Assembly: GCF_021730615.1 (NCBI RefSeq)
Contig: NZ_JAJLMN010000001.1
Coordinates: 3,545,501-3,609,500, forward strand
DNA: 64,000 nt
Reading direction: 5' to 3'
Origin: Lichenibacterium dinghuense
GTDB lineage: Bacteria; Pseudomonadota; Alphaproteobacteria; Rhizobiales; Beijerinckiaceae
The notes under the pieces are model-generated. The model did no database searches and had not been told where the DNA came from. It was given only the letters and a program-made list of their open reading frames with translations. The translations under genes were made by a program, and so were the position numbers. Positions 1 to 64,000 of the stretch are shown in pieces. Position 1 is the stretch's first letter. Every line of letters starts with the position of its first letter.

Positions 1-123
1 CTCGATCACACCCCGCATCGTACCCCCTGCCGCGCTTCCCCGCCCCCGTTGTGGCGCCGATCGGCCTTCCCCCGCAACGGGTTTCGCGCCAAGCTCGCGC
101 GAACGACGGATCGGGAGGAGCCT

Positions 124-897
124 GTGCCGGGCCCAAGCTTCACGGCAAACCTCGGCGGCCGCGTCGCGCTCGTGACGGGCGCCTCGGGCGGCCTCGGCGC
201 CCATTTCGCTGCGCTGCTGGCGCGCTCCGGCGCCCGCGTCGCCGTGGCGGCGCGCCGGGCGGAGAGCTGCGCGGCCGTGTGCGAGGCGCTCCGCGCCGCG
301 GGCGGCGAGGCCGAGGCGTTCCGGCTCGACGTCGCCGACGCCGCGTCGGTCGGGGCCGCCTTCGCGGCCGTCGAGGCCCGCTTCGGCGCGCTCGACGTGC
401 TGGTCAACAACGCCGGCATCTCGGCCGCCGGCCCGAGCCTCGACCTGCCCGAGGAGGCCTGGGACCGGGTGGTGGACACCAACCTCAAGGGCGCCTTCCT
501 GTGCGCCCAGGCGGCGGCGCGGATCATGCGGGCGCGCGGCGGGGGTGCCATCGTCAACGTCGCCTCGATCCTCGGGCTCCGGGTCGCGGCCCAGGTGGCG
601 CCCTACGCGGCCTCGAAGGCGGGGCTCGTGCAGCTCACCCGCGCGCTGGCGTTGGAATGGGCGCGGCACGGGGTGCGGGTCAACGCGCTCTGCCCCGGCT
701 ACGTCGAGACCGACATCAACCGCGGCTTCTTCGCGAGCGACGCCGGGCAGGCCATGGTGAAGCGCATCCCGCAGCGCCGCATCGGCACGGCGGAGGACCT
801 CGACGGCCCGCTGCTGCTGCTCTGCTCGGACGCGTCGCGCTACATGACGGGGGCCGAGATCGCGGTCGACGGCGGCCACCTCGTCTCGTCGCTCTAG
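124..897 (+). CDS. SDR-family NAD(P)-dependent oxidoreductase
   Basis: A classical short-chain dehydrogenase/reductase of about 257 residues. Visible motifs are the Rossmann loop TGASGGLG near the N-terminus, the NNAG motif, and the catalytic YAASK (Tyr and Lys) with the preceding Ser region SILGL; the C-terminal ALCPGYVETDI and DGGH segments are typical of FabG-like members. The GTG at 124 is preferred over the in-frame ATG at 49: GGGAGGAG lies just upstream of it and the extra 25 residues have no family equivalent. Substrate cannot be told. The next gene on the same strand is an acyl-CoA dehydrogenase, so a role in acyl-CoA or hydroxyacyl-CoA oxidation is a reasonable inference. The TAG stop codon lies inside the CTAG target of the MITE that follows. 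Confidence 0.9.
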   Translation: MPGPSFTANLGGRVALVTGASGGLGAHFAALLARSGARVAVAARRAESCAAVCEALRAAGGEAEAFRLDVADAASVGAAFAAVEARFGALDVLVNNAGISAAGPSLDLPEEAWDRVVDTNLKGAFLCAQAAARIMRARGGGAIVNVASILGLRVAAQVAPYAASKAGLVQLTRALALEWARHGVRVNALCPGYVETDINRGFFASDAGQAMVKRIPQRRIGTAEDLDGPLLLLCSDASRYMTGAEIAVDGGHLVSSL

Positions 898-1162
898 AGG
901 CTGTTATGAACCATGGAGGGTGGCTCGACTGGAGCCATTTTCGGATGATCGGCAGGAGACTTGCGATGAGCGTGGCTGAGCCACGGTCGAGCAAGTCGAC
1001 GAACCGAGCGCCGAAAAGGGCCCGGCCCCTCCGGGGTTGCGGCGCAGCGGCCGCCTGATGCGTCGAAGCTCTTGCCGGTACGGACGTACCGGCTGCAAGC
1101 TTCTCCTGCCATTCGGCTCGCCGCGCCGCAATGGAGCCGCCCTCCATGGTTCATAACAGCCT
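898..1162. mobile_element. MITE-like non-autonomous element, 265 bp, 29-bp inverted repeats, CTAG target duplication
   Basis: The two ends (898-926 and 1134-1162) are inverted repeats of 29 bp with a single mismatch, beginning AGGCTGTTATGAACCATGG. The element is bracketed by CTAG at 894-897 and 1163-1166, a likely target-site duplication (a 2-bp TA duplication would fit equally). It has no credible coding capacity. Internally there are two palindromes: GCCGGTACG/CGTACCGGC at 1074-1093 and CGTGGCTGAGCCACG near 970-984. Small size, long terminal repeats and TA/CTAG targeting suggest an internally deleted IS5-superfamily derivative moved in trans. Its ends differ from those of the complete IS5-type element at 55050-55922. 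It sits between the SDR and the acyl-CoA dehydrogenase and may affect read-through between them. Confidence 0.85.
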
Positions 1163-1183
1163 CTAGGATCGCCAGGACCTCCC

Positions 1184-2416
1184 ATGGACTTCACCATCAC
1201 GCCCGAGCTCGACGCGCTGCGCCGGCGCGTCGGCGCCTTCGTCGAGCGCCGGCTCCTGCCGCTCGAAGCCGATCCGGCGAGCTTCGACGCGCACGAGAAC
1301 ATCGCGCTGCCGCTGCTCGACGCGTTGCGCGCCGAGGCCCGCGCCGAAGGGCTGTGGTGCCTGCAGCTCCGCCCCGAGACCGGCGGCCTCGGGGTGGGTC
1401 GCGTCGGCATGGCGGTCTGCTACGAGGCCATGAACCGCTCGATCTTCGGTCCCGCCGTGTTCAACTCGGCCGCGCCCGACGACGGCAACATGATGATGCT
1501 GGAGAAGATCGGCACGCCCTATCAAAAGGAGCGCTGGCTCGCGCCCATCGTGCGGGGCGAGGTGCGCTCGGCCTTCGCCATGACGGAGCCCCACCCCGGC
1601 GGCGGCTCCGACCCATCGATGATCCAGACCCGCGCGGAAAAGCAGCCCGACGGCTCCTACCGCATCACCGGCCGCAAATGGTACATCACCGGCGCCGGCG
1701 AGGCCTCGCATTTCACGCTGATGGCCAAGACCTCGGACGACCCGCGGCGCGGCCTCACGGCCTTCCAGTTCCACAAGGACCAGCCCGGCTGGGAGATCCT
1801 GCGTCGCATCCCCATCATGGGGCCGGAAGAGCACGGCGGCCACTGCGAGCTCAAGTTCGACGGCCTCGTGGTGCGCCCCGAGGACGTGCTGCTTGGCGAG
1901 GGCGACGGCCTCAAGGTCACGCAGATCCGGCTCGGGCCGGCGCGCCTCACCCACTGCATGCGGTGGCTCGGCCTCGCGAAGCGCTGCGTCGAGATCGCGG
2001 AAGCCTACGCGAAGGAGCGCCACGGCTTCGGCGTGCGGCTCGCCGACCGCGAATCCGTGCAGCTGATGCTGGGCGGACTCGCCATGGAGATCGAGATCGG
2101 GCGGCTGCTCGTCATGAAGGCCGCCTGGGAGCTCGACCGCGGCGGCTTCGCCCGCACGGAGGTGTCGATGGCCAAGGTGCAGTGCGCCGGCGTGCTCCAC
2201 CGCGCCGCCGACACAGGCATCCAGATCACCGGCGCCAAGGGCTATTCCAAGGACACGGTGCTGGAATGGATCTACCGCTACGCCCGCCAGGCGCGCCTCG
2301 TCGACGGCGCCGACGAGGTCCACCGCATGGTGCTCAACCGCGCGCTGGAGAAGGAGGGGCGGGAGTTCTGGCGCTGGCCGGTGGCGGAGGCCGTGGAGGC
2401 CGGCCGTCCGGCGTGA
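1184..2416 (+). CDS. Acyl-CoA dehydrogenase, ACAD10/11-like
   Basis: FAD-dependent acyl-CoA dehydrogenase, 410 residues, with the usual helical N-domain, the central barrel (AFAMTEPHPGGGSDPS and GRKWYITGAG, contacting FAD and substrate) and the C-terminal helical domain (GFGVRLADRESVQLMLG). In the position where most family members carry EGTSEV this protein has DGADEVH, so the catalytic base would be Asp rather than Glu, as in the ACAD10/ACAD11 branch. That branch handles unusual, including hydroxylated, acyl-CoAs; the substrate here is an inference only. An AGGA precedes the ATG. The SDR gene upstream on the same strand may be functionally linked, although the MITE now separates them. Confidence 0.9.
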   Translation: MDFTITPELDALRRRVGAFVERRLLPLEADPASFDAHENIALPLLDALRAEARAEGLWCLQLRPETGGLGVGRVGMAVCYEAMNRSIFGPAVFNSAAPDDGNMMMLEKIGTPYQKERWLAPIVRGEVRSAFAMTEPHPGGGSDPSMIQTRAEKQPDGSYRITGRKWYITGAGEASHFTLMAKTSDDPRRGLTAFQFHKDQPGWEILRRIPIMGPEEHGGHCELKFDGLVVRPEDVLLGEGDGLKVTQIRLGPARLTHCMRWLGLAKRCVEIAEAYAKERHGFGVRLADRESVQLMLGGLAMEIEIGRLLVMKAAWELDRGGFARTEVSMAKVQCAGVLHRAADTGIQITGAKGYSKDTVLEWIYRYARQARLVDGADEVHRMVLNRALEKEGREFWRWPVAEAVEAGRPA

Positions 2417-2429
2417 TAGGCTCGCCTCC

Positions 2430-2747
2430 ATGGCCGCGATCGACGACCCCGTGCTGATCCGCTTCCGCGCCGCCCTCGACGCCGCCTACGGCGACCGGAT
2501 CGAGCGCGTGGTGCTGTTCGGCTCGCGGGCGCGGGGCGACGCCCGGCCGGACTCGGACTACGACGTCGCTGTATTTCTGCGGAACTTCGACGATTTCGGG
2601 CGGGAGTCGCGGACCCTGGCCGCGATCGAGACGGACATCCTCTACGAGGACGGCGCGCTGATCGGCGCCATGCCGTTCCGAGCGGGGGCCTACGCCGACC
2701 GCACCGGCTTCATGGCCGAGGTGCGCCGTGAGGGAATCGATCTGTGA
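2430..2747 (+). CDS. Minimal nucleotidyltransferase (MNT-domain, MntA-like antitoxin)
   Basis: A 105-residue minimal nucleotidyltransferase of the DNA polymerase beta superfamily. The diagnostic GS-x10-DxD motif is present (GSRARGDARPDSDYD), with the preceding strand RVVLFG. In HEPN/MNT pairs the MNT partner neutralises the HEPN ribonuclease, in characterised cases (HepT/MntA) by AMPylating it. The gene lies 13 bp after the acyl-CoA dehydrogenase stop and overlaps the HEPN gene by 4 bp (GTGA), which implies translational coupling and a co-produced complex. The shortness is normal for the family. Activity towards the partner is inferred from known pairs, not shown here. Confidence 0.88.
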   Translation: MAAIDDPVLIRFRAALDAAYGDRIERVVLFGSRARGDARPDSDYDVAVFLRNFDDFGRESRTLAAIETDILYEDGALIGAMPFRAGAYADRTGFMAEVRREGIDL

Positions 2748-3142
2748 CGCCGGAGGCCGCAGCCTCACTGGCCAGGGCGAGGCGCGACCTCGGCGAGGCT
2801 CGATTGCTCGCCGGCTTAAAGCTCAACCGCCTCGCTGCGCGATCGGGCTACTACGCGGCATTCCACGCCGCTGAAGCCTTGATCCAGGAGCGGACCGGGC
2901 GAAGCGCGAAGACCCATCGCGGCGTGCACAGCGAGTTCTCGCGGTTGACCAAGGGCGACCTCGGATCAAGCCGGGATGTCTGGCGTGTCCTGACCGACGC
3001 CTACCGCTACAAAGAGATGGCCGACTACTCGACCGATCCGGATGCGGACATCAGCGATGATGCGACGGGTCAGGTCATCGCCGACGCATCCCGCTTCGTC
3101 GATCGGATCGCCGATCTGCTCGCGAACCCGCTCGGCTCCTGA
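2744..3142 (+). CDS. HEPN-domain protein (UPF0332 type), probable toxin of an MNT/HEPN pair
   Basis: A 132-residue, mostly helical HEPN protein. It carries the conserved GYYAAFHAAEALI helix and the RX4H nuclease motif (Arg53-SAKT-His58) followed by the HSEF segment seen in UPF0332 members. HEPN proteins of this kind are RNA-cleaving or RNA-binding partners of MNT nucleotidyltransferases. The start is a GTG whose last two bases overlap the stop of the MNT gene, so the two are translationally coupled. The coding sequence appears a little less G+C rich than its neighbours, which would suit acquisition by transfer. Whether the pair is an active toxin-antitoxin system cannot be told from sequence alone. 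Confidence 0.85.
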   Translation: MTPEAAASLARARRDLGEARLLAGLKLNRLAARSGYYAAFHAAEALIQERTGRSAKTHRGVHSEFSRLTKGDLGSSRDVWRVLTDAYRYKEMADYSTDPDADISDDATGQVIADASRFVDRIADLLANPLGS

Positions 3143-3264
3143 GTTCAGGCTCGCAACGCCCCGTTCACCATCCCGGTCCATCGTCGGCCCCGCGCCACAT
3201 TCCGCCCGCGCTCCGCGGGCAGGGTGGCGGACCGTCCAGCCCCCGCGCGAGGTTCCGTCAGGCC

Positions 3265-4014
3265 GTGAAGCGTATCGTGTCCCGCCTCCTGTCGGCGCTC
3301 CTGTGCGCCCTCGCGCTCGCCGGCTGCGCTGGCGACCTGGCCGAGCGCGTCAACATCGGCTCCGTCTATCCCGACACCGTCGCGCTGATGCAGTCCGAGA
3401 ACATGGACCGCGGCGCGCCGATCTTCATCCGCATCATCAAGGAAGACTCGGCGCTGGAGATCTGGAAGGAGGACCGCACCGGCCGCTACCGGCCGCTGAA
3501 GAGCTATCCGGTGTGCCACTACTCGGGCGGGCTCGGCCCCAAGAAGGCCTACGGCGACCACCAGGCGCCGGAAGGCTTCTACTCGGTCGCGCCGAACCAG
3601 ATGAACCCGCATTCGCGCGAGTACCTGTCCTTCAACGTCGGCTATCCCAACGCCTTCGACCGCTCGCTCGGCCGCACCGGGGATTCGCTGATGGTGCACG
3701 GCGGCTGTCGCTCGGTCGGCTGCTACGCCATGACCAACCGCGAGATCGAGGAGATCTACGGCCTCGCCCACGAGGCCTTCGCGGGCGGCCAGACCGCGAT
3801 CTCGCTCCAGGCGCTGCCGTTCCGCATGACGGAGGCCAACATGGAGAAGCACCGCGACGACCCCAACGCGCCCTTCTGGGCCATGCTGAAGAGCGGCAGC
3901 GACGCCTTCGACGCGACGCGGCGCCCGCCCCAGGTCGCCGTCTGCGACCACCGCTACGTCGTGGCGCCGGACGGCGCCCCCGCGCCCGGCGGCGGCGCCT
4001 GCTCGACGGTGTGA
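3265..4014 (+). CDS. L,D-transpeptidase (YkuD-type) family lipoprotein
   Basis: A 249-residue protein starting at a GTG. A lipobox LAGC around residue 21 follows a basic and hydrophobic leader, so it should be a lipoprotein processed at that Cys. The body matches the L,D-transpeptidase catalytic-domain family that remodels peptidoglycan cross-links or anchors envelope proteins. The segment MVHGGCRSVGCYAM contains the characteristic HG...S.GC motif with the catalytic Cys, and PEGFYSVAPNQMNPHS is typical of the upstream part of the fold. No SD of note precedes the start. The C-terminal 30 residues are Pro/Gly/Ala rich and probably unstructured. It stands alone and converges with the gene ending at 4135. 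Confidence 0.88.
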   Translation: MKRIVSRLLSALLCALALAGCAGDLAERVNIGSVYPDTVALMQSENMDRGAPIFIRIIKEDSALEIWKEDRTGRYRPLKSYPVCHYSGGLGPKKAYGDHQAPEGFYSVAPNQMNPHSREYLSFNVGYPNAFDRSLGRTGDSLMVHGGCRSVGCYAMTNREIEEIYGLAHEAFAGGQTAISLQALPFRMTEANMEKHRDDPNAPFWAMLKSGSDAFDATRRPPQVAVCDHRYVVAPDGAPAPGGGACSTV

Positions 4015-4082
4015 ACCGGGCGGGCGGCCGGGGTCGGGACGACGGCCTCGACCCGCCCTCGGCCGCATGCGCCCACGAAAAA

Positions 4083-4106
4083 GCCCGCCGGATCGCTCCG
4101 GCGGGC
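4083..4106 (-). terminator. Rho-independent terminator of the gene ending at 4135
   Basis: A perfect 10-bp stem, GCCCGCCGGA / TCCGGCGGGC, with a TCGC loop. Read on the minus strand it is followed directly by five T (complement of AAAAA at 4078-4082), the classical intrinsic terminator layout. Confidence 0.85.
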
Positions 4107-4134
4107 CGTCCCGGTCGGGCGGTGAGCGAGGCGC

Positions 4135-4485
4135 TCACTCGGCCTTGGCGGCCTCTTCCTTCTCCTCGGGGGCGTCGGCCATGTGGGCCAGCGCCTCGCC
4201 GAGCGCCTTGGCCTTCTCGGCGTTCTTGCCCTCGGACTTGCCCGCGAAGGTCACGGTCTCCTTGCCGAGCTTGGCCAGGAGCTTCTTGATCTGGTCGCCC
4301 TTGGGCTTTTCGTCCTGGATCAGCTTCTTGAGGTGCTCGAGGTCCTTGACCAGCGTCTTCACGCCGGGGGTCTCGGACTTCTCGAGGGTGGCCTCCCAGC
4401 CCTCGATGTTGGTCACCGCCGCCTTGACGGTGAAGCCCTTCACGCCGTCCTTGATGTGCTTGATGGTCGCGTCGAACTGGGGCAT
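4135..4485 (-). CDS. Conserved hypothetical lysine-rich protein, 116 aa
   Basis: A charged, soluble protein of 116 residues. No signal peptide or membrane segment is visible. Lys is abundant in the centre (about residues 40-95) and the tail is acidic and Ala/Glu rich (EEKEEAAKAE). I do not recognise a characterised family. The ATG at 4485 is chosen because GAGGAG precedes it with good spacing; the much longer open frame upstream runs antisense through two real genes and is not coding. A strong intrinsic terminator follows, so it is probably a single-gene transcript, transcribed divergently from the cyclase at 4669. Confidence 0.75.
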   Translation of the reverse strand: MPQFDATIKHIKDGVKGFTVKAAVTNIEGWEATLEKSETPGVKTLVKDLEHLKKLIQDEKPKGDQIKKLLAKLGKETVTFAGKSEGKNAEKAKALGEALAHMADAPEEKEEAAKAE

Positions 4486-4668
4486 CGGATCGCTCCTCGG
4501 GATCACGGCCGCCCGTCGTCGGCGGCGCTCCAGCGCACAAGTCCCGGAGCGCCCGAATGTTGCAGGGCGAGAAGCCGCAGAGTCGCCGCGGGCGCGTTTT
4601 TTTGAGCTTGTCGTCGCGCACCCGTCGTCCCCATCCTTTATGATGCAGCGCACACGGGGACGAGTGCC

Positions 4669-5868
4669 ATGACCCACGAGTCGATCGACGCGACCCTCTG
4701 GCCCGCGCGGCGTGATCCGACGCTGGACTGGCTCGTCAACGAGACGACGGGCGAGCGCTTCCTCGACCGCGTCTTCCTGGAACTCTGCCGGCGGCTCGAA
4801 GCCGCGGGGCTGCCGCTGCTGCGGGCCGTGATGATCCTGCAGATCGACAACCCGCAATGGGCCGGGGTCCGCGTCCTGTGGCGGCGCGGCGCCGCCGACG
4901 TCGAGGCGCGCATGGCCGGCTTCGACGCCCGGCTCGGCCCGAGCTACCTCGTCAGCCCGACGCACGACATCCACGAGGGCGCGCCGGAGATTCGGGCCCG
5001 GCTCTGGGCGACCGACCCGGCCGACGATCCCTACCCGCTCTACGCCGACCTCCGCGACGAGGGCGTGACCGACTACGTCGCCTGGCCGCTGCGCTTCACG
5101 CTGGGTCGGCGCAACGTCGTCACCTTCGCCACCGACCGGCCGGGCGGCTTCGCCGAGGCGGACGTCGCCCTGCTGGCCGATCTCATGCCGGCCCTGGCCC
5201 TCGTGGCGGACGTGCGCGTCAAGAACCGCCTCGCCCGCACCCTGCTCGACACCTACGTGGGCCCCCACGCGGGCGAGGCCATCCTGAACGGCGCGACGCG
5301 GCGCGGCTCGGGCTTCACGGTGGAGGCCGCCATCGTGGTGGTCGACCTGCGCGGCTTCACGGCCATCTCCGACCTGTGGCCGCGCGACGACGTCATCGCC
5401 CTGCTCAACGACTATTTCGACGCGCTGTCCGAGCCCATCGAGGCGCACGGCGGCGAGATCCTGAAGTTCATGGGCGACGGCCTGCTCGCCATCTTCCCGG
5501 ACGACGCGCAGGCCGCCATCGCGGCCGTCGCCGGCATCCGCGCCGCCATGGCGGACCTCAACGTCCGGCGCATCGCGGAGGGGCGGGAGCCGCTCGGCTA
5601 CGGGGTCGGCGTGAACTACGGCGACGTGATGTACGGCAACATCGGCTCGCGGAAGCGGCTCGACTTCACCGTGATCGGCCCGGCCGTCAACATCGCGTCG
5701 CGCCTCGAAACGCTGACCAAGGAGGTCGGCGCGACGGCGCTCTTCTCCGCCGCCTTCGTCGAGCACACGCGCTGCGGCGCGAGCCTGAGGCGCCTGGGGT
5801 CCTTCCCGCTGCGCGGCGTCGGCCAGCCGCTCGACGTCTACACCTTCGCGGAAGATGCGGCCCGCTGA
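4669..5868 (+). CDS. Class III adenylate/guanylate cyclase with uncharacterised N-terminal domain
   Basis: A 399-residue soluble protein. Residues ~215-390 form a class III nucleotide cyclase domain: metal-binding Asp226 in VVDLRGFTA and Asp270 in FMGDGLLA, with Lys266 and the later LDFTVIGPAVNIASR segment giving the Lys/Asp pair expected for ATP selectivity, so cAMP is the probable product. The first ~200 residues are a sensory-type region without a motif I can name; it recurs in rhizobial cyclases of this design. No transmembrane helix is seen. The gene stands alone, divergent from the 116-aa gene. The effector it responds to is unknown. Confidence 0.9.
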   Translation: MTHESIDATLWPARRDPTLDWLVNETTGERFLDRVFLELCRRLEAAGLPLLRAVMILQIDNPQWAGVRVLWRRGAADVEARMAGFDARLGPSYLVSPTHDIHEGAPEIRARLWATDPADDPYPLYADLRDEGVTDYVAWPLRFTLGRRNVVTFATDRPGGFAEADVALLADLMPALALVADVRVKNRLARTLLDTYVGPHAGEAILNGATRRGSGFTVEAAIVVVDLRGFTAISDLWPRDDVIALLNDYFDALSEPIEAHGGEILKFMGDGLLAIFPDDAQAAIAAVAGIRAAMADLNVRRIAEGREPLGYGVGVNYGDVMYGNIGSRKRLDFTVIGPAVNIASRLETLTKEVGATALFSAAFVEHTRCGASLRRLGSFPLRGVGQPLDVYTFAEDAAR

Positions 5869-5919
5869 TCCGGCTCCCCCGTCTCGCCTTCCGGCGCCGT
5901 CCCCTGTAGCTTCCCGGCC

Positions 5920-6579
5920 ATGACACCAGCCCTGCTCTTCGACATGGACGGGACGCTCATCGACACCGAGCACCTCCATTTCTCGGCCTTCCAGACCGTG
6001 CTGTCGCCGCACGGCGTCGCGCTGACCTGGGAGGACTACCGGCACTTCATCATGGGGCAGCCCAACTCCGCCATCGCGGCGCATTTCCTGCCGCACGTGC
6101 CGAGGGCGGATCACGCGGCCGTCATGGACAGCAAGGAAGAGCGCTACCGCTCGCTCGTCACCGACGTCGACCCCGCCGAGGGCCTGATGGACCTGCTCGC
6201 CTGGGCCGATGACCGCGGCGTGCCCTACGCGGTCGTCACCAACGCGCCGCGCGCCAACGCCGAGCTCGTGCTCGAGGCGCTCGGCATCCGCGGCCGCGTC
6301 AGGGCGGTGGTGGCCGGCGACGAGGTCGCGAGCCCGAAGCCCCATCCCATGCCCTACCTCACCGCCGCGGCTATGATCGGCGGCGACCTCGCCCGCACCG
6401 TGGCGTTCGAGGATTCGGGATCGGGCGTCGCCTCCGCCGTGGCGGCCGGCCTGCCGGTGGTCGGCATCAGCCCGCCCCTCGACGAGAACGGGCTCAAGGC
6501 GCGCGGCGCGGCGCTGCTGATCCGCGACTACCGCGATCCGCAGCTCACCGGCTTCCTCGCCGGCCGCCTCGGCCTCTGA
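5920..6579 (+). CDS. HAD-superfamily hydrolase (phosphatase/phosphomutase-like)
   Basis: A 219-residue HAD subfamily IA enzyme. Motif I is DMDGTLIDTE (nucleophile Asp and acid/base Asp), motif II is the VVTNAPR segment with Thr, motif III Lys lies in SPKPHP, and motif IV is FEDSGSG. A helical cap follows motif I. Enzymes of this type dephosphorylate small phosphorylated metabolites such as phosphoglycolate or sugar phosphates. The exact substrate cannot be assigned. It starts about 50 bp after the cyclase on the same strand. Confidence 0.88.
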   Translation: MTPALLFDMDGTLIDTEHLHFSAFQTVLSPHGVALTWEDYRHFIMGQPNSAIAAHFLPHVPRADHAAVMDSKEERYRSLVTDVDPAEGLMDLLAWADDRGVPYAVVTNAPRANAELVLEALGIRGRVRAVVAGDEVASPKPHPMPYLTAAAMIGGDLARTVAFEDSGSGVASAVAAGLPVVGISPPLDENGLKARGAALLIRDYRDPQLTGFLAGRLGL

Positions 6580-6607
6580 ACGCGCCGCCGAGGCCCCGCA
6601 TCGGCGC

Positions 6608-7279
6608 GTGAGCAGCCATGCCGTGCTTCCTTTTGCGGGTCAGCGGCGTTATTTCTGGCACGGTTCTCGCGCGGGAAAGGCCTCGACGGTCCAGATGCGG
6701 TTGTCCCAGGTTCTCGTACTGCTCGCCGCCGAGCCTGAGGAGCGCATCAGCTTCCGAGACATCCTCGCCATACTGAGCGAGCGCTCATTCGCTATCCTGG
6801 TGGTCCTGCTGGGCCTGCCCAACTGCCTGCCCATGCCGCCGCCGATCCCCACGATCTCGGCGCTGCTGCTCATCATGATCGCCCTGCAGATGCTGGTGCG
6901 GCGGCCGGAGCCCTGGTTTCCGGGGGTGGTGCTGCGCGGCTCGGTGGCGCGGTCGGACGTGCTGCGCGCCGTCAAGCGCGCCCTGCCCGTGGTGAGCCGG
7001 CTGGAGCGCTGGTCGCGGCCGCGCCTGTCGGTGTTCGAGCCGCGCCTCGCCGCGATGCTGTCCGCGCTGCTGCTGCTGCTCATGTCGATCGGCATGCTGG
7101 TCGCGGCGCCGCTGGTCGGGCAGGTGCCCTACGGCCTCGCCGTGTGCCTGTTCGGCCTCGGCCAGATCGAGCGCGACGGCGTGCTGGTGCTGAGCGGCGT
7201 GGTGGCGGGCGCGGTCGGCGTCGCGCTCAGCGCCTCCTTCATCTACGGCGTGGTCGAGGCCATCCGGAACTTCGTCTGA
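6608..7279 (+). CDS. ExoD-family integral membrane protein (exopolysaccharide synthesis)
   Basis: A 223-residue membrane protein matching the ExoD family. Characteristic is the region RISFRDILAILSERSF followed by LVVLLGLPNCLPMPPPIP, then three or four further hydrophobic segments towards the C-terminus. ExoD proteins affect exopolysaccharide production and alkaline tolerance in rhizobia; their biochemistry is not settled. The GTG at 6608 is used here; an ATG at 6695 would shorten the protein by 29 residues without touching the conserved part. It follows the HAD gene by 28 bp, so co-transcription is possible. Confidence 0.8.
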   Translation: MSSHAVLPFAGQRRYFWHGSRAGKASTVQMRLSQVLVLLAAEPEERISFRDILAILSERSFAILVVLLGLPNCLPMPPPIPTISALLLIMIALQMLVRRPEPWFPGVVLRGSVARSDVLRAVKRALPVVSRLERWSRPRLSVFEPRLAAMLSALLLLLMSIGMLVAAPLVGQVPYGLAVCLFGLGQIERDGVLVLSGVVAGAVGVALSASFIYGVVEAIRNFV

Positions 7280-7332
7280 ACCCCGGTCCGGACCGCGCCG
7301 TTGCCCCGGCACACACACCGGGGACGGACACC

Positions 7333-7968
7333 ATGAAGCTCTATTGGGGCAGGCACACCTGCGCGATCGGCATCCACGTCCTCCTGGAGGAGGCCGGGGC
7401 CACCTTCGAGACCGAGGAGCTCGACGTCGCCGGCGACGCCACGAAGCGCGAGCCCTTCAAGTCGATCAATCCGAAGGAGAAGGTGCCGTTCCTGGTGCGC
7501 GACGACGGCTCGTCGCTGACCGAATACGGCGCCATGGCGACCTGGATCGGCCTGACCTGGCCGCAGGCCGGGCTGATCCCCGAGGCGGTCGAGGACCGCG
7601 TGCGGATGATCGAGGTCATGGACTACGCGGTCGGCACGCTGCACGCGCAGGCCTTCCACCGCATCCTCCGCGCCAGCGATTTCGAGCCCAAGGACCTGCT
7701 GCACAAGACGGGCCTCGGCCTGTCGAGCATCAAGGCCGAGGGGACCGAGATGGTGCGGCAGGGCTTCGCCATCCTGGACCGCGAGCTTCAGGGCCGGACC
7801 TGGGTGGGCGGCCCGCGCTTCTCGATCGGCGACACGGCGCTGTTCTACTGCGAGCGCTGGGCACCCGACGTCGACGTGGCGCTGCCGCCCAACGTCGCCG
7901 CCCACTTCGACCGCATGAAGGCCCGGCCGAGCGTGCGCAGGGCGCTGCAGTTCTACGGAGAAGCTTGA
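7333..7968 (+). CDS. Glutathione S-transferase family protein
   Basis: A 212-residue GST-like protein. It has a thioredoxin-fold N-domain (MKLYWGRHTCAIGIHVLLEE; the NPKEKVPFLV segment carries the cis-Pro; SLTEYGAM binds the glutathione gamma-glutamyl moiety) and an all-helical C-domain. A Ser/Cys in the HTCAIG turn could serve as the catalytic residue. The ATG at 7333 follows GGGACGG and gives the normal family length; the in-frame extension to 7144 lies over the ExoD coding end. Electrophile detoxification is the general family role, and the specific substrate is unknown. Confidence 0.85.
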   Translation: MKLYWGRHTCAIGIHVLLEEAGATFETEELDVAGDATKREPFKSINPKEKVPFLVRDDGSSLTEYGAMATWIGLTWPQAGLIPEAVEDRVRMIEVMDYAVGTLHAQAFHRILRASDFEPKDLLHKTGLGLSSIKAEGTEMVRQGFAILDRELQGRTWVGGPRFSIGDTALFYCERWAPDVDVALPPNVAAHFDRMKARPSVRRALQFYGEA

Positions 7969-7976
7969 AAGGGATC

Positions 7977-8000
7977 GCGAAGGGCCTTTCGGCCCTTCGC
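7977..8000 (+). terminator. Hairpin after the GST gene, probable terminator
   Basis: Perfect 10-bp stem GCGAAGGGCC / GGCCCTTCGC with a TTTC loop, 8 bp after the GST stop. No U-tract follows, so it may be a Rho-assisted or weak terminator. Confidence 0.5.
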
Positions 8001-8170
8001 CGGGGTTCGGGGCGGCGCCCCGACGACGGTGCTCTGATGCCAGCGGTCAGATCTCTTGACCGCTGCAAGCGCGAATGCGCGCCCCCGCTCATGCGGCGTG
8101 ACCCGACGGAGATGCGTCAGCATGTCCGTTGGCCGGTACGAGATGCGGGGCTGCGCGCCCCGCACCCGCG

Positions 8171-8191
8171 CGAAGGGCCGAGGGCCCTTCG
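8171..8191 (-). terminator. Hairpin after the DUF2126 gene, probable terminator
   Basis: A 9-bp stem CGAAGGGCC / GGCCCTTCG just beyond the stop of the large minus-strand gene. It shares the core GAAGGGCC with the hairpin at 7977-8000; the two flank a ~170-bp gene-free spacer that also holds the dyad AGCGGTCA/TGACCGCT near 8042-8064. Confidence 0.5.
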
Positions 8192-8198
8192 ATCCCGA

Positions 8199-11100
8199 TC
8201 ACACCCAGGCCGGCCGGCGCAGGTCCAGCGTCATCGGGAACTCGCCGGGGCGCTCCTCGGGCGGCAGGGGCACGGTGCCGCTGGTGTGGCCGAGCCCGCT
8301 GAAGCGCGCCCGGCGGCGGGTCTCGGCCTCGAAGGCGTTGACCGGGAAGGTGTCGTAGCTCCGCCCGCCGGGATGCGACACGCCGTAGACGCAGCCGCCG
8401 ACCGAGCGGTGCGACCAGCGGTCCACGACGTCGAAGGTGAGGGGCGCCTGCACCCTGACGAAGGGCTGCATGGAGCGGCCCGGCTGCCACGCCTTGAAGC
8501 GCACGCCCGCCACGTATTCGCCCGCGATGCCGGTGGCGACGAGGGGCACCGGCCGCCCGTTGCACAGCACGACGTGGCGGCCCGGCGTCGCCCCCGACAG
8601 CTTCACCTGGACGCGCTCGACCGAGGAATCGACGTAGCGCGCCGTGCCGGAGGACGAGCCCTCCTCGCCGAGCACGTGCCAGGGCTCCAGCGCCTGCCTG
8701 AGCTCCAGCTTGACGCCGTGATATTCCACTGTCCCGTAATGCGGGAAGCGGAACTCGCGCTGCGCGTCGAACCAGGCCGGGTCGAAGGCGTAGCCCGCGC
8801 CCGCGAGGTCGCGCAGCACCTCGGCGAAGTCCTGTTCGACGAAATGCGGCAGCATGTACTTGTCGTGCAACGACGTGCCCCAGCGCACCAGAGCCCCGTC
8901 GAGCGGCTCCCGCCAGAACCAGGCCACCAGGGCCCGCACGAGGAGCTGCTGGGCGAGGCTCATGCGCGCGTCCGGCGGCATCTCGAAGGCGCGGAACTCG
9001 ACGAGGCCGAGCCGGCCCGTGGCGCTGTCGGGCGACCACAGCTTGTCGATGCAGATCTCGGCTCGGTGCGTGTTGCCCGTGACGTCGACCAGCAGGTTGC
9101 GGAACAGCCGGTCGACCATCCAGGGCCGGATATTGGGCTCCTCCGGGCCGGGCACCTGGGCGAGCGCCACCTCCATCTCGTAGAGGCCGTCGTGGCGGGC
9201 CTCGTCGATGCGCGGCGACTGCGAGGTCGGCCCGATATACATCCCCCCGAACAGGTAGGACAGGCTCGGGTGGCGCTGCCAGTAGAGGATGATGCTCTTC
9301 AGGAGGTCCGGCCGGCGCACGAAGGGCGAGTCGTTCGGCGTCGCGCCGCCCAGCACCACGTGGTTGCCGCCGCCCGTGCCGGTGTGGCGCCCGTCCGTCA
9401 TGAACTTGTCGGCGCCGAGCCGCACGTGGCGCGCGTCCTCGTAGAGGCCGCGGGTGATCTCCACCGCGTGGTCCCAGCCCGTCGCCGGCTGCACGTTGAC
9501 CTCGATCACGCCGGGGTCGGGCGTGACCTTGATGACGCTGAGGCGCGGGTCGTAGGGCGGGTCGTACCCCTCGATGTGGACCGTCAGCCCGAGGTCGGCG
9601 GTCGCGCCCTCCACGGCTGCCATCAGCTCGAGATAGTCCTCCAGCCGGTCGACGGGCGGCATGAACACGCAGAGCTGGCCGTCGCGCGGCTCGACCGCGA
9701 AGGCGGTGCGGACCTCGGGGTCCTCGCGGTGGTGGTCGGCCGGCTGCACGAGGAGCGGCTTCGCGGCGCGCGACGCCGTAATGGTGGTGAGCTGGTCTGG
9801 GTCGGGCAGGGGGCCGCGGGGCTCGGTCGGGTCCTGCGGGGCCGCGTAGGGGAAGCGCGCCGGCGGCACGTAGTCGAGCGAGTCGAGCGGCAGCCGGAAG
9901 CCGAGCGGCGAGTCGCCGGGCGTGAGGAAGATGTGCTCGCGGCGCGTCTGCCAGATCTCGCTGGCCCAGTCGCGGCCCCAGCGGGCGATGGGCATGACGT
10001 AGCCGGCCGGCGCCGTCAGGCCGCGGTCGAACACGCGGGCGATGCGGGCCCGCTGCTCGACGGTGCCGACGGGCGACTGCAGCGCGTCGATCTCGCGGGG
10101 AAGCTGCGCCTCCTTCAGCAGCCAGTGGGCCGGGTCCTCGAAGGCCGGCTGGACGTAGGAGTGTTCGAGGCCGAGGCGGTGCGCGATGGCGTTCATCAGG
10201 CGCCGCGCGTCCTCGATCCGCGCCGCCTTGGGGCCCGTCTCGCTCGCGATGAGCGCGGGGTCCCGCCAGATCGGCAGCCCGTCCTTGCGCCAGTAGAGCG
10301 AGAAGGCCCAGCGCGGCAGGCTTTCGCCGGGATACCACTTGCCCTGGCCGTAGTGCAGGAAGCCGCCGGGCGCGAAGCGGGTCCGCAGGCGCCGGATCAG
10401 CTGGTCGGCGAGGCCGCGCTTGCTCGGGCCGACCGCCTCCGCGTTCCACTCGGCCGCCTCGAAGTCGTCGATGGAGATGAAGGTGGGCTCGCCGCCGGTG
10501 GTGAGGCGCACGTCCTGCGCCCGCAGGTCCGCGTCGACGCGCTTGCCGAGCGCGTCCAGCGCGCCCCAGGCCTCGTCCGAGAAGGGCAGCGAGATGCGCG
10601 GCGCTTCCGCGACGCGGGTCACCGCCATCGCGTGGTCGAAGGTGATCTCGCACTGGTCGAGCGCGCCCGAGATCGGCGCCGCCGCGCGGTAGTGGGGGGT
10701 CGCGGCGAGCGGGATGTGGCCCTCGCCGCAGAGCAGGCCCGAGGTGGCGTCGAGGCCGATCCAGCCCGCGCCCGGCAGGTAGACCTCGGCCCAGGCGTGG
10801 AGGTCGGTGAAGTCGTGGCGGGTGCCGAGCGGGCCCGACACGGGGTCGATGTCGGCGCGGAGCTGGATCAGGTAGCCCGACACGAAGCGCGCCGCGAGGC
10901 CGAGGCCGCGCAGGATCGACACCATCAGCCAGGCCGAGTCGCGGCACGAGCCCGACTTCCTGGCCAGCGTCTCCTCGGGCTCGTACGTGCCCGGCTCCAT
11001 GCGGATCACGTAGGCGATCTCGCGCGACAGGCGGGTGTTGATGTCGATCAGGAGGTCGATCGAGCGGCGCGGCTCGCGCGAGATCGAGTCGAGGAAGGCC

Positions 11101-11483
11101 TGCACCCGGGGCGAGGGGGGCGTGTCGTCGAGGTAGGCGGCGACCTCTGCGCGCGTCTCGGCGTCGTAGGCGAAGGGGAAGATCTCGGCGGTGGGCTCGA
11201 CGAAGAAGTCGAACGGGTTGATCACCGCCATCTCGGCGGACAGGTCGACCTCGATGCGCAGGTGGTCGGTCTTCTCCGTGAAGACGAGGCGGGCGAGCCA
11301 GTTGCCGTGCGGGTCCTGCTGCCAGTTGATGAAGTGGCTGGTCGGGCTGACCTTCAGCGAATAGCTCGGGATCTCGGTGCGGCAGTGGGGCGCCGGCCGC
11401 AGGCGGATCACCTGCGGGCCCAGCGAGACGGGCCGGTCGTAGCGATAATCGGTGACGTGATTGATCGCGGCGCGCACCGGCAT
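8199..11483 (-). CDS. Transglutaminase-like / DUF2126 giant cytoplasmic protein
   Basis: A 1094-residue protein. The N-terminal third is a bacterial transglutaminase-like module: beta-rich region 1-100, then the cysteine-protease-like core with Cys180 (SGSCRDSAW), His229 (DLHAWAEVY) and Asp245 (GLDATSG). The remaining ~750 residues form the DUF2126 region, including [13 protein letters not shown] and a C-terminal circularly-permuted-ATP-grasp-like area. This fusion is widespread in proteobacteria, often beside alpha-E and circularly permuted ATP-grasp genes, and is predicted to make or modify peptides; those partners are not in the neighbourhood here. No signal peptide is seen. The substrate is unknown. 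Confidence 0.9.
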
Positions 11484-11540
11484 CGCGGGCTCCTTGGCTG
11501 ATCTGTCGTGTGGAGGGAATGCCCGTCGGGCCTCGGGCGG

Positions 11541-11569
11541 TGCCTACGGAACCGCTTTTTCTTCGTCAA
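11541..11569 (-). promoter_or_regulatory. Candidate sigma70-type promoter for the DUF2126 gene
   Basis: On the minus strand TTGACG (11564-11569) is separated by 17 bp from TAGGCA (11541-11546), about 60 bp upstream of the start codon. The spacing and -35 fit alphaproteobacterial housekeeping promoters; the -10 is weak. Confidence 0.35.
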
Positions 11570-11709
11570 CCATACGGCGTGCTGAAATATTGAGCTTTTC
11601 GACCGCGGTCCTCGCAGGCCGCCGAGGCTCGCAGGCGAGCCATGCACCCAAAGCGGTCCGGCGGCGTTCCGCAACGCACCCCGTTCGATGGCGAAGGATC
11701 CCGCGCGCG

Positions 11710-12105
11710 ATGACGACCGAACTGTTCTACCTCGCCTGGACGCTGGTCCTGGCGCTGATCTACATCGGCCTGCCCTCGCAGCTGCGGACGATCGAGACCG
11801 GCACGGCCTACAACGCCAGCGCGCGCGACGACGACGGGCCGCCGGTGGGCAAGATCACGGCCCGGCTGCAGCGGGCGCAGAAGAACCTGTTCGAGACGCT
11901 GCCGCTGTTCATCGGCGCGGTGCTGATCGCGCATCTCGCCGGGCGCGACGGCGCGCTGACCGGCTGGGGCGTGGCGCTCTACTTCTGGGCCCGCGTGGTC
12001 TACCTGCCGCTCTACGCCTTCGGCATCCCCTACGTGCGGTCCCTGGTGTGGCTGGTGTCGCTGGCCGGGCTGATCATGGTGATCGTCGCCGACCTGCACG
12101 GGTGA
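11710..12105 (+). CDS. MAPEG-family membrane protein
   Basis: A 131-residue protein with four hydrophobic segments, matching the MAPEG superfamily (membrane-associated proteins in eicosanoid and glutathione metabolism). The conserved stretch RLQRAQKNLFETLPLF after the first segment is the family signature. Bacterial members are usually glutathione-dependent transferases or peroxidases of the inner membrane, or have no known role. The ATG at 11710 is taken because it gives the standard family length and places the first helix at the N-terminus. It converges with the gene ending at 12189. Confidence 0.85.
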   Translation: MTTELFYLAWTLVLALIYIGLPSQLRTIETGTAYNASARDDDGPPVGKITARLQRAQKNLFETLPLFIGAVLIAHLAGRDGALTGWGVALYFWARVVYLPLYAFGIPYVRSLVWLVSLAGLIMVIVADLHG

Positions 12106-12188
12106 GGAGGGGGCGGGCCGCCCGGCGACGAGGCCCCCTGCTCAGGGGGAAGATCACCGCCCTCGCGGCGGGGCGCCCCGCCCGCGGT

Positions 12189-12866
12189 TCACGATGCCCG
12201 CCGGAGGCGGCGCGTGCGGAGCGCGCCCGGCTGGCCGGGGCTCGGCTCGATGCCGAGGACGTAGCGCTTCAGGATGGTCGAGCGCTCGCGCAGCCTGGTG
12301 CGGGGCTGTGCGACCTCCAGCGCGGCGGTCTCGGCTGCCGCCGGTGCGGCGGGGGCCGGCGGCTCGACGGTGAGGGGCGGTGCCGGCGCCGCCCAGTCGG
12401 CCGTGGCCTCGTCGGCGAAGCCGTAGCTGCGCATGGCCGCCAGGCTCTGTTGGCTCGCCGCGGCGGCGGTGGGGAAGGCCGTCGGGATCGGCGCCTTGGG
12501 TTTGTTCTTGGAGCCGGGCTTGCGGCCCCGCCGCGGCCTCTCGACGTCGATGACGGGAGCGTCCGAGAGGACCTGGGGCTTGGGCTTGTTCTTGGAGCCG
12601 GGTTTGCGGCCGCGCCGGACCGGCGGTGGCTCGTCCTCGACGACCGGCGGCGGTGGTTCGACCAGGGATCGAAGAACTCGACCGCTCGGCGCGTGTTTCT
12701 TGGCCGCAACGGGAGGGGCAGGTTGGGTATCGGCCTTGCTCGAAGCGCCGAACAACATGGCCTCGGCGTTGCTGAACTTGGCCGTCGACGGGTCCGGTGA
12801 AGCGAACGACGCCCGGCTCGTCCCGCGTTTGACTTCGACCACAAACCTTTTCGGCTGAAATTTCAT
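12189..12866 (-). CDS. Low-complexity protein with two AT-hook-like repeats
   Basis: A 225-residue, Pro/Ala-rich protein of unknown function. Its only clear structure is a duplicated basic motif, RRGRKPGSKNKPK, occurring twice about 26 residues apart in the middle. The GRKPGSKNK core resembles the extended AT-hook (RGRPxGSKNK) used by proteins that bind the minor groove of A/T-rich DNA, so a nucleoid-associated or regulatory role is plausible. A basic tail (RTRLRERSTILKRY, then RTRRLRRAS) closes the protein. No good SD precedes the ATG at 12866, so the start is uncertain. In an organism of ~72% G+C an AT-hook protein might mark A/T-rich foreign DNA; this is speculation. Confidence 0.6.
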   Translation of the reverse strand: MKFQPKRFVVEVKRGTSRASFASPDPSTAKFSNAEAMLFGASSKADTQPAPPVAAKKHAPSGRVLRSLVEPPPPVVEDEPPPVRRGRKPGSKNKPKPQVLSDAPVIDVERPRRGRKPGSKNKPKAPIPTAFPTAAAASQQSLAAMRSYGFADEATADWAAPAPPLTVEPPAPAAPAAAETAALEVAQPRTRLRERSTILKRYVLGIEPSPGQPGALRTRRLRRAS

Positions 12867-13438
12867 CGAGGCTGCACTTTTTGGATCGAAAGGCGAACTC
12901 CTGAGAGATGGGGACGTCCATCAACGCCGCTTCGTCTCGGGAAAGTCTTCGAGCCGGGACGTTATGAGACATCTTCAATCGAGGCAAGACGCCGAATGCA
13001 TTGTTGGGTCGTGCTTCGCATCTTTTTCGGGGCTCACCCCTAACAAAATTGTGGGTATCGGATCGGGGAAGACGTCCGTGCGTCCCGCGAGCCCGATCGG
13101 GATGCGCCGCCCGTCCGCTCGAAACCCGATCGTGCCCGGCCGAAGATTTCGACAGTCGCCGCCGCCCGCGTGCGAAGTCCCGACGCGGCAGGGGCAAGAA
13201 TTCCCTGCCCGAGGGTTCGTCGACGTCCGGCCGCGCCGTGAAGGCCTGCGGGACCGCGAGCGGTGTCGGCCGTGCTCCGGCAGCCCGCATGCTTGCACCC
13301 TCGGGAAGGCCGAAGCGTTCGCGACGGTCGTCGACCGTCGAAGTCCGGCGCCGAAAGGCCGGGCGGCACAGTTCCGCCCACGCGGCCGGTCCGTCGTCCG
13401 CGGATCGATGCTCGCCGAAGCGCCGCCCGGCCCCGCGG
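12867..13438. other. Gene-free spacer of ~570 bp
   Basis: No reading frame here has family resemblance or a believable ribosome-binding site. The first ~200 bp, next to the AT-hook-like gene, are noticeably more A/T rich (for example TAACAAAATTG near 13041 and TTCAATCG near 12977) and probably hold that gene's promoter, but no confident -35/-10 pair could be picked. The rest is high-G+C without clear repeats. Confidence 0.5.
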
Positions 13439-13798
13439 TCAGGAGCGCCTCATCCTGGTCCGCCCGCCCCGCCGGTCCCGCGTCTGGCGGGTCGGGGCGT
13501 GGAAGTCGTCCGGCTTGGTCCGCACCCAGGCCAGGAACTCCGCCAGGGCCGGGTCGGCCTTGAGGCTGTCCACGTCGCTGAGGCGGCGCGCCAGCTCGCT
13601 TTCCGAGAACCGGGCGTGGATGGCGCTGTGGCAGACCTGATGGAGGTGCACCGTCCCGAGCTTGGCGCCCCCCTTCAGCTTGGGGACGAGGTGGTGCCGG
13701 CTCGACTTGGCGTGGGGCGGGATGGGCCGGTCGCAGAGCGGGCACACCGGGGGCGCCTGCGGCGGGGGTGGCCCGCGGCCTTCGCGGTCACGCCGCAC
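13439..13798 (-). CDS. HNH endonuclease-family protein
   Basis: A 119-residue protein with a zinc-ribbon-like HNH fold: CPLCDRPIP supplies the first Cys pair, SRHHLVPKLKGG is the HH motif of the beta-beta-alpha-metal fold, and VHLHQVCHSAIHARFSE supplies the distal Cys/His and the N/H helix. Short stand-alone HNH proteins of this kind are predicted nucleases, some associated with mobile or restriction loci. Nothing mobile is visible next to it. It starts with GTG at 13798; the upstream gap to the divergent gene at 13949 is about 150 bp. Basic residues dominate both termini. The target is unknown. Confidence 0.8.
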   Translation of the reverse strand: MRRDREGRGPPPPQAPPVCPLCDRPIPPHAKSSRHHLVPKLKGGAKLGTVHLHQVCHSAIHARFSESELARRLSDVDSLKADPALAEFLAWVRTKPDDFHAPTRQTRDRRGGRTRMRRS

Positions 13799-13948
13799 GG
13801 GCGGAGCTGTCGTGGGTCGTCATGGGCCTGATCTGGTGAGCTGACGGCCCCGCACAACTGCGGCAACCCGTCGATGCGGTTCGCCGAACCAAGCGACCGC
13901 TCGCCGCATTCATCCGGCGCCACTTCAATCGATCAGGGGGAACGTTCC

Positions 13949-14197
13949 ATGGCGTCCACGACACTCAGCGACAAGGCCAAGGCTGTCTTCGCCTTCGCGG
14001 CATACCACCAGATGTCTTCCGGCGAGCCGGTGATCGATGTCGTGCTGCACGACGGCGCCGGGCATTCCGCCGATCCCGAGGCCATCAAGGAGCTCGAGGC
14101 CGCCGACCTGGCCAAGACCAAGGACGACCGCGCCGCCTTCACCGACGCCGGCAAGGCCAAGCTCGAAGCCGTGATCGCCGCGATCCGCGGCGCCTGA
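13949..14197 (+). CDS. Conserved small hypothetical protein, 82 aa
   Basis: An 82-residue soluble protein with no signal peptide. The N-terminal half is predicted helical (LSDKAKAVFAFAAYHQM), followed by a GEPVIDVVLHDGAGH strand region and a C-terminal helix with many Ala/Lys. I do not recognise the family. The ATG at 13949 is well supported by AGGGGGAA about 8 bp upstream. It reads into the DUF6496 gene 77 bp downstream on the same strand, so they may share a transcript. Confidence 0.7.
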   Translation: MASTTLSDKAKAVFAFAAYHQMSSGEPVIDVVLHDGAGHSADPEAIKELEAADLAKTKDDRAAFTDAGKAKLEAVIAAIRGA

Positions 14198-14274
14198 CTC
14201 CCCCACGGGCCGAGCGGCGCTCTCCGGCCCCGGCCGAAGGGCGTCGACCGCCCCCGGAACGAAAGGCCGCGCCC

Positions 14275-14619
14275 ATGGCCGCCCGCCAGTCCGACGCGCA
14301 GAAGAAGACCGTCGCGCGCGTCATGCACGAGTGCAAGCACGGCGAGCTGCGCCAGAAGGACGGCTCGGTCGTGACCGACCCGAAGCAGGCCATCGCGGTG
14401 GCGCTGAGCGAGGCGGGCGCCAGCGACCGGGTGGACGAGCGCGCGAACAGCCGCAACCTGCGGCGCACGAAGAGCCAGGAGCGCCGCGGCGTGACCGCCC
14501 GGGACCTGCACGAGGGCACGAGCACGCGGGCCGCGCTCTACGCCGAGGCGCGGCGCCGCGACATCCCCGGCCGCTCGCGCATGACCAAGGCGGACCTGCA
14601 GAACGCCCTGCTGGGTTAG
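14275..14619 (+). CDS. DUF6496-domain protein, 114 aa
   Basis: A 114-residue, highly basic protein. Residues ~10-50 match the DUF6496 pattern: VMHECKHGELRQKDG followed by KQAIAVALSEAGAS. The C-terminal third (TRAALYAEARRRDIPGRSRMTKADLQNAL) looks like a SAP or Rho-N-type helix-extended-helix nucleic-acid-binding module. A role in binding DNA or RNA is inferred from the charge and this tail; no member that I know of has been characterised. It ends 10 bp before the convergent gene at 14630. Confidence 0.75.
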   Translation: MAARQSDAQKKTVARVMHECKHGELRQKDGSVVTDPKQAIAVALSEAGASDRVDERANSRNLRRTKSQERRGVTARDLHEGTSTRAALYAEARRRDIPGRSRMTKADLQNALLG

Positions 14620-14629
14620 GCGTCGCGCG

Positions 14630-14845
14630 TCAGATCAGGCCGTTCAGCACCGCGAACTCTTCCGCGGCGCGGCGCGCTGCTTCGAGCACCTGCAGCGGCG
14701 TGCTGATCGGCAGATCCTTGGCGCTCCCCTGCGGCCGCGGCGGCCGGCGCGTCGCGCCGAGCTCGACCAGGGGGAAGGTGAACCGGCGCCCGTCGCCGGT
14801 CTCGACATCCAGGCGGTCGCCGTTCGGCTTGACGGTGAATTCCAT
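14630..14845 (-). CDS. Small hypothetical protein, 71 aa
   Basis: A 71-residue protein beginning at the ATG at 14845. The N-terminal half suggests a small beta sheet (MEFTVKPNGDRLDVETGDGRRFTFPLVE, quoted here only as a region of alternating hydrophobics), while the end is a helix rich in Ala/Glu. No family is recognised. It lies 73 bp downstream of the porin gene on the same strand and may be read through from it. Confidence 0.55.
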   Translation of the reverse strand: MEFTVKPNGDRLDVETGDGRRFTFPLVELGATRRPPRPQGSAKDLPISTPLQVLEAARRAAEEFAVLNGLI

Positions 14846-14918
14846 GCGCGCCCCCCGGTTTGGCGGACAGCCTGGCACGGGCGGGCGGCGCGAAATGAGG
14901 CGAAAACCCGCTCCGCCG

Positions 14919-16154
14919 TCAGAAGGTGACGCCGCCCTCCACCAGGAAGCGGTCCTGGCCGGTCCTGTCGCCGTAGCGCCCGAAGCCCGCGCCGGTGACG
15001 CCCGCCCCGGCGTCGCCCCGGACGATGTCGTAGAGCTGCGTGTGGGAGTACTCGCCCCGCAGCACGAAGCGGTCGTAGGTGAAGGTCGGCGTCAGCGTGA
15101 CCGAGGCCGCCGAGGAGCCCGGCCCGTAGAGCAGGCTGGTGGTGCCGCTGCCGCGCCGGCCGGTCTGCGACTCGGCCTCCACGCGGCCCGCCAGCGCGAA
15201 ATGGCCCGTGAAGGCGTAGGAGGCCAGCACCGCGCCGCCGTAGGTCGAGGCCCCCTGCGCGATGCCGAGCCGCTCGTCGCGCTCGACGTCCGTGAACTGG
15301 AGGTAGGGCGTCACGATCCAGGGGCCGTGATTGTAGCTGTAGATCAGGTTGAAGATGGCGGAGTTGTTCTGCAGGAGCGGCGTCGCGTAGGTGCTCACGG
15401 CCGAGCGGCCGAGATTGGCGCCGGCGTCGAAGGTCAGCGTCTGGGCGTCGTCGATCTTGTAGGCCACGAGGCCGCTCAGCCAGTCGAGCTTCCCGGAATA
15501 GAAGCCGTCGTTGCCCGAGGCCGACACGGTGAGCGGGCCGTGCGCGTAGTTGACCTGGACGCCCTGATCGATCGCGTTCTCCTGGCCGAACAGCAGGCCG
15601 CGGGCGACGTTGAGGTTCTGGAACGTGAAGGTCGTCTCGGCGCCGATCAGCGTCGGCATCCGGCCGCCCTGGATCGACCAGTCCTCGTTGAAGGCGTATT
15701 TGCCGTAGACGACCGGCACCGGCCCGAACAGCAGCCGCGTCTCCTCGAGCGTGCGGAACGTCGGGGCGCCGAGCACCGGCACCGTGTAGAGGCCGGACTG
15801 CAGGAAGAACTGGAAGGCGCCGTCCGGCTTCTGCACGAAGGCCTGGAGGTTCGAGAAATCGGCGAGGCCGGACCGGTCGCTCGGCAGGCTCGTGGTCGAG
15901 GCCGGGAAGCTGCTCGACTGCGTGAAGGCGTAGCCCGTGACGGCGCCGCCCAGGTAGACGTCGCCGAGGCCGGGCACCGTCACGCAGGCCGGGTTGGGGT
16001 TCTGCGCGATGATGCCGCCGTAGGACGGGAAGGCGATCGTCGCCTTGCAGGGGCCGGCGGCCGGCGCCGCTGGGGCGGGCATGTCGGCCGCCGCGGCCGC
16101 CGCCGCGGAGGCGATCAGCGCGAGGAGGCCCGCGGAAAGGCGGCGCAGCGTCAT
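14919..16154 (-). CDS. Outer-membrane beta-barrel porin-like protein
   Basis: A 411-residue exported protein. A Sec signal peptide of about 23 residues ends in a run of Ala before DMPAPAAP, and the chain ends in the aromatic residue Phe (GGVTF) needed for barrel assembly. The rest alternates short polar and aromatic strands (GKYAFNEDWSIQGGRMPTLIG, LVAYKIDDAQTLTFDAG), consistent with the BBP2/OmpL-like porin family. The substrate is not evident. It lies downstream of recG on the same strand but ~220 bp away, with an A/T-rich patch at 16270-16290 that could hold its own promoter. Confidence 0.82.
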   Translation of the reverse strand: MTLRRLSAGLLALIASAAAAAAADMPAPAAPAAGPCKATIAFPSYGGIIAQNPNPACVTVPGLGDVYLGGAVTGYAFTQSSSFPASTTSLPSDRSGLADFSNLQAFVQKPDGAFQFFLQSGLYTVPVLGAPTFRTLEETRLLFGPVPVVYGKYAFNEDWSIQGGRMPTLIGAETTFTFQNLNVARGLLFGQENAIDQGVQVNYAHGPLTVSASGNDGFYSGKLDWLSGLVAYKIDDAQTLTFDAGANLGRSAVSTYATPLLQNNSAIFNLIYSYNHGPWIVTPYLQFTDVERDERLGIAQGASTYGGAVLASYAFTGHFALAGRVEAESQTGRRGSGTTSLLYGPGSSAASVTLTPTFTYDRFVLRGEYSHTQLYDIVRGDAGAGVTGAGFGRYGDRTGQDRFLVEGGVTF

Positions 16155-16375
16155 GGCGGAGGAGACCGTGGGCCCGGAGGCGGTGCCGCATCGTCCTCCG
16201 CGCGGCCCACCGTGTAAACTGCGACGGTATCAATTGAGGGCAAGTCCCGCGAAGCGTTGCCGGCGTGCATCACAATAAAGAAAATATAAAGGGGCGCTGT
16301 CGCGGCGCGCGGGGGCGCCGCCGCCCGACCTCCGCGGCAGGCCCGCCGGGCGCCCGGCCCGTCAGTCGCCTTCCA

Positions 16376-18472
16376 TTAGCCGCCCTGCAAGAGCCGCGCC
16401 GCGGCGTCGCGCTCGAACAGGTGGAGCAGCACGCGCAGCGCTTCCCCGCGTGGGCCGAGGAGCTGGGGATCGTCGGCCACGAGCCCGGCCGCCTCGCGGC
16501 GCGCCTCCTCCAGCAGCTTGCCGTGGACGTCGAGCAGCGCCAGCTTGAAGTTCGGCAGGCCCGACTGCTTGGTGCCGATGAGCTCGCCCTCGCCGCGCAG
16601 CCTGAGGTCCGCCTCGGCGATCACGAAGCCGTCCTCCGTGTCGCGCATCATGTCGATGCGCTGCTCCGCGGTCTTGCCCATCGGCGACTTGTAGACGAGC
16701 AGGCAGAAGGACTTGGCGGCACCGCGGCCGACGCGCCCGCGGAGCTGGTGGAGCTGCGCGAGGCCGAAGCGCTCGGCGTGCTCGATCACCATGACGCTGG
16801 CCTCGGGCACGTCGACGCCCACCTCGATCACGGTCGTGGCGACCAGCACGGAGGCCCGGCCGGACGCGAAATCCGCCATGGCGCTGTCGCGCTCGGGCCC
16901 CTTCATCTGGCCGTGCATGAGGCGGACGCGGTCGCCGAAATACTCTTCCAGCGCCCGGAAGCGGTCCTCGGCGGCGACGAGGTCGGCGTGCTCGCTCTCG
17001 GTGACGAGGGGGCACACCCAGTAGACGCGCGCCCCGTTCGCGACCGCGCGGCCCACCGCGGCCACCACGTCCTCCATGGCGTCGGCGGGCTTGGCCAGCG
17101 TCACGATGGGCTGGCGGCCGGCGGGCTTCTCGCTCAGGATCGACACGTCCATGTCGCCGAACACGGTGAGCACCAGCGTGCGGGGGATCGGCGTCGCGGT
17201 CATCACCAGCAGCTCGGCGGCGCGGCCCTTCTCGGCCAACGTCAGCCGCTGCGCCACGCCGAAGCGGTGCTGCTCGTCCACGACGACGAGGCCGAGGTCC
17301 CTGAAGGTGACGCCCTCCGAGAACAGCGCGTGGGTGCCCACCACGAGGTCGATCGTGCCGTCCTCCAGCCCGGCCTTGGTGGCGGCGCGCTCGGACGCCT
17401 TGTCGCGCCCCGTCAGCACGGCGACGCGCATCCCCGCCGCCCCGGCGAGCGGGGCGATGCGGGCGAAGTGCTGCCGGGCCAGGATCTCGGTCGGCGCCAT
17501 CAGAGCCGACTGCGCGCCGGCTTCCATCATCGAGGCCGCGGCCAGCAGCGCCACCACGGTCTTGCCCGAGCCGACGTCGCCCTGCAGCAGCCGCAGCATG
17601 CGGCGGGGGGAGGCCATGTCGGCGCGGATCTCGTCGAGCGCCTTGCGCTGCCCGCCGGTGAGCCGGAACGGCAGCGCGGCCTCGACCCGCGACGAGACCG
17701 CGCCGGTCGGCACGTGGGCGACCCCGTCGTCCACGACCTGCTGGTTGCGCACCAGCGCCAGGGCGAGCTGGCTCGCCAGGAGCTCGTCGTAGGCGAGGCG
17801 CAGCCGCGCCGGCGCCTGGGCCTCGACGTCGCCCGGCTTCGAGGGGCGGTGCACGGCGCGCAGCGCCTCGGCGAAGGTGGGCCAGCCGCGCAGGACGCGG
17901 CGCGGCTCGTCCTGCCATTCCGGCAGGTCGGGCAGCCGTTCCAGCGCGGCCTCGACCGCCTTGCCGAGCACGCGGGGGAACAGCCCCTCGGTCAGCGGGT
18001 AGACGGGCTCCACCAGCGGCATGGTCGCGAAGGCGTCCGCGTCCATCACCCGGTCCGGGTGGACCATCTGCAGGCGCCCGTCCCACAGCTCCAGCTTGCC
18101 CGACACGAAGCGGGTGGAGCCGATCGGCAGCGCCTTCTCGATCCAGGACGCGTTGTTGCGGAAGAACACGAGGGTGCAGTCGCCCGTCTCGTCCTCGATC
18201 ACGGCCTTGAAGGGCGCGTTGGCCTTGGCGGGGGCGAGGTGCTCGCGCACGCGGCCTTCCAGCGTGACGACCTGGTCGCGCGGCGCGTCGCGCATCTTGG
18301 CGCGTGTCGAGCGGTCGATCACCGAGATCGGCAGGTGCAGAACGAGGTCGACCACCCGCGCGGGGCGGCTCGGCGAGCCGAGCAGCCGGTCCAGCGCCGC
18401 CGCGACCTTCGGGCCGACGCCGCGCAGTTTTGTCGCTTCGACGAAGAGCGGGTTGAGGACGGAGGGGCGCAT
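16376..18472 (-). CDS. recG: ATP-dependent DNA helicase RecG
   Basis: A 698-residue superfamily 2 helicase that remodels stalled replication forks and Holliday junctions. The N-terminal wedge/OB domain (RGVGPKVAAALDRLLG, then the LEGRVREHLAPAK strand region) is followed by helicase motif I GDVGSGKTVVALLAA near residue 297, motif II DEQHRFGVAQR near 394, motif III TATPIPRTL, and the C-terminal QLRGRVGRG motif VI. Length is normal. In alphaproteobacteria recG is usually next to sdhE and mfd in divergent orientation; here the same trio is present but ~2.5 kb of regulatory genes lie between. Confidence 0.97.
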   Translation of the reverse strand: MRPSVLNPLFVEATKLRGVGPKVAAALDRLLGSPSRPARVVDLVLHLPISVIDRSTRAKMRDAPRDQVVTLEGRVREHLAPAKANAPFKAVIEDETGDCTLVFFRNNASWIEKALPIGSTRFVSGKLELWDGRLQMVHPDRVMDADAFATMPLVEPVYPLTEGLFPRVLGKAVEAALERLPDLPEWQDEPRRVLRGWPTFAEALRAVHRPSKPGDVEAQAPARLRLAYDELLASQLALALVRNQQVVDDGVAHVPTGAVSSRVEAALPFRLTGGQRKALDEIRADMASPRRMLRLLQGDVGSGKTVVALLAAASMMEAGAQSALMAPTEILARQHFARIAPLAGAAGMRVAVLTGRDKASERAATKAGLEDGTIDLVVGTHALFSEGVTFRDLGLVVVDEQHRFGVAQRLTLAEKGRAAELLVMTATPIPRTLVLTVFGDMDVSILSEKPAGRQPIVTLAKPADAMEDVVAAVGRAVANGARVYWVCPLVTESEHADLVAAEDRFRALEEYFGDRVRLMHGQMKGPERDSAMADFASGRASVLVATTVIEVGVDVPEASVMVIEHAERFGLAQLHQLRGRVGRGAAKSFCLLVYKSPMGKTAEQRIDMMRDTEDGFVIAEADLRLRGEGELIGTKQSGLPNFKLALLDVHGKLLEEARREAAGLVADDPQLLGPRGEALRVLLHLFERDAAARLLQGG

Positions 18473-18688
18473 GGGCGCGCCATAGCACGGAAAGAAGGCG
18501 CGGGGCCTGCCGCGGTCCGCGCGCGATCCGGGGCGAGGCGTCCGGACCTCTTCGGAGGGGAACCCCGCGACGGAAGCTCTCGGTCCGCCGTCCCAGCAGG
18601 GGGCCGGAGTTCGTCGCGGCAGCTGGGAGCCGGGCAGAGCAGCGACGTCGAACGCCGCCGCGCGCGACGCCGGTTCACCCGGGTCGGT

Positions 18689-18937
18689 TCAGGCTGCGTC
18701 ATCCGTTATCGGGCAGCCGTGGAACGTGCCGTGCCCGACATAGATCGTGCTTCCGTCGTCGGACCTGACGACGACGTTGATCGACCGTGTGCCGGCCGTG
18801 GGGATGTGCTCCGTCAGCATCGTCCCGACCAGGCACGCCACATGGTCCGCGGCCTCGTGCCCGTCACGCAGGTCGACGCCATGCTCGTCGACGTGCCTGA
18901 TCGATCCGTCGATGCTGTCGAAGTAATACCGGGGCAT
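18689..18937 (-). CDS. DUF6894-type small protein, 82 aa
   Basis: An 82-residue protein with the opening MPRYYFDSIDG and the segment DEHGVDLRDGHEAADHV that mark the DUF6894 family, which is abundant in Methylobacterium-like and rhizobial genomes, often in many copies. The central part SINVVVRSDDGSTIYV is a beta-strand pair. Function is unknown. Codon use is somewhat less G+C rich than recG nearby. A ~215-bp gap separates it from recG. Confidence 0.75.
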   Translation of the reverse strand: MPRYYFDSIDGSIRHVDEHGVDLRDGHEAADHVACLVGTMLTEHIPTAGTRSINVVVRSDDGSTIYVGHGTFHGCPITDDAA

Positions 18938-19291
18938 CCCATTCTCCCACCTCGACCTATGCCGGCAGGTGACGAAGATCGATCATGCCGGCGCAGGCGG
19001 CCGCGATGTCTGCGCGTCGCGCTCGAGACATCCGATACGGCCGATGTCATCGCTGCCTGATCCGTGATCGGGACTATAGATCGCGGGTTCGCTGCCCTGA
19101 ATGGACGCCGCTGCCCTGTCTCTTGCACTGTGCCGCCCTCACTTGGACAGGGGCGTCCCGAGGCGCTCGCCGGGCTGGAGCGGCCGCAAGGCTCGCTCGA
19201 AGGCTCGACCCGTCCCCCCGCAGGCCATGGGTGAACGTGCCGAAGGTTGACCGTCCACGGCGCGACGTCACGGGCCGACGAAGGGTCAGCT
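18938..19291. other. Gene-free spacer of ~350 bp
   Basis: Neither strand has an open frame with family resemblance or a credible start. Composition is mixed and slightly lower in G+C than the genome average. Promoter elements for the DUF6894 gene should lie in its first 100 bp, but I see no convincing pair. Confidence 0.45.
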
Positions 19292-20275
19292 TCACGCGGT
19301 CCGCGGTCGCTTCGGACGCAGGCACCAGTCGAGCGGCGACATGCCGACGTCTCGTCTGAACACGCGGCTGAAGTAGGCCGGATCGACGAACCCCGTCATA
19401 TACGCCACCGTGGCGATCGACGACTTGGTCTCTTCACGGCGGTCGAGGAGCTGACAGGCTTCCAGGATGCGGCGCCGGCGCACGAGCCCGCCGACCGTTT
19501 CGCCGTTCGTCGCGAAGATCTTCTGGATATATCGTTCGGACAGGCCGAGCGCCTGTGCGACCGCCGACGCGTTGAGGCCCGGCTCGTGGAAGTTCGCGTC
19601 GATGACCTGCAAGGCGCGACGGCGATGAGCGTTCTGGACGGCCGTCTCGTCCGACGACTGATCGACGCCCTCGACCATCAGGGCCAGCATGTCGGTCAGG
19701 TGTTCGGACGTCCGTTTGAGGGCGCGGTCCTCGAGGTGGATCGCGTTGCGGCAGAACGAGTCGGCGTAGTCGACGAACATGCTCTGCAGGGCGCCCGTCG
19801 CGGTGAAGTCCTTGCAGGTGTGGTCGTCGATGTCGGGGCGCCGTTTCCTGAAAATGTCGCCCGGTATCAGGATGCCGTGGAAGCTCGCGACGCCGGGCTG
19901 CAGGAACCTGTGCGCGCCCTCCGTGCCCAGCAGCGAGAACTGGCCCGGCTTGATCACGACGTCGCGGCCCCGCTGCATCAAGGTGATCTCCCCCTTGACC
20001 GGGGTGACGATGAAGTAACCGTCGATGCAGTCCCGGGCCGAGTGCCACGCCGTCCGTTCGCAGAACATCGGATCCGACGCGAAGGTCGCGATCCGAACCT
20101 CGTCCGTCCCGGTGCCGGTGAACTGGCCGGAGCGGAAATCAGGCGAGGTGTTGTTCTCGTGGCGATAGAAGAATTCGTTGAGGGTTTCTTTCCAGCGCGT
20201 GCCGCGTCGGGCGGCCGCGACGTGTTCGAGCTCCAGATCCAGGATGGATCGGTCTATGACAGGCTTCTTCGTCAT
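19292..20275 (-). CDS. AraC-family transcriptional regulator
   Basis: A 327-residue regulator. The N-terminal ~200 residues match the AraC-binding-like (cupin-type) domain, including the strand-turn region GRDVVIKPGQFSLLG; the C-terminal ~100 residues contain the two HTHs of the AraC family (NASAVAQALGLSERYIQKIF and the signature SSIATVAYMTGFVDPAYFSRVF). It should act as a cytoplasmic activator responding to an unknown small ligand. The ATG at 20275 follows GGAAAGG. A good target gene is not evident next to it; the small HTH gene upstream on the same strand is the nearest candidate. The region is less G+C rich than average. Confidence 0.9.
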   Translation of the reverse strand: MTKKPVIDRSILDLELEHVAAARRGTRWKETLNEFFYRHENNTSPDFRSGQFTGTGTDEVRIATFASDPMFCERTAWHSARDCIDGYFIVTPVKGEITLMQRGRDVVIKPGQFSLLGTEGAHRFLQPGVASFHGILIPGDIFRKRRPDIDDHTCKDFTATGALQSMFVDYADSFCRNAIHLEDRALKRTSEHLTDMLALMVEGVDQSSDETAVQNAHRRRALQVIDANFHEPGLNASAVAQALGLSERYIQKIFATNGETVGGLVRRRRILEACQLLDRREETKSSIATVAYMTGFVDPAYFSRVFRRDVGMSPLDWCLRPKRPRTA

Positions 20276-20427
20276 GCGTGCCTTTCCCACCCATAGCTGT
20301 CCCCGTCCCGCGCTCGCCGAGCGACCGGGGCGGGGCGCTGTGACGGAGAGAGCGTCCGCGCTGCCCGGACGTTCGGGCGTCCGGAGCCGTCGCGCGGACC
20401 GCCCGCGCCGGCCCCGCGGGCTCGGCT

Positions 20428-20685
20428 CTAGACCTGATCGATCCGGAGGATGATGCCGCAGCCGCCGGAGCCCCCGTCGAGGCGGCCGACGCCCGCTTGC
20501 TCGTAGGCTCGCCAGAGGGCGGCGGTGCTCGTCGCCGGAGCCGGCCGCTCGCGTTTGCCTTCGGCGGACAGCAGCATGCCGATCGACACCTGCGCACGCC
20601 GGCTCGTTTCCACGTAGCTCCAGCCGAGCGCCGCGCGGGCCGCACGGAGCAGGGCCTGCTCGCCCGAGGAGGCTGAGTGAGCCAT
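20428..20685 (-). CDS. Small XRE/Cro-type helix-turn-helix protein, 85 aa
   Basis: An 85-residue protein resembling the short XRE-type regulators common in rhizobia. The pattern LRAARAALGWSYVETSRRAQVS, followed by a linker and ALWRAYEQAGV, matches the HTH plus dimer helix, although the recognition-helix turn is degenerate (IGMLLSAEG). The ATG at 20685 has GGAAGGA about 9 bp upstream. It is ~150 bp upstream of the AraC gene on the same strand and divergent from sdhE-mfd. Confidence 0.65.
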   Translation of the reverse strand: MAHSASSGEQALLRAARAALGWSYVETSRRAQVSIGMLLSAEGKRERPAPATSTAALWRAYEQAGVGRLDGGSGGCGIILRIDQV

Positions 20686-20890
20686 TTGAGAGGTCCTTCC
20701 CGCGTGAGCCCTTTTGTACCTTATCGCCTCGCATGCAAGCCGTTCAAGGAGCGACTCGGCAAAGGTGCGGGGAGGATGCCGCTCCAGGCCGAAACGGCTG
20801 CTTTTGTCGCGGGGGGAGGAGGGCGGCCCCCGTCCCGGGGGGCTTCGGCGCCTCGATGGGCGGCCGGGGGAGCGCGGCCCGGGACCGCGC

Positions 20891-20919
20891 TGGCACGCTC
20901 GCGGTGCGCCCCCTATATA
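20891..20919 (+). promoter_or_regulatory. Candidate promoter of sdhE-mfd
   Basis: TGGCAC (20891-20896) and TATATA (20914-20919) are 17 bp apart and ~45 bp before the sdhE start. The -10 stands out in a very G+C-rich context; the -35 is poor. A sigma54 site was considered but the GG/GC spacing is wrong. Confidence 0.35.
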
Positions 20920-20963
20920 CGGGCACGCTTCCACCCCTGACGCCCGCGGGTACACGACCTTCG

Positions 20964-21248
20964 ATGACGACTCCCGACGAGGACGCGGTCCGCCGCCGCA
21001 AGATCGGCTTCCGGGCCTGGCACCGCGGCACCCGCGAGATGGACCTGATCATGGGCCGCTTCGCCGACGCGAAGCTCGCCGAGCTCGACGCGGCCGGCCT
21101 CGACAGCTTCGAGGCGCTGATGGAGCAGCCCGATCCCGACCTCTACAAGTGGGTGTCGGGCGAGGCGCCGGTGCCGGCGGACGTCGACGCCGCCTTCCTG
21201 GCCCGCATCCGCGACTTCCACGCCAACACGGGCGCGCTTCGTGGCTAA
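20964..21248 (+). CDS. sdhE: FAD assembly factor SdhE (DUF339)
   Basis: A 94-residue protein with the signature RGTREMDLIMGRFAD (the conserved RGxxE motif) that is required for covalent attachment of FAD to succinate dehydrogenase subunit SdhA and related flavoproteins. The five-helix architecture and length are normal. It overlaps the start of mfd by 8 bp, implying translational coupling, the usual arrangement in alphaproteobacteria. Confidence 0.93.
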   Translation: MTTPDEDAVRRRKIGFRAWHRGTREMDLIMGRFADAKLAELDAAGLDSFEALMEQPDPDLYKWVSGEAPVPADVDAAFLARIRDFHANTGALRG

Positions 21249-24200
21249 GGCGATGGCCGGCCGCGTCGTGTCGCCGCCGAAGAACGCCGCCCCGCCCGCG
21301 AAGCCGCCGGCGCCGCTCGCCGAGGTGGCGCGCGTCGTCAAGGCGCTGCAGGGCGACACCCACGTCACCCTGGCCCACGTGCCGGACGGCTTCGACGGCT
21401 TCGTGGTGGCGGACCTCGCCCGCGCGCTCGCCAAGGGCGCCGAGCGGCCGGCGACGCTCGTCCACGTCGCGCGCGAAAGCCAGCGCGCGCAGGCGTTCCG
21501 CGACGCAGTGGCGTTCGCGGCGCCGGATATAGAAGTTCTGGAGTTCCCGGCCTGGGACTGCCAGCCCTACGACCGCGTGTCGCCCAACGCGGCGCTGGCG
21601 GCGCGGCGCATGCTGGTGCTGTCCCGCCTCGCGCGCTCGCGCTCGTCGAGCGACAAGCCCCGCATCCTGTCGACGACCGTCAGCGCCATCCTGCAGCGCG
21701 TGCCCCCGCGCGACAGCGTGGCGCGGGAAAGCTTCTCCGCCGCGCCCGGCAACTCGGTGTCGACCGACGACCTCGCGGCGTGGCTCGAGACCAACGGCTT
21801 CCTGCGCTCGGATGTGGTGCGCGACACCGGCGAATATGCGGTGCGGGGCGGCATCGTCGACCTGTTCGCGCCGGGCATGCCGGCGCCGGTGCGGCTCGAC
21901 TTCTTCGGCGCCACGCTGGAGTCGATCCGGCCCTTCGACCCCGAGACGCAGCGCTCGACCGGGCAGCTCCGCGCGCTCGACCTCGTGCCGATGAGCGAGG
22001 TGCAGCTCACCACGGAGTCGATCCGGAGGTTTCGCGGGAACTACGTGTCCACCTTCGGCGCCCCACACGGCGACCCGCTCTACGCCGCCATCAGCGAGGG
22101 GCGCCGCCACCCCGGCATGGAGCACTGGCTCCCGCTGTTCTACCCCAACCTCGGCACGCTGTTCGACTACCTCGGCCACTGCCCGATCGTGCTCGACCCG
22201 CTCGACGACCAGGCCGTGACCGAGCGCTTCTCCGTCATCGCCGACCACCACGACGCCCGCGTCGAGGCGCGCAAGCAGCCCGGCGGCTCCGCCGGCTTCA
22301 AGCCGCTGCCGACCTCGGCCCTCTACCTCGACCGCGACGACTGGGCGCTGGAGCTCGACCACGCCCCCGTGGCGCGCATCACCGACGCCGAGCCTGCGCC
22401 CGGAACGGCGGTGTCGGTCGACCTCGGCGGGCGGCCCGGCCGGTCCTTCGCGCCCGAGCGGGCCGTGGAGGGGGCGAACGTCTTCGACGCCGCCGTGGCG
22501 CACATCCGCGAGTTGCAGGCGACCGGGCGCCGCGTGATCGTCGCGGGCTGGAGCGAGGGCTCGCGCGACCGGCTGCGCGCCGTGCTGGGCGAGCACGGTC
22601 TCAAGAAGACCGAACCCGTCGCCTCGCTCGGCCAGGCGCTGGCCCTGCCGCCCGCCGCCGTGGCCCTGGCCGTGCTGGGGCTGGAGAGCGGCTTCTCGGC
22701 CGGCGACGTCCACTTCATCGGCGAGCAGGACGTGCTCGGCGACCGCCTCGTGCGCGCCCGCAAGAAGACCCGCCGCGCCGCCGACTTCCTCCAGGAGGTG
22801 GCGAGCCTCACGCCCGGCGACTACGTGGTCCACGTCGACCACGGCATCGGCCGCTTCCTCGGCCTCAAGACGCTGACGGCGGCCGGCGTGCCGCACGACC
22901 TCGTAGAATTGCAATATGCCGGCGAGGGCAACTCGCGCCTGTTCCTGCCCGTCGAGAACCTGGAGCTGCTGTCGCGCTACGGCTCGGAGGATTCCGAGGC
23001 CATCCTCGACCGCCTGGGGGGCGGCGGCTGGCAGAACCGCAAGGCGCGGATGAAGAACCGCATCCGCGAGATCGCCCACGGGCTGATCCGCCTCGCGGCC
23101 GAGCGGACCCTCAAGCCCGCCGAGAAGCTGGTGCCGCCCGAGGGGCTCTACGACGAGTTCTGCGCGCGCTTCCCCTACGACGAGACCGAGGACCAGCTGA
23201 ACTCGATCGAGTCTGTGCTCGGCGACCTCGCCTCCGGCCACCCGATGGACCGGCTGGTCTGCGGCGACGTCGGCTTCGGCAAGACCGAGGTCGCGCTGCG
23301 CGCCGCCTTCGCGGCGGCCATCAACGGCCGACAGGTCGCCGTGGTGGTGCCCACCACGCTGCTCGCCCGCCAGCACTACAAGACCTTCGCCGAGCGCTTC
23401 GCCGGCCTGCCCATCAAGGTCGGACAGGTCAGCCGCATGGTGCCGGCCGCCGAGCAGAAGCGCGTGAAGAGCGCCCTCGCCGACGGCACCATGGACATCG
23501 TGGTCGGCACCCATGCGGTGCTGGGCAAGGCCATCGGGTTCAAGGAGCTGGGGCTCGTCGTGGTCGACGAGGAACAGCGCTTCGGCGTCGCCCACAAGGA
23601 GCGGCTGAAGGACATGCGGGCCGAGGTCCACATCCTGACGCTATCCGCGACGCCGATCCCCCGCACGCTTCAGCTCGCCATGACGGGCGTGCGCGACCTC
23701 AGCATCATCGCGACGCCCCCCGTTGACCGCCTCGCGGTGCGGACCTCCGTCTTCCCCTTCGACGAGCTGATGATTCGCGAGGCGCTGCTGCGCGAGCGCT
23801 ACCGCGGCGGCCAGAGCTTCTACGTCTGCCCGCGCATCGAGGATCTGGAGGAGCAGGCGGCCTTCCTGGCGCGCTCGGTGCCGGAGGTGAAATTCGTGGT
23901 CGCCCACGGGCAGATGTCGGCGACCGAGCTCGAAGAGAAGATGTCGAACTTCTACGAGGGGCACTACGACGTGCTGCTCGCCACCGCGATCGTCGAGGCG
24001 GGGCTCGACATCCCGCGCGCCAACACGCTGATCGTGCACCGCGCCGACTTGTTCGGCCTCGCGCAGCTCTACCAGCTGCGCGGCCGCGTCGGCCGCTCGA
24101 AGACGCGCGCCTACGCGCTCTTCACGCTGCCCGCCAACCGGCCCCCCACCGCCCAGGCCGAGAAGCGGCTCAAGGTGCTGCAGGGGCTCGACACGCTCGG

Positions 24201-24837
24201 CGCGGGCTTCGAGCTCGCCAGCCACGACCTCGACATCCGCGGCGCCGGCAACCTGCTCGGCGACGAGCAGTCCGGCCACATCAAGGAGGTCGGCTTCGAG
24301 CTCTACCAGCAGATGCTCAAGGACGCGATCGAGGCGCTGAAGTCGGGCGATACGGGCGAGCTCGCGGAAGAGGCTTGGTCGCCCGCCATCTCGATCGGCG
24401 TGCCGGTGACGATCCCCGAGCATTACGTGCCCGACATCGCGCTGCGCATGAACCTCTACCGCCGCCTCTCGGCCCTGGAGGACGAGGACGAGATCGAGAG
24501 CTTCGGCGCCGAGATGGTGGACCGCTTCGGCGCGCTGCCCGACGAGGTGCGCCAGCTCCTCAAGCTCATGGCGGTCAAGGGCCTGTGCCGGCGCGCCAAC
24601 GTCGAGAAGGTCGACGCCGGGCCGAAGGGCGTCATCGTGGGCTTCCGCGAGAACAAGTTCTCGAACCCGGGCGGCCTCGTGCGGCTGATCCAGGACCCGA
24701 AATACTACGCCAAGGTCCGGCCCGACATGCGCGTCGCCTTCCAGCGCGAGTTCGACCGGCCGGAGGACCGGCTGGAGGGCACGCGCGAGATCCTGCGGCG
24801 GCTCGTCGCCATCGGGGAGAAGAAAAAGGCCGCGTGA
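21241..24837 (+). CDS. mfd: Transcription-repair coupling factor Mfd
   Basis: A 1198-residue helicase/translocase that removes stalled RNA polymerase at lesions and recruits UvrA. Domains in order are the UvrB-like N-terminal module (EFPAWDCQPYDRVSPN), the CarD-like RNA polymerase interaction domain (GDYVVHVDHGIGRFLGL, ~residues 520-600), the SF2 motor with Walker A GDVGFGKTEV at 675-684, the DEEQRFGV motif II, RGRVGRS motif VI, and the C-terminal TRCF domain. The GTG at 21241 overlaps sdhE; an ATG at 21253 is a close alternative. Confidence 0.97.
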   Translation: MAKAMAGRVVSPPKNAAPPAKPPAPLAEVARVVKALQGDTHVTLAHVPDGFDGFVVADLARALAKGAERPATLVHVARESQRAQAFRDAVAFAAPDIEVLEFPAWDCQPYDRVSPNAALAARRMLVLSRLARSRSSSDKPRILSTTVSAILQRVPPRDSVARESFSAAPGNSVSTDDLAAWLETNGFLRSDVVRDTGEYAVRGGIVDLFAPGMPAPVRLDFFGATLESIRPFDPETQRSTGQLRALDLVPMSEVQLTTESIRRFRGNYVSTFGAPHGDPLYAAISEGRRHPGMEHWLPLFYPNLGTLFDYLGHCPIVLDPLDDQAVTERFSVIADHHDARVEARKQPGGSAGFKPLPTSALYLDRDDWALELDHAPVARITDAEPAPGTAVSVDLGGRPGRSFAPERAVEGANVFDAAVAHIRELQATGRRVIVAGWSEGSRDRLRAVLGEHGLKKTEPVASLGQALALPPAAVALAVLGLESGFSAGDVHFIGEQDVLGDRLVRARKKTRRAADFLQEVASLTPGDYVVHVDHGIGRFLGLKTLTAAGVPHDLVELQYAGEGNSRLFLPVENLELLSRYGSEDSEAILDRLGGGGWQNRKARMKNRIREIAHGLIRLAAERTLKPAEKLVPPEGLYDEFCARFPYDETEDQLNSIESVLGDLASGHPMDRLVCGDVGFGKTEVALRAAFAAAINGRQVAVVVPTTLLARQHYKTFAERFAGLPIKVGQVSRMVPAAEQKRVKSALADGTMDIVVGTHAVLGKAIGFKELGLVVVDEEQRFGVAHKERLKDMRAEVHILTLSATPIPRTLQLAMTGVRDLSIIATPPVDRLAVRTSVFPFDELMIREALLRERYRGGQSFYVCPRIEDLEEQAAFLARSVPEVKFVVAHGQMSATELEEKMSNFYEGHYDVLLATAIVEAGLDIPRANTLIVHRADLFGLAQLYQLRGRVGRSKTRAYALFTLPANRPPTAQAEKRLKVLQGLDTLGAGFELASHDLDIRGAGNLLGDEQSGHIKEVGFELYQQMLKDAIEALKSGDTGELAEEAWSPAISIGVPVTIPEHYVPDIALRMNLYRRLSALEDEDEIESFGAEMVDRFGALPDEVRQLLKLMAVKGLCRRANVEKVDAGPKGVIVGFRENKFSNPGGLVRLIQDPKYYAKVRPDMRVAFQREFDRPEDRLEGTREILRRLVAIGEKKKAA

Positions 24838-24904
24838 GCGCCGATCGGTGGTTGCGGGCGGCACGGCGGGGAGGCAGGTTCGCGGCTCCCGCCCGGAGTT
24901 CGCC

Positions 24905-25603
24905 ATGCGCCTCGCCCTGTTCCTCGCCGCGCTGTCGGTCGCCGGGCCGGCGACGGCGGCGAGCTTCGACTGCACCGCGGCGTCGAGCCCGGACGAGGTG
25001 GCGATCTGCGCCGACCCGCACCTGTCCGCGCTCGACGTGCTGGTCGACCGGGCCTACGGCGAGGCGCGCAAGGGCTACGGCGGCGCGCCCGACGCGGAGG
25101 ATCGCGCCCACGCGCTCGACGACGCGCGCGACTTCAACGCCCGCAAGCGGCGCTGCGGCGCGGACCTCGGTTGCCTCACCGCAGCCCACGTCGGCGCGCT
25201 GGAGGATTTCGGGGTGTACGGGTCGAGCGTGCGCGTGCCGGCCTGGATCGCCGCCACCGCGATGACGCCCTCCGTGCCGGCCGAGACGCGCCGCCTCCCG
25301 GCGCGCGAGGGCGACTGCGCCCGCACCCGCGTCACCGACGTCGGCGGGCGGCTCGAAGGGGACGCGGACTTCTCCAGCGGGACCCGTGTGGGCTTCGCCA
25401 ACGGCGGCGCCCAGGTCAGCTACGACCGCGTGCCGGCCATCGTCGCCTCGCGCCGCGGCGACCCCGTGCTGATGTGCCTGACCTCGATCCCGAAGCACTG
25501 CCCGCCGCGAGACGACCGCGGCCGCAGCTACACGTCGACCAACCTGCGCACGCGCGGGTCCTGGTCGCTCGCCGACTCGCAGCACAGGTGCGGCGGGGCC
25601 TGA
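24905..25603 (+). CDS. Secreted LprI/DUF1311-like protein
   Basis: A 232-residue exported protein. A signal peptide of about 19 residues ends in ATA-ASF. The mature N-terminus SFDCTAASSPDEVAICADPHLSALDV and the later CGADLGCLTAAH are the paired-Cys pattern of the LprI/DUF1311 group (periplasmic lysozyme-inhibitor-like proteins). The C-terminal half has further Cys and a beta-rich segment (TRVGFANGGAQVSYDRVPAI) with no recognised family. Disulfides are likely. It follows mfd by ~67 bp on the same strand. An anti-lysozyme role is only a family-level guess. Confidence 0.7.
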   Translation: MRLALFLAALSVAGPATAASFDCTAASSPDEVAICADPHLSALDVLVDRAYGEARKGYGGAPDAEDRAHALDDARDFNARKRRCGADLGCLTAAHVGALEDFGVYGSSVRVPAWIAATAMTPSVPAETRRLPAREGDCARTRVTDVGGRLEGDADFSSGTRVGFANGGAQVSYDRVPAIVASRRGDPVLMCLTSIPKHCPPRDDRGRSYTSTNLRTRGSWSLADSQHRCGGA

Positions 25604-25678
25604 ACTTCCCCATCGGCTCCCCCCGACTGACGGGACGGGGGGCAGGGCATGTCGGCCCCGCCGAGGCCGCGATCGACC

Positions 25679-25795
25679 TCACGCCGGCGGGTCGCGCCTC
25701 TGCCCGGCGCGGAACTGCCGCTGCTCGCGCACGAGCAGGCCCGCCACACCCGCCAGGAGGAGCAGCACGACCCCGAGCACCACGGCCTCGCCCAT
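25679..25795 (-). CDS. Single-pass membrane microprotein, 38 aa
   Basis: A 38-residue protein: a hydrophobic segment (VVLGVVLLLLAGVAGLLV) after a short MGEA leader, then a basic tail (REQRQFRAGQRRDPPA). Start support is good: GGGGAG lies 6 bp before the ATG at 25795, and the gene begins 13 bp after the stop of the 69-aa gene upstream, so the two look translationally coupled. It is shorter than most annotation thresholds. Function unknown; orientation by the positive-inside rule would put the tail in the cytoplasm. Confidence 0.6.
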   Translation of the reverse strand: MGEAVVLGVVLLLLAGVAGLLVREQRQFRAGQRRDPPA

Positions 25796-25808
25796 GACGC
25801 GCTCCCCG

Positions 25809-26018
25809 TCAGATCATCCCGCGCCGCTTGGCTTCCCTCTTGGCCGCCGCGTGGACGTCGGCCGCGACGTCGCCGGGGTCCTTCGGGCCGTGCCCCTCCT
25901 CGACCCGGCCGGGCAGGAGGTCGCCGTCCTCGATCCGGTAGGTGAAGACGTGGCCCGTGGCGTTGTGGCGGAGGCGCAGCGTCGTCTCGGTCGCCTCGAT
26001 GACTTCGGTGTTGTCCAT
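25809..26018 (-). CDS. Conserved small hypothetical protein, 69 aa
   Basis: A 69-residue soluble protein starting at the ATG at 26018. The first half looks like a small beta sheet (TTLRLRHNATGHVFTYRIED), the second half is a helix rich in Ala/Lys ending KREAKRRGMI. I do not know the family. It is immediately upstream of the 38-aa membrane microprotein on the same strand and divergent from zwf. Confidence 0.6.
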   Translation of the reverse strand: MDNTEVIEATETTLRLRHNATGHVFTYRIEDGDLLPGRVEEGHGPKDPGDVAADVHAAAKREAKRRGMI

Positions 26019-26219
26019 GGTGCCCGGTCCGTCTCGCCATCGTCGTCGTCGCGCGTCAATGTTCCGCCGCGGCCGATCGTTGCCCGTGTGGCTCCGCGGC
26101 GTTGCGGCCGGGGGGCAGGGGCGTGCATCCTGGGCGCCGCGAGTCGCGGACCGATCGGGGATCGAAACGCGCCGGCGCCCCGTTCCTGTGACGGGACGGC
26201 CGGCGGGACTGGAGTGGAT

Positions 26220-27683
26220 ATGGTGAGGAAGGCTCTGCGCGGGGTCGGGCCCGGTTACCCGCAGATCGTGGTGCTGGTCGGCGCCACCGGCGACCTGTCC
26301 CGGCGCAAGCTGCTGCCCGGCCTGTTCCATCTGGCGAGCTCGGGCTTCATCCCCGGTTGCCGCGTCATCGGCGTGTCGCTCGACGACCTCGACGTCGACG
26401 GCTTCCGCACCCTCGCCCGCTCAGCGCTCGACCAGTTCTCCACTCGCAAGGTCGACGAGGCGCAGTGGGACGCCTTCGCCCAGGCGCTCGACTACGTGTC
26501 GCTGTCGGCCGGTGCCGGGGAGCTGCGCGCCGCCGTGAAGCGGGCCGAGGAGGGCTTCGTCGGGGAAACGCGCCTCATCCACTACCTCAGCGTGCCGCCC
26601 GAGGCGGCGCTGCCCGCCGTTCGCCTGCTGGCCGAGGCCGACCTCGTCGGGCGCTCGCGCATCATCATGGAGAAGCCCTTCGGCACCGACCTCGAGACCG
26701 CGGTGAAGCTGAACGAGGAGCTGCACGCGACCTTCGCCGAGGACCGCATCTTCCGCATCGACCACTTCCTCGGCAAGGAGCCGGCGCAGAACATCCTGGC
26801 CTTCCGCTTCGCCAACGGGCTGTTCGAGCCGATCTGGAACCGCAACTTCATCGACCACGTCCAGATCGACGTGCCGGAAACGCTGGGGCTGAACCAGCGC
26901 GCGCGCTTCTACGAGCAGACCGGCGCCTACCGCGACATGGTGGTGACCCACCTGTTCCAGATCCTCGGCTTCATGGCGATGGAGCCGCCGACCGCGCTGG
27001 AGCCCGCGCCGATCAGCGAGGAGAAGAACAAGGTGTTCCGCTCCATGCTGCCGATCGACCCGCACGACGTGGTGCGCGGCCAATATGTCGGCTACCGCAC
27101 CGAGGCCGGCGTGGACCCCGAGTCCGAGACCGAGACCTTCATCGCGCTCAAGTGCTGGATCGACAACTGGCGCTGGGCCGGCGTGCCCTTCTTCCTGCGC
27201 ACCGGCAAGCGGCTGGCCGAGGGCAGCCGCATCATCTCCATCGCGTTCCGCGAGCCGCCGAAGAGCATGTTTCCCGCCAATTCCGGCGTCGGCGCGCAGG
27301 GGCCGGACCACCTCACCTTCGACCTCGCCGACGCGTCCAAGGTGTCGCTGTCCTTCTACGGCAAGCGGCCCGGCCCCGGCATGCGGCTCGACAAGCTGAG
27401 CCTGCAGTTCTCCATGAGCGACACCGGCATGCAGGGCGACGTGCTGGAGGCCTACGAGCGGCTGATCCTCGACGCCATGCGGGGCGACCACACGCTGTTC
27501 ACCACGGCCGAGGGCATCGAGCGGCTGTGGGAGATCTCCGAGCCGCTTCTTGAGAACCCGCCGCCGGTGCGGCTCTACCAGCCGGGCTCCTGGGGGCCGA
27601 AGTCCATCCACCAGCTCGTGGCGCCCCACGCCTGGCGCCTCCCTTTCGAGCGGGCGTGGCGGAGCACGAATCCGCCGCGGTGA
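26220..27683 (+). CDS. zwf: Glucose-6-phosphate 1-dehydrogenase
   Basis: A 487-residue enzyme that oxidises glucose-6-phosphate to 6-phosphogluconolactone and makes NADPH. The coenzyme site is GATGDLSRRKLLP near residue 21; the active-site signature RIDHFLGKE begins at Arg179 with the substrate-binding Lys186; EKPFGTD precedes it. The ATG at 26220 is chosen because GGAG lies 7 bp upstream and it gives the standard N-terminus; the long in-frame extension to 25794 lies antisense to the two small genes. No pgl, edd or eda gene is adjacent, so it is not in the usual Entner-Doudoroff cluster. Confidence 0.96.
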   Translation: MVRKALRGVGPGYPQIVVLVGATGDLSRRKLLPGLFHLASSGFIPGCRVIGVSLDDLDVDGFRTLARSALDQFSTRKVDEAQWDAFAQALDYVSLSAGAGELRAAVKRAEEGFVGETRLIHYLSVPPEAALPAVRLLAEADLVGRSRIIMEKPFGTDLETAVKLNEELHATFAEDRIFRIDHFLGKEPAQNILAFRFANGLFEPIWNRNFIDHVQIDVPETLGLNQRARFYEQTGAYRDMVVTHLFQILGFMAMEPPTALEPAPISEEKNKVFRSMLPIDPHDVVRGQYVGYRTEAGVDPESETETFIALKCWIDNWRWAGVPFFLRTGKRLAEGSRIISIAFREPPKSMFPANSGVGAQGPDHLTFDLADASKVSLSFYGKRPGPGMRLDKLSLQFSMSDTGMQGDVLEAYERLILDAMRGDHTLFTTAEGIERLWEISEPLLENPPPVRLYQPGSWGPKSIHQLVAPHAWRLPFERAWRSTNPPR

Positions 27684-27796
27684 CGGACGACGGCGACGGG
27701 GAGGTGTCGGCGGGAACCCCGGCCGGCCGCGGCCGCTTTCCCCGGCATCCGCCCCGCCCCCGCGGGACGCGCTGAGACGGGACTGACGCACCTGCC

Positions 27797-27973
27797 ATGT
27801 GGGCACCGGCCGACCTGTTCACGCCCGCCCTGGGCATCTTCCTGTTCCCCGTCAAGGGGATGATATCCTACTTCTACCAGCACCTCGGCGTGCTCGGGCT
27901 GACTCTGGTCGCCGTCGCGTTGCTGATCACCGCCGTGACCCTGGTCCAAAACCGCCGCGCCCGCCGGACCTGA
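27797..27973 (+). CDS. Two-segment membrane microprotein, 58 aa
   Basis: A 58-residue protein with a short amphipathic or hydrophobic stretch (TPALGIFLFPVKGMISYFY), then a clear transmembrane helix (VLGLTLVAVALLITAVTLV) and a basic end NRRARRT. No family is recognised and the SD is weak. The conserved-looking hydrophobic pattern and the clean stop support it as real. It sits between zwf and the DUF1236 gene. Confidence 0.5.
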   Translation: MWAPADLFTPALGIFLFPVKGMISYFYQHLGVLGLTLVAVALLITAVTLVQNRRARRT

Positions 27974-28098
27974 CGGCCGCTCCGGCGGGCGCCGCGGTTC
28001 TGGAAGCGCCGGGGAGGGCCGAGTGGGGGGACACGGCCTTCCCCGGACGGTCGCACCGCAGCGCGGGCGGGCCCGCGGCGCGACGATGCCACTATGGC

Positions 28099-28159
28099 GT
28101 GGGAATATGTCCCACATATGGCATGCGTCGTCGGGTTCCGATTGCACAAGGATTGTGCA
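28099..28159 (+). promoter_or_regulatory. Two dyads upstream of the DUF1236 gene, possible operators
   Basis: GTGGGA-N5-TCCCAC at 28099-28115 and TGCACAA-GGA-TTGTGCA at 28143-28159 lie 60-120 bp before the start codon, in a stretch much more A/T rich than its surroundings (CACATATGGCATG between them). The positions suit regulator binding around a promoter. Neither matches a site I can name. Confidence 0.4.
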
Positions 28160-28217
28160 GTGCGGAACCAAAGCATGGGCGCAGCGTTCGGTCGGCGGGC
28201 GTCACAAGGAGAGATTC

Positions 28218-28676
28218 ATGCGCAACAAGATCATCGCCGCCGTCTTCGCCGCCGCGCTGGCGGCTCCGCTCGCCGCTCAGGCGCAGATCGTGAACGGGAC
28301 GGTGAACGGCGCGGCGCGCGGCACCGCGGCGGGCGAGAACGCGGCCGGCCCGGTCGGCGGCGTGGTGGGTGGCGCGCTCGGCGCCGCGACCGGCGCCGTG
28401 ACGGGCGCGGTCGGCACCGCCACGGGCATCGTGGGCGACATCTTCGGCGCCAACGAGCGCCCCCGCTTCCGCGAATACGTGGTGCGCGAGCACCGTCCGT
28501 CGTTCCGCTACGCCGAGCCGCTGCACGCCGGCGTGGTGCTGCCGCGCGAGGGCGTGACCTACTACGAGGTGCCGTCCGAATACGTCACCCACCCCGGCTA
28601 CCGCTACACCGTGGTCAACGAGCGCCCCGTGATCGTCGACCCCGCCACGCGCAAGGTCGTCGAGGTCCTCGACTGA
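28218..28676 (+). CDS. DUF1236-domain secreted protein
   Basis: A 152-residue exported protein. A signal peptide (~22 residues, ending in AAQAQ) precedes a Gly/Ala-rich low-complexity region (~residues 25-85) that probably spans or lies in the periplasm. The C-terminal ~60 residues match DUF1236: REYVVREHRPSFRY, then YYEVPSEY and YRYTVVNERPVIVDPATRKVVEVL. DUF1236 proteins are common rhizobial envelope proteins of unknown role. A strong SD, AAGGAGAG, precedes the ATG at 28218. A transcription terminator follows and two dyads lie upstream, so it is probably a regulated single-gene unit. Confidence 0.82.
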   Translation: MRNKIIAAVFAAALAAPLAAQAQIVNGTVNGAARGTAAGENAAGPVGGVVGGALGAATGAVTGAVGTATGIVGDIFGANERPRFREYVVREHRPSFRYAEPLHAGVVLPREGVTYYEVPSEYVTHPGYRYTVVNERPVIVDPATRKVVEVLD

Positions 28677-28702
28677 TCCGGGCGACGGCCCGATCTGAAC
28701 GG

Positions 28703-28729
28703 AGCGCCCCGGACCCCGTCCGGGGCGCT
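28703..28729. terminator. Bidirectional terminator hairpin
   Basis: Stem AGCGCCCCGGA / TCCGGGGCGCT (11 bp, 5-nt loop) between two convergent genes, followed on the plus strand by TTCGCGTTT. It can serve both the DUF1236 and the SDR gene. Confidence 0.7.
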
Positions 28730-28736
28730 TCGCGTT

Positions 28737-29486
28737 TCAGCCGCGCCCGACGTAGGGCATGGCTGTGGCCAGGATGGTCATGGACTGGACGTTGGCGTCG
28801 AGCGGCAGCCCCGCCATGTAGACCACCGCCTCGGCGACGTGCTTCACGTCGAAGGTCGGCTCCGCCTTGATCGACAGGTCGGCCTGCAGCACGCCGCCCG
28901 GCATGCGCGACGCCATCGGGGTCAAGGTGTTGCCGATGTCGATCTGGCCGACCGCGATGTCGTATTTCCGCCCGTCGAGCGAGGCCGCGCGGGTCAGGCC
29001 CGCCACGGCGTGCTTGGAGGCCGTGTAGGGCGAGGAGTTCGGCCGCGGCACGGTGGCCGAGATCGAGCCGTTGTTGATGATGCGGCCGCCGCGCGGGCTC
29101 TGATCCTTCATGATGCGGAACGCTTCCTGGATGCACAGGAACACGCCCGTCACGTTGGTGTCGATGACGCTCCGCCACTGCTCGACCGCGAGGTCCTCGA
29201 GGTTGATCTGCGGCGCGTTCACCCCGGCGTTGTTGAACAGGAGGTCGAGCCGCCCGTGCTCCGCCTTGACGGCCGCGAAGAGCGCCCCCACCGAGGCCGG
29301 ATCGGTGAGGTCCGAGGGGACGACGTGAGCCCGGCCGCCGATGATGTCCGCCACGCGGTCGAGCTGCTCGCGCCGGCGCCCGGTCAGCACCGTGGTGAAG
29401 CCCGCGCCCGCCAGGGCCACCGCCACGGCCTCGCCGATGCCCGACCCCGCGCCCGTCACGAGCGCGATCCCCTTGCCTGCCGCCAT
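28737..29486 (-). CDS. SDR-family oxidoreductase
   Basis: A 249-residue short-chain dehydrogenase. The Rossmann glycine motif is TGAGSGIG at residues 11-18, FNNAGV follows, and the catalytic triad is in ISATV...YTASK. The loop TGRRREQL after strand two (Arg residues) favours NADP(H). The end ([17 protein letters not shown] and [12 protein letters not shown]) is typical of the clavaldehyde-dehydrogenase-like group. Substrate unknown. It ends next to a bidirectional terminator; the DMT exporter gene lies ~110 bp upstream on the same strand. Confidence 0.9.
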
Positions 29487-29597
29487 GGCGGTCCTCCCCC
29501 TCTTCGTCGCCGTCGATCCGTCGACGGCCCGTCACGCCGCACGAGCCGCGGCGCGCGTCCGCGCTCGCCCCCGGGGCCGGAACCCCGGCCTCCGGTC

Positions 29598-30485
29598 TCA
29601 CGCGGCCCGCCGCGCCCGGCTTTCGGACCAGACCAGCGCCAGGCTGCCGGCCACGATGAGGGCAGCGCCCGCGAAGGTCCCGGGCCCGGGGACGTCGGCC
29701 CAGATCGCGTAGCCGTAGACCCCGGCCCACACAAGCCCGGTATATTCGACCGGCGCCAGGGCCGAGGCCGGGGCGTGTCGGAAGCCTTCGAGCAGCAGGA
29801 ACTGGCCGAGCCCGCCCGCCGCGCCGAGGGCCAGCATGGCGGCGAGGTCGAAGGCGTCGGGCGTCCGCCACAGCCAGAGGAGCGGGACGATCCCGCCCAG
29901 CACGAAGATGCCGTTGGCGGACAGCATCTGCACGATCGTCGCGTCGGTGCGGCCGATCCAGCGCACCAGCACGGTCGAGGTGCCCCAGCAGGCCGCCGCC
30001 GCCAGCGCGGCCACGGCGGGCCAGGGCGTCAGGCCGGCCATCGGCCCCGCCGCGACGCTGACGCCGAAGAAGCCGGTGGCGACCGCGGCCCAGCGCGCCG
30101 GGCTGACGCGCTCCTTCAGCAGCAGCGCCGACAGGATCACGGCCAGCACGGGGGCGGCGAAATACAGCGTCGTGATGTCGGCCAGGGCGAGGTGGGCGGA
30201 CGCCGAGTAGAACAGCCACCAGGCCAGGAGGACCAGGCTGCCCCGCAGCAGCAGCGCGGCCTTGTTGCGGCTCCGGGCGAGGCCGCGGAGCGCGCGCGGG
30301 CCCCGGCCCGCCGCCGCGATGAAGCCCAGGATGGCCAGCGACCTCACGCACAGGATCTCGGCCACGGGGTAGCGCACCACGAGCCATTTGACGGCCGCGT
30401 CCTGCGCGGAGAAGAGCGAGTAGCCGCCGAAGCCGAGCGCGAGGCCCTTCAGCACGGCGGGGGAGCGAGGCGCGGCGAGGCTCAT
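29598..30485 (-). CDS. EamA/DMT-family transporter
   Basis: A 295-residue inner-membrane protein with about ten hydrophobic helices arranged as two EamA repeats, the drug/metabolite transporter design. Recognisable pieces are FGGYSLFSAQDAAVKWLV at the start, ITTLYFAAPVLAVILSALLL closing the first repeat, and PVEYTGLVWAGVYGYAIW in the second. These proteins export metabolites or amino acids; the substrate is not visible. It lies 24 bp after the 91-aa gene and upstream of the SDR gene, all on the minus strand. Confidence 0.87.
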   Translation of the reverse strand: MSLAAPRSPAVLKGLALGFGGYSLFSAQDAAVKWLVVRYPVAEILCVRSLAILGFIAAAGRGPRALRGLARSRNKAALLLRGSLVLLAWWLFYSASAHLALADITTLYFAAPVLAVILSALLLKERVSPARWAAVATGFFGVSVAAGPMAGLTPWPAVAALAAAACWGTSTVLVRWIGRTDATIVQMLSANGIFVLGGIVPLLWLWRTPDAFDLAAMLALGAAGGLGQFLLLEGFRHAPASALAPVEYTGLVWAGVYGYAIWADVPGPGTFAGAALIVAGSLALVWSESRARRAA

Positions 30486-30509
30486 CGAGGGACCGTCGCC
30501 CGGCGGGGT

Positions 30510-30785
30510 TCAGGCGGTGCCGAAGCTCCGCAGCGCGACCTCGCCGGCCTGGCGGGCGGCGAGCGGGGCCGGGAACCCTTCCTGGCTGCGCGCCACCACG
30601 ATGGCACCGAAGCGGCGGATCTCCCAGCCGTAATCGTTGCCGCGCTCCGCTCCGCGCACCACGAACAGCGCGAGCATGTCGGACGGCGGCTTCGGCAGGG
30701 CGGCGATCTCGCGGCGGCGGGCCAGCGCGGCATCCCGCGCGGCGTCTGTGAAATAGCGCCGGCTCTTGGCGTGGCCCTGAAGCAT
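30510..30785 (-). CDS. Conserved hypothetical protein, 91 aa
   Basis: A 91-residue soluble protein, basic at the start (MLQGHAKSRRYFTDAARDAALARRREIAAL) and with a compact strand region (MLALFVVRG, YGWEIRRFGAIVVARS) after it. No known domain. It is the first gene of a possible three-gene minus-strand run with the DMT exporter and SDR. Upstream, at 30818-30832, TTAA-N7-TGAA resembles a degenerate CtrA box; I give this little weight. Confidence 0.6.
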   Translation of the reverse strand: MLQGHAKSRRYFTDAARDAALARRREIAALPKPPSDMLALFVVRGAERGNDYGWEIRRFGAIVVARSQEGFPAPLAARQAGEVALRSFGTA

Positions 30786-31058
30786 GAGCGATCGTCCTCG
30801 TCGGCGTCTGCGATGGATTAACGAGGGTTGAACGCCTCGGCTCAGCAGCGGGTTCGCCTCCGGCAGGCAAGAAAATGAGAAATCACTTAGCTAAATCGCG
30901 ACTGTTCGCGAGACCTTCGCGTCGATGTGAGCCCAAAAGCAGCGAAGGCCGGCGCGGTGGCGCCGGAGATGCTTCGAAACGGCCGGGGGAAACCGGATGA
31001 ACTCTTCTCGTCCTCATCCGGTGTCTCTTTGTCGCAGCGGGCGACCTTTCTCCGGCGG

Positions 31059-34000
31059 TCAGCCGATGAGGCGGCGGATGCGGCCGGCGAGGTCGTCGAT
31101 GGCGAAAGGCTTGGTCAGCACCTCCATGCCGGGCTCGAGGTGTCCGCCGCCCACCACGGCGTTCTCGGCGTAGCCGGTGATGAACAGCACCTTGAGGTCC
31201 GGCCGCAGCGCCCGCGCCGCGTCCGCCACCTGCCGGCCGTTCATGCCGCCGGGCAGGCCGACGTCGGTGACCAGCAGGTCGACGCGGTCGGCGTTCTGCA
31301 GCGCGCGCAGCCCCGAGGGGCCGTCCTCGGCCTCGATGGCGGCGTAGCCGAGGTCCGACAGCACGTCGGCGACCAGCATCCGCACCGTCGGCTCGTCGTC
31401 CACCACCAGCACGGTTTCGCCCGCGACGGCGCGGGGCGTGTCGCCGTCGCGGCGGCTCCCGTCGTCGTGGTGCTCGCCGTCGCCGTAGTGGCGGGGCAGG
31501 TAGATGCACACCATGGTGCCGAGGCCCATCTCGGAATAGATGCGCGCCTGCCCGCCCGACTGGCGGGCGAAGCCGTAGATCATCGACAGGCCGAGGCCCG
31601 TGCCCTGGCCGAGCGGCTTCGTGGTGAAGAACGGGTCGAAGGCGCGGGCGATCACGTCGGCCGGCATGCCGGTGCCGGTGTCGGACACGCAGATCGACAG
31701 GTACTGGCCCGGCGCGAGGTCCCGCTCGCGCGCGCCGCGCTCGTCCATCCAGCGGTTGCCGGTCTCCACGGTCAGGCGGCCGCCGTCCGGCATGGCGTCG
31801 CGGGCGTTGATGGCGAGGTTGAGCAGCGCGTTCTCGAGCTGGTTGGGGTCGACCAGCGCGGTCCACAGCCCGACCGTGCCGACCACCTCCAGCGTGATGC
31901 CCGGACCCACGGTGCGGCGGATCAGGTCCGCCATGTCGCCGACGAGACGGTTCACGTCCGTGGGCCGGGGGTCCAGCGTCTGCCGGCGCGAGAAGGCGAG
32001 CAGCCGGTGGGTGAGGGCGGCGGCGCGCTTGGCCGCGCCCTGGGCCGCCACGACGTAGCGCTCGACGTCGCCGGTGCGGCCCTGGCGCACGCGCGTGCCC
32101 AGCATCTCCAGGCTGCCCGAGATGCCGGCGAGCAGGTTGTTGAAGTCGTGGGCGAGGCCGCCGGTGAGCTGGCCCACCGCCTCCATCTTCTGCGACTGGC
32201 GCAGGCGCTCCTCGGCCTGGTTGAGGGCTTCGGCCTGCTCCCGCTCCGCCGTGACGTCGCGGCCGATCGCCACGATCGTCGCGCCGTCCGGCACCGCCGT
32301 CCAGCTGATCCAGCGATAGCTGCCGTCGCGGTGGCGGTAGCGGTTCTCGAAGCGGCGCAGGACGCGCCCGTCGTTCAGGGCCTCGACGCCCTCGGCGGTG
32401 TGGTGGAGGTCGTCCGGGTGGATGAAGGCCGTCATCCGGTGGCCGACGAGGTCCACCTGATGCCAGCCCAGCACGGCCGCCCAGGCCGGGTTGGCCGAGG
32501 TGATGGTCGTGTCGAGCCCCGCCACAACGATGAGGTCGGTGGAGAGCTGCCACAGCCTGTTGCGGTCCGCGGTCCGCTCCAGCACCTGCTGTTCCAGCGA
32601 CTGGGTCAGCTCCAGCAGGGCGGCCTCGGCGCGCCGCCGCTCGATGGCGACGCGGGTCCGCTCCGCGATGGCGCGCACGATGGACAGCTCGTCCTCGGTC
32701 CAGGCGCGCGGCAACGGGTCGTGGAGCAGGAACAGCGCCACGAGGCCCGACGCCTGGGTGACGGGCAGGTTCAGCAGGGCGCGGATGCCGATGCGCCCGA
32801 ACATCGCCGCCTTGTCGGCGGTGCGCGGATCCGCCTCGGCGTCGTCGATGACGACCATCTCGCCCCGCCGGAGGTCGTCGATGAAGGAGCCGTAGTCGCG
32901 AAAGCGGTGCGTCCCGGCGATGCCGGCGACGCCCGGCGCGGTCCACTCCTCGGCGATGTCGATGGTTTCCCCCACGAGGTCGACGATGCCGTAGCCGGCC
33001 CGCGCGGCGCCGAGCGTGCGGCCGAGGATCTCCAGCGCCGCGCGGGCGAGCGCGCCCGCGTCGTCGAGGTCGCGGATGGCGTCGCCGAGCTGCACCATCG
33101 CGGCCTTGAACAGGTCGTCCCGCCGGCGGGCCGTGACGTCGAGCGACACGCCCGCCATGCGCAGGGCCCGTCCGGTCTCGTCGCGGGTGACGCGGGCGCG
33201 CATGTTCACCCAGCGGATCGCGCCGCCGGGCGCGAGGACGCGGTATTCCACGTCGAAGTCCTCGCCGCCCCCGATGCTGCGGTCGAGCGCCGCGCGCCGC
33301 TTCGCCCGGTCGTCCGGGTGGATGCTCCCTTCGAGGTCGCGGATCGTGAAGGGCTGGGCGCGGTCGCGCCCGAAGTTCTCCTTGGTGATGCCGGACGCCG
33401 TCAGCTCGCCCGTGCGGAGGTCCTGCTCCCAGATGCCGAGCCGCCCCGCCTCGGCGGCGAAGTGGAGGCGGGCGGTGTTCTCCTCCTCGGTGTGGAGGCG
33501 GTCCGACACCTCGGCCATCAGGGCGGCGTTGTGGCTCTCGAGGTTCTCGAGCTTCTCGCGCTCGATGGTGACGTCCACCTGGCTCGCGAAAAAGTAGGCC
33601 ACCTCGCCCGCCGCGTCGCGCACCGGCGCCATGAGCAGCCGGTTCCAGAACGGCTGGCCGGACTTGCGGTAGTTGAGGATGTCGAGGTGGATGGACTCGC
33701 GCTTCGCCACCGCGGCGCGGATCAGCGCCACCGTGGCGCGGTCCGTGTCCGGGCCCTGCAGGAAGCGGCAGTTGCGGCCGAGGATCTCCTCGCGCGGGTA
33801 GCCGGCGAGGCGGCAGAAGGCGTCGTTGACGAAGACGATGGGGTTGTCGGGCAGCCGCGGGTCGGAGATCGCCATGGGCATGCGGGTGGCCCGCACGGCC
33901 GCCGCGAAGGGGTCGGTGCCGTCGTCGAGCCCCGCGATCTCCTCGACCACGCGGGCCGCGTCGCGCGCCCGGCCGGCCACGGCGAAGCGCTGCAGGCGGG

Positions 34001-34061
34001 CGTTCTCGGCTTCCAGCTCCGCCACGCGCCGCCGCAGGCCGTCGATCTCGGCGTCAGACAT
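31059..34061 (-). CDS. LOV-domain blue-light hybrid histidine kinase/response regulator
   Basis: A 1000-residue soluble sensor kinase. Residues 1-26 are a coiled coil. Residues ~50-170 are a LOV domain with the FMN-adduct motif GRNCRFLQG (photoactive Cys98), the [11 protein letters not shown] strand and Gln161 (FFASQVDVT), all needed for flavin photochemistry. A second PAS (~200-315), a GAF (~325-475) and a third PAS (~505-610) follow, then HisKA with His638 (LAHDFNNLL), an HATPase ([25 protein letters not shown]) and a C-terminal receiver with Asp933 (VTDVGLPGG) and Lys984. Blue light should control autophosphorylation and a His-to-Asp relay. A downstream output protein is not evident nearby. 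Confidence 0.95.
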
Positions 34062-34230
34062 GCCGGCCGCCCCGCGAAACGGTCCGCATCGCCCGGCCGG
34101 CGCGGATCCCGGTGGCGCTCAGGGTGGAGGACAACATATGTGACCCTACCAAGGCGGCTCCCGGCTGTCACGCCGAGCGGCCTCCGCTGCGTCAAGCGCG
34201 GCTGAGCTTGGCCGGGCGGCCCAAGACGGG

Positions 34231-35007
34231 ATGAACATGGGGCGGATCGCGATCCTGGCCGTCGTCGTCGCCCTCGCCGCCCCGGCGCGGGCGGGCGACG
34301 TCGTCGCGCCCGCCCCCGGCGGCACGGTCCGGGTCGGCGTGCCGGCCGGCCCCGACCCGGTCGCGGGCTTCGACCGCAGCCTGTTCGCCGAGGTGTCGCG
34401 CGAGGCGGGGCTCGGCGCGGTCTTCGAGGTGATGCCGCCCGAGGCGGCGCCGGCCGCGCTCGACGCGGGGCGGATCGACGTCGCGGCCGGACCCTTCCCG
34501 TTCGACCGGGCCGCGGGGCGCCTCGCGCTCGGGCCCGTCGCGACCGACGGCGACGCGCTGCTGAAGCGGCGGGGCGACGGCAGCCTCGGCCTCCCCGCAC
34601 AGGCGGCCGGCAAGGTCCTCGGCCTCCTCGGGCCGGCGCCGTCCCTGCCGCGGCTCCGGGCCGAGGTCGCGATGCTCCGGGCGCGGGCCGCCGCGCCGCC
34701 GCGGGCCTTCGCCGATCCCTTGCGCGACCTCGCGGCCGGGCGGGTCGCGGCCCTCGTCGGCGAGCTGCCCGACGTCGCCGCGGCCGCGCTGGCGCGGCCC
34801 GACGGCTTCGAGGTGGTGGGGCCTGCCTTCGGCCGCACGCGCCCGACCGTGTCCCTGATCCGGGCAGACCGGCCCGACCTCGCCGCGCGGCTCGACGCGG
34901 CGCTCGCCCGCATGCGGGCGGACGGGCGCCTCGCCGCCGTGCAGCGCCGCTGGTTCGGCCTCGCCGACCCGCCCGCGGCTCAGCCCGTCGCGACCGCGAA
35001 GCCGTAG
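34231..35007 (+). CDS. Periplasmic amino-acid-type solute-binding protein
   Basis: A 258-residue exported protein resembling family 3 extracellular solute-binding proteins. The signal peptide (~22 residues) ends in ARA-GD. The mature chain opens GGTVRVGVPAGPDPVAGFD and contains the LDAGRIDVAAGPFPF hinge motif and the end LAAVQRRWFGLADP, as in these proteins. It has no permease or ATPase gene beside it, so it may be an orphan receptor, or feed another transporter. It diverges from the LOV kinase. Its last 28 bp overlap the end of the rhamnosidase gene on the other strand. Confidence 0.75.
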   Translation: MNMGRIAILAVVVALAAPARAGDVVAPAPGGTVRVGVPAGPDPVAGFDRSLFAEVSREAGLGAVFEVMPPEAAPAALDAGRIDVAAGPFPFDRAAGRLALGPVATDGDALLKRRGDGSLGLPAQAAGKVLGLLGPAPSLPRLRAEVAMLRARAAAPPRAFADPLRDLAAGRVAALVGELPDVAAAALARPDGFEVVGPAFGRTRPTVSLIRADRPDLAARLDAALARMRADGRLAAVQRRWFGLADPPAAQPVATAKP

Positions 35008-37664
35008 CGGCCCGAGCCGAGGTCGAAGCCGGCCGAGCGCCGCCCGCCGTGGACGAGCAGGCGGTCCGGCTCGGCGGGCGCGCCGTCGCGCGTGAGCCGT
35101 GCGCCCTCCGGAAAGGGCAGCACCAGCATGCCGGCGGTGTTGGCCGGCAGCTCGACCTCGTAGGCCGTGGCGGCCGGCCCCTGGCGCCAGGACGAGCGCA
35201 CCCAGCCGCGCGGCGAGCGGTAGGCGGCGCGGCAGCGCTCCACGCCGGGCCCCGGCACCGGGGCGAGCCGCAGCCGCGCGAAGGCAGAGCCGTCGTCGGC
35301 GATGCCGGCCATGTCGGCCATCAGCCATTCGCCGACCGAGCCCAGCGCGTAATGGTTGAAGCTGTTCATGCGCGCGGACTGGAACCCCTTCTCGGCCGTC
35401 CAGCCGTCCCAGCGCTCCCACACGGTCGTGGCGCCCTGGCGGACGGGGTAGAACCAGGACGGGCAACCCTCGTTCAGCAGCAGGCGGTAGGCCAGCTCCG
35501 CGTGGCCGTGGCGCGTCAGCACCGGCAGGATCAGCCGCACGCCGAGGAAGCCCGTCGACAGCCGCGTGCCGCGCCGCTCGATGTTGGACACGAGGTGGCG
35601 CACCGCGGCCGCGACCCTGTCGTCCGGCACCAGCCCGACCGACAGCGCCAGCAGGTAGCCCGTCTGGGTGCCGCCCTCGAGCCGGCCCGCCGGCGTCATG
35701 AAGGTGGCCCCGAAGGCGGCCCTGACCTCGGCGAAGAGCGCGCGGAAGCGCGCCGCGTCCCCGGCCTCGCCGAGCACCTCCGCGGCTTCGGCGGTCAGGG
35801 AGGCGATCAGCGCGTGGTAGGCGGTGGCGACGAGCGGCTTCGGCGCGGTCTCGCCGGCCGACAGCCAGTCGCCGAAGTTCCAGCCGCATCTCTTCGTGCG
35901 GATGCGGTCCGGGTTCTGGCGCGACACGAGGTCGGTCCAGTCCCGCATGGCGGGGTAGCATCGTTCGAGCAGGCGCCGGTCGCCGTAGCGGCGGTAGAGC
36001 GTCATCGGCACGATCACGCCGGCGTCGCCCCAGGCCGGGCCGCCGTCCGGCCCGTGCGGCCCGCGCGGCGCGACGTCCGGGAAGGCGCCCTCGGCCGAGC
36101 GCGCGTCGAGCACGTCGTCGGCCCACTTCGCCATGAAGCCCTGCACGTCCATGAGGTAGGCGGCGGTGGGCAGGAACACGCCGACGTCGGCCATCCAGCC
36201 GAGCCGCTCGTCGCGCTGCGGGCAGTCGGTCGGGATCGAGACGAAATTGCCGCGCTGGCTCCACAGCACGTTGTCGCGCAGGCGGTCGAGCGTCGGGTTC
36301 GACGTTTCCCATTCCGACGTCTCGTCGAGGTCGCTGCCCACCACCTCGCCCACCACCGCTCCGGGCGCGGGCGGCGCGTCGAGGCCGGAGATGCCGACGT
36401 AGCGGAAGCCATGCAGCGTGAAGAGCGGCGCGTGGCTCGCGGCGGCGCCGTCCGACACGTAGCGGTCCTCGGCCGCGGCGCTGCGCAGGTTGGCGCGGTA
36501 GAGCGAGCCGTCCGGGTCGAGCATCTCGGCGTGCTGCAGCGTCACGACCCGCCCCGGCGGCAGGGCCGGCAGGGCGATCCGCACGCGCCCGACCATGTTC
36601 TGGCCGAGGTCGACCACATGCGTGCCGTCCGGCGCGCGGGTGACCGCCACCGGCCGCAGCCGCCGCGTCACCCGCACCGGCGGGGCGCGGCTCGCGCGGC
36701 AGGCGGCCTCCGTGCCCGCGCCGAGGCCGGCCGGCGCCCATCCGGCGTCGTCGAAGCCCGGCGCGTCCCAGCCCGGCACCGCGAGGCGCGCGTCGAAGAG
36801 CTCGCCCTTGAGGAGGTCCGAATAGACCCGCGCGCCGCGGCCGGCGCGCCAGCTCGCGTCGGTCGCGATCGACGCGGCCGTGCCGTCGGCGAAGTCGAGC
36901 GCCAGCCGGGCGCGGAACTGCGGCTCGGTGCCGTAGATGTGGCGCGGCCGGTGCGGGTAGAAGCCGAGGTAGCCGCTGTACCAGCCCTCGCCGAGCAGCG
37001 CGCCGAGCACGTTGGTGCCCTCGCGGACCAGCCCGGTGACGTCGTAGACCTGGTAGTCGAGGCGCTTGGCGTAGTCGGTCCAGCCCGGCGACAGCAGCGC
37101 GTCGCCGGCGGCCTCGCCGTTCAGCCGCGCCTCGTAGACGCCGAGCGCGGTCGCGTAGAGCCGGGCGCGGACGACGGGCCTGTCGACGCGGAAGTTGCGG
37201 CGCAGGTGCGCGACGGCCCGCGCGCGGTGGGGGTTGGCGTAGGGCCTGTCGGCCTCGTCGGGGAAGAAGCGCCGCGGCGCCGGCACGCCTATGATCCAGT
37301 CCGACCCCCAGGGCTCGTCGAGGAGCCCCGTCTCGAACCATCCGGGGGCCGCGAAGGCGGAGGCGCGGCCGGCCTCGTCCCAGGCGCGCAGCGTCCAATG
37401 ATAGCGGGTGCGCGGGCGGAGCGGGGCGCCCGCGTAGACGATGTCGCGCGTGTCGGGCGAGGCGACGCGCCCGCTCGCCCAGCTCAGGCCGTCGGTGCCG
37501 GCCAGGGCCGCGGGGTCTTCGGCGACGCGGATCTCGTAGGCGGTCTGCCGCCGGTCGCGCCCGCCGCCCTCGACGATCCAGCCGAGGCGGGGGGCGGGCT
37601 CGTCGAGGCCGAGCGGGTCATGCAGGTGTTCGCAGGTGAGGAGGACGGGGCGGAGCGGGTCCAG
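34980..37664 (-). CDS. Alpha-L-rhamnosidase (GH78), probable CTG start
   Basis: A glycoside hydrolase of 894 residues if started at the CTG at 37664. N-terminal Fn3-like domain (~10-130, LGWIVEGGGRDRRQTAYEI and RYHWTLRAWDEAG), beta-sandwich (YATALGVYEARLNG), then the (alpha/alpha)6 catalytic domain with DCPQRDERLGWMADV and GDAGVIVPMTLY, where the GH78 acids lie, and a C-terminal sandwich. The Fn3-like segment has no ATG, GTG or TTG in frame ahead of it before a TGA, but AGGAGG lies exactly 6 bp before CTG. The first ordinary start (GTG at 37286) would delete ~126 conserved residues. No signal peptide. Directly downstream of cytochrome b561. Confidence 0.85.
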   Translation of the reverse strand: MDPLRPVLLTCEHLHDPLGLDEPAPRLGWIVEGGGRDRRQTAYEIRVAEDPAALAGTDGLSWASGRVASPDTRDIVYAGAPLRPRTRYHWTLRAWDEAGRASAFAAPGWFETGLLDEPWGSDWIIGVPAPRRFFPDEADRPYANPHRARAVAHLRRNFRVDRPVVRARLYATALGVYEARLNGEAAGDALLSPGWTDYAKRLDYQVYDVTGLVREGTNVLGALLGEGWYSGYLGFYPHRPRHIYGTEPQFRARLALDFADGTAASIATDASWRAGRGARVYSDLLKGELFDARLAVPGWDAPGFDDAGWAPAGLGAGTEAACRASRAPPVRVTRRLRPVAVTRAPDGTHVVDLGQNMVGRVRIALPALPPGRVVTLQHAEMLDPDGSLYRANLRSAAAEDRYVSDGAAASHAPLFTLHGFRYVGISGLDAPPAPGAVVGEVVGSDLDETSEWETSNPTLDRLRDNVLWSQRGNFVSIPTDCPQRDERLGWMADVGVFLPTAAYLMDVQGFMAKWADDVLDARSAEGAFPDVAPRGPHGPDGGPAWGDAGVIVPMTLYRRYGDRRLLERCYPAMRDWTDLVSRQNPDRIRTKRCGWNFGDWLSAGETAPKPLVATAYHALIASLTAEAAEVLGEAGDAARFRALFAEVRAAFGATFMTPAGRLEGGTQTGYLLALSVGLVPDDRVAAAVRHLVSNIERRGTRLSTGFLGVRLILPVLTRHGHAELAYRLLLNEGCPSWFYPVRQGATTVWERWDGWTAEKGFQSARMNSFNHYALGSVGEWLMADMAGIADDGSAFARLRLAPVPGPGVERCRAAYRSPRGWVRSSWRQGPAATAYEVELPANTAGMLVLPFPEGARLTRDGAPAEPDRLLVHGGRRSAGFDLGSGRYGFAVATG

Positions 37665-37670
37665 GCGTGT

Positions 37671-37676
37671 CCTCCT
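37671..37676 (-). promoter_or_regulatory. Consensus Shine-Dalgarno that fixes a CTG start
   Basis: A perfect AGGAGG on the minus strand, 6 bp before the CTG at 37662-37664 and 6 bp after the cytochrome b561 stop. No other start codon in the correct frame lies within reach. Confidence 0.75.
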
Positions 37677-37682
37677 GCGGCT

Positions 37683-38264
37683 TCAACGGAGGCCGGGCAG
37701 CATCCGGGACAGCACGCTATCGCGCTTGATCATTTGATGCCACAGCACCGCGGCGACGTGCAGCCCCACCACGGCGTAGATGGCCCAGGCGCCCCAGTAG
37801 TGGAGCTCCTCGCCGACGCGCGACGACGCCTTGTCGAGCGGGATCAGGCGCGGCCACTGGAAGAGCCAGAAGAACGGCAGCGAATAGCCGCCGGCGGCGG
37901 AGTTCCAGTAGCCGGTGAGCGGCAGGAACAGCATCAGCGCATAGAGGCCGAGGTGGCCGGCCGCCGCGGCGGCGTGGTTGAGCCGGCCCATCCGCTCGGC
38001 GTAGGGCGGCGCCGCCACCGCGAGCCGGTAGCCGATGCGCAGGACGACCAGCACCAGCGCGGTCATGCCGAGCGACTTGTGCCACTCCAGGAGGAAGCGC
38101 CGCGTGGCCTGTCCGGGCGGCTGGTAGGCGCAGTAGAGGCCGATCAGCATGGCGGCGACGATGACCGCGGCCATGCTCCAGTGGAACGCGCGCTGGGTCC
38201 GGTCGTAGTGGGTCGGGGCCGCGGCGGGGCGGTCGTCGGCGGCGGAAAGGTCGAGGGTCGTCAT
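37683..38264 (-). CDS. Cytochrome b561 family protein
   Basis: A 193-residue inner-membrane di-haem protein of the bacterial cytochrome b561 family, which passes electrons between quinol and periplasmic acceptors such as superoxide. Four transmembrane helices with paired His: AFHWSMAAVIV, LLEWHKSLGMTAL, LHYWGAWAIYAVVGLHVAAVLWHQ. A cytoplasmic Asp/Ala-rich leader of ~25 residues precedes the first helix. It is followed by the rhamnosidase gene after 18 bp, most likely in one transcript, an unusual pairing. Confidence 0.9.
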   Translation of the reverse strand: MTTLDLSAADDRPAAAPTHYDRTQRAFHWSMAAVIVAAMLIGLYCAYQPPGQATRRFLLEWHKSLGMTALVLVVLRIGYRLAVAAPPYAERMGRLNHAAAAAGHLGLYALMLFLPLTGYWNSAAGGYSLPFFWLFQWPRLIPLDKASSRVGEELHYWGAWAIYAVVGLHVAAVLWHQMIKRDSVLSRMLPGLR

Positions 38265-38406
38265 CGCGGGTCCGCGGGTTCGGCGCGGCCCCGGGCGGGC
38301 CGCCGCCGGGGGCATCCCGGCGCGGGCGGGCGGAATTGCGGCCAATCGTCCGACGAATGATTGCGGGCGCGATTCGGGCGGCGCGTGTGTCTTCCTGATC
38401 GACGTC

Positions 38407-38446
38407 CGTGCCGCTCGTCCCCGCCTGCGCGGGGATGAGCGGCACG
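38407..38446. repeat. REP-like extragenic palindrome
   Basis: An 18-bp imperfect stem (CGTGCCGCTCGTCCCCGC against GCGGGGATGAGCGGCACG, one mismatch) around a CTGC loop, between recF and cytochrome b561. Its core, CCCGCCTGCGCGGGGA, recurs at 60999-61019, so it is a dispersed element, not only a local terminator. Confidence 0.65.
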
Positions 38447-38467
38447 GAGAGGGCGGAAGAGTGCGTC

Positions 38468-39634
38468 TCACCCCGCCGGCCGCACCGCCCCCGGCACGAC
38501 CTCGAAGCGCTCCGCGTCGCGCAGCTCGGCGAAGAGCGCCGGGTCGGCGCCCGTCATGAAGACGTGGCCGCCGAGCGCCTGGAGCTCGGCGTAGAGCGCT
38601 TCCCGCCGCAGGGGATCGAAATGCGCCGCGATCTCGTCGAGCAGCACGAGGGGCGCGATGCCGCTCATCGCCGCGACGAGCCGCGCCGAGGCCAGCACCA
38701 GGCCCACCAGCAGCGCCTTCTGCTCGCCGGTCGAGGAGCGCGCCGCTTCCGCGTCCTTCGGGCCGTGGCGCACCGCGAGGTCGCTGAGGTGCGGGCCGAT
38801 CGAGGTACGGCCGGCCGCGGCGTCTCGCGCGCGGGTCTCGCGCAGCATCGCGCGGTAGCGGTCCTCGGCGTCGAGCGCCGGGTGGTTGGCCACCAGCGCC
38901 TCGACGCCGCCCACCACCGACACGTCGGCCCAAGGGAAGGGCGAGGCGGGGTCGCGGTGCACGGCGATCAGCGCGGCGAGCCGCGTCACCGTCTCGTGGC
39001 GCGCCGCCGCCACGGCCACGCCGAGCGACGCCACCTCGCGCTCGGCGGCCTCGGCCCAGGCGGCGTCGAGCCGGCCCGACTGGCGGCCCTCGTCCAGCAC
39101 GCGGTTGCGGTTGCGCAGCGCGCGCTCCAGCGCGGACACGCGGGTGCCGTGCTCGCTGTCCACCGTCAGCACGATGCGGTCGAGGAAGCGGCGCCGCTCG
39201 GACGACGGCCCGGCGAAGAGCCCGTCCATGGCGGGCGTCAGCCACACCACGCGCAGGTGGTCGGCGAAGCCCTTGGCGGAAGGCACGGCGGCGCGGTCGA
39301 TGCGGCAGCGCCGCGCCGCGGAGGTGACGCCGTCCGGCGGCTCCAGCCCGGTGCCGAGCTGCACGGCCTCGACGGCCTGGCCGGCGTCCTCGACGTGCAC
39401 CGACGCGGCCCAGCCGCCGTTGCCCGCGTCGCGCGCGCATTCGGCCAGCTCGGCGCGGCGGAAGCCCCGGCCGGGCGTGAAGAACGACAGCGCTTCGAGC
39501 AGGTTGGTCTTGCCCGCGCCGTTGTGCCCGGCTAGCACCACCGGGGCGCCGCCGAGCTTGAGGTCGAGCGCCGGGTAGGAGCGGTAGTCGCCGAGCACCA
39601 GCCGCCGGACCCGCGGGCGGCGGTCCGTGGTCAC
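38468..39634 (-). CDS. recF: DNA replication and repair protein RecF
   Basis: A 388-residue SMC-like ATPase that helps load RecA at gaps. N-terminal DYRSYPALDLKL precedes Walker A GHNGAGKTNLLEAL; the signature STGEQKALLVGLVLASA and Walker B PLVLLDEIAAHFD are near the C-terminus, and FMTGAD follows. GTG start at 39634. It is not in the dnaA-dnaN-recF cluster of enteric bacteria; here it follows a TesA-like esterase gene by 13 bp on the same strand and may be co-transcribed. Confidence 0.95.
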   Translation of the reverse strand: MTTDRRPRVRRLVLGDYRSYPALDLKLGGAPVVLAGHNGAGKTNLLEALSFFTPGRGFRRAELAECARDAGNGGWAASVHVEDAGQAVEAVQLGTGLEPPDGVTSAARRCRIDRAAVPSAKGFADHLRVVWLTPAMDGLFAGPSSERRRFLDRIVLTVDSEHGTRVSALERALRNRNRVLDEGRQSGRLDAAWAEAAEREVASLGVAVAAARHETVTRLAALIAVHRDPASPFPWADVSVVGGVEALVANHPALDAEDRYRAMLRETRARDAAAGRTSIGPHLSDLAVRHGPKDAEAARSSTGEQKALLVGLVLASARLVAAMSGIAPLVLLDEIAAHFDPLRREALYAELQALGGHVFMTGADPALFAELRDAERFEVVPGAVRPAG

Positions 39635-39647
39635 CGCGAGGCCTCGC

Positions 39648-40349
39648 TCACCCCTTCACCCCCGAAGGCTTCACGCCCATGCCCCGCAGCGTTTCCTCGA
39701 CGGTCGGCAGGATGTTGTCGACGATCACCTTCACGCCCGCGGCGTTGGGGTGGAGGCCGTCGGGCAGGTGCAGCTCGGGGTGGCCGATGATCCCCGCGAG
39801 GAAGAACGGGTAGAGCGGCACGCCGTCCCGCCTGGCGAGCGACGGGTAGATGGCGGCGAAGCGCTCGCGGTAGCCCCCGTCGAGCTCGGTCGCGGCATAC
39901 ATGCCGGCCAGCAGCACCTTGATGTGCCGCTTCTGCAGGCCCGCGACGATGTCGCCGAGGTTCTTGGCCGTCACGGCGGTGTCGACGCCGCGCAGCATGT
40001 CGTTGGCGCCGAGCTCCACGATCGCGAGGTCGGTCCCGTCCGGCACCGACCAGTCGAGCCGCTCGAGCCCGCCCTGCGTGGTGTCGCCCGACACGGCCGC
40101 GTTGCTGACCGTCACGTCGTAGCCGTCGCGGCGCAGGGCGGCCTCCAGCACGGCCGGGAAGGCCGCGTCGGCGGGGAGCTGGTAGCCGGCCGACAGGCTG
40201 TCGCCGAAGGCCGCGATCGTCGTCGCCGCGAAGGCCGGCGCCGCCGATGCGACCAACAGGCTGGCCGTGGCCGACTGACAGAGCCGGCGGACGAGCCCAT
40301 ATGGGTGGAGCCGCCGGGCGCGGAGCTTCGAGGGTCTGTGATGGTTCAA
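39648..40349 (-). CDS. tesA: TesA-like SGNH arylesterase/lysophospholipase
   Basis: A GDSL/SGNH hydrolase of ~233 residues, probably periplasmic. Block I is [12 protein letters not shown] (nucleophile Ser), block II the SGDTTQGG Gly, block III GANDML, block [12 protein letters not shown] with catalytic Asp and His. A hydrophobic stretch [15 protein letters not shown] before ATTIAAFG is a signal peptide. The start is uncertain: no ATG exists in this frame near the leader. TTG at 40349 gives a basic, long n-region and is used here; GTG at 40376 is an alternative. Either start lies within the beginning of the divergent ABC ATPase gene, as tesA and ybbA are also divergent neighbours in E. coli. 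Confidence 0.8.
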
Positions 40350-41045
40350 GCTGCGATCTCGCTCGACGGCGTCCACGTGAGTCTGGGGCGTGCGGCGGCG
40401 CGAGTCCATATCCTGAAGGGGATCGACCTCGCCGTCGCCAAGGGCGAGGCGGTGGGGCTCACCGGCCCGTCCGGCTCCGGCAAGTCGACGCTGCTGAGCG
40501 TGCTGGCCGGGCTGGAGCGGCCGGAGCGCGGCGCCGTCACGGTGGACGGCACCCGCATCGACGGGCTCGACGAGGATCGGCTCGCGCGCTTCCGCGGCCG
40601 CCACATCGGCATCGTGTTCCAGAGCTTCCACCTCATCCCCACCATGACGGCGCTGGAGAACGTCGCCGTGCCGCTGGAGCTGGCCGGCCGCGCCGACGCC
40701 TTCTCGCGCGCCGCGGCGGAGCTGACGGGCGTCGGCCTCGGCGAGCGGCTCGGGCACTACCCGTCGCAGCTGTCGGGCGGCGAGCAGCAGCGCGTGGCGC
40801 TGGCCCGCGCGCTCGCGCCCGACCCCGCCATCCTCGTGGCCGACGAGCCCACCGGCAACCTCGACGAGTCGACGGGCCGCGCCATCATGGACCTGATCTT
40901 CGCGACGAAGCGCGAGCGCGGCGCGACCCTGGTGCTGGTCACCCACGACCCCGGCCTCGCGGCGCGCTGCGACCGCACCGTGCGGATCCGCTCGGGCGTG
41001 GTCGAGTCCGACACCGCCCGGGCTGCGGCCGGAGCCGCCGCTTGA
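40341..41045 (+). CDS. ABC transporter ATPase, YbbA/LolD type
   Basis: A 234-residue ABC ATPase of the MacB/LolD/YbbA branch. Walker [13 protein letters not shown]-loop [16 protein letters not shown], signature [15 protein letters not shown], Walker [15 protein letters not shown]-loop THD. The permease gene overlaps it by 4 bp (TTGA), so they form one transporter. Its position divergent from a TesA-like esterase gene matches the ybbA/ybbP-tesA neighbourhood of enteric bacteria. Substrate unknown; lipids or a lysophospholipid are a guess from the neighbour. Confidence 0.92.
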
Positions 41046-43627
41046 GCGCGCGGGCGGAGGCCGCCGCGGCCGCGCGCCGGGGCGGCCCGGCCGGGCCGCG
41101 CGGCCCCATCGCGCTGCGCCTCGCCTGGCGCGACCTGCGCGGCGGCCTCGGTGGCTACTGGATCTTTCTCGTGTGCATCGCGCTCGGCGTCGCCGCCATC
41201 GCGGGGGTGGGCTCGGTGGCGGGCAGCCTGTCGGCCGGGCTCGGCCGCGAGGGCCGCACGATGCTGGGCGGCGACGCCGCCTTCTCCACCGTGTCGCAGC
41301 CGCTGACCGCGCCCGAGCGCGGCTGGCTCGAAGCGCGCGGGCGGCTCAGCCAGGTCGTCACCCTGCGCTCCATGGCGCGGGCCGGGGATCAGGCGAGCCT
41401 CGTCGACGTCAAGGCGGTCGACGCCGCCTATCCGACGGCGGGCCGCGTCGACCTCGACCCGCCGGGCCCGCTCGACGCCGCCCTCGCCCCGCGGGACGGC
41501 CGCCCCGGCCTCGCCGCCGACGCCGCGCTGGCGGACCGGCTCGGCGTCGAGGTCGGCGACGCGGTGAAGATCGGCGCGGGCGACTTCACCCTGCGCGCGG
41601 TCATCCGCTCGGAGCCCGACCGGCTCGCCGGCGGCATCGCCTTCGCGCCCGGCGTGCTGATGGACCGGGCGGGGCTCGACGCGACGGGGCTGATCCAGCC
41701 GGGCAGCCTCGCCAAGTTCACGGCGCGGCTCGACATCGGCGGCCCCGCCGACGACGCCGCCCTGTCGCGCCTCGTGGCGGACGCGCGCGCGGCCTTCCCC
41801 GAGGCCGGCTGGGAGATCAAGACGCGCAACAACGTGTCCCCCGAGTTCGACCGCAACCTCGGCCGCTTCACCCAGTTCCTGACCCTCATCGGCCTCACCG
41901 CGCTGGTGGTCGGCGGCGTCGGCGTCGCCAACGCCGTGAAGGCCGCGATGGAGCGCAAGCGCGCGAGCCTCGCCGTCCTGAAGGCGCTCGGCGCGCCGGG
42001 CGGCTCCGTCTTCGCCATGGGCCTCGCCCAGGTGATGCTGGTGGCCCTGTTCGGCGTGCTGGCCGGCGTCGCGGTCGGGGCCGCGCTGCCCTACGCCGCG
42101 GTGGCGGGCTTCGGCGCGCTGATCCCGCTGCCGATGGTGGCGGGAATCCACCCCGGCGCGCTGGCCTTGGGCGCGCTCTACGGCTTCCTCACCGCGCTGG
42201 TGTTCTCGCTGCCGACGCTCGGCCGCGTGCACGACGTGCCGGTGTCGGCGCTGTTCCGCGACGCGGTCGAGCCCGACCCCGGCCGGCTGCGCCCCGCCTA
42301 CCTCGCCGCGCTCCTGCTCGCCGCGGCGGCGCTGGCGGGCTGCGCGATCCTGTTCTCGGAGGACCACCGGCTCGCCGCCTACGACGTCGGGGCGACGCTC
42401 GCGGTCTTCGCGCTGCTGCGCCTCGTCGCCTTCGGCTTCATGGCCGCGGCCCGCGCCCTGCCGCGGCCCCGCAGCGTCCCGCTGCGCCTCGCGCTCGGCA
42501 ACATCCACCGGCCGGGCGCGCTCACCGGCGCCGTGGTGCTGTCGCTCGGCCTCGGCCTGACGCTCCTGGTCACGCTGGCGCTGATCGACAGCAACATCCA
42601 GCGCCAGATCACCGAGGCGCGGCCCGGCGTCACCCCGTCGTTCTTCTTCGCCGACGTGCCGAACCGCGAGGCCCCGGACTTCCTGGCCTTCGTCAGGAGG
42701 GACGCGCCCGCGGCGGTGCTGGAAGACGTGCCGATCCTGCGCGGCCGCATCACCGCGGTGGACGGCGTGCCGGCCGACAAGGTCCACGCCAGGCAGGGCG
42801 CCAACTGGGTGCTGGAGGGCGATCGCGGCATCACCTTCGCGACCGAGCCGCCGAAGGGCAGCCGCGTGGTCGAGGGCGCGTGGTGGCCGAAGGACTATGC
42901 GGGGCCGCCCCTCGTGTCCTTCGACCGCGAGCTCGCCGACGGCATCGGCCTCAAGCTCGGGCAGAGCGTCACCGTCAACGTGCTCGGCCGGCCCGTCACG
43001 GCCAAGGTGGCGAACCTGCGCAAGGTGGATTGGCAGAACCTCGGCATCAACTTCGTGATGGTGTTCTCGCCCGACGCCTTCCGCGGCGCGCCCTACATGG
43101 TGCTCGCCACCGCGGGCTTCCCGACCGACGATCCCGCGCGCGACGCGCGGCTCGCCCGCGACATCGCGCGCGACTACCCCGCCGTCACCACCGTGCGGGT
43201 GCGCGACGTGCTGGTGGCCGTGAACGACTTCGTGGGCAAGCTCGGCACGGCCACGCGCGCGGCCTCGGCCGTGACGATCCTGTCCTCCGTGCTGGTGCTG
43301 TCCGGCGCGCTGGCGGCGGGGCGGCGGGCGCGGGTCTACGACGCCGTGATGCTGAAGGTGCTGGGCGCCACGCGGCGGCGGCTGCTGCTCGCCTTCGTGC
43401 TCGAATACGGCATGCTCGGGCTCGGCACGGCGCTGTTCGGCGTTCTGGCCGGGACAGTGGCGGCCTGGGGCGTGGTGAGCCGCGTGATGGGCTTCGACTT
43501 CGCCTTCGCCTGGGCGCCGGCCGTCGAGGCCGCGGCGGCGGCGCTGGTCGTCACAGTGGGCCTGGGGCTGCTCGGCACCTGGCGCATCCTCGGGCAGAAG
43601 CCGGCGAGCTACCTGCGCGAGCTGTGA
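41042..43627 (+). CDS. ABC transporter permease, YbbP-like (FtsX fold)
   Basis: An 861-residue permease with a TTG start overlapping the ATPase stop. One hydrophobic segment near residues 40-65 and two FtsX-type blocks (FLTLIGLTALVVGGVGVANAV about residue 285 and TILSSVLVLSGALAAGRR near the C-terminus), each with three or four helices, separated by large periplasmic domains (e.g. DGVPADKVHARQGANWVLEG). The duplicated design and length fit YbbP and related 10-helix exporters. It should work with the preceding ATPase at the inner membrane. A 5-kb neighbourhood shows no membrane-fusion partner, so a MacA-like efflux role is unlikely. Confidence 0.9.
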   Translation: MSARAEAAAAARRGGPAGPRGPIALRLAWRDLRGGLGGYWIFLVCIALGVAAIAGVGSVAGSLSAGLGREGRTMLGGDAAFSTVSQPLTAPERGWLEARGRLSQVVTLRSMARAGDQASLVDVKAVDAAYPTAGRVDLDPPGPLDAALAPRDGRPGLAADAALADRLGVEVGDAVKIGAGDFTLRAVIRSEPDRLAGGIAFAPGVLMDRAGLDATGLIQPGSLAKFTARLDIGGPADDAALSRLVADARAAFPEAGWEIKTRNNVSPEFDRNLGRFTQFLTLIGLTALVVGGVGVANAVKAAMERKRASLAVLKALGAPGGSVFAMGLAQVMLVALFGVLAGVAVGAALPYAAVAGFGALIPLPMVAGIHPGALALGALYGFLTALVFSLPTLGRVHDVPVSALFRDAVEPDPGRLRPAYLAALLLAAAALAGCAILFSEDHRLAAYDVGATLAVFALLRLVAFGFMAAARALPRPRSVPLRLALGNIHRPGALTGAVVLSLGLGLTLLVTLALIDSNIQRQITEARPGVTPSFFFADVPNREAPDFLAFVRRDAPAAVLEDVPILRGRITAVDGVPADKVHARQGANWVLEGDRGITFATEPPKGSRVVEGAWWPKDYAGPPLVSFDRELADGIGLKLGQSVTVNVLGRPVTAKVANLRKVDWQNLGINFVMVFSPDAFRGAPYMVLATAGFPTDDPARDARLARDIARDYPAVTTVRVRDVLVAVNDFVGKLGTATRAASAVTILSSVLVLSGALAAGRRARVYDAVMLKVLGATRRRLLLAFVLEYGMLGLGTALFGVLAGTVAAWGVVSRVMGFDFAFAWAPAVEAAAAALVVTVGLGLLGTWRILGQKPASYLREL

Positions 43628-43739
43628 CGGGCCGGGCGCCCGCGCCCACCCGCCGCACGGCGACGCGGCGCGGGCGGCGATCCGCGCCCGCGCTCGAACG
43701 TTGACGGGGGAAGGTGCACCCATCCCCCCGAGATCCCCG

Positions 43740-44021
43740 ATGTTCACGAGATCCCTCCTGGCCGCCGCCGGCCTCCTGGCCTCAGGCCTGCTCACCCCCG
43801 CCGCGATGGCGCAGCTCGCGCCCTCGCCGCAGTACGACCAGCTCGGCGCCGCGCGGGCGCGGGGCGAGAACCCCTACTACCACGTCAACCGCTACGGCTA
43901 CGGCAACTACGTCCAGGGGCCGAACGGCGCCTACGGCGGCTACCCGGCCGGCAGCCCGGGGGCGATCATGCTCCAGAACGAGCACGACCGGAAATGCCGC
44001 TACGTGCCCGAGTCCTGCTGA
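43740..44021 (+). CDS. Secreted small Tyr/Gly-rich protein, 93 aa
   Basis: A 93-residue exported protein. Signal peptide ~24 residues (FTRSLLAAAGLLASGLL, cleavage near AMA-QL). The mature part is rich in Tyr, Gly, Asn and Pro (NPYYHVNRYGYGNYVQGPNG) and has two Cys near the end (DRKCRYVPESC). No domain recognised. The ATG at 43740 places the signal peptide at the N-terminus. It lies between the ABC exporter and the racemase, all on the plus strand. Confidence 0.65.
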   Translation: MFTRSLLAAAGLLASGLLTPAAMAQLAPSPQYDQLGAARARGENPYYHVNRYGYGNYVQGPNGAYGGYPAGSPGAIMLQNEHDRKCRYVPESC

Positions 44022-44085
44022 GGGGGGAGCGGTTGCGGGCGCGGCCGAAACGGGGCAGACCGGGGGCCTGCCCGGAGCGCCCCCG

Positions 44086-44823
44086 ATGACCTCGCCCGTC
44101 CGTCCCCTGCCGCAGAAGACCATCGGCGTGCTCGGCGGCATGAGCGACGCCGCGACCGCCGACTATTACCGCCTCATCAACGCGCGGCTGAACGCTCACC
44201 ACGGCGGCTGGGACAATGCCGAGGTGATCGTCGTCTCGGTCAACTTCGGCAACATCCAGCATTTCGTCCGCAACGGCCTGTGGGACGAGGCGCGCGCCTA
44301 CCTGGCCGAGAAGGTCGACCGGCTGGAGGGGGCGCGCGTCGACGTGGTGGTCTGCGCCACCAACACCATGCACCGCGTGGTGGCGCCCATCATGGCCGAG
44401 CGCTCCACGCCCTTCATCCACATCGTCGACCCGACCGGCGCGGCGATTCGCGCCGCGGGCCTGCGCCGCGTGGCCCTGCTCGGCACCGCGCCCACCATGT
44501 GCTCGGCCGAGATGGCGCGGCGCTACGCGGAGAAGTTCGGCGTCGAGGTGATGGCGCCGGCGGAGGCCGACATCGCCGCCGTGGACCGCATCATCTTCGA
44601 CGAGCTCGTGCGGAGCGACATCCGCCCTTCGTCGCGCGCCGAATACCTGCGCGTGATCGACGCGCTCAGGGCCGCGGGCGCCGAGGGCGTGATCCTCGGC
44701 TGCACGGAGATCTGCCTCCTGATCGGCCAGGGCGACCTGCCGGGCTTCCCCGTCTTCGACACGACGGCTCTGCACGTCGAGGCGGCGGTGGACTACGCGC
44801 TCGGGCGCATGCCCGCCGCCTGA
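44086..44823 (+). CDS. Aspartate/glutamate racemase family protein
   Basis: A 245-residue cofactor-independent racemase. The N-terminal TIGVLGGMSDAATADYYRLIN, the first catalytic Cys in VVVCATNTMH and the second in GVILGCTEICLL are the paired thiols of the Asp/Glu racemase family; the pattern is closest to amino-acid (aspartate or broad-specificity) racemases. The ATG at 44086 is preceded by GGAG. Its end overlaps the end of prmC on the other strand by 31 bp. Confidence 0.9.
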   Translation: MTSPVRPLPQKTIGVLGGMSDAATADYYRLINARLNAHHGGWDNAEVIVVSVNFGNIQHFVRNGLWDEARAYLAEKVDRLEGARVDVVVCATNTMHRVVAPIMAERSTPFIHIVDPTGAAIRAAGLRRVALLGTAPTMCSAEMARRYAEKFGVEVMAPAEADIAAVDRIIFDELVRSDIRPSSRAEYLRVIDALRAAGAEGVILGCTEICLLIGQGDLPGFPVFDTTALHVEAAVDYALGRMPAA

Positions 44824-45665
44824 CGCCCCAGCACGGCCCGCTCGACGCCGCCGAGGTCGGCCCGCGTCGCGACATCGGCCAGCCCGGCCGCGCGCATCAA
44901 CCCGGCCACATCCCCGTCCTGCCCCCGGCCGACCTCGAAGCAGGCGACGCCGCCCTTCGCCAGCAGGCGCGGCAGGTCCGCGGCGAGGACGCGGTAGCAG
45001 TCGAGCCCGTCGGCGCCCCCGTCGAGCGCCGCGAGCGGATCGTGCTCGCGCACGTCGCGGTCGAGTTCCGGGATGATGGCGCTCTCGATGTAGGGCGGGT
45101 TCGACACGACGGTGTCGAACCCGCCGGCGAGCGCCACGGCCCAGTCGCCCTGGACGACGAGGCTGCGCGGCGCGAGCCCGCAGGCGTCGAGGTTGCCCCG
45201 CGCCACGGCGCAGGCGGCGGCGGAGCGGTCGACGGCCCAGCCGGAGGCGCGCGGCAGTTCGCTCAGCAGGGCGCACAGGATCGCGCCCGAGCCGGTGCCG
45301 AGGTCGAGCAGGCGCAGCGGCTCGCCGCGGCGGGGGCCGAGCGCGTCGAGCACGGCGGCCACGACCGTCTCCGTGTCGGGGCGGGGGTCGAGCACGTCGG
45401 GGGTGACGCGCAGCGTCAGGCCCCAGAAGTCGCGCCGTCCAAGGATGCGCGACACGGGCTCGCGCGCCGCGCGGCGCGCGACGAAGCCGTCGAGGCGCTC
45501 CGTGGCGTCGCGGGGCAGGGCTCGGCCGGGGTCGAGGATCAGGGCGAGCCGGTCGAGCCCGGCCGCGGCGAGCAGCAGGATGCGCGCGTCGACCTCGGGG
45601 TCGGGCACACCGGCCGACGCGAGGGCGCGGGTGGCGGCGCGGAGCGCGGCGGTGAGGGTGGTCAT
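44793..45665 (-). CDS. prmC: Peptide chain release factor N5-glutamine methyltransferase
   Basis: A 290-residue SAM-dependent methyltransferase acting on the GGQ glutamine of release factors 1 and 2. The N-terminal helical domain (VDARILLLAAAGL) leads to motif I LLDLGTGSGAILCAL and the diagnostic NPPYIES. The start is the ATG at 45665; the open frame continues to 45833 only because a palindromic repeat happens to be open, and that part is not coding. No prfA is adjacent. Confidence 0.93.
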   Translation of the reverse strand: MTTLTAALRAATRALASAGVPDPEVDARILLLAAAGLDRLALILDPGRALPRDATERLDGFVARRAAREPVSRILGRRDFWGLTLRVTPDVLDPRPDTETVVAAVLDALGPRRGEPLRLLDLGTGSGAILCALLSELPRASGWAVDRSAAACAVARGNLDACGLAPRSLVVQGDWAVALAGGFDTVVSNPPYIESAIIPELDRDVREHDPLAALDGGADGLDCYRVLAADLPRLLAKGGVACFEVGRGQDGDVAGLMRAAGLADVATRADLGGVERAVLGRQAAGMRPSA

Positions 45666-45694
45666 TCGACGACGACCTCTGCGGTCCATCGCGC

Positions 45695-45829
45695 CCTTCT
45701 CCCCTGCGGGGAGAAGGTGGCCGGCGGCGAAGCCGCGAAGGCCGGATGAGGGGAGGACAGCTGCGGGCGTGGCGCCTGTCCACCCCTCATCCGGCGCTTC
45801 GCGCCACCTTCTCCCCAATGGGGAGAAGG
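45695..45829. repeat. Pair of inverted RIME-like palindromic repeats
   Basis: Copy one (45695-45753) begins CCTTCTCCCC TGC GGGGAGAAGG and ends with GGCCGGATGAGGGG. Copy two (about 45783-45829) is the same element in opposite orientation, ending CCTTCTCCCCAATGGGGAGAAGG on the plus strand. Together they could fold into one large cruciform. Repeats of this sequence type are scattered in many rhizobial genomes. They separate prmC from htpG. Confidence 0.7.
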
Positions 45830-45866
45830 ACACGGCCGGCGTCGCGCGATGCTTGTCAGCGTCGGG

Positions 45867-47786
45867 TCACCCCGCCGCCTTCTCCATCACCCGGCGCAGG
45901 CGCGCCGCGAAGGCGGCGGCGTCGGCCGGCAGCTCGCCGTCCATGATGCGCGCCTCGTCGTGGAGCAGCCAGGCCGAGTCCTCGACCACCGCGCGGTCGC
46001 CCTCGCCGGCGTAGCGCTCGGCCAGCGCCGTCACCAGGGGGTGGCCGGGGTTGACCTCCAACACGGGCTTGGAGGCCGCGCCGCCGAGCTTGCCGTGCTG
46101 GGCCAGGATCTTCTCCAGGCGCCGGTCCGGCCCGAACTCGGGCGCGATCAGGCAGGCCGGGCTCTCGGACAGGCGGTCCGACGCGCGCACGTCCTCGACC
46201 GATCCCTCCAGCGTCTGCTTCATGAAGGCGAGCAGGGTCGCGATCTTCGGGCCGACCTCCTCGCTCTCGGGCGCCTTCTCGCCCTCGGCCAGCGGCACGG
46301 ACTTGATGTCGGCCGCGCCCTGGGTGACGGACTTGAAGGGCTTGCCCTCGAAGCCGACGGCGTTCTGCACCCAGAAGGCGTCGACGGCGTCCGGCAGCAG
46401 CAGCACCTCGATGCCGCGGGCGCGGAAGCCTTCGAGCTGCGGCGAGGTCTTCAGCCGGGCGAGGTCGTCGCCGACGAGGTAGTAGATCGCGGTCTGGTTC
46501 TCGCGCAGGTCCGCCACGTACTGGACCAGCGTGCGGCCGCCGTCCGGGTGCTTGGTGGAGGCGAAGCGGGCGAGCTTGAACAGCCCGTCGCGGCGCTCGG
46601 GGTCCTCGTAGAGGCCCTCCTTCAGCACCGCGCCGAAGTTCTCCCACACTTTCGCGAAACCGTCCGCGTCGTTGTCGGCCATCTTGGTCAGGTCGCCGAG
46701 GACGCGATTGGTGACGCCCTTGCGGATGGCGGCGAAGATCGGCGAGTTCTGCACCATCTCCCGCGACACGTTGAGCGGCAGGTCGGCCGTGTCGACCACC
46801 GCGCGCACGAAGCGCAGCCAGCCCGGCAGCAGGTCGGCCTCGTCGGTGATCAGCACGCGGCGCACGTAGAGCTTGGTGCGGCCCTTGCGCTGGGGGTCGA
46901 ACAGGTCGAAGGGCTTCGAGCCCGGCACGAAGGCCAGCACGGAATATTCGTGCCGCCCTTCGGCGCGGTAGTGGATCGTCAGCGCCGGCTCGTCGTACTG
47001 GGCCGCGACGCCGCGGTAGAACTCGGTGTACTGCTCGGGCGTGATCTCGGACTTGTTCTTGGCCCAGAGCGCGGCGCCGTCGGTGAGGCGGCGCGGCTCG
47101 GCGTCCGGCTTCTCGACGAGGTCGATCGGCACCGCCACGGCGCCGGAATGCTCCTTGATGAGCCGCTCGACGCGCCAGGGCTCGCCGAACTCCTTGGCGG
47201 CCTCCTCGTTGAGGTGCAGCGTCACGCGGGTGCCGCGCTCCGGCGCCTCGTCGAGCGGCAGCGCCGCCACCGCGTAGGAGCCCTTGCCGTCGCTGGTCCA
47301 GCGCCAGGCCTGGTCGGTGCCGGCCCGCCGGGTGCGGACCTCGACGCTGTCCGCCACCATGAAGGCCGAATAGAAGCCGATGCCGAACTGGCCGATGAGG
47401 TTGCCGCTCTCCTCCTCGGCCCGGTCGCCGATGCGGTCTAGGAAGGCCTTGGTGCCCGAGGACGCGATTGTGCCGAGCGCGCGGTCGAGGTCGTCGCGCG
47501 CCATGCCGATGCCGTTGTCGACCACGGCCAGGGTCTTGGCGTCCTTGTCGAGCACGACGCGGATGGCGAAGCCCTCGCCGTCCGCCGCGAGGCTCGGCTC
47601 GGCGATGGATTCGTAGCGCAGCTTCTCGCAGGCGTCGGCGGCGTTGGAGATCAGCTCGCGCAGGAAGACGTCGCGCTCGGAATAGATCGAGTGCACCATG
47701 AGGTCGAGCAGGCGCGACACGTCGGCCTGGAACGCCTTGGTCTCGCCGGCAGCCGCCGGCGCCGTCTCAATGTCAGCCTCGCTCAT
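45867..47786 (-). CDS. htpG: Molecular chaperone HtpG (Hsp90)
   Basis: A 639-residue Hsp90. The GHKL ATPase domain opens FQADVSRLLDLMVHSIYSERDVFLREL and has VVDNGIGM and GQFGIGFYSAF; the middle domain (YVRRVLITDEADLLPGWLRFV) and the C-terminal dimerisation domain follow. ATG at 47786 is preceded by GGGAGGA. No CIRCE or clear heat-shock sigma site could be made out upstream. It is alone on its strand between repeats and the divergent DUF2794 gene. Confidence 0.96.
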   Translation of the reverse strand: MSEADIETAPAAAGETKAFQADVSRLLDLMVHSIYSERDVFLRELISNAADACEKLRYESIAEPSLAADGEGFAIRVVLDKDAKTLAVVDNGIGMARDDLDRALGTIASSGTKAFLDRIGDRAEEESGNLIGQFGIGFYSAFMVADSVEVRTRRAGTDQAWRWTSDGKGSYAVAALPLDEAPERGTRVTLHLNEEAAKEFGEPWRVERLIKEHSGAVAVPIDLVEKPDAEPRRLTDGAALWAKNKSEITPEQYTEFYRGVAAQYDEPALTIHYRAEGRHEYSVLAFVPGSKPFDLFDPQRKGRTKLYVRRVLITDEADLLPGWLRFVRAVVDTADLPLNVSREMVQNSPIFAAIRKGVTNRVLGDLTKMADNDADGFAKVWENFGAVLKEGLYEDPERRDGLFKLARFASTKHPDGGRTLVQYVADLRENQTAIYYLVGDDLARLKTSPQLEGFRARGIEVLLLPDAVDAFWVQNAVGFEGKPFKSVTQGAADIKSVPLAEGEKAPESEEVGPKIATLLAFMKQTLEGSVEDVRASDRLSESPACLIAPEFGPDRRLEKILAQHGKLGGAASKPVLEVNPGHPLVTALAERYAGEGDRAVVEDSAWLLHDEARIMDGELPADAAAFAARLRRVMEKAAG

Positions 47787-48065
47787 GGAACTCGCGATCC
47801 TCCCTTGGAAGACCCGAAGCCGGGGGGAAGCGACGCGCTCCGCGCCGGCGCGGCCGGGGTCTCGTGATGGCACGATGCGGGCCGGCCGGGCCGGCCCCGG
47901 CCCCGCGCGGCGTGACCGCGGGGGCGAGGCTCATATCGAAGCTTGGCCGCGGGATCGCAAGGCGGATCACGGCGGAAAAGAGACGGCGCCCCGGTCCGCG
48001 GAGGCCCAGGCTTGAAGGGGCCGCCGGCCGGGGCCATTCTCGACACCGGCAACACGGAGCGCGGG

Positions 48066-48479
48066 ATGAGCCAGGGCGACACGCCGGACGAGCGGCAGCA
48101 GGGCGGCGGGTCGGTGGCCCCCTTCCCGTCGCGGCGGACGCCGCCGCCTTCCCCCGAGCCGGCCTTCGTGCCGGCCGCCCCGGTGGTGTCCTTCGACCGG
48201 CACGAGCTGCGCGAGATCTTCAACGTCTACGGCCGGCAGGTCGCGGAGGGCGAGTGGCGCGACTACGCGCTCGACTTCCTGCCCGAGAAGGCGGTGTTCT
48301 CCATCTACCGCCGCGCGTCCGAGGTGCCGCTCTACCGCGTCGAGAAGGACCCGGCGCTGGCGCGGCGCCAGGGCGCCTACTCGGTGGTGGCCGCCACGGG
48401 GCTGATCCTCAAGCGCGGGCCGGACCTCGCCCGCGTGCTGCAGGCGATCGACCGCAAGCCGAAGCTCGTGGTGGTGTGA
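48066..48479 (+). CDS. DUF2794-domain protein
   Basis: A 137-residue soluble protein. A disordered Pro/Gly-rich N-terminus (~40 residues) leads into the DUF2794 domain: VVSFDRHELREIFNVYGRQVAEGEWRDYALD is its start (region quoted to locate it), with FSIYRRASEVPLYRVEK after it. The family is almost confined to alphaproteobacteria and has no known role. Start ATG at 48066. Confidence 0.85.
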   Translation: MSQGDTPDERQQGGGSVAPFPSRRTPPPSPEPAFVPAAPVVSFDRHELREIFNVYGRQVAEGEWRDYALDFLPEKAVFSIYRRASEVPLYRVEKDPALARRQGAYSVVAATGLILKRGPDLARVLQAIDRKPKLVVV

Positions 48480-48527
48480 TGCGAAGGGGGCTCTTCGTCG
48501 ATCCTGACCCGACCGGGTCGCGCGCGA

Positions 48528-49835
48528 TCAATCCCACCGCACCGGCAGGCTGTTCAGACCCCGCAGCACGCCCTGCGGGCGCCAGCGCACCGCGTCGCGC
48601 GGCCCGTCGAGCCTGAGCCGCGGGAAGCGGGCGAGCAGCGCCTCGAAGGCCACCCGCGCTTCGAGCCGGGCCAGGCTCGCGCCGAGGCAGTAATGCGAGC
48701 CGGCCCCGAGCGCGAGGTGGCTGCGGCCCTCGCGGCGGATGTCGAGCCGGTCGGGGTCGGGGAAGGCCTCGGGATCGCGGTTGGCCGACGAGATCAGCGC
48801 CATCACGGTCGCGCGCGCCGGGATGGCGACGCCGCCGATCTCCACCGGCTCGCGCGTGTAGCGCATCGCCACCGCCTCGACGGGGTTGGTGAAGCGCAGC
48901 AGCTCCTCGATCGCCGCCGGGGTCAGCGACGGGTCGGCCCTCAGCGCCGCCATCTCGCCCGGCGCGTCGAACAGCGCCAGCGTACCGTTGCCGATCAGGT
49001 TCACCGTGGTCTCGTGCCCGGCGAAGAACAGGATGAACACCATGCCGACGAGTTCGGTCGGCGACAGCCGGTCGCCCTCGGCCTCCGCCGACACCAGCGC
49101 GGTGATGAGCGCGTCGTCCGGCACGCGGCGGCGATAGGCGACCAGCCGCTCGAAGAAGCGGACGAAGCCGATGAGCCGCGGCAGCCACACGGCGAGGCGC
49201 ATCGCGAGGGATTCCGGCGTCGCCGTGACGCCGCGGACGCGGGCGCGGAACTCGCGCCGCATCGCTTCCGGCACGCCGAGCAGCTCCGCGATGACCGTGA
49301 ACGGCAGCGGCAGGGCGAAGTCGGCGACGAGGTCCATGCGGCCCCGCGGCGCCGCGCGGTCGAGCAGGTCGGCCGCGATCCGCTCCACCCGCGCTTCGAG
49401 TCCGGCCACGCGCCGCGGCGTGAAGGCCCGGCCGACGAGGCCGCGCAGCCGCGCGTGGGACGGGTCGTCGGCCTCCACCATGTTGGACGACAGCGCGCGC
49501 AGCGAGCGCGGGACGGGCAGCCCGCCGAAGAAGGGCGAGGGCACGCCGGAGGCGCGCCGGTCGTTGGAGAAGCGCGGGTCCTTCAGCAGCGCGGCCGCGT
49601 CGGCGTAGCGCGTCACCACCCACACGGCGCCGCGCCCCGGCACGGTGGCGCGCAACACGGGCCGGTGGCGCCGGAGCTCGGCGTAGTAGCCGTAGGGGTC
49701 GGCGCGGCGCTTCGCGTCCCACAGCGGCTGGGGTTTGTCGGCGGCACTGGCGGGCAAGGGGCGGCTCCGGAGGATCGCCTCCGTTAAGCGCCGAAATGCG
49801 GCGCGGGCGGGGAGCGACGCCGCGCCCCTCGTCAC
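48528..49835 (-). CDS. Cytochrome P450
   Basis: A 435-residue soluble bacterial P450. I-helix FAGHETTVN carries the oxygen-activating Thr, the K-helix ExxR is EELLR, and the haem loop is LALGAGSHYCLGASLARLE with the axial Cys. The N-terminal ~30 residues are basic and Ala-rich without a membrane anchor, so an ATG further in could be the real start. No ferredoxin or reductase gene is adjacent. The substrate is not predictable. Confidence 0.93.
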   Translation of the reverse strand: MTRGAASLPARAAFRRLTEAILRSRPLPASAADKPQPLWDAKRRADPYGYYAELRRHRPVLRATVPGRGAVWVVTRYADAAALLKDPRFSNDRRASGVPSPFFGGLPVPRSLRALSSNMVEADDPSHARLRGLVGRAFTPRRVAGLEARVERIAADLLDRAAPRGRMDLVADFALPLPFTVIAELLGVPEAMRREFRARVRGVTATPESLAMRLAVWLPRLIGFVRFFERLVAYRRRVPDDALITALVSAEAEGDRLSPTELVGMVFILFFAGHETTVNLIGNGTLALFDAPGEMAALRADPSLTPAAIEELLRFTNPVEAVAMRYTREPVEIGGVAIPARATVMALISSANRDPEAFPDPDRLDIRREGRSHLALGAGSHYCLGASLARLEARVAFEALLARFPRLRLDGPRDAVRWRPQGVLRGLNSLPVRWD

Positions 49836-49919
49836 GGAGGCGGAACGAAGGATAAGGTAGGCGCTTGACGGTCCCGGAGGCGCGCGGCCCGCGCGCGGGG
49901 ACGGTGAGGGAGCGCGTCG

Positions 49920-50204
49920 ATGAAAAGCCTGCTGCTGGGATGCCTGTCGATCGCCTGCGCGTCGGCGTCCGCCTCGGCCGCCACGAGCGAGATCCCCTAC
50001 GAGCCGAACCTCAGGGGCCAGACCGTGCAGTGCTCGGACTTCAAGCCCGGCCCGGACGGCAGCTGGATCACCGTGCGGTCCATCATGATCCAGCGCCAGG
50101 ACGCCTACACCACGATCGCGGCCGACGCGACGTTCAAGGCCGGCGGCCAGCCGACCGTCGGCATCGACGTCGGCGCGGTGCTGGACAAGGTCTGCCCGCG
50201 CTGA
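49920..50204 (+). CDS. Small secreted protein, 94 aa
   Basis: A 94-residue exported protein: signal peptide ~20 residues (LLLGCLSIACASASASA), then a beta-rich mature part with Cys residues in VQCSDFKPGPDG and DKVCPR that may pair. No family recognised. The ATG has GAGGGAG just upstream. It ends 15 bp before the convergent cupin pseudogene. Confidence 0.65.
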   Translation: MKSLLLGCLSIACASASASAATSEIPYEPNLRGQTVQCSDFKPGPDGSWITVRSIMIQRQDAYTTIAADATFKAGGQPTVGIDVGAVLDKVCPR

Positions 50205-50219
50205 CGGGGCGCGGCCGCG

Positions 50220-50533
50220 TCAGCCCGGCGCGAGGTTGGTCTCGACCAGCACCGTGTCGGTGTGGAAGTTCGCCAGGTGCCAGGTACCGGCGGGAACACG
50301 AAGACCGTGCCGGCCGAGAAGGGGCGCTCGCCCTGCTCGGTCTCCAGCGTGCCGGTGCCCGACACGACCTGCACGAACTGGTCGTGGTCGTGGCTGTGGC
50401 GCGTGCCCCTGAGGCCGGCCGGCACCTCCACGGTGACGAGCGACATGCCGGGCAGCTCGACCCGCCGCTTCACGAGGCCGCCCGGCGCCGGCGCGGCCTC
50501 GACCTCGTCCCATGCGATCACGTGCTGCGTCAC
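50220..50533 (-). pseudogene. Cupin-domain protein, frameshifted
   Basis: Two reading frames together make one small cupin of ~104 residues. The first runs from ATG at 50533 through RHSHDHDQFVQVVSGTG (cupin motif 1 with metal-ligand His) to GTVFVFP; the second continues as AGTWHLANFHTDTVLVETNLAPG and stops at 50220. One C appears to be missing in the run near 50287-50297. The first frame alone would continue into ~45 meaningless residues. Either the gene is dead or there is a base-call error; the conserved second half argues for a recent event. Role of the intact protein unknown. Confidence 0.8.
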
Positions 50534-50561
50534 GACGGCATCCTCCCCATAGCTCCGATGG

Positions 50562-51542
50562 TCACCGGTATTCGTCGGCGGCCATCAGGTGGCTGCGCAC
50601 GTAGTCGGCGACGGAGTCCTCCAGCGCCGCGAAGGGGCGCTCGAAGCCCGCGGCGCGCAGCCGCCCCATGCGGGCCTCCGTGAAATACTGGTACTGGCCG
50701 CGGATCTCGCCGGGCATGTCCACGTAGGCGATGTGCGCGTCGACGCCGAGCGCGGCGCCCACCGCCCGGATGAGGTCGTTGAAGGAGCGCGCCCGGCCCG
50801 TGCCGAGGTTGAACAGGCCCGAGACCTCGGGGTGGTCGAGCAGCCACAGAACGGCGGCGCCGCAGTCCTTCACGGAGACGAAGTCGCGCCGCTGCTCGCC
50901 GTGGGCGATCCCGTCCCGGTGCGAGCGGAACAGCGGGATCGTTTCGCCCGCCGCGACGCGACGCGCCGTCTTGGCGACGAGCGAGCGCATGTCGCCCTTG
51001 TGGCCCTCGTTGGGGCCGAACACGTTGAAGAACTTCAGCCCCGCCCATTGCGGCGGCGCGTGCCCCTCGGCGGCGCGCTCCACCGCCCAGCGGTCGAACA
51101 GGTGCTTGGACCAGCCGTAGAGGTTCAGGGGCCGCAGGCGCGCCAGCGCCTCGGGTGCCGCGTCGTCGTCGAATCCGAGCGCGCCGTCGCCGTAGGTGGC
51201 GGCCGAGGAAGCGTAGACGAAGGGCGTCCCGGTCGCGGCGCACCAGTCCCACAGCCGCGTCGACAGGCGGAAGTTGGTGCGGACGACGTGGTCGCCGTCG
51301 GTCGCCGTGGTGGAGCTGTCGGCGCCCATGTGGATCACCGCGTCGAGCCGCGGCCGGCCGGCGAGCCAGCCCTCGATCTCGGCGGGGAACACCACGTCGC
51401 GCAGGTTGCGCTTGGCGATGTTGCGCCACTTGTTCTCGCGGCCGAGCGAGTCCGCCACCACGAGGCCGCCCCGCCCGGCGGCTTCGAGGTCGGCGACGAG
51501 GTTCGAGCCGATGAATCCGGCGCCGCCGGTGACCAGGATCAC
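50562..51542 (-). CDS. hldD: ADP-L-glycero-D-manno-heptose 6-epimerase
   Basis: A 326-residue extended SDR that converts ADP-D-glycero- to ADP-L-glycero-D-manno-heptose for the LPS inner core. Rossmann motif TGGAGFIGSNL, MGADSSTT, ASSAATYGDG, the catalytic Tyr-Lys in YGWSK, and FFNVFGPNEGHKGDM and GEQRRDFV are all HldD signatures. GTG start overlaps the hldE stop (GTGA), so the two are translationally coupled. Confidence 0.94.
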   Translation of the reverse strand: MILVTGGAGFIGSNLVADLEAAGRGGLVVADSLGRENKWRNIAKRNLRDVVFPAEIEGWLAGRPRLDAVIHMGADSSTTATDGDHVVRTNFRLSTRLWDWCAATGTPFVYASSAATYGDGALGFDDDAAPEALARLRPLNLYGWSKHLFDRWAVERAAEGHAPPQWAGLKFFNVFGPNEGHKGDMRSLVAKTARRVAAGETIPLFRSHRDGIAHGEQRRDFVSVKDCGAAVLWLLDHPEVSGLFNLGTGRARSFNDLIRAVGAALGVDAHIAYVDMPGEIRGQYQYFTEARMGRLRAAGFERPFAALEDSVADYVRSHLMAADEYR

Positions 51543-53017
51543 GCGGCCGTCCCGGCCGCCGGCGCGGCCACCGCGGCGCCCCGCGCCGCGAGCCGCGTCG
51601 TCGACTGGCCGGGCACGAGCCGCGCCAGCATGACCCGGCCGCCGCCGGCCTTGACGACGTCGGCCCCCACGACCGTGTCCTCCGTGTAGTCGGCGCCCTT
51701 GACGAGGAGGTCGGGCTGCAGCGCGGAGATCAGCTCCAGCGGCGTGTCCTCGTCGAACAGCACGACGGCGGCCACGCCCTTCAGGGCGCCCACGACCTCG
51801 GCCCGCGCCGCCTCGCCCTGCAGCGGGCGGCTCGGCCCCTTCAGGCGCCGCACGGACGCGTCGGTGTTCAGCGCCATCACGAGCCGGTCGCAGCCCGCGG
51901 CGGCCTGGCGGATCAGCGACGCGTGGCCGGGGTGGACGAGGTCGAAGCAGCCGTTGGTGAAGCCCACCGACAGGCCCTGGCGCCGCCACCAGGCGCGCTG
52001 CGCCACCAGGGCCTCGCGGTCCATCAGGCGGCCGTCCTCGACGTCGGCACCGCCGTCGGCCATCAGGTCGGCCAGCAGCTCCTCGCGCGACACCAGCGCT
52101 GTGCCGACCTTGCCCACCACGATGCCGGCGGCGTGGTTGGCGGCCCGCATGGCCTCCGCGATCGGCAGGCCGGCCGCGAGGCAGAGCGCCAGCGTGCCCA
52201 CCACCGTGTCGCCGGCGCCCGACACGTCGAACACCTCCTGGGCGACGGTGGGCAGGTGGATCGGCTCCCCGTCGACCGGGAAGTAGCTCATGCCCTTCTC
52301 GGACCGGGTGAGCAGGATGTCGGCGCCGCACTGCCGGATGGCGATCTCGGCCGCCGCGCGGGCGTCCTCGTCGGTCTCGCAGGGGTGGCCGGTGGCGAGC
52401 GCCAGCTCGGCGCGGTTCGGCGTCACGATGGCGGCCCCGCGATAGGCGCCGAGATCCCGTCGCTTCGGGTCCACGATGACGCGCTTGCCGGCCTCGGCCG
52501 CCGCGGCGAAGACGGCGGCGAGCAGCGCGTCCGACACGACGCCCTTGCCGTAGTCGGACAGGACCGCGATGTCGGCCTCGGCCACGGCCGCCGCGGCGCG
52601 CTCCGCCACGCGCGCGTCGACGGCGGCGGGCAGGGGGCCGCGGTGCTCGTGGTCGATGCGGGCGATCTGCTGGTTGTGGCCGAGCAGGCGCGTCTTGCGC
52701 GTGGTGCGGCAGGCGGCGTCCACCACCACGCCGCCCTGCGCGATGCCGCCGTGGGCGTCGAGGAGGCGCGACAGCGCGGCGAAGCCCTCGTCGGGGCCGG
52801 CCGCGCCGACGAGGTCGACCTGCCCGCCGAGATGCGCCACGTTGGCCGCCACGTTGGCGGCGCCGCCCGCCACCGCGCGCTCCGAGGCGAGGCGCACCAC
52901 CGGCACCGGCGCCTCGGGCGAGATGCGCTCGACCTCGCCCTGCAGGTAGACGTCGAGCATCAGGTCGCCGATCACCGCGACCCGAGCGCGCGCCAGTCCG
53001 TCGAACACATGCCGCAT
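51539..53017 (-). CDS. hldE: Bifunctional heptose 7-phosphate kinase / heptose 1-phosphate adenyltransferase
   Basis: A 492-residue two-domain protein. The PfkB/ribokinase-like N-half (GDLMLDVYLQGEVERISPEAP, GGAANVAANVAHLGG, DVSGAGDTVVGTLAL) phosphorylates heptose-7-phosphate at C1; the C-half (VGFTNGCFDLVHPGHASLIRQA, a cytidylyltransferase-like domain) adds AMP. Fusion of both halves is the usual form. Its product feeds HldD, encoded by the overlapping downstream gene, after dephosphorylation by GmhB, which is not in the window. Confidence 0.95.
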   Translation of the reverse strand: MRHVFDGLARARVAVIGDLMLDVYLQGEVERISPEAPVPVVRLASERAVAGGAANVAANVAHLGGQVDLVGAAGPDEGFAALSRLLDAHGGIAQGGVVVDAACRTTRKTRLLGHNQQIARIDHEHRGPLPAAVDARVAERAAAAVAEADIAVLSDYGKGVVSDALLAAVFAAAAEAGKRVIVDPKRRDLGAYRGAAIVTPNRAELALATGHPCETDEDARAAAEIAIRQCGADILLTRSEKGMSYFPVDGEPIHLPTVAQEVFDVSGAGDTVVGTLALCLAAGLPIAEAMRAANHAAGIVVGKVGTALVSREELLADLMADGGADVEDGRLMDREALVAQRAWWRRQGLSVGFTNGCFDLVHPGHASLIRQAAAGCDRLVMALNTDASVRRLKGPSRPLQGEAARAEVVGALKGVAAVVLFDEDTPLELISALQPDLLVKGADYTEDTVVGADVVKAGGGRVMLARLVPGQSTTRLAARGAAVAAPAAGTAA

Positions 53018-53095
53018 GGCGTCAGCCCCGTCCCGTTCCGGCGGGACCTATGGCGCGGCGGGGCCGATTTGCCAAATGCGCGGGGCGGGAATCGG

Positions 53096-54781
53096 TCAGG
53101 CGAGGCGGTGTACGCGCGCCTCGTAGGGCCCGAGGTCGGCCGCGGCGTCGCCCTCGGGATAGTTGCCGATCAGCCGCCCGCCGAAGCGGGCGCCCGCCGG
53201 CGTCGGGCAGGGCACCCGGTCGGTCGAGAAGTTGCAGACGACGAACAGCCGCTCGTCCCCTCGCTGCCGCGTGTAGGCCCAGAGCCGCGGGTCGGCCGCG
53301 ACGCGCGCGTAGCGGCCGTCAACGATGACGGGCTCGGCCTTCCGCAGCGCGATCAGCCGCCGGTAATGGTTCAGCACCGAATGCGGGTCGGCCCGCTCGG
53401 CCGCGACGTTGACCTGCGCGTGGTTCGGGTTGACCGCGATCCAGGGCGCGCCGGCCGTGAAGCCCGCGCCCGGCGAGGCGTCCCACTGCATCGGCGTGCG
53501 GGCGTTGTCGCGCGAGCGGAAGGCGATCTTCTCCAGCGCTTCGGCGACGGAGAACCCCTGGTTCTCCGTGAGCTCCGAAAAGGCGGCGATCGATTCGAGG
53601 TCGCGGTAGTCCGACAGCGCCGCGAAGGGCGCGTTGGTCATGCCGATCTCCTCGCCCTGGTAGACGAAGGGCGTGCCCTTCAGCAGGTGCAGTGCGGTGG
53701 CCAGCATGGTGGCGCCCTCGCGGCGGTAGCGCGGGTCCGGCGCGAAGCGCGACACGGCGCGCGGCTGGTCGTGGTTGTTCAGGTAGAGGCAGTTCCAGCC
53801 CCGGTCGGCCAGCGCCTCCTGCCAGTGTGACAGCACGTCGACGAGCCGCCCGGGCGCGAAGGGCAGGCGGTGCCACTTCGTCGCGAAGCCGTGGCGCTCC
53901 ATGTCGACGTCGACGTGCTCGAAGGCGATGATCATGGAGAAGAAGCCGCTCCCCGCGTCGGTCACCGCCGCGGCGAAGTCGGCCGAGCCGAGCGCCGCCT
54001 CGCCCACCGTCATGACGTCGTAGTGCGACAGCACCTCGCGCTTCATCTCGCCGTAGAACTCCAGGAGGCGCGGCCCCGGCATGAAGTATCGCGGTGCGAA
54101 GACGTGCTGCAGGCCCTCCGGGTTGTCGCCGTCCGGGAAGCGCTGGTCCTTCGAGATGGCGTTGATGACGTCCATGCGGAAGCCGTCGACGCCGCGGTCG
54201 AGCCACCACCGCATCGTGTCGTAGACGGCGGCGCGCAGGCCGGGGTTCTCCCAGTTGAGGTCGGGCTGCTTCTTCGAGAAGAGGTGGAGGTACCAGTCGC
54301 CCGTCGCCGCGTCCCGCTCCCAGGCGCCCCCGCCGAAGATGGCGGCCCAGTTGTTGGGCGGCCCCTCGCCGCGGCCCTCACGCCACACGTAGAAGTCCCG
54401 GTAGGGGCTGTCGCGCCGCGCGCGCGAGGACTGGAACCAGCGGTGCTCGTCGGACGAGTGGTTGACCACGAGGTCCATGACGATCCGCATGCCGCGGGCG
54501 TGCAGCCCGGCCGCGAGCTCGTCCCAGTCGGCCAGCGTGCCGAACTGCGGGTCGATGCCGCGGTAGTCGCTGACGTCGTAGCCGTTGTCGTCCTGCGGCG
54601 ACGGGTAGACGGGCGACAGCCACACGACCGTGACGCCGAGGTCCTGGAGGTAGTCGAGCTTCTCGATGATGCCGCGGATGTCGCCGACGCCGTCCCCGTC
54701 CGAGTCGCGGAACGAGCGCGGGTAGATCTGGTAGACGACGGCGTCCTTCCACCAAGCCGTGCGGGTATCGTGATGCTCCAT
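53096..54781 (-). CDS. GH13 alpha-glucosidase
   Basis: A 561-residue (alpha/beta)8-barrel glucosidase of the oligo-1,6-glucosidase/alpha-glucosidase group. Conserved regions are DLVVNHSSDEHRWF, DGFRMDVIN (nucleophile Asp), MTVGEAA (acid Glu) and LNNHDQPRAVSRF (third Asp), with the GH13 start WWKDAVVYQIYPRSF. No signal peptide, so cytoplasmic. ATG at 54781 has GAAGGAG 10 bp ahead; that SD lies inside the last codons of the split DUF4276 gene, so the gene was probably read as part of, or after, that transcript. Confidence 0.92.
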   Translation of the reverse strand: MEHHDTRTAWWKDAVVYQIYPRSFRDSDGDGVGDIRGIIEKLDYLQDLGVTVVWLSPVYPSPQDDNGYDVSDYRGIDPQFGTLADWDELAAGLHARGMRIVMDLVVNHSSDEHRWFQSSRARRDSPYRDFYVWREGRGEGPPNNWAAIFGGGAWERDAATGDWYLHLFSKKQPDLNWENPGLRAAVYDTMRWWLDRGVDGFRMDVINAISKDQRFPDGDNPEGLQHVFAPRYFMPGPRLLEFYGEMKREVLSHYDVMTVGEAALGSADFAAAVTDAGSGFFSMIIAFEHVDVDMERHGFATKWHRLPFAPGRLVDVLSHWQEALADRGWNCLYLNNHDQPRAVSRFAPDPRYRREGATMLATALHLLKGTPFVYQGEEIGMTNAPFAALSDYRDLESIAAFSELTENQGFSVAEALEKIAFRSRDNARTPMQWDASPGAGFTAGAPWIAVNPNHAQVNVAAERADPHSVLNHYRRLIALRKAEPVIVDGRYARVAADPRLWAYTRQRGDERLFVVCNFSTDRVPCPTPAGARFGGRLIGNYPEGDAAADLGPYEARVHRLA

Positions 54782-55045
54782 GGGAATCATGCTCCTTCGC
54801 CGGCAGCCCGTGGCCCCGTGGTCAGCCGCAGCAGCGCGTCCCTGAGTTTCTGGAAGCTGGGCGAGGCATTCGCACTCGGGTCCATCCGCGGCGCGATCCG
54901 GCTGGCCCAATCGTGCTTGGCAGCCCCCTCGGCCGGGAAGCCGCCGCGCTTGAGGGCCGCGCGGCCGCCGTGATGGATGGCGTCGGCCAACGTTTCCCAG
55001 GTATCGCAGACAGCGTCCTGGACGTAGCGGGCGAGAACGTCCTGC

Positions 55046-55825
55046 CTAGGCGGTGTGGACGAATTTGACCAAGCACAGTCCTGCGGCGAAAGCGACGATG
55101 GATCGGAAGTTTCTTGCGGTCTTCTCGCATCGGAGGGCGACGCGCTTGAAGCGCTTCAGCCGACCGATGCCCTGCTCGATGCGGGCCCGGGCCTTGTAAA
55201 GGGTGCGAGCGAAGAAGGCCGGCTTGTTCTTCTCGTTCGCTTTGTGGGGGATCACAGGGGCGATACCGCGCGTCCTCGCGGCGTCTCGGTTGGCTTTGCT
55301 GGCATAGCCCTTGTCGCAGATCACGGCACGGGGCTGAAGATCGGGGCCGATGTCGAGCAGGGTTTCGAAGTGTCGCCCGTCGGAAGCTTCACCGCCGGTC
55401 AGATCAAAGGCGATGATGTCGCCGGAAGCGTCGGACTTGGCATGGATCTTCGTGGTGAAGCCGCCGCGAGAGCGACCGAGGGCTTGTCCGTGCTGCCCCT
55501 TTGCGCCGGCTGCCGACACATGGGCGCGCACGATAGTCGAGTCGAACATCTGAACGAGATGAGCGGTGTCGCTCATCGACGCGAGCGTGTCGAAGAAGGC
55601 TTCGAACACGCCGGCCTGGCTTAACCGATCAAACCGCTTCCACACGCTGTTCCACAAACCGAAGCGCTCGGGCAAAGCGCGCCAGCGAACATTTTCGACG
55701 CTGAAAAAATGAAGCGCTTCAAGAAAAAGCCGATCATCTGTTGCCTTCCGTCCCCGCCGGGGAAGGCAGGCGCGGAACACCGCGAGTGTATGCGTCCAGT
55801 CTTGCTCCGTCATTCGCGTCGACAT
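55046..55825 (-). CDS. IS5-family DDE transposase
   Basis: A 259-residue transposase in one frame. The DDE residues are in VQMFDSTIVRAHVSAAG, AVICDKGYASKANRDAARTRG and KARARIEQGIGRLKRFKRVALRCEKT (Y-2-R-3-E-6-K pattern). ATG at 55825 follows GGGGTGAG at proper spacing; an ATG at 55855 is less likely. The stop TAG is not supplied by the element: it is formed by the flanking CTAG target copy. A CCCCGA/TCGGGG hairpin at 55836-55852 overlaps the SD and might limit translation from outside transcripts. Confidence 0.93.
   Translation of the reverse strand: MSTRMTEQDWTHTLAVFRACLPRRGRKATDDRLFLEALHFFSVENVRWRALPERFGLWNSVWKRFDRLSQAGVFEAFFDTLASMSDTAHLVQMFDSTIVRAHVSAAGAKGQHGQALGRSRGGFTTKIHAKSDASGDIIAFDLTGGEASDGRHFETLLDIGPDLQPRAVICDKGYASKANRDAARTRGIAPVIPHKANEKNKPAFFARTLYKARARIEQGIGRLKRFKRVALRCEKTARNFRSIVAFAAGLCLVKFVHTA
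55050..55066 (+). repeat. Left terminal inverted repeat of the IS5-type element
   Basis: 17 bp, GCGGTGTGGACGAATTT; pairs with the right end at 55906-55922 with one mismatch. Confidence 0.9.
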
Positions 55826-55905
55826 CGATCTCACCCCCCGAATGCCTCGGGGCATGAGAATCAGACCTGAGCCAGCAAGGGAATCCCCAAAAGCGTTGCT
55901 GCTCT

Positions 55906-55922
55906 AAATTCGTCCACACGGC
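55906..55922 (-). repeat. Right terminal inverted repeat of the IS5-type element
   Basis: 17 bp, inward reading GCCGTGTGGACGAATTT; followed outside by CTAG and the rest of the DUF4276 coding sequence. Confidence 0.9.
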
Positions 55923-56324
55923 CTAGCTTTCGGGTAAGCATCGAGCAACGCCCTTCGGTCGCCGAGGTACCAAGCCTCGATTTCCTCAATGGCCAAGCGA
56001 AACACGACGGGTATCGTAGACTCATCCGGCACCAGAGTCGCTTTAAGCTCGGTGAGAAACGCTTTGCAGTCTCGCCTGTCCGCGTCCACGACGACGACCA
56101 CCCCGTCGATTCCCGGTGTCCGTCCGTAGCCTTGCAGCACCGTCGGAAGCCGGTCGAGCAGAATGCGTTTGGCAGCATCGTGCCCGCTCTTGAGGCCCTT
56201 CGGTAGATGTCCGACGCCTTTGTAGGCGATGATCCTCCATGTGTGCGGAGCCCCATGCGATCCGAGGATTGCCGGGACTATGCTCTCCAACAACCTTTTT
56301 CCCGAGCTGTCCTCGATCAGGATC

Positions 56325-57572
56325 TCAAGGTGCATGGGGGCTTCCATCAAGGTACTCACTGTACCACAGCGATCCCAATGGGAGCCCTTGCTCGACGAGA
56401 TTGTTGACGACGGGATAATCCGACGCCCGCGTGACCTTGGAGAACCCGTTCTCGTCCTTTTCGAGAAACCATACCTCCCTAGGCAGGAGCGCGTCGACGA
56501 AGTAGGGCTGATGTGTCGTGACCACGATTTGCGGATCGCCCTTCCTGCCCGTCGCATGCTCGCGAAACTCCTGCGCCAGCAGCGCGAGCATCTGATGATA
56601 GAGCCCGTTCTCGGGCTCCTCGATGCAGATGAACGGGGGAGGATCTGGATCTTCTAGCAGGAGCAGATAGGCGAAAAGCTTCAGCGTTCCATCGGACATC
56701 TGCTGCGCGTAGAATGGGTCTTTGAAAGCTCCGCTGCCGAAGCGGAGCAGCACTCGACGATCTTCAGTGACGTGTGTGTCGATACGATCGATCCCCGGAA
56801 TCTTCGCCGAGATCCGAGACAGGATGGTTTTGAAGCGGTCGCTGTGCTCCCGTTCCATGAACTGCACGACGTTACCGATGTTGTCGCCATGCATGTTCAG
56901 ATGTCTCTGCGGACCAGCGGTCGGGAGCGACCGTGCGGCGTCCGGCTGGAAGTAGGACAGATACCAGCCCTTGAGGAAATCCCTGAAACCTGTGATCCTC
57001 GGGTGCTCCTTCAGCGTGCCGAGCGTGGCTATGCCGAGTTGTCGAAGGTCGGTCAGTTCGACGGCTTCCCGCGCCGGGTCTTCCTCCTGACCGGGAGCAG
57101 CCTCCACTGCGACCTCGCCAGCCCAGACCGCACCCTTGCCACCATCCAAGCGAAGGAACGGAAAAGGGCGCCCGTGACTCACATTCTGGCGCCCTTGCAG
57201 CAGACTTTCCGAATGCACGTAAGGACGGCCTGATCGGTCGAGGCCTATCGCGAGTTCGTATGTTATCGGCCTCTGTTTTTTCGCTTCACGATAGTATAGC
57301 TCGAAACGGATCGGATCATCGCTCCCTGCAGAGCGAAGACGGTCATAACCACCTCGCCCATGGGCTTCGCAGGCACCCTCGACGCCGAGCGATAAGCAGT
57401 CGGATACGAAACCGAACGCGTCGAACAACGTGCTTTTTCCGGTTCCGTTCTTGCCGATCACTGCTGTAAAGGGCGTGAGCGGCTCTGACTGCTGTTGGGA
57501 GCGAGTCTTGCCGAGGGTTACATCCCGCAGAGCGCGGTAGTTCTGGATTCGAAACCCTTCGATCTGCGGCAC
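56325..57572 (-). CDS. AAA-family (OLD/RecF-like) ATPase of a two-gene module with DUF4276
   Basis: A 415-residue SMC/ABC-fold ATPase. It opens PQIEGFRIQNYRALRDVTLG, with Walker A GKNGTGKS at residues 40-47, a signature-like QMSDGTLKLFAYL, Walker B FICIEEPENGLYHQ near residue 315 and the H-switch THQPYFVDAL, the pattern of the AAA_21/OLD-type group. The GTG at 57572 is used since GGAG lies upstream and families of this kind start right before the first strand; ATG at 57689 would add 39 residues of low likelihood. It overlaps the DUF4276 gene by 11 bp and is much less G+C rich than the flanking genes. A sensor or NTPase role in phage defence is inferred from comparable pairs. Confidence 0.85.
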   Translation of the reverse strand: MPQIEGFRIQNYRALRDVTLGKTRSQQQSEPLTPFTAVIGKNGTGKSTLFDAFGFVSDCLSLGVEGACEAHGRGGYDRLRSAGSDDPIRFELYYREAKKQRPITYELAIGLDRSGRPYVHSESLLQGRQNVSHGRPFPFLRLDGGKGAVWAGEVAVEAAPGQEEDPAREAVELTDLRQLGIATLGTLKEHPRITGFRDFLKGWYLSYFQPDAARSLPTAGPQRHLNMHGDNIGNVVQFMEREHSDRFKTILSRISAKIPGIDRIDTHVTEDRRVLLRFGSGAFKDPFYAQQMSDGTLKLFAYLLLLEDPDPPPFICIEEPENGLYHQMLALLAQEFREHATGRKGDPQIVVTTHQPYFVDALLPREVWFLEKDENGFSKVTRASDYPVVNNLVEQGLPLGSLWYSEYLDGSPHAP

Positions 57573-57725
57573 ACGTGGCTCCAACCCGGATAGGCTCGGC
57601 CCACCTTCGGCTTGCGAGCCCGATTTCGGTGGAATAGCACGCCGCCGCGGAGAATGCCTGTGGGCCATTCTCCGCGCAAGGTCAGTCATCCAGATGAAAC
57701 ATCCGATGAGGGTCGGCTCGGCCGT

Positions 57726-57962
57726 TCAGAACGCCTTGAAGGTGATCACCGTCCGCGTGTCGGCGATGCCGGGGATCGGCTGCACGCGCTCGCCCACGAA
57801 GCGGCCGATGTCGGCCCCCGCGTCGACGTAGAACTTCGCCAGGATGTCGAAGTCGCCCGCCGTCGAGTAGATCTCGGAGGCGATCTCGGCCTCGGCGAGG
57901 GCGCTGGCCACCGCGTAGGTCCGCCCCAGCGCGCATTTGATCTGGACGAAGAAGCACTGCAT
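57726..57962 (-). CDS. Stand-alone Lrp/AsnC ligand-binding (RAM) domain protein
   Basis: A 78-residue protein that is just the RAM/AsnC effector domain without a helix-turn-helix: MQCFFVQIKCALGRTYAVASALAEAEIASEIYSTAGDFDILAKFYV (region named to show its extent) and then GRFVGERVQPIPGIADTRTVITFKAF. Such proteins form ring-like oligomers and bind amino acids. The ATG at 57962 is favoured by AGGATGG upstream. It lies between the accessory ATPase module and the 330-aa protein. Confidence 0.88.
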   Translation of the reverse strand: MQCFFVQIKCALGRTYAVASALAEAEIASEIYSTAGDFDILAKFYVDAGADIGRFVGERVQPIPGIADTRTVITFKAF

Positions 57963-57994
57963 GCCGGCCATCCTGCGAGGCGCCGGCGGCGGCG

Positions 57995-58987
57995 TCAATG
58001 CGCCATCACCTCGACGTCGCGGTCGCGCGCCGACTGGACCTTGAACTCGGACTGGAAGGTCTTGCCGGCGTGGCGCGCGATGGCGACGTAGTCGCCCTCC
58101 GCCAGCACCAGCGACGGGAAGGCGCCGATCAACTCGCGGATCACGTCGCCGCCCGGCGTCAGCACCGTGAAGGAGGTGTTGGCCAGCGCCTCGCCGCCCG
58201 GCGCGTTGACGAGCTTCAGGGTCAGCATGGCGGCGCGGTGCTTCACGTTGGCGAGCAGCAGCTTGCCGGCCTGGACGCGCAGGTCCGCCGCCACGGTGGA
58301 GTTGGTGCTCGACACCGGCGTCAGCGAGCCCACGCCCTCCGTGTCGAGGTAGGTCGACACGATGTGGTAGCTGCCTTCGGGCAGGCAGATCACCTGGGCC
58401 GGCTTGGCGCCCGCGACGACGAGCTTGGCTTCCGGGTTGTTGTGGTCGGGCACGTAGATGCTGATCGACAGCCGGTCGGCCGGGATGGCGGCGTCGCCCA
58501 GCGTGCCGTCGACCTCGATGGCGCCGGCGTTGAGGTTGAACCGCTCGCTCGCCACGCGGTCGGCCACGTCCACCCGCTTCATCGTGCCGGCGTAGCCGTA
58601 GGCGGCGTGCACGATGTAGCGCCCGTCCGGCAGGTCGAAGGTCGGCTGGGGATCGGACGACTGGGCCACGACGGCGTGGGTGCCGTCCGGCTGCGCCGCG
58701 TCGGCGAAGACGCGCCAGGTCAGGCCCGAGCGCACCAGCGGCGGGTCTGCGGTCAGCGTGGCGCTGAGGTGGAGGATGCCGTGGCCGGGCTGCGGGACCT
58801 CGGCGCCGCCCCCGCCCGGACCCGGAGCCGCGGGCTGCACCTGCGGGGCCGGCTGGCCGCCGGGCGCCACCTGGGCCGGCAGGGGCGGGCGCGCCGGCAC
58901 GGGCTGCGGCTGCTGAGCGCGGGCCGCCGGGCCCGGCGCGGCGAGGCAGAGCAGGGCGGCGAGGCTGGCGGGGGCGGTGCGGTTCAT
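57995..58987 (-). CDS. Secreted beta-rich hypothetical protein, 330 aa
   Basis: A 330-residue exported protein. Signal peptide of ~24 residues ends ARA-QQ, then a Pro/Gln/Gly-rich disordered stretch to about residue 70, then repeated beta-sandwich-like segments (TFDLPDGRYIVHAAYGYAGTMKRV, VICLPEGSYHIVSTYLDTEG, LVLAEGDYVAIARHAGKTFQSEF). The pattern x-L-P-x-G-x-Y recurs three times about 100 residues apart, which suggests tandem Ig/carboxypeptidase-regulatory-like modules. No named family. It is ~33 bp upstream of the RAM gene on the same strand. Confidence 0.7.
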   Translation of the reverse strand: MNRTAPASLAALLCLAAPGPAARAQQPQPVPARPPLPAQVAPGGQPAPQVQPAAPGPGGGGAEVPQPGHGILHLSATLTADPPLVRSGLTWRVFADAAQPDGTHAVVAQSSDPQPTFDLPDGRYIVHAAYGYAGTMKRVDVADRVASERFNLNAGAIEVDGTLGDAAIPADRLSISIYVPDHNNPEAKLVVAGAKPAQVICLPEGSYHIVSTYLDTEGVGSLTPVSSTNSTVAADLRVQAGKLLLANVKHRAAMLTLKLVNAPGGEALANTSFTVLTPGGDVIRELIGAFPSLVLAEGDYVAIARHAGKTFQSEFKVQSARDRDVEVMAH

Positions 58988-59097
58988 CGGGCCGGGGCGG
59001 GTGCTGGGGATCGGCGCCGCGATGCGGCACGATTCCGCCCGCATCAAGGCGCCGCGCCCGCCTTGATGGCGCCCGGCGCGCGTGCTCTGGAGGGCGC

Positions 59098-59670
59098 ATG
59101 ACCGACACCGACCCCACCATCGCGCTGCTGCGCCGCCGCCGCTCCGTCCCGCCCATGACGATGACGGGCCCCGGCCCGACCGCCGACGAGATGGACACGA
59201 TCCTGTCCCTCGCGGCCCGCGTGCCGGACCACGGCAAGCTCGCCCCCTGGCGCTTCATCGTCTTCGAGGGCGAGGGTCGCGCCCGCGCCGGCGAGGCCAT
59301 CGCGGGCGTCTTCGCCGCCGACAACCCGGACGCGCCGGCCAAGCGGATCGAGCTCGAGAAGGGGCGGCTCGGGCACGCCCCGACCGTGGTGGCCGTGGTG
59401 TCTCGCGCCGCGCCCCACGTGAAGATCCCCGAATGGGAGCAGCTCATGTCGGCGGGCGCGGCCTCGATGAACCTGATCGTGGCCGCCAATGCGCTCGGCT
59501 TCGCCACCGCCTGGCTCACCGAATGGTACAGCTACGACGCGCGCGTGGCCGCCGCGCTCGGCCTGCAGCCGCACGAGAAGCTCGCCGGCTTCGTCCACAT
59601 CGGGCGGCCGACCGTGGCGGTCGAGGACCGCGTGCGCCCCGTCCTGGCGGACGTCGTGTCCCGCTTCTGA
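59098..59670 (+). CDS. Nitroreductase-family flavoprotein
   Basis: A 190-residue FMN-dependent oxidoreductase. RRRSVPPMTMTGPG and ILSLAARVPDHGKLAPWRFIVF are the FMN-phosphate and entry motifs, GAASMNLIVAANALGFATAWLTEW the second FMN region. The subgroup resembles the YdjA-type single-domain nitroreductases. Physiological substrate unknown. Divergent from the 330-aa protein gene. Confidence 0.9.
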   Translation: MTDTDPTIALLRRRRSVPPMTMTGPGPTADEMDTILSLAARVPDHGKLAPWRFIVFEGEGRARAGEAIAGVFAADNPDAPAKRIELEKGRLGHAPTVVAVVSRAAPHVKIPEWEQLMSAGAASMNLIVAANALGFATAWLTEWYSYDARVAAALGLQPHEKLAGFVHIGRPTVAVEDRVRPVLADVVSRF

Positions 59671-59759
59671 ACGCCGCCGTGCGGTGCGGAATTAACCGCA
59701 ATTTTACCATGGTGGGTGGATTTTCGCGGCACACCGGATCGGTGCGCCGCGGAGGTCCC

Positions 59760-60962
59760 ATGCTGAGCCGTCAGTTCCTGTCCTGGGCGGAGCGCGCGCC
59801 CGCCGGAGACCGCGCCGAGGCGGCCGGCAACCTCGCCCGGGCCTGCCTCTACGCCGAGCTCGACCCGATCGAGCGCGGCGAGATGGAGCGCACGCTGACG
59901 TGCCTCCTCGACGACGCGTCCCCGCTGGTGCGCCGCGCCCTCGCCGAGGCCCTCGCGGGGGCGGCCGAGGCACCCCACCACCTCGTGGCCACCCTGGCCA
60001 ACGATCAGGCCGACATCGCAGCCCCCGTGCTGGCCCGCTCGCCCCTGCTGACCGACGCCGAACTCATCGACGCCGCGGCGCTCGGCGAGGGCCCGGCGCA
60101 ATGCGCCATCGCGTCCCGCCCGAACCTGTCCGCCGCCGTGGCGGGCGCGCTGGCGGAGGTCGGCTCCCTCGACGCCGTGCTGGTGCTGTGCCGCAACCCC
60201 GCCGCGGCGCTGGCCGACATCTCGATCCGCCGCATCCTGGAGCGGTTCGGCCGCGACGGCGACGTGCGCGAGGCGCTCGGCGCCCGCGCCGACCTCGGCC
60301 CGGCCCTGCGCCACGACCTCGTGGTCGCCACCGCCGACGCCCTGCGCGACTTCGTGACCGGCTGCGGCTGGATGGCGCCCGAGCGGGCGCGCCGCGTCGC
60401 CGCCGACGAGGCCGACCGCGCCGCGGTGGGCATCGCGGGGCGCCACGTCGAGGGCGACCTCGGCCGGCTCCGCTTCGCCGGCGCGCTGCGCCGCGCCGGC
60501 CGCCTGACGCCGGCCCTGATCATCCGGGCGCTGCTGAGCGGCGACCTCGGCCTGTTCGAGGCCTGCCTCGCGGAACTGGCCGGCCAGCCGCTGAGTCGCG
60601 TATCGGGCCTCGTGCGCCGCCACGACGGGCTCGCCTTCGCGGCGCTGGTGCGCTCGGCGGGCCTGCCCGACGGGCTGCTGCCCGTGCTCCGCACCGCGCT
60701 GGAGGCGCGCCGCCCGGCCGAGGCCGAGGTGCCCGCCATGCTGCGACGCGACGTCGTCGCCCGCGTGCTGGCGCGCTGCAGCCTCGACGCCGACCTGTCG
60801 GTGGCGGGCCTCACCGCCCTGCTGCGCCGCTTCGAATCGGAGGCCGCCCGCGCCGAAGGCCGCGCGTCCGCGCCGGCGCCGCGCGCCGGGGCCGACCGCC
60901 GCATCGAGCCGAGCTTCGGCGCGGCTCCCGAGCCGGTCATCGACCTCGACGTCGCGGCCTGA
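59760..60962 (+). CDS. DUF2336-domain protein
   Basis: A 400-residue, almost wholly helical protein matching DUF2336, a HEAT-like alphaproteobacterial family of unknown role. Repeated helical units (DDASPLVRRALAEALAGA, LANDQADIAAPVLARSPLLTDAELIDAA) fill the first 200 residues. The tail is disordered. Just upstream, GGAATTAACCGCAATTTTACC is conspicuously A/T rich and resembles a degenerate CtrA site (TTAA-N7-TTTA); this is a weak inference. Confidence 0.85.
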   Translation: MLSRQFLSWAERAPAGDRAEAAGNLARACLYAELDPIERGEMERTLTCLLDDASPLVRRALAEALAGAAEAPHHLVATLANDQADIAAPVLARSPLLTDAELIDAAALGEGPAQCAIASRPNLSAAVAGALAEVGSLDAVLVLCRNPAAALADISIRRILERFGRDGDVREALGARADLGPALRHDLVVATADALRDFVTGCGWMAPERARRVAADEADRAAVGIAGRHVEGDLGRLRFAGALRRAGRLTPALIIRALLSGDLGLFEACLAELAGQPLSRVSGLVRRHDGLAFAALVRSAGLPDGLLPVLRTALEARRPAEAEVPAMLRRDVVARVLARCSLDADLSVAGLTALLRRFESEAARAEGRASAPAPRAGADRRIEPSFGAAPEPVIDLDVAA

Positions 60963-60998
60963 CGCGCGCCCCGGGCCGACCGCCGGCTCCCCGCCCCC

Positions 60999-61019
60999 GT
61001 CTCCCGCCTGCGCGGGGAC
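60999..61019. repeat. REP-like palindrome, second copy
   Basis: GTCTCCCGCCTGCGCGGGGAC (GCG/CGC core) between two convergent genes; shares its core with 38407-38446. Confidence 0.55.
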
Positions 61020-61077
61020 GGCGTCGAGGGACGAACAGGGCCGAGACGTTGCGTCGTCGGTGTGAGCGGATCGATCC

Positions 61078-61866
61078 TCAGCCGAACTGTTCGCGCAGGA
61101 TGCGCTCGTCGAGCGAATGGCCGGGGTCGTGCAGCAGCACGAGCCCGGTGTCGTGGTCCATGCGGATGTCGATCCTGACGACGTCCTTGGTCTCGTGGTG
61201 GTCGGCGGTGGCGGCCACGGGCCGCTTGTCGGCCTCCAGCACCTCCACGGTGACGCGCGCCCGGTCGGACAGCAGCGCGCCGCGCCAGCGCCGCGGCCGG
61301 AAGGCCGAGATGGGCGTCAGCGCCATCAGGGCGGCGTCGAGCGGCAGGATGGGCCCGTTGGCCGACAGGTTGTAGGCGGTCGAGCCGGCCGGCGTCGCCA
61401 CCAGCAGGCCGTCCGCGACGAGCTCGCTCAGCCGCTCGCGCCCGTCGACCGAGATCCGCACCTTCGCGACCTGCGAGGACTGGCGCAGCAGCGACACCTC
61501 GTTGATGGCGCGGGCGGTCGACACCTTCCCGCCGCGGTCCGTCGCCGCCATCACGAGCGGATGGACCATGGAGCGCGCCGCGGCGGCCAGCCGCTCGTGC
61601 AGGCCGTCCTCGGCGTATTCGTTCATCAGAAAGCCGACGGAGCCGCGGTTCATGCCGTAGATGGGCTTGCCGGACCCCATGAAGCGGTGGAGCACCTGCA
61701 GCATCAGCCCGTCGCCGCCGAGCGCCACGACCACGTCGGCGCGGTCGGGGTCGACGTTGCCGTAGGCGGCGGTGAGGCGGCCGAGGGCCGCCGCGGCTTC
61801 CGGGGTGCCGGATGACAGGAAGGCGATGGCCCCGTGGCGATGCGGCTCGCCCTGTGCCAGTTCCAT
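61078..61866 (-). CDS. nadK: NAD kinase
   Basis: A 262-residue enzyme that phosphorylates NAD to NADP. Signature [13 protein letters not shown] with the catalytic Asp, then [14 protein letters not shown] and [17 protein letters not shown], the conserved NAD-binding elements. The ATG at 61866 gives the standard alphaproteobacterial length. It may supply NADP for the zwf reaction among others; no operon link is visible. Confidence 0.93.
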
Positions 61867-61957
61867 GTCGACTCCGTGCCCGCGCCGTCGCGGGAACGGC
61901 GGCGCGACGTTAAAGGTTTCCGGCCCGCGGTGGCAACGCCCCGCGCGGGATCGCCCG

Positions 61958-62332
61958 TCACCGCGGCGTGAACACGCCCGGGATGGCGGTGTCGCGCTGC
62001 TGGGCCAGGGCGCCGCACAGCCGGTCGCCCTTGACCTCGCGGGCACGGCGGCGGTAGGCGGCGTCGAAGGCGGGCCGGCGCTCGCCGAGCGGCATGATCT
62101 CGACCGGCGGGATGCCGTTGCGCTCCGCGAAGGCGAAGAGCTTGCCGTAGTCGACGTTGAACTGCCGGCATTCCGCCTCGATCAGCACCACGTCGGCCAG
62201 CACCTGCATGGCGTCGTCGGCCGCGGCCGGGCGGGGCTGCCCCGCCGAGGCGGCGGGCTGCCACAGCGCCAGGGCGCCGGCCGCGGCGGCGGAGGCGGCG
62301 GCGAGGCCGAGGCGGGTGGGGGAAAGGGGCAT
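61958..62332 (-). CDS. Secreted hypothetical protein, 124 aa
   Basis: A 124-residue exported protein. Signal peptide ~30 residues ([19 protein letters not shown], ending ASA-GQ). The mature part has two Cys ([18 protein letters not shown] and [12 protein letters not shown]) and otherwise looks helical. No family recognised. It is between NAD kinase and the BTLCP gene, all on the minus strand. Confidence 0.65.
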
Positions 62333-62400
62333 CGAAGCGATCCGAAGGAGGGCGGCGCGGGATGCGATACGGCGGTGCGGCGCGGAAATCGAGGGCGGGC

Positions 62401-63030
62401 TCACTGCTTGGCGGTGAACTGCGGGCCCGCCACCGGCGCGCCGATCGACTGCCACACGTTGGGGTCGCTCTGCGACTGGCGCTTGACGAACTTGTAGCCC
62501 GTGTCGGCCCAGGCCATGACCTTGTCGTTCAGGTTGTCGAGCACGAACTCGCCGCGGTTGGTCTTCACGGTCAGGATGGCGTGGCCCTCGCCTTCGAGGT
62601 CCTTCACAACCGTGATGAGCAGCGCCTGCCGGGGGTAGCCCTGGTGGATCAGGATCTTGCGCTTGAGCAGGGCATAGTCCTCGCAGTCGCCCTTGCCGTC
62701 GACGGGATAGTCCCAGCGGTCCACCACGCCCCAATGGTCCATGTCGGTCTCGGGGGTGATGGCGGCGTTCACCTGGCGGCCGATCCGCTCGATGTCCTTC
62801 AGCGCCGCCGCGGTCAGGTCGATGTCGACCGGCTCCAGGGGCTCGACGTCGCATTCCGTGCCGTAGCGGTTGCAGAAGTCCACCCAGCCGTAGGGCACGC
62901 TGGTGCGCGAGCCCACCGCCGCCCAGGTGGCGTGCGGCAGGGCGGGCGCCGCGGCGGCCGCGCCGGAAACGAACAGGCCGGCCAGGATCGCCACCGCCGC
63001 CGCCGCCGTCCTCTTCCGATCGATCGCCAT
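62401..63030 (-). CDS. BTLCP transglutaminase-like cysteine peptidase (DUF920)
   Basis: A 209-residue exported papain-like enzyme of the bacterial transglutaminase-like cysteine peptidase family. Signal peptide ~27 residues. Catalytic Cys in DGKGDCEDYALLKRKIL, His in EGEGHAILTVKT, Asp in FVLDNLNDKVMAW. Homologue LapG cleaves biofilm adhesins under control of the c-di-GMP receptor LapD, but no LapD or adhesin gene is near, and rhizobial members have unknown targets. It follows a ~540-bp spacer. Confidence 0.9.
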   Translation of the reverse strand: MAIDRKRTAAAAVAILAGLFVSGAAAAAPALPHATWAAVGSRTSVPYGWVDFCNRYGTECDVEPLEPVDIDLTAAALKDIERIGRQVNAAITPETDMDHWGVVDRWDYPVDGKGDCEDYALLKRKILIHQGYPRQALLITVVKDLEGEGHAILTVKTNRGEFVLDNLNDKVMAWADTGYKFVKRQSQSDPNVWQSIGAPVAGPQFTAKQ

Positions 63031-63569
63031 GACACCCTCACGTCTCGCTGTGGGGTCATCATGGCGGCGGCGGGCTGCAGTCGATTGAAGTCAAAATGTA
63101 GCGTTTTACGCGCTCTGCTTCATCTCTATTGCTGCTGCGTCAATGGTGTTCGAGATGTAAATCTGAATGACGGCGTTCGACGCGAATGCGATCTTCCTCT
63201 GTGTCCGCGATGATTTTCAGGGCTCGTTGACCAACTCCGCTAACCTGCGCCGAAGCGGAAAGCCGGCGGAAACCATGGTGGCGCCGTGACGCGGTTAACG
63301 GCGCCCCGGCGGCCCGGAAAAATCGTGAAGACGTGCGGCGGCGGCGTGGCGGCGGCGCGGCCGTCCCGCGAAACGGCGAAGGGCGGGAGGTCGCCCTCCC
63401 GCCCTTCGCGGCGTGGTGCGGCGGGCTCGCGCCCGCCACGGTTCGGATGGTGCCGCGGTGCTAGATCCGTTGCCGCTCGCCTCGGCTCGGCTCGCGACTC
63501 CAGCTCCAGCTTCCTGCCGATGCGAGCATCTTCGCGCGATCGGGTGGCTCCACCCGATCGCGATCTGCT
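63031..63569. other. Gene-free spacer with two strong hairpins
   Basis: No plausible gene. Next to the BTLCP gene the DNA is A/T rich (e.g. AAGTCAAAATGTAGCG) and should hold its promoter. Two perfect hairpins lie on the ftsK side: GCGAAGGGCGGGAGG/CCTCCCGCCCTTCGC at 63376-63409 (15-bp stem) and CGCGATCGGGTGG/CCACCCGATCGCG near 63535-63561 (13-bp stem), the second starting 9 bp past the ftsK stop. Confidence 0.6.
63376..63409 (-). terminator. Long GC hairpin downstream of ftsK
   Basis: 15-bp perfect stem with a TCGC loop. On the minus strand it is followed by CGTTTCG without a proper U-tract, so the call as a terminator of the ftsK transcript is tentative. Confidence 0.45.
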
Positions 63570-64000
63570 CTACTCGTCCCCGTCGCGCTCCGTGTAGCGG
63601 AGGTCGCGGCTGTAGACGAGGATCTCGCGCTTGCCGGCGTTGTTGGCCTGCCCGACGATGCCCTCCTTCTCCATCCGCTCGACCAGCGAGGCGGCCTTGT
63701 TGTAGCCGACCGCGAGGCGGCGCTGGATGTAGGAGGTCGAGCACTTCTTGTCGCGCAGCACCACCTTCACGGCCTGGTCGTAGAGGTCCGCGTCGTCGTC
63801 GCCCCCGGCCGCCGCCATGGCGGACTTGTCGAAGACGGGCTTGTCCTCGGCGGCCTCGGCCTTGTCGGCATCGCCTTCCTCGGCCACCACCACGTCGAGG
63901 TAGGCCGGGTGGCCCTGGCACTTGAGGTGCTTGACCACCTTCTCGACCTCGCCGTCGGACACGAAGGGGCCGTGCACGCGAGAGATGCGGCCGCCGCCCG
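63570..64000 (-). CDS. ftsK: DNA translocase FtsK, C-terminal part (cut by window end)
   Basis: The last ~143 residues of FtsK, open at the window edge. GGGRISRVHGPFVSDGEVEKVV is the end of the motor domain; the last ~70 residues (DDADLYDQAVKVVLRDKKCSTSYIQRRLAVGYNKAASLVERMEKEGIVG, region named for extent) are the winged-helix gamma domain that reads KOPS and activates XerCD. The linker between them is charged and Ala-rich. FtsK pumps DNA at the septum. The motor and membrane domains lie outside the window. Confidence 0.95.
   Translation of the reverse strand, partial: GGGRISRVHGPFVSDGEVEKVVKHLKCQGHPAYLDVVVAEEGDADKAEAAEDKPVFDKSAMAAAGGDDDADLYDQAVKVVLRDKKCSTSYIQRRLAVGYNKAASLVERMEKEGIVGQANNAGKREILVYSRDLRYTERDGDE

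Follow-up and report, generated by a model that had tools for sequence, protein, structure and literature searches.

The GH78 frame and its junction with cytochrome b561

The window, a stretch of 64,000 nucleotides of the Lichenibacterium dinghuense genome, carries on its minus strand a stop-to-stop frame of 900 aa (34980..37682, closing TGA at 34980) that encodes a predicted GH78 alpha-L-rhamnosidase. The frame opens directly after the TGA of a prokaryotic cytochrome b561 gene (PF01292 match of 115 bits on 37683-38267) and both genes share one frame. From this stop the minus strand reads TGA(37685-37683) AGC CGC AGG AGG ACA CGC CTG(37664-37662) GAC CCG, which places 18 nt, or six codons, between the b561 stop and the CTG. 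The earliest in-frame ATG, GTG or TTG is the GTG at 37286-37284, 126 codons past the CTG, and this is the likely outcome of an automatic gene call. The features of the locus are collected in Table 1.

Table 1. Features of the b561-GH78 locus, in window coordinates
Feature	Position	Strand	Basis
Prokaryotic cytochrome b561 gene, directly upstream of GH78	37683..38264	-	Pfam PF01292, ATG 38264
TGA, b561 stop and upstream in-frame stop of the GH78 frame	37683..37685	-	sequence, frame
Shine-Dalgarno AGGAGG, spacing of six bases to CTG	37671..37676	-	sequence
Proposed start codon CTG	37662..37664	-	sequence, ATG/GTG there in 11/96 homologous loci, codon-model onset 37667
GH78 alpha-L-rhamnosidase CDS, CTG to TGA, 894 aa	34980..37664	-	open frame, five Pfam rhamnosidase domains, solved homologues
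GTCCTCCT, can pair with AGGAGGAC (37676-37669), CTG in loop	37639..37646	-	fold no better than shuffles
Ig-like Rha78A N-terminal domain Ig_Rha78A_N	37317..37640	-	PF25788, 118 bits, ORF residues 15-122
First conventional in-frame start codon, GTG	37284..37286	-	sequence
Glu486, aligned with SaRha78A Glu636	36207..36209	-	alignment to 3W5M, codon GAG
Glu750, aligned with SaRha78A Glu895	35415..35417	-	alignment to 3W5M, codon GAG

The first-pass annotation had described this frame as open from the TGA in the b561 stop region, with no ATG, GTG or TTG before the N-terminal domain and with AGGAGG 6 bp from a CTG, and had estimated that a start at GTG 37286 would drop about 126 residues. The sequence bears out each of these points: six bases separate the AGGAGG at 37676-37671 from the CTG, and the product is 894 aa from the CTG against 768 aa from the GTG. 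Given the 18-nt gap, and given that no sigma-70-like site turned up when 37500-38500 was scanned for promoters, we infer that the b561 and GH78 genes are probably co-transcribed and translationally coupled.

All five Pfam domains of the GH78 frame score above their cut-offs. The catalytic six-hairpin rhamnosidase domain PF17389 reaches 393.5 bits (cut-off 24.5) and is accompanied by PF25788, PF08531, PF05592 and PF17390, in that order, as accessory domains. The Ig_Rha78A_N domain lies wholly upstream of GTG 37286, and a start there would remove it entirely. It had been described earlier as a conserved Fn3-like domain; a conserved domain is indeed found upstream of the GTG, but the Ig-like assignment of PF25788 is the more exact one. 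The solved homologues of the protein are 3W5M, 6I60 and 6GSZ, and we take 3W5M/3W5N to be SaRha78A, the alpha-L-rhamnosidase of Streptomyces avermitilis. The two proteins share the same N-domain from residue 4, position 4 of the query being matched to position 4 of the 3W5M chain. The alignment also covers both catalytic glutamates, pairing Glu486 with what is presumably the general acid of SaRha78A (Glu636) and Glu750 with what is presumably its general base (Glu895). SaRha78A differs in being a 1043-residue chain with an extra stretch between its N-domain and the rest, and it is matched in two separate stretches. All 894 codons of the GH78 gene are intact, and the predicted activity of the product is that of a GH78 alpha-L-rhamnosidase, probably of cytoplasmic type.

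Coding onset and homologous N-termini

By a codon-usage model built from sampled parts of the host genome, GH78 coding sets in at 37667, a single codon ahead of the CTG; the model is rough, and in a 464-kb sample its onset was no more than three codons away from the chosen start in 153 of 315 genes. The 126 codons from CTG to GTG have an in-frame score of +35.7, the other two frames giving -70.8 and -72.1, and the third-position GC of these codons is 0.94. Upstream of the CTG, the six codons that follow the b561 stop are host-avoided or neutral, with AGG, AGG and ACA just 5' of the CTG among the avoided ones. These codons bear on the idea that the GH78 N-terminus arises when ribosomes read through the b561 TGA or shift frame from the overlapping TTG (37686), an idea suggested by the common frame and the 18-nt distance. 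Their composition argues against it, as does the b561 stop, which is found at the same place in the sister species G001, and with a correctly spaced Shine-Dalgarno (SD) sequence neither route is needed. Hence we regard readthrough or frameshifting as extremely improbable.

The N-terminus was next compared across 113 homologous loci (L002-L110 and L143-L146, of which L144 and L145 repeat L003 and L004 from another collection). Ninety-six of them cover the N-terminus, their match starting no later than query residue 14. In 95 of these an ATG, GTG or TTG is present in frame after the upstream stop and no more than five codons downstream of the CTG position; in the exception, L096, a base is masked where the gene probably starts. 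For 18 loci the first such codon falls in the interval from four codons before the CTG position to five after it, and an ATG or GTG stands exactly at the CTG codon in 11/96 (L005, L006, L007, L010, L027, L041, L084, L085, L086, L087 and L146), including an ATG in the same-family enzyme L146. Since L007, L010, L027, L041, L084 and L146 also have earlier start candidates, agreement in position is not enough by itself to fix the start in these loci. In the nearest homologue, L143 (56% identity), an ATG is found about seven codons upstream of the CTG position. An alignment of this kind had been suggested as a check for an ATG at the CTG codon, and the 11 loci provide ATG or GTG there; the outcome named as contrary, a start at the later GTG in every homologue, was not seen, given the earlier option in 95 of the 96. 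Judged by these candidate codons, the homologues would begin at or near the CTG codon.

It could be argued that the GH78 gene starts at GTG 37286 and encodes an enzyme without the Ig domain. Indeed, this is the first conventional in-frame start, and 17 of the 113 loci match without the N-terminus, 15 of them in one clade from the same order. A quick tree of 113 rows including the window protein, with one short row dropped, has several long branches and uneven composition. In it the window protein groups with 98% support among seven same-order rows, including Microvirga, and nests among domain-bearing Hyphomicrobiales enzymes, whereas the domain-less rows of this order, 15 in number, group apart with support 100. 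Furthermore, the 126 codons upstream of the GTG hold a conserved domain of 118 bits and show host-like codon usage, and by eye no SD is seen in the bases before GTG 37286. As the true start this GTG is probably wrong, and an enzyme lacking the Ig domain appears highly unlikely. Because no ATG, GTG or TTG stands ahead of the conserved N-domain, the CTG start is supported.

Shine-Dalgarno context and other candidate CTG starts

Taken by itself, the pattern AGGAGG-N6-CTG does not reach significance in the 64 kb of the window (2 matches against 0.53 expected). In the 464-kb sample of the genome, AGGAGG is found 4-9 nt before 256 of 85,423 interior codons (0.30%) and 4-9 nt before 5 of 315 predicted starts. 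Given this rarity, it is the position of AGGAGG that counts and not the bare pattern.

AGGAGGAC and GTCCTCCT form an 8-bp perfect inverted repeat (window 37639-37676, minus strand), with GTCCTCCT in codons 7-9. The AGGAGG is predicted to be 97% paired, its unpaired probability of 0.03 being at about the 3rd percentile of 315 starts. Such predicted pairing counts against the CTG start, as it would reduce initiation. A hairpin that sequesters the SD as a form of regulation was considered and rejected: the fold has a z of -0.46, 58 of 200 dinucleotide shuffles fold as well, and a perfect stem of at least 8 bp also occurs at 13 of the 315 predicted starts. The predicted hairpin may act as a damper of initiation; no regulatory role is claimed for it.

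Other genes without a conventional start were sought in 120 stretches of the same genome plus the window, together 2.464 Mb or about 40% of the genome, in which 1736 genes were called and 1334 had a score of 60 or more. A gene was counted as having no start when ATG, GTG and TTG were all absent between the upstream stop and the 25th codon after the onset, and as having an SD-CTG when an SD of at least 5 bases preceded, at 5-9 nt, a CTG no more than five codons from the onset. Seven of the 1334 genes have no ATG, GTG or TTG start, and an SD-CTG is found at the onset of three of these seven, the GH78 gene included. In interior control windows the frequency is 154/17,812 (0.86%), and the chance of finding SD-CTG in 3/7 genes is P 2.2e-5; without the GH78 gene that prompted the search it is found in 2/6 (P 1.1e-3).

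The first of the two further candidates, L160:2840 (+) at G000:C1:2802840, presumably a GDSL/SGNH-like hydrolase to judge by its sequence, has no ATG, GTG or TTG near its onset and carries GGAGG at a spacing of 5 before the CTG; in the congener G004 the upstream context is the same and the N-terminus is led by an ATG. The second, L205:163 (+) at G000:C1:550163, which we take from its sequence to be a DUF1800-like protein, shows AGGAGG at a spacing of 5 before a CTG at its onset. Its counterpart in the congener G001 has an ATG five codons further upstream, so that the start of L205:163 would have moved. Over gene onsets as a whole SD-CTG is not enriched (13 against 13.4 expected; 4 against 7.3 in a smaller sample), and it can therefore be at most a rare usage. 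The last, fresh 400 kb of the sample added no SD-CTG candidate.

Several other frames drew attention. The frame of L113:9779 (+), a Kup-like potassium transporter, follows immediately on a TAG and has no ATG, GTG or TTG for 32 codons. It was rejected as a CTG start: no SD precedes its CTG, and in the two nearest congener copies, L195 and L196, a TTG and a GTG stand about nine codons further upstream. A frameshift or a lost start is possible at this locus. L113:18790, L124:4496 and L154:4215, which we guess from sequence to be glycosyltransferase-like, nuclease-like and acyltransferase-like, are well-scored frames with no ATG, GTG or TTG near the onset and no SD-CTG. In the sampled stretches of G000, SD-like sequences also stand in excess before ACG at gene onsets (26 against 9.9 expected), where the ACG codons are perhaps second codons and not starts. 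A pattern search of the sample did not find the initiator tRNA or the 16S 3' end, and no CAT-anticodon tRNA is among the 24 tRNAs listed by ARAGORN in 2.064 Mb; in both cases these may be masked or lie outside the sample.

A single wrong C in the assembly, with ATG, GTG or TTG as the true codon, would account for everything at the GH78 locus. With SD-CTG in three genes of the genome, however, such an error would be needed at the first start-codon base of each, and the assembly is in 5 contigs and 99% complete; we find a base error quite unlikely. The CTG start of GH78 proposed by the first-pass annotation is strengthened by the homologues, by the coding onset and by the two further putative SD-CTG genes. 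More tentatively, and with real doubt, CTG behind a strong SD might form a small but genuine class of starts in this hyphomicrobial genome of high GC, with at least 3 of 1334 well-scored genes (0.2%), about ten times the annotated CTG start rate of 0.024% given in PMC11983097. Such a class might mark gained or variable genes at low expression that gene callers systematically miss.

Probable origin of the gene and proposed initiation at the CTG

A match to the GH78 gene is absent from the other five genomes of the genus, which thus offer no orthologue against which the CTG base could be checked, and is found in 4 of 396 other genomes sampled from the family. In the sister G001 the solute-binding-protein gene and b561 lie tail to tail, 20 bp apart, and in the window the GH78 gene sits between them; its 3' end overlaps that of the convergent solute-binding-protein gene by 28 bp (34980-35007), at the site of the 20-bp gap of G001. 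On the other side, the sequence becomes homologous to G001 again at 37678, two bases beyond the AGGAGG. Since two sister species, G001 and G002, lack the gene at this site, it was probably acquired, and these comparisons suggest a horizontal gain in the L. dinghuense lineage. Gain is the simplest reading of the distribution, as against loss in the other congeners.

An acquired gene could also have lost its start recently, its ATG, GTG or TTG having mutated to CTG, and now be a barely expressed or silent incipient pseudogene. Some homologues do have ATG or GTG at the CTG codon, CTG is a weak initiator, and the absence from five congeners makes the gene dispensable in the genus. Yet the frame is intact over its whole length with both catalytic glutamates aligned, its codon usage fits the host and a near-perfect SD is retained; such a loss therefore seems unlikely.

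In light of these results, we infer that GH78 translation begins at CTG 37664 with a probability of about 0.8, as a real and probably weak start that requires no new mechanism. The near-perfect SD (AGGAGG, spacing 6) would offset the weak codon, and ribosomes ending the b561 cistron 18 nt upstream would probably help initiation by coupling. The fMet-tRNA would read CTG by a first-position mismatch, and the protein would then begin with Met. The CTG would be derived most simply from an ancestral ATG or GTG, as found at the same position in some homologues. The most likely picture is that of a low-level enzyme, made by CTG initiation behind a strong SD with ribosomes arriving from b561.

Published data bear on several of these steps. 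CUG is described as being read by fMet-tRNA with a weak first-position pair, in less stable complexes (PMC11497404), and CTG in E. coli as having about a tenth of the strength of TTG (Hecht et al. as cited in PMC11983097). According to PMC5622118, weak start codons tend to be accompanied by stronger SD sequences; for alphaproteobacteria the same source reports SD-region substitutions that do not differ significantly between start codons, and it counts 2 switches to CUG among 61,358 ancestral AUG starts. As a caution, the mycobacterial analysis in PMC4633059 reports that CTG is not enriched even behind an SD.

Bacterial CTG starts are known but seldom recognised, and the GH78 CTG start is a well-supported new case of this known rarity that fits the idea of a strong SD compensating a weak start codon. 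If true, automatic annotation strips a whole structural domain from the enzyme. The main use of the finding is the annotation correction, together with the lead that the genome may hold several CTG starts; with two more candidates, one organism could serve to test whether CTG is under-counted in high-GC bacteria.

The closest precedent is repA of the FIB replicon of F-like plasmids, which, as described in PMC11983097, has a CTG behind a strong SD (GGAGG), low expression and a common misannotation at a downstream GTG. It differs in being a plasmid replication gene in which the wrong call costs 14 codons against 126 in GH78, and in that its start is backed by N-terminal analysis and a CTG-to-CTC mutation (PMC11983097), whereas the GH78 start is read from sequence. 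E. coli ano and Deinococcus deserti rpsL likewise use CTG as initiator according to PMC5960689, but are other genes, ano being an overlapping ORF.
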